From Chloroflexota bacterium (GTDB lineage Bacteria; Chloroflexota; Limnocylindria; Limnocylindrales; CSP1-4): a stretch of DNA of 7,585 nt. The notes under the pieces were generated by a model. It was not told where the DNA came from, did no database searches, and saw only the letters and a program-made list of their open reading frames with translations. Location of the stretch: positions 1 through 7,585 of the forward strand of contig JAKAMV010000482.1 of NCBI GenBank assembly GCA_021812735.1, given 5' to 3'. How positions within the stretch are numbered: position 1 is the stretch's first letter; every line of letters starts with the position of its first letter. A program made the translations under genes and the position numbers. This document shows, one piece after another, positions 1 to 7,585 of this stretch.

Positions 1-2
1 GC

Positions 3-845
3 GACGCGTACCGCGAGGGCATCGCCGCGCCCGACGCCGAGTGTCTCGTCTGCGGCAGCACCGACGTCGCCAAGAGCGGCCGTCGGCTGATGCCGATGTT
101 CGGGTTCGTCGGCGAGAGCGCGAGCACGCAGGTCGGCGACGCGCCGATCCTGCGCCGGTCCTCGATCCGGTCCTGGTTCGGCGACTACGACACCGAGGGC
201 AGGGAGCGACCGTTCGGCCCGCTCGACGGCGTCGAGGCCGCCATGGCCGACGGCCGGACGAGCCGCCAGGGCCGCATCGTGATCATGAACCAGGGCCCGG
301 GCGGCCGCGGCTTCGGGATCTGCTCGACCTGCGGCCGCGGCACCCCGCGCCCGGCCAAGCCCGCCAAGAAGGAGAAGCCCCACGCCAACCTGTGGAACGG
401 GCGCGAGTGCAAGGGCGGCCTCCGGACCTACCAACTCGGCTACGACCTGCTGACCGACGTGTTCGAGCTCCGGCTGGCCGGGCCGCGGCGGGGCGTCGAG
501 GCGCTGCGCAGCCTTCTGTACGCCCTGCTCGAGGGCGCGGGCGCGCTCGGGATCAAGCGCGACGAGGTCGACGGCACGCTGCACTCCCACGCGGTCGAGG
601 CGAGCCCGTCGCTGATCTTCTACGACACGGTGCCCGGCGGGGCGGGCCACGCCCGCCGGATCGCGAGGGCCCTGCCCGAGGTGGTCCGCGCCGCCCGCGC
701 GCGGGTGGACGCCTGCACCTGCGGGCTCGAGACCTCGTGCTACGGGTGCCTCCGCTCGTACTCCAACCAGATTTTCCACGACGCACTCTCGCGGGGCGAG
801 GCGCAGGCCCTCCTGGTGGCCCTGGAGGCCGGCCTCCTACGATGA
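3..845 (+). CDS. DEAD/DEAH-type helicase, C-terminal DUF1998 part (5' end outside window); DruE-like candidate
   Basis: The reading frame is open from the left edge, so this is the last 280 codons of a longer gene; the ATG codons at 90 and 96 are internal. Two cysteine pairs are visible, CLVC at fragment residues 14-17 and CSTC at 107-110, with another Cys at 136. They are followed by a typical DUF1998 core: TDVFELRL, SLLYALLEGA, DGTLHSHAVE, FYDTVPGGAGHARR, then the cysteine cluster CTCGLETSCYGCLRSY (Cys at fragment 238, 240, 246, 249) and NQIFHDALSRGEA. In characterised DUF1998 helicases such as MrfA this four-Cys cluster binds zinc. The superfamily 2 helicase motifs would lie upstream. DUF1998 also occurs in DrmB (DISARM) and DruE (Druantia); the partner gene favours a Druantia-like setting, but that is inference. 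The stop overlaps the next start as ATGA, implying one operon and coupled translation. The domain call is firm, the system name is not. Confidence 0.88.
   Translation, partial: DAYREGIAAPDAECLVCGSTDVAKSGRRLMPMFGFVGESASTQVGDAPILRRSSIRSWFGDYDTEGRERPFGPLDGVEAAMADGRTSRQGRIVIMNQGPGGRGFGICSTCGRGTPRPAKPAKKEKPHANLWNGRECKGGLRTYQLGYDLLTDVFELRLAGPRRGVEALRSLLYALLEGAGALGIKRDEVDGTLHSHAVEASPSLIFYDTVPGGAGHARRIARALPEVVRAARARVDACTCGLETSCYGCLRSYSNQIFHDALSRGEAQALLVALEAGLLR
824..837 (+). promoter_or_regulatory. Shine-Dalgarno inside a perfect palindrome, before the 1002-aa gene
   Basis: GGAGG at 824-828 is the best ribosome site for the ATG at 842, 13 bases away, which is somewhat long. It is half of a perfect 14-base palindrome, ggaggccggcctcc, so the mRNA can fold into a 5-bp stem (GGAGG with CCTCC) around a CCGG loop that hides the site. 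With the ATGA overlap this suggests that translation of the downstream gene depends on ribosomes finishing the helicase. The stretch also codes for LEAGLL, so the palindrome could be a by-product of high-GC codon use. Confidence 0.4.
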
Positions 846-3800
846 CCGGCGTCGAGGGCAGGGCGGCCGCGGACGACCTCGAGGCCGAGGTCCGCGAACG
901 GCTCCGCGGCCACCGGCTCGTGTGCGAGGTGGACTGGGAGCCCGGGATCCTTCAGGAGATCAAGCCCGCGGTCTACCTCGACTGGTACTGCGAGCAGTCG
1001 GGCCTCATGGGGTACGGCCGGCACCCGGCGCTCCTCGTGCTTTACCTCGTGCTGACCGGGCGGGAGGCGTACGACGGCGAGTTCTGGCCGCACACGATCA
1101 TGGGCGCGGAGGGCCGAGTCCTCGCCGGGCGCTACCTCGAGGCCTCCCTCCGGCGTCTGAGCCTCGAGCGGTTCCCGCAGTTCGCGGCCGAGCGGGCCCT
1201 GCGGTTCGTCGCCCCGGTCCTCGCGCACGGCGGCATCCCGCAGGCGTACGTCCTGCCCTTCCTGCGCGACGTGATGCTGCCGGCGATGGCCCGCGGCGAG
1301 GGCGGGACCGGGGCCGACCACATCGCGCGCTGGCGGCACCGGCGGCCGGCCGGTATGCCGCAGCCGGTGCGGCGCTACCTGCTCTACGGGGGCGAGACCG
1401 CGACCGACTTCCTCGACCGGTGCCTCGACCTGCCGCGGATCGGCCAGGACGCGCTCCGGGCGGAGCCCGCCGCGGCCGGGCTGCCCCGGAACGTCGTGGA
1501 GGCGTTCCTCGCGCTCCCGTCGCAGGCGATCGCGCCGGTGCTGCGCGTCCCTGCGCCGTCGGTCCGGATCGACGTCTGGTCGCGCCGCGGTCCCGAGCTC
1601 GTGCTGCCGGCGGTGGGCCGCGACCTCGCCGCGAACCTCGTCTGGACGGTCGAGGACGGTGCCGGCCGCCGCCGCGAGGCCGCCCTGCCGCACCGCGAGA
1701 CGGTGGTCCCGCTGTCCCCGGCCGGCGGCTGGGATGCGACCGCGAGGACGGGCGGCCACACCCTGCGCCACACCTTCGAGTGCTTCGCCGAGAGCCCGGT
1801 CGTGTGCTTCGACGGCGAGGGGCGCTACGTCGCGGACACGGGCTCGCTGCGCGCCGACCAGATCTGGGCACTCATGCCGGCCGGGGTCAGCCTCGCCCGG
1901 TCGGACGGCGACGGCGTCCAGCACGCGCTCGCCGCGACCGACGAGGGCGAGCGCCCAGTCGGGCACTGGGCGGGCCACAGGCTCGAGCGCTTCGACCTCG
2001 CGGGCGTGGAGCTGCTCCTGGTGTGCCGGGGCGGCGCGGTCGAGTCCCGCATCCCCGTGTACCGGCCGGGCGCGGGTGCCGAGGTCGTCGGCGTGCCGGT
2101 GGCAGACGTGCGCTCGATCGACGACCTCCCGGTGTACGACGCGATTCCCTCGCTGTCGCTGCCGCCGTGGGGCACCTGGCAGGTCGCGCTCGTCGGCGAG
2201 GACGACGCCGGCGTGTGGTCCGTCACCCCGAGGAACGACGCGCGCGAGACGCTCGACCTCGACACGGGGAGGCCGCCGTTCGGCCGCTACGAGGTCATCG
2301 CCCGCGGCCCGCGGCTCGGCCGCGACCTGCGGGCGGCGTTCGCGGTGGTCCCCGGCCTGCGCGTCGAGGTCCCGGAGGAGCCGCTCGCGACCGGCGAGAC
2401 GGAGGCCGCGGTGGCCGCCGCGGCGGCCCCGGGCATCGGGCTCGCCGGGAGGCCCGCCGGCGAGCCGGTGTCCCTGATGATCGACGCCGAGGCCGGCGTA
2501 CAGGAGCTCTGGGCGTGGCTGGGCCACCGCAAGACGAGCCTGCTCGTCCGGGTCCGGGTCCTGCGCTGGGGCTTCCGCCGGGCCGACGGGTCGCTCGACC
2601 TGGGGCGCGCGCCGCTTCCCCTCGACCCAGAGCGCGTCGGGCTCGAGGACGTCGCGCTCGTCGTGACCGGCCGCCCGGGCCGGGGCGTGCGGTTCCACCT
2701 CGAGGGCGACGGCGAGCGGCTCGCCGACGAGGCCCGCCCGATCACCGCGGACGGCCAGTCCACGCTTCCGCTCATGGTGCTCCGGGAGACCATCCGGGAG
2801 CACCGCGACCGACGCCTCGCGCTGGGCCTCGAGACCGGCGGCCTGCTCGCCCGGGCCGCGGCGTACGAGCCCCCGCCGCCGCCAGTGCCGCCGCGCCCCC
2901 GCCCCGGGGAGTTCGTCCGGGCGCGCGTCGTCGGTCCGGACCGCGCCGGCCTGGCGGTGGCGGGCCCCGGCTGGCAGGGCCTCGTCCGGCGGTTCCGCCT
3001 GGTCGGCCAGCCCGAGGACTACGCGCCGGGCTCAGAGGTGGCCGGGTGGGTCGAGCGCGACGACGGGACGCTGCTCATCGACCTGCGGCCGTTCGACCCC
3101 GGCCGCTTCCGGGTCGGCATGACCGTGCGCGGCCGCGTCGTCAACGCGTCTGACCGCGGCGTCGTGCTCGACCTCGGCGGCACGGACGGCCGGGTCATGG
3201 CCGACCGGCTGCCCGCCGGTCGCGCGCCGACCTCGTACCGGATGGGCGACGAGGTCGAGGCCCGAGTGATCGACGTCCAGCAGCACGAGCGCTGGTTCAA
3301 GCTCGCCGTCGCCCCGTTCGACACGCGCGGCCTCCAGGCGGGCGAGGTGGTCGAGGCGCGGGTCGCGCGGACGACGCACCACGCGGCCTTCCTCGACGTC
3401 CGCGGGCTCGTCGGGTTCGTGCCCGAGGACGAGTTCGGCCCGCGCCCCCCGGCCACCGGCGAGACGGTGAGGGCGTGGGTCGTCCGGCTCGACACGCGGC
3501 GCGAGAGCGTGGTGTGCTCGCTGCGGCCATTCGACGCGGGCGGCCTGTCGGTCGGCAGCGAGTGCCAGGCGCTCGTGACCTCCGCCGGGCCCGCCCAAGT
3601 CGCGGTCGACCTGCCGGGCGGGCTGCGGGGGACCATCACCGAGCGGGGCCTGCCGCCGCACCTCGTCGGGTCCGCCGACCGCCACCTCCGTCCCGGGACG
3701 CGGATCCCGGTGATGATCCGCGACGTCAACCCGCGGACGCGCTGGATCGAGTGCGCCTACCGCCCGGCAGAGTACGCGTTCGGCGACGATGATGGCCCCG

Positions 3801-3850
3801 CCTCGTCGCCGTTCGCGGACATCCAGCTGAAGTTGGATGCGCGACGTTGA
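842..3850 (+). CDS. 1002-aa defence-island protein: DruH/STY4851-like N-terminal region plus four C-terminal S1-like repeats
   Basis: The start is the ATG overlapping the helicase stop (ATGA); the frame is open back to 41 but the region before 842 is coding in another frame. Residues 1-235 are largely helical, with HPALLVLYLVL (61-71), a YDGEFWPH motif (77-84), and AHGGIP (128-133). This resembles the STY4851/ECs_5259 family (DruH of Druantia type III, also YjiT) as I remember it. Residues 235-680 look beta-rich, including GTWQVALVGEDDAGVW (444-459) and a VVPGL segment (502-506). A proline-rich linker follows (677-688). Residues 689-975 form four S1/OB-like repeats, each about 70 residues; a shared PFD occurs at 750-752, 825-827 and 896-898. 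Clearest is repeat 2: VGMTVRGRVVNASDRGVVLDLGG (758-780). S1 domains usually bind RNA or single-stranded DNA, so the tail may sense nucleic acid for the helicase partner. No signal peptide, membrane segment or nuclease motif is seen. The gene is solid, the repeat call good, the DruH link tentative. Confidence 0.85.
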   Translation: MTGVEGRAAADDLEAEVRERLRGHRLVCEVDWEPGILQEIKPAVYLDWYCEQSGLMGYGRHPALLVLYLVLTGREAYDGEFWPHTIMGAEGRVLAGRYLEASLRRLSLERFPQFAAERALRFVAPVLAHGGIPQAYVLPFLRDVMLPAMARGEGGTGADHIARWRHRRPAGMPQPVRRYLLYGGETATDFLDRCLDLPRIGQDALRAEPAAAGLPRNVVEAFLALPSQAIAPVLRVPAPSVRIDVWSRRGPELVLPAVGRDLAANLVWTVEDGAGRRREAALPHRETVVPLSPAGGWDATARTGGHTLRHTFECFAESPVVCFDGEGRYVADTGSLRADQIWALMPAGVSLARSDGDGVQHALAATDEGERPVGHWAGHRLERFDLAGVELLLVCRGGAVESRIPVYRPGAGAEVVGVPVADVRSIDDLPVYDAIPSLSLPPWGTWQVALVGEDDAGVWSVTPRNDARETLDLDTGRPPFGRYEVIARGPRLGRDLRAAFAVVPGLRVEVPEEPLATGETEAAVAAAAAPGIGLAGRPAGEPVSLMIDAEAGVQELWAWLGHRKTSLLVRVRVLRWGFRRADGSLDLGRAPLPLDPERVGLEDVALVVTGRPGRGVRFHLEGDGERLADEARPITADGQSTLPLMVLRETIREHRDRRLALGLETGGLLARAAAYEPPPPPVPPRPRPGEFVRARVVGPDRAGLAVAGPGWQGLVRRFRLVGQPEDYAPGSEVAGWVERDDGTLLIDLRPFDPGRFRVGMTVRGRVVNASDRGVVLDLGGTDGRVMADRLPAGRAPTSYRMGDEVEARVIDVQQHERWFKLAVAPFDTRGLQAGEVVEARVARTTHHAAFLDVRGLVGFVPEDEFGPRPPATGETVRAWVVRLDTRRESVVCSLRPFDAGGLSVGSECQALVTSAGPAQVAVDLPGGLRGTITERGLPPHLVGSADRHLRPGTRIPVMIRDVNPRTRWIECAYRPAEYAFGDDDGPASSPFADIQLKLDARR
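2900..3766 (+). other. Four tandem S1/OB-like repeats within the 1002-aa protein
   Basis: The encoded repeats are at about residues 687-752, 756-827, 829-898 and 901-975. Each begins with a G-x-x-V-x-A/G-x-V type first strand (GEFVRARVV, GMTVRGRVV, GEVVEARVA, GSECQALVT), continues through a glycine-rich middle with a GLV or GRV turn, and the first three end in a hydrophobic strand followed by PFD. The spacing and pattern match S1-type OB folds. The first and fourth copies are more diverged. Identification is by eye. Confidence 0.65.
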
Positions 3851-3895
3851 TTTCCGCGGCCTCGAACTCGCTGCAACAGCAACGGGTGAGCCTGA

Positions 3896-4081
3896 TTGAG
3901 ATCGGCAAGAGGCGCGGAGCCAGTCCGGCAGGAGGTGGACCTCACGGGGGTCAACTGCCCGTCGGCCCACAGGATCCCGAGCTACTCCCAGGCCCTCGTC
4001 CGATACCACGCGACTCACAGGCTCTTGCCGATCCTGCCGCCCGGCTGCTCATGGGTCGAGCCGTACGAAGTGGGCAGTTGA
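3896..4081 (+). CDS. Candidate small protein (up to 61 aa) or 3' remnant of a gene; function unknown
   Basis: I do not recognise this product. Support is compositional: over the 55 codons from 3914 to 4078 I count G+C of about 65% at codon position 1, 51% at position 2 and 89% at position 3, the usual pattern for a real gene in a high-GC genome. The encoded tail contains CPSAHRIPSYSQALVRYH and RLLPILPPGCSWVEPYEVGS. The start is unclear. TTG at 3896 has GGGTGAG five bases upstream, but its first codons include rare AGA; GTG at 3935 would give 48 residues but has no properly spaced ribosome site. The in-frame stop at 3893 rules out a longer version. It could be a small accessory gene of the left-hand operon (46 bases after the S1 gene), or the leftover end of a deleted gene. 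No signal peptide or membrane helix is apparent. Confidence 0.4.
   Translation: MRSARGAEPVRQEVDLTGVNCPSAHRIPSYSQALVRYHATHRLLPILPPGCSWVEPYEVGS
3900..4033. repeat. 12-bp inverted repeat (arms 3900-3911 and 4022-4033)
   Basis: gatcggcaagag at 3900-3911 is the exact reverse complement of ctcttgccgatc at 4022-4033, separated by 110 bases. The left arm, extended to 14 bases (gatcggcaagaggc, 3900-3913), recurs in direct orientation inside the TIR gene at 4527-4540. Confidence 0.6.
3951..4081. repeat. 10-bp inverted repeat (arms 3951-3960 and 4072-4081)
   Basis: tcaactgccc at 3951-3960 is the exact reverse complement of gggcagttga at 4072-4081. The arms interleave with those of the 12-bp repeat (order A, B, A', B'), with A to B and A' to B' spaced almost equally (51 and 50 bases). 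The right arm overlaps the hairpin at 4072-4090. Confidence 0.5.
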
Positions 4082-4090
4082 GCACTGCCT
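4072..4090. terminator. Weak hairpin between convergent operons, possible bidirectional terminator
   Basis: GGCAGT at 4073-4078 pairs with ACTGCC at 4084-4089 around a five-base loop, plus one possible G-U pair at the base. On the minus strand it begins 14 bases after the TIR gene stop; on the plus strand it overlaps the stop of the candidate small frame. There is no U-run on either side, so as an intrinsic terminator it would be poor. Position is the main support. Confidence 0.25.
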
Positions 4091-4103
4091 TAACGCCGTG
4101 CCG

Positions 4104-5066
4104 CTACGACGCACCCAACGAACCACGCGAATGCCAGTCGGTGCCGGTCGTGTCCACTTCGAGCCCGGCCGTCGCGAGCCGCTGCGCGAGGTCTTGACGA
4201 CGCTCGGTTGAGTTGTCAAGGCGGAGCACGTGCCGGCCGCCAATGTCCGAGAACGGGCGACACCTTCCGAGTTCTACGAGTACGGTGCGGTTCTCATCCC
4301 ACGCCATCGCCATGCCCGCCTCGAAGAGAACGTTGGGGCGCGCCTGGGGTGTGAGCTCTGTCTCGTGCTGTGGGTCGCCGGGCCTGCGGTAGGGCGTCCG
4401 GAGCTGCGCTTCATCGTCCGGCGTCATCAACACCAGGACGGCTTGGGCTCGGCGGAAGGCGGCGTTCAGGATGTCGCCAACGTACGGTGATGGACGCCCA
4501 GTCGCGAGGACGGCCTGCGACCACTCGATCGGCAAGAGGCCGAGCGATCGAAGGAAATCGAAGATCGCGTCACGGGCGGCTTCATTCCGACCGTGAATAA
4601 CGAACACCGCGCGTCGATCGGGCCCGGGCGACTCTCCATCACCAGGAGATCCCTCCTTCGCCGATGGCTCGGGCTGGAGGCGGCGACGGTCGCTTGCCTC
4701 AGCGAACAAACCCAGCTCGAAGATCGCCGCGTCGATGTAGCCGATTGCCGTCTCAACTCCGCCTACGAAGGCTCGCTCCCAGGCGCTTGCAGGGGTATCG
4801 GCCGTGAACATCATCAGCCCGTAGCGGTTCGATCGCATCTTGCCGGCCAGTTCGGAGTCCACGCCAAGCACACGGTTCAAGACCGCTTGGACCTTCGCCT
4901 TCCATGCCTCGCGTGCGGCCTCTCCGGCCTGGTACAACGCCATCGCGTTGATCGCTTCCTGCTTCAGCTCCTCCAATCGGGTGATTGCGATGGCTGGCTC
5001 CATGACCGGGCCTAGCATCTCCGGAGCCTCCCGTCGCCCTGGGCGAGAAGTACGCGGTTTGTTCAT
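4104..5066 (-). CDS. TIR-like (CAP12/PF10137-type) effector with helical N-terminal domain, coupled to hsdR
   Basis: This is a 320-residue, probably cytosolic protein. ATG at 5066 is chosen because it overlaps the hsdR stop (ATGA) and has GAGGTG eight bases upstream; Met17 is a weaker alternative. Residues 20-125 form a helical domain with conserved-looking Trp and Phe positions (AWKAKVQAVL 54-63, FVGGVETAI 100-108), which in this family may serve as sensor or oligomerisation region. A charged, flexible linker (126-150) leads to the TIR-like domain: AVFVIHGRN (153-161), PIEWSQA (179-185), SPYVGDIL (193-200), VLVLMTPDDEA (210-220), QARPNVLFEAGMA (241-253), TVLVELG (261-267), and a typical end GTDWHSRG. 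Related TIR domains cleave NAD+ or bind cyclic nucleotides; here activity is inferred. Asp198 sits where I align the catalytic Glu of such domains. The coupling with hsdR suggests an abortive-infection arm triggered around restriction. Its G+C is lower than in the left-hand genes. Confidence 0.88.
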   Translation of the reverse strand: MNKPRTSRPGRREAPEMLGPVMEPAIAITRLEELKQEAINAMALYQAGEAAREAWKAKVQAVLNRVLGVDSELAGKMRSNRYGLMMFTADTPASAWERAFVGGVETAIGYIDAAIFELGLFAEASDRRRLQPEPSAKEGSPGDGESPGPDRRAVFVIHGRNEAARDAIFDFLRSLGLLPIEWSQAVLATGRPSPYVGDILNAAFRRAQAVLVLMTPDDEAQLRTPYRRPGDPQHETELTPQARPNVLFEAGMAMAWDENRTVLVELGRCRPFSDIGGRHVLRLDNSTERRQDLAQRLATAGLEVDTTGTDWHSRGSLGAS

Positions 5067-7585
5067 GCCGGCGGCACCTCAGCGGCGCGAGCGCGCTCGA
5101 ACACACGACGGAGGTAGTGGTCCAACACGACGCCTTGGAACTCGTGGTCGTCGAGGATCCGCTGGAAGATGCCCTCGTTGTCGTCCATCCGGCGAACGAT
5201 CGTCTTCATGAACGTGTCCGCGAACACGAGCTTGAAGTTCTCGAGGCTGTTGGCCCGCGCCTGAGCAGACAGGTCGTCGTCGGCGGCCCAGCCCTCCTCG
5301 AACTGGTCGAAGAGCAGCTGATCGCCGAGCGTTAGCTGGAGACCGAAGCGCTCGTTGAGCACCTTGATGATCGCGGACAGGTGCTCCTTCTCCTCCAGGC
5401 CAGCCGGGCCGCGGCCGTCGTAGATGGCCTTGATCTCGGCCACCCCGGGTTCGAGCTCGAGCGCGCCCTCGCTCGTCTTGGCCTGGCGCAGGTGGGTGAG
5501 GACCACCTCGGACCCGAGGTCGATCCCCCCGCTGCGGTCCGTCGGCAGCAGCGCCTCGCACGCGCGCGACGTGAGGTACAGCGCCTCGAGCGAGACGTCG
5601 CCGAGGTCGACCACCTGCGAGAGGAACGAGTACGCCCTAACGAACTGGTCGAGCAGGCCCCGGACCTCGTCCTGGCCGTCACCGTCGAGCGCCTTGAACC
5701 GCGCGAGCGCCGGCGCGAGCAGCGCGTAGACCTGGCCGTGGGTGCCGGCCCGGCCCGTCCGGTCGGCCAGGATCGCCGCCACCGCGAGCACCTCGGACTG
5801 GTCGAGTACCTGGACAGCGAGGAGGCGCGATGCGAGGTCGTGGAGCAGGTTCGGGTCGGTCGGGACCGCGAGCGTGGTCTCGTACCAGGGCTTGAACGCT
5901 TCGACGATGTCCTCGGCGCGGTTGCGGAAGTCGAGGACGAACGTGTCCTCCTTTTCGGGATGCGTCCGGTTGAGCCGCGACAGCGTTTGGACAGCTGCAA
6001 GCCCGACCAGCGTCTTGTCCACGAACATCGTGTGCAAGAGGGGCTGGTCGTAGCCGGTCTGGAACTTCTCGGCGACGATCAGCACGCCGAACTCGGGGCT
6101 CCCGAAGCGGGTCGCCGTCTGGCTCTCGGGGAACGCGTTCATGCCCGACTCGGTGAACGGAAGCCCGTGGTCGTCGACGGTCCCTGAGAAGGCGACCAGC
6201 GCCTTCGTGTCCGTGTAACCCCTGTCCTTTATGTACTGGTCAATCGCCTGCTTGTAGCGTACTGCGTGGAGGCGTGACGAGGTCACGACCATGGCCTTGC
6301 CCTTGCCCCCGACCTTCTTGCGCGTGTGCTCCCGGAAGTGCTCGACGACGATCTCGGCCTTCTGGGCGAGGTTGTGGGGGTGGAGGGCGACGAACCGGGC
6401 GATCGCCCGGCGCGCCTTCCGGGTGTCGTACTCGGGGTCCTCGGTGACCGTCTTCTCGACCCGCCAGTAGGTCGCGTACGTCGCGTAGAACCGCAGGACA
6501 TCGAGGATGAAGCCCTCCTCGATCGCCTGACGCATCGAGTAGAGGTGGAAGGGCGCGTACCTTCCCTCCTCCGTGGGCCGGCCGAACAGCTCGAGGGTGC
6601 GGGCCTTCGGCGTCGCCGTGAAGGCGAAGAACGAGAGGTTCGGCTGGCGCGCCCGGGCCGCGATCGCGGCGGCGAGCGTGTCTTGGGCGTCTGGGGGCGC
6701 GCTGGCGTCCGTTGTCTCCGCGAGTGCGAGCTGCGCTTCCTCCGATGTCGCCCCGAGCGCCGCCTTGAGATCTTTGGCCGCCTCGCCCGTCTGGGACGAG
6801 TGCGCCTCGTCAACGATGACGGCGAACCGGCGCGCGCCGAGGCCTTCGACCTTGCCTAGCACGAACGGGAACTTCTGGAGCGTCGTGATCACAATCCGCG
6901 CCCGCTCGCCCGTGAGTGCCGCCGCGAGCTGTGCGCTGTCCTGGTCGATCCGCGCGACAACGCCGGTCTGATGCTCGAACTGGTAGATCGTTTCCTGGAG
7001 CTGGCGGTCGAGGATGACCCGGTCGGTGATCACGACGACCTTGTCGAACACCGGGGCGTCATCAGCGCCGTGGAGGGACATCAGCCGGTGGGCGAGCCAG
7101 GCGATCGTATTGGACTTGCCGGAGCCCGCGCTGTGCTGGACAAGGTAACGCTGGCCCGCACCCTCGGCGCGTGCCGTGGCCTCCATGCGCCGGACAGCGT
7201 CCCACTGGTGGTAGCGCGGGAAGATGGTGGTCCCGTTGCGGAGCTGCGCTGCCTTCGTCGTCCCCGGTCCGGGCTCGACGTGGACGAACCGACCAAGCAG
7301 GTCGAGCCAGGCGTCGCGCGCCCAGACTTCCTCCCACAAGTACGCGGTGGCGTGACCCGCGGGGTTGTCGGGGTTGCCCGCGCCGCCACTTCGACCTCGG
7401 TTGAAGGGCAGGAAGCGGGTCGTCGCGCTCGCGAGCCGAGTCGTCATGAGCACGACCTGGGGATCGACCGCGAAGTGGACGACGGCGCGTCGGCCCAGGG
7501 TCACGTTCGCGGGATCGCGGTCGGCTCGGTACTGCGCCACCGCCTGGCTCACGTCCTGATGCGTCAGCGGATTCTTGAGCTCGGC
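5063..7585 (-). CDS. hsdR: Type I restriction enzyme, R (endonuclease/translocase) subunit, 5' end outside window
   Basis: 840 codons are present and the frame is still open at the right edge; the GTG at 7552 is internal. The first visible residues, AELKNP, hold the Glu (7580-7582) and Lys (7574-7576) of the PD-(D/E)xK nuclease site, followed by the family signatures QYRADRDP, HFAVD and TTRFLPFNRG...GAGNP. Motor motifs follow in order: Walker A SAGSGKS (Lys at 7115-7117), VITDR, the DEAH box (6800-6811), FAFTATPK, FQTGYDQPLLHTMFVDK and QTLSRLNRTHPEK. The C-terminal part (about 5063-5880) is the usual helical region that docks on the methyltransferase core. HsdR cuts unmethylated foreign DNA far from its recognition site after ATP-driven translocation, in complex with HsdM2HsdS, whose genes should lie upstream (beyond 7585). 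No motif is broken, so it looks functional. Only roughly the first 150-200 residues are missing, judging by the usual position of ELK. Confidence 0.96.
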   Translation of the reverse strand, partial: AELKNPLTHQDVSQAVAQYRADRDPANVTLGRRAVVHFAVDPQVVLMTTRLASATTRFLPFNRGRSGGAGNPDNPAGHATAYLWEEVWARDAWLDLLGRFVHVEPGPGTTKAAQLRNGTTIFPRYHQWDAVRRMEATARAEGAGQRYLVQHSAGSGKSNTIAWLAHRLMSLHGADDAPVFDKVVVITDRVILDRQLQETIYQFEHQTGVVARIDQDSAQLAAALTGERARIVITTLQKFPFVLGKVEGLGARRFAVIVDEAHSSQTGEAAKDLKAALGATSEEAQLALAETTDASAPPDAQDTLAAAIAARARQPNLSFFAFTATPKARTLELFGRPTEEGRYAPFHLYSMRQAIEEGFILDVLRFYATYATYWRVEKTVTEDPEYDTRKARRAIARFVALHPHNLAQKAEIVVEHFREHTRKKVGGKGKAMVVTSSRLHAVRYKQAIDQYIKDRGYTDTKALVAFSGTVDDHGLPFTESGMNAFPESQTATRFGSPEFGVLIVAEKFQTGYDQPLLHTMFVDKTLVGLAAVQTLSRLNRTHPEKEDTFVLDFRNRAEDIVEAFKPWYETTLAVPTDPNLLHDLASRLLAVQVLDQSEVLAVAAILADRTGRAGTHGQVYALLAPALARFKALDGDGQDEVRGLLDQFVRAYSFLSQVVDLGDVSLEALYLTSRACEALLPTDRSGGIDLGSEVVLTHLRQAKTSEGALELEPGVAEIKAIYDGRGPAGLEEKEHLSAIIKVLNERFGLQLTLGDQLLFDQFEEGWAADDDLSAQARANSLENFKLVFADTFMKTIVRRMDDNEGIFQRILDDHEFQGVVLDHYLRRVFERARAAEVPPA
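5075..5080 (-). promoter_or_regulatory. Ribosome binding site of the TIR gene, inside the hsdR 3' end
   Basis: On the minus strand GAGGTG lies eight bases before the ATG at 5066, within the last codons of hsdR. It fixes the TIR start and supports coupled translation across the ATGA overlap. Confidence 0.55.

Follow-up and report, generated by a model that had tools for sequence, protein, structure and literature searches.

A DruE-type helicase and an S1-tailed partner with a predicted DruH-type core: a probable new variant of Druantia III-like systems in Chloroflexota

What kind of system is formed by a DUF1998 helicase and the 1002-residue protein that directly follows it in a Chloroflexota bacterium was the question raised by the locus analysed here, a stretch of 7,585 nucleotides (contig JAKAMV010000482.1, assembly GCA_021812735.1) that is called the window as a whole. 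The first-pass annotation, made from the letters alone, had described the protein as an N-terminal region resembling DruH/STY4851, a beta-rich middle, a proline linker and four S1/OB-like repeats, and had suggested that the pair may mark a Druantia-related subtype. The following features were located, the gene starts corresponding to the first start codon of the frame unless placed by overlap or alignment; no tRNA was found in the window.

3..845, plus strand: DruE-type (YprA family) helicase, C-terminal 280 aa, its 5′ end outside the window
842..845, plus strand: ATGA in which the stop of the helicase and the start of the partner overlap, the same 4-nt overlap occurring in loci L001 and L042
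842..3850, plus strand: P0001, 1002-aa partner with a predicted DruH-like core and an S1 tail
863..1546, plus strand: helical N-terminal domain, residues 8-235 (secondary structure of models, alignments)
1547..2875, plus strand: beta-rich region made of consecutive Ig/FnIII-like sandwich domains, residues 236-678
2870..2905, plus strand: proline-rich linker, residues 677-688 (sequence)
2906..3085, plus strand: S1/OB repeat 1, residues 689-748 (model; multi-domain structure matches)
3101..3325, plus strand: S1/OB repeat 2, residues 754-828 (best Pfam S1 match)
3332..3535, plus strand: S1/OB repeat 3, residues 831-898 (model; multi-domain structure matches)
3548..3772, plus strand: S1/OB repeat 4, residues 903-977 (RRP5-type S1 match)
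4104-5066, minus strand: TIR protein of the CAP12/Pycsar family (PF10137, 6e-28; PADLOC PDC-S35, 4e-28)
5063-7585, minus strand: HsdR-type subunit, truncated at the edge of the window (PF18766, 4e-26; TIGR00348, 1e-45, below the cut-off of that model)

The helicase fragment carried an MZB/DUF1998 Zn-binding domain at residues 181-250 (E 7e-15) and reached its stop 30 aa past it, and no nuclease domain was recognised in the fragment. It matched the DruE1 model of PADLOC (1e-29) and was 87% identical, over 279 columns, to the helicase of L001, a Chloroflexi MAG. The architecture ascribed to P0001 was confirmed, since the helical N-terminus, the Ig-like chain, the proline linker and the S1/OB tail were all recovered behind the ATGA overlap with the helicase, in structure models of moderate confidence built on shallow alignments; the N-terminal domain carried the RFVAP-I-LAHGGIP stretch conserved in the alignments of the family. 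On the minus strand, the start of the TIR gene overlapped the end of the HsdR-type gene by 4 nt, and the two may form an operon of R-M and TIR genes oriented towards the helicase pair.

The expectation of four tandem S1/OB folds at the C-terminus held as well, with PF00575 reaching 60 bits in P0001 against a Pfam cut-off of 22, in agreement with the model and with PDB matches. One of these, 9gut_B, was aligned to residues 682-973 with an rmsd of 16.5, and it therefore matched domain by domain and not as one body. The aromatic and histidine sites to which RNA binding by canonical S1 domains is generally attributed were mostly replaced in the repeats of the window, so that nucleic-acid binding by this tail is doubtful; at these sites, three repeats of locus L041 retained the canonical pattern. 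The suggestion that the tail would recognise phage RNA or single-stranded intermediates is, judging from its sequence, not supported so far.

Nine homologues of P0001 were found among 5.8 billion proteins searched, five of them at 72-86% identity and 99-100% coverage, a sixth at 76% identity over 53% of P0001, and the remaining three at 35-38% identity, one of these over 66%; a profile of eight sequences recovered no further homologues beyond the nine. In L001, the source of one homologue, a full 1609-aa helicase (P0011) was placed directly upstream with a 4-nt overlap. It scored 603 bits with DruE1 and 602 bits with DruE3, and it matched PF00270, PF00271 and PF09369; with its DEAD, Helicase_C and MZB domains, it is by sequence a DruE-type helicase. 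Apart from the window and E. coli, the genomes then sampled belonged to a single phylum, taken as Chloroflexota on the basis of L001. Elsewhere in the phylum, proteins matched the A1 profile only over residues ~8-510, and a core profile (A3) detected 15 loci in 14 of 400 genomes (16 rows, a single G383 protein accounting for two). Within the class of G001, the core was found in 4 of 177 genomes, which added two loci (in G405 and G448) and a 53-bit N-terminal core fragment, G001:C157; in the class of G365, it was found in 3 of 47 genomes, all already known from the previous scan, with no new loci.

The linkage of the S1 protein to a DUF1998 helicase, which the first reading had presumed, was borne out in this sample. 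In 15 of 17 loci (13/15 from the 400 genomes and 2/2 from the 177), the core gene had a DruE-type helicase as its immediate same-strand neighbour, and the two exceptions, G001:C76 and G383:C19, ran off their contigs. The C157 fragment, in which one NERD-UvrD gene separated the core fragment from the DruE-type helicase, was counted apart. Conversely, among the 18 strongest helicase places, a core gene was adjacent in 13, one was C157 and four were without it. Moreover, the distances between partner cores followed those between helicases (r 0.93, 0/5000 permutations, 13 pairs), and the correlation was r 0.91 with E. coli added.

Some individual loci presented particular configurations. The helicase beside the core gene of L049 (533-5208) was split into two overlapping ORFs of 566 and 992 aa, being either broken or truly two genes. 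The core protein of L070 (G383 C19), of at least 1311 aa, filled its whole small contig and displayed, by eye, a long coiled-coil-like insertion within the core. In G001, the N-terminal fragment of a second S1-type partner (L010, 1-7014) was divergent from the NERD-UvrD (PADLOC RTasNERD-Hel, 2e-64) and DruE-type helicase genes, and another contig contained a long C-terminal part in which five S1 stretches passed (L041, 1683-6194), these parts possibly being the two ends of one gene. Proteins of 766-816 aa preceded other DruE-like helicases in L107 (5774-8224), L108 (4891-7191) and L113 (5338-7767); they showed Cys/His finger-like ends by eye, matched nothing in PADLOC or Pfam, and had a beta part weakly like the core (probability 83, 310 columns). 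In L110, the 1343-aa neighbour of the helicase had no core match.

Whether the partner is related to DruH was addressed with models and profiles. No DruH/YjiT model of PADLOC, Pfam or NCBIfam recognised P0001, P0004 and P0008 had no DruH match in PADLOC up to E 1, and the PADLOC DruH models matched none of 14 related core proteins; as a control, E. coli DruH matched ten DruH3 models. Kinship was detected at the profile-profile level, in which the pooled core (P0001 residues 1-680 and relatives) was aligned over 706 colinear columns to a profile of 41 DruH sequences, comprising that of E. coli and its homologues, with probability 96.7, E 3e-10 and score 100, the controls giving at most 22.1 in 25 column shuffles and 19.9 with the reversed alignment. 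The helical N-terminus of the pooled family remotely matched that of DruH (probability 84). The S1-type core alone reached a probability of only 16 and a score of 39 against DruH; it was aligned to the sister cores over 644-649 columns with probability 100. The kinship to DruH is drawn mainly from the one profile comparison made with the pooled core, which includes sigma-type and other sister proteins. The DruH alignment stopped at column 814 of 1101, P0001 consisting of S1 repeats past residue 688, and nothing corresponding to the C-terminal region of DruH, in which R1064 and K1067 contact ATP, was detected. The DruH chain 9tud was not retrieved up to E 10 by the core profile among PDB sequences, nor was it among the matches given by the Foldseek/VIA structure comparison, whose library may not contain it. 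Altogether, the core (residues 1-680) is a predicted remote homologue of DruH. The DruH/STY4851 likeness claimed for the N-terminus stood as far as kinship is concerned, and had to be revised in that it is remote and extends over the whole core, not only residues 1-235.

Behind this core, the C-terminus differed by clade, being formed by S1 repeats, by sigma-70 (seven loci) or by a Cys/His-rich end (three loci, by eye). Four S1 repeats were present in the window, L001, L142 and L143, about two in L042, and five PF00575 stretches passed in L041, whose N-terminus was cut. The sigma type comprised L043-L047, L050 and L068. Pfam recognised sigma regions 1.2, 2, 3 and 4 in four of the five tails scanned (L044, L045, L046 and L068) and regions 1.2, 2 and 3 in the frame-broken L047, and the tails of L043 and L050 were identified by the PADLOC MzaA model and alignment, that model matching 7/7 sigma tails (E 1e-38 to 2e-58). 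Compared with the host sigmas L116 and L121, all seven tails kept the region 2 stretch FSTYATWW, and six, L047 being the exception, kept the TRER.RQIE helix of region 4; the L044 tail was 51% identical to the best other sigma of its host. A DruE-type helicase was found directly downstream of the sigma-tailed core genes. The frame of L047 (8886-14036) was lost after sigma region 3 begins, leading to an out-of-frame extension, and in the near-identical L050 the sigma part read through to the end. The Cys/His-rich ends of L048, L051 and L069, recognised by eye, had no Pfam match, and no tail was recognised in L049. Thus, the tail was observed, outside the window, to be an exchangeable module in which sigma-70 is an alternative to S1. 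As domain types, S1 and sigma-70 both bind nucleic acid or its machinery.

Gene order separated the S1 type from the others. The helicase came first in all five readable S1-type pairs, with a 4-nt overlap at three junctions and gaps of 4 and 16 nt at two, whereas the partner came first in 11/11 pairs with other tail types, and the proposal that helicase-first order marks a distinct subtype was thereby upheld (5/5 against 0/11). The order druH then druE, given in the first-pass annotation for Druantia III, was right for E. coli ATCC 8739, in which druH precedes druE. In a quick maximum-likelihood tree of 25 helicases, with L142 and L143 left out, the S1 helicases (window, L001, L042 and L010) formed one clade and the seven sigma rows another, each with SH-aLRT 100, the three rows of the Cys/His type required two changes, and a group uniting all 15 helicases accompanied by a core gene or core fragment received support of 92. 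E. coli DruE and ARMADA were on long branches, which makes their position in the tree unsure.

Walker A was present in 16/16 helicases and DEAH in 15, the exception being the split helicase of L049. Only 0-16 residues were left after the helicase match in 15 of the 16, the sixteenth, L051, being cut (8 residues were left when it was read in L074); E. coli DruE extends nearly 390 residues beyond the match. These helicases are thus without the C-terminal extension that carries the PLD nuclease in E. coli DruE, and, since they end soon after the match, neither gene of the pair has a recognised nuclease. Most members of the Druantia III-like branch are described without a nuclease in the available part of PMC12458937.

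Regarding the neighbourhood, R-M genes were found at most 3 kb from the pair in the three S1-type loci that were domain-scanned, namely an HsdR in the window and in L042 and an ISP-type methylase at L001. L142 and L143 contained no relatives of the window HsdR/TIR, of the L042 HsdR or of the L001 methylase. A frame upstream of the pair in L143 (3-1637) resembled a DNA methyltransferase by a motif seen by eye. BrxHII/PglX, TPR-CSD and TBP were not recognised in the two window neighbours or in the ten ORFs beside L001 and L042.

It is considered very probable that the pair is a Druantia III-like variant with a DruH-type core. For the family as delimited computationally, with its linkage, co-divergence, modular tails and short helicase C-terminus, the best overall explanation, for which we see about even prospects, would be a defence pair with the core as sensor, the tail as tether and the helicase as effector. 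The helical and Ig-like core would recognise a phage product and switch on the helicase, as proposed for DruH, and the S1 tail, for which a docking role is assumed tentatively, would anchor the complex to nucleic acid or to the machinery of gene expression. The docked helicase, of a type that in E. coli DruE loads on 3′ single-stranded tails, could then act where phage DNA is replicated and expressed, and would stop the phage by unwinding or blocking, or by handing over to other nucleases encoded in the island. No antiphage assay of a pair with either kind of tail is known to us.

The tail could otherwise be an integrated decoy that mimics the machinery seized by phages, ribosomal protein S1 in one clade and primary sigma-70 in the other, so that a phage takeover protein binding the mimic would spring the sensor and activate the helicase. 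Such a role would suit two recognised tails that are both copies of central gene-expression parts, and the sigma tails in particular, with all four regions in four of the five scanned, FSTYATWW kept in 7/7 and the region 4 helix in 6/7, and 51% identity to a host sigma in L044. A decoy should, however, stay near its host model, and the window S1 repeats diverge within the family about as fast as the beta core (20-42% against 31-38% identity to P0008, P0009 or L042) and have degenerate residues where S1 domains normally bind; with no phage partner known and with Cys/His-tailed members that do not fit, a decoy seems unlikely. The same degenerate S1 surface would favour a structural adaptor, in which the OB repeats scaffold the helicase or oligomerise the sensor and bind no nucleic acid, as would a tail length ranging from about two to at least five repeats and the co-divergence of core and helicase. 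This adaptor role appears improbable in view of the canonical pattern kept in three L041 repeats and of the sigma-70 at the C-terminus of the sister proteins, a module that binds nucleic acid and RNA polymerase.

A function outside defence, in which a helicase and an RNA-binding or transcription partner would serve host DNA repair or gene expression, must also be weighed, considering that S1 and sigma-70 are housekeeping domains and that YprA-family helicases include DNA-repair members, as stated in the accessible text of PMC12458937. Against it stand the patchy occurrence (14/400 and 4/177 genomes), the R-M and TIR neighbours, a helicase closest to DruE models and a core of predicted DruH type, and a host role of this kind is regarded as very unlikely.

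Returning to the preferred reading of a sensor-tether-helicase defence pair, a broader proposal can be formulated, which we put forward as speculative and rather less than likely: in one branch of DruE systems, a DruH-like sensor would bear either an S1/OB array or a complete sigma-70, copies of host gene-expression parts interchanged from one clade to another, tying immunity to phage use or takeover of translation and transcription. If true, the gene-expression copy would act as bait, or as a tether by which the helicase is loaded on phage DNA under expression. The way in which Druantia senses infection is still under study, with DruH as the proposed sensor, and the swap of the tail among S1, sigma-70 and another module would constitute a natural experiment in which the core that senses can be told apart from the part that targets or acts as effector. 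Since these DruE-type systems have no recognised nuclease and partners below detection, Druantia-like defence is likely undercounted in Chloroflexota.

Several known systems share parts of this configuration. Ribosomal protein bS1 and other S1-repeat proteins (PF00575) have in common with P0001 the tandem S1/OB fold, but in P0001 the repeats are fused to a DruH-like core and the canonical RNA-binding aromatics are mostly replaced. In the Mza system, MzaA is a sigma factor according to the available part of PMC9523054, and its model matches the sigma-type sister tails, although any sigma-70 may match that model; the window protein, by contrast, has no sigma part. TALON and ARMADA, as described in PMC12458937, have YprA-type helicases related to that of the window, TALON being largely from Chloroflexota and encoding a TPR-cold-shock-domain protein. 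The window pair differs from both in its DruH-like partner, and BrxHII/PglX, TPR-CSD and TBP were not recognised among the scanned neighbours.

The closest comparison is with Druantia III (DruH-DruE; PADLOC DruH3/DruE3) and its relatives. As far as the available texts of PMC13192584 and PMC13316683 go, Druantia III likewise consists of two genes and has a DruE-type helicase with MZB. Its partner likewise has a helical N-terminus and Ig-like domains, with remote homology over ~700 columns, and R-M genes likewise lie nearby. A strong co-divergence of both proteins, with congruent DruE and DruH trees, is described in PMC13192584. The same text proposes DruH as a phage-protein sensor with dimer-dependent nuclease activity and presents DruE as a helicase that loads on 3′ tails and carries PLD domains at its C-terminus; the Druantia III pair of mycobacteria is activated by a minor tail protein (PMC13316683). 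The window pair differs from Druantia III in having the helicase first and not druH first, S1 repeats in place of the DruH C-terminal part, a helicase type lacking the PLD-bearing C-terminal part of E. coli DruE, and a partner below detection by the DruH models used. The Druantia III-like branch, considered together with the type III-B representative GIH50614.1, likewise has a YprA helicase, most often without a nuclease domain; S1 or sigma-70 partner tails and the helicase-first order are not mentioned in the available part of PMC12458937, with which the comparison was made by description only. Within the open-licence PMC literature, to which the search was confined, no report of Druantia/DruH or DUF1998 with S1 or sigma-70 tails was found among the titles listed. 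The helicase and its S1-tailed, predicted DruH-like partner very probably represent a new variant of Druantia III-like systems.
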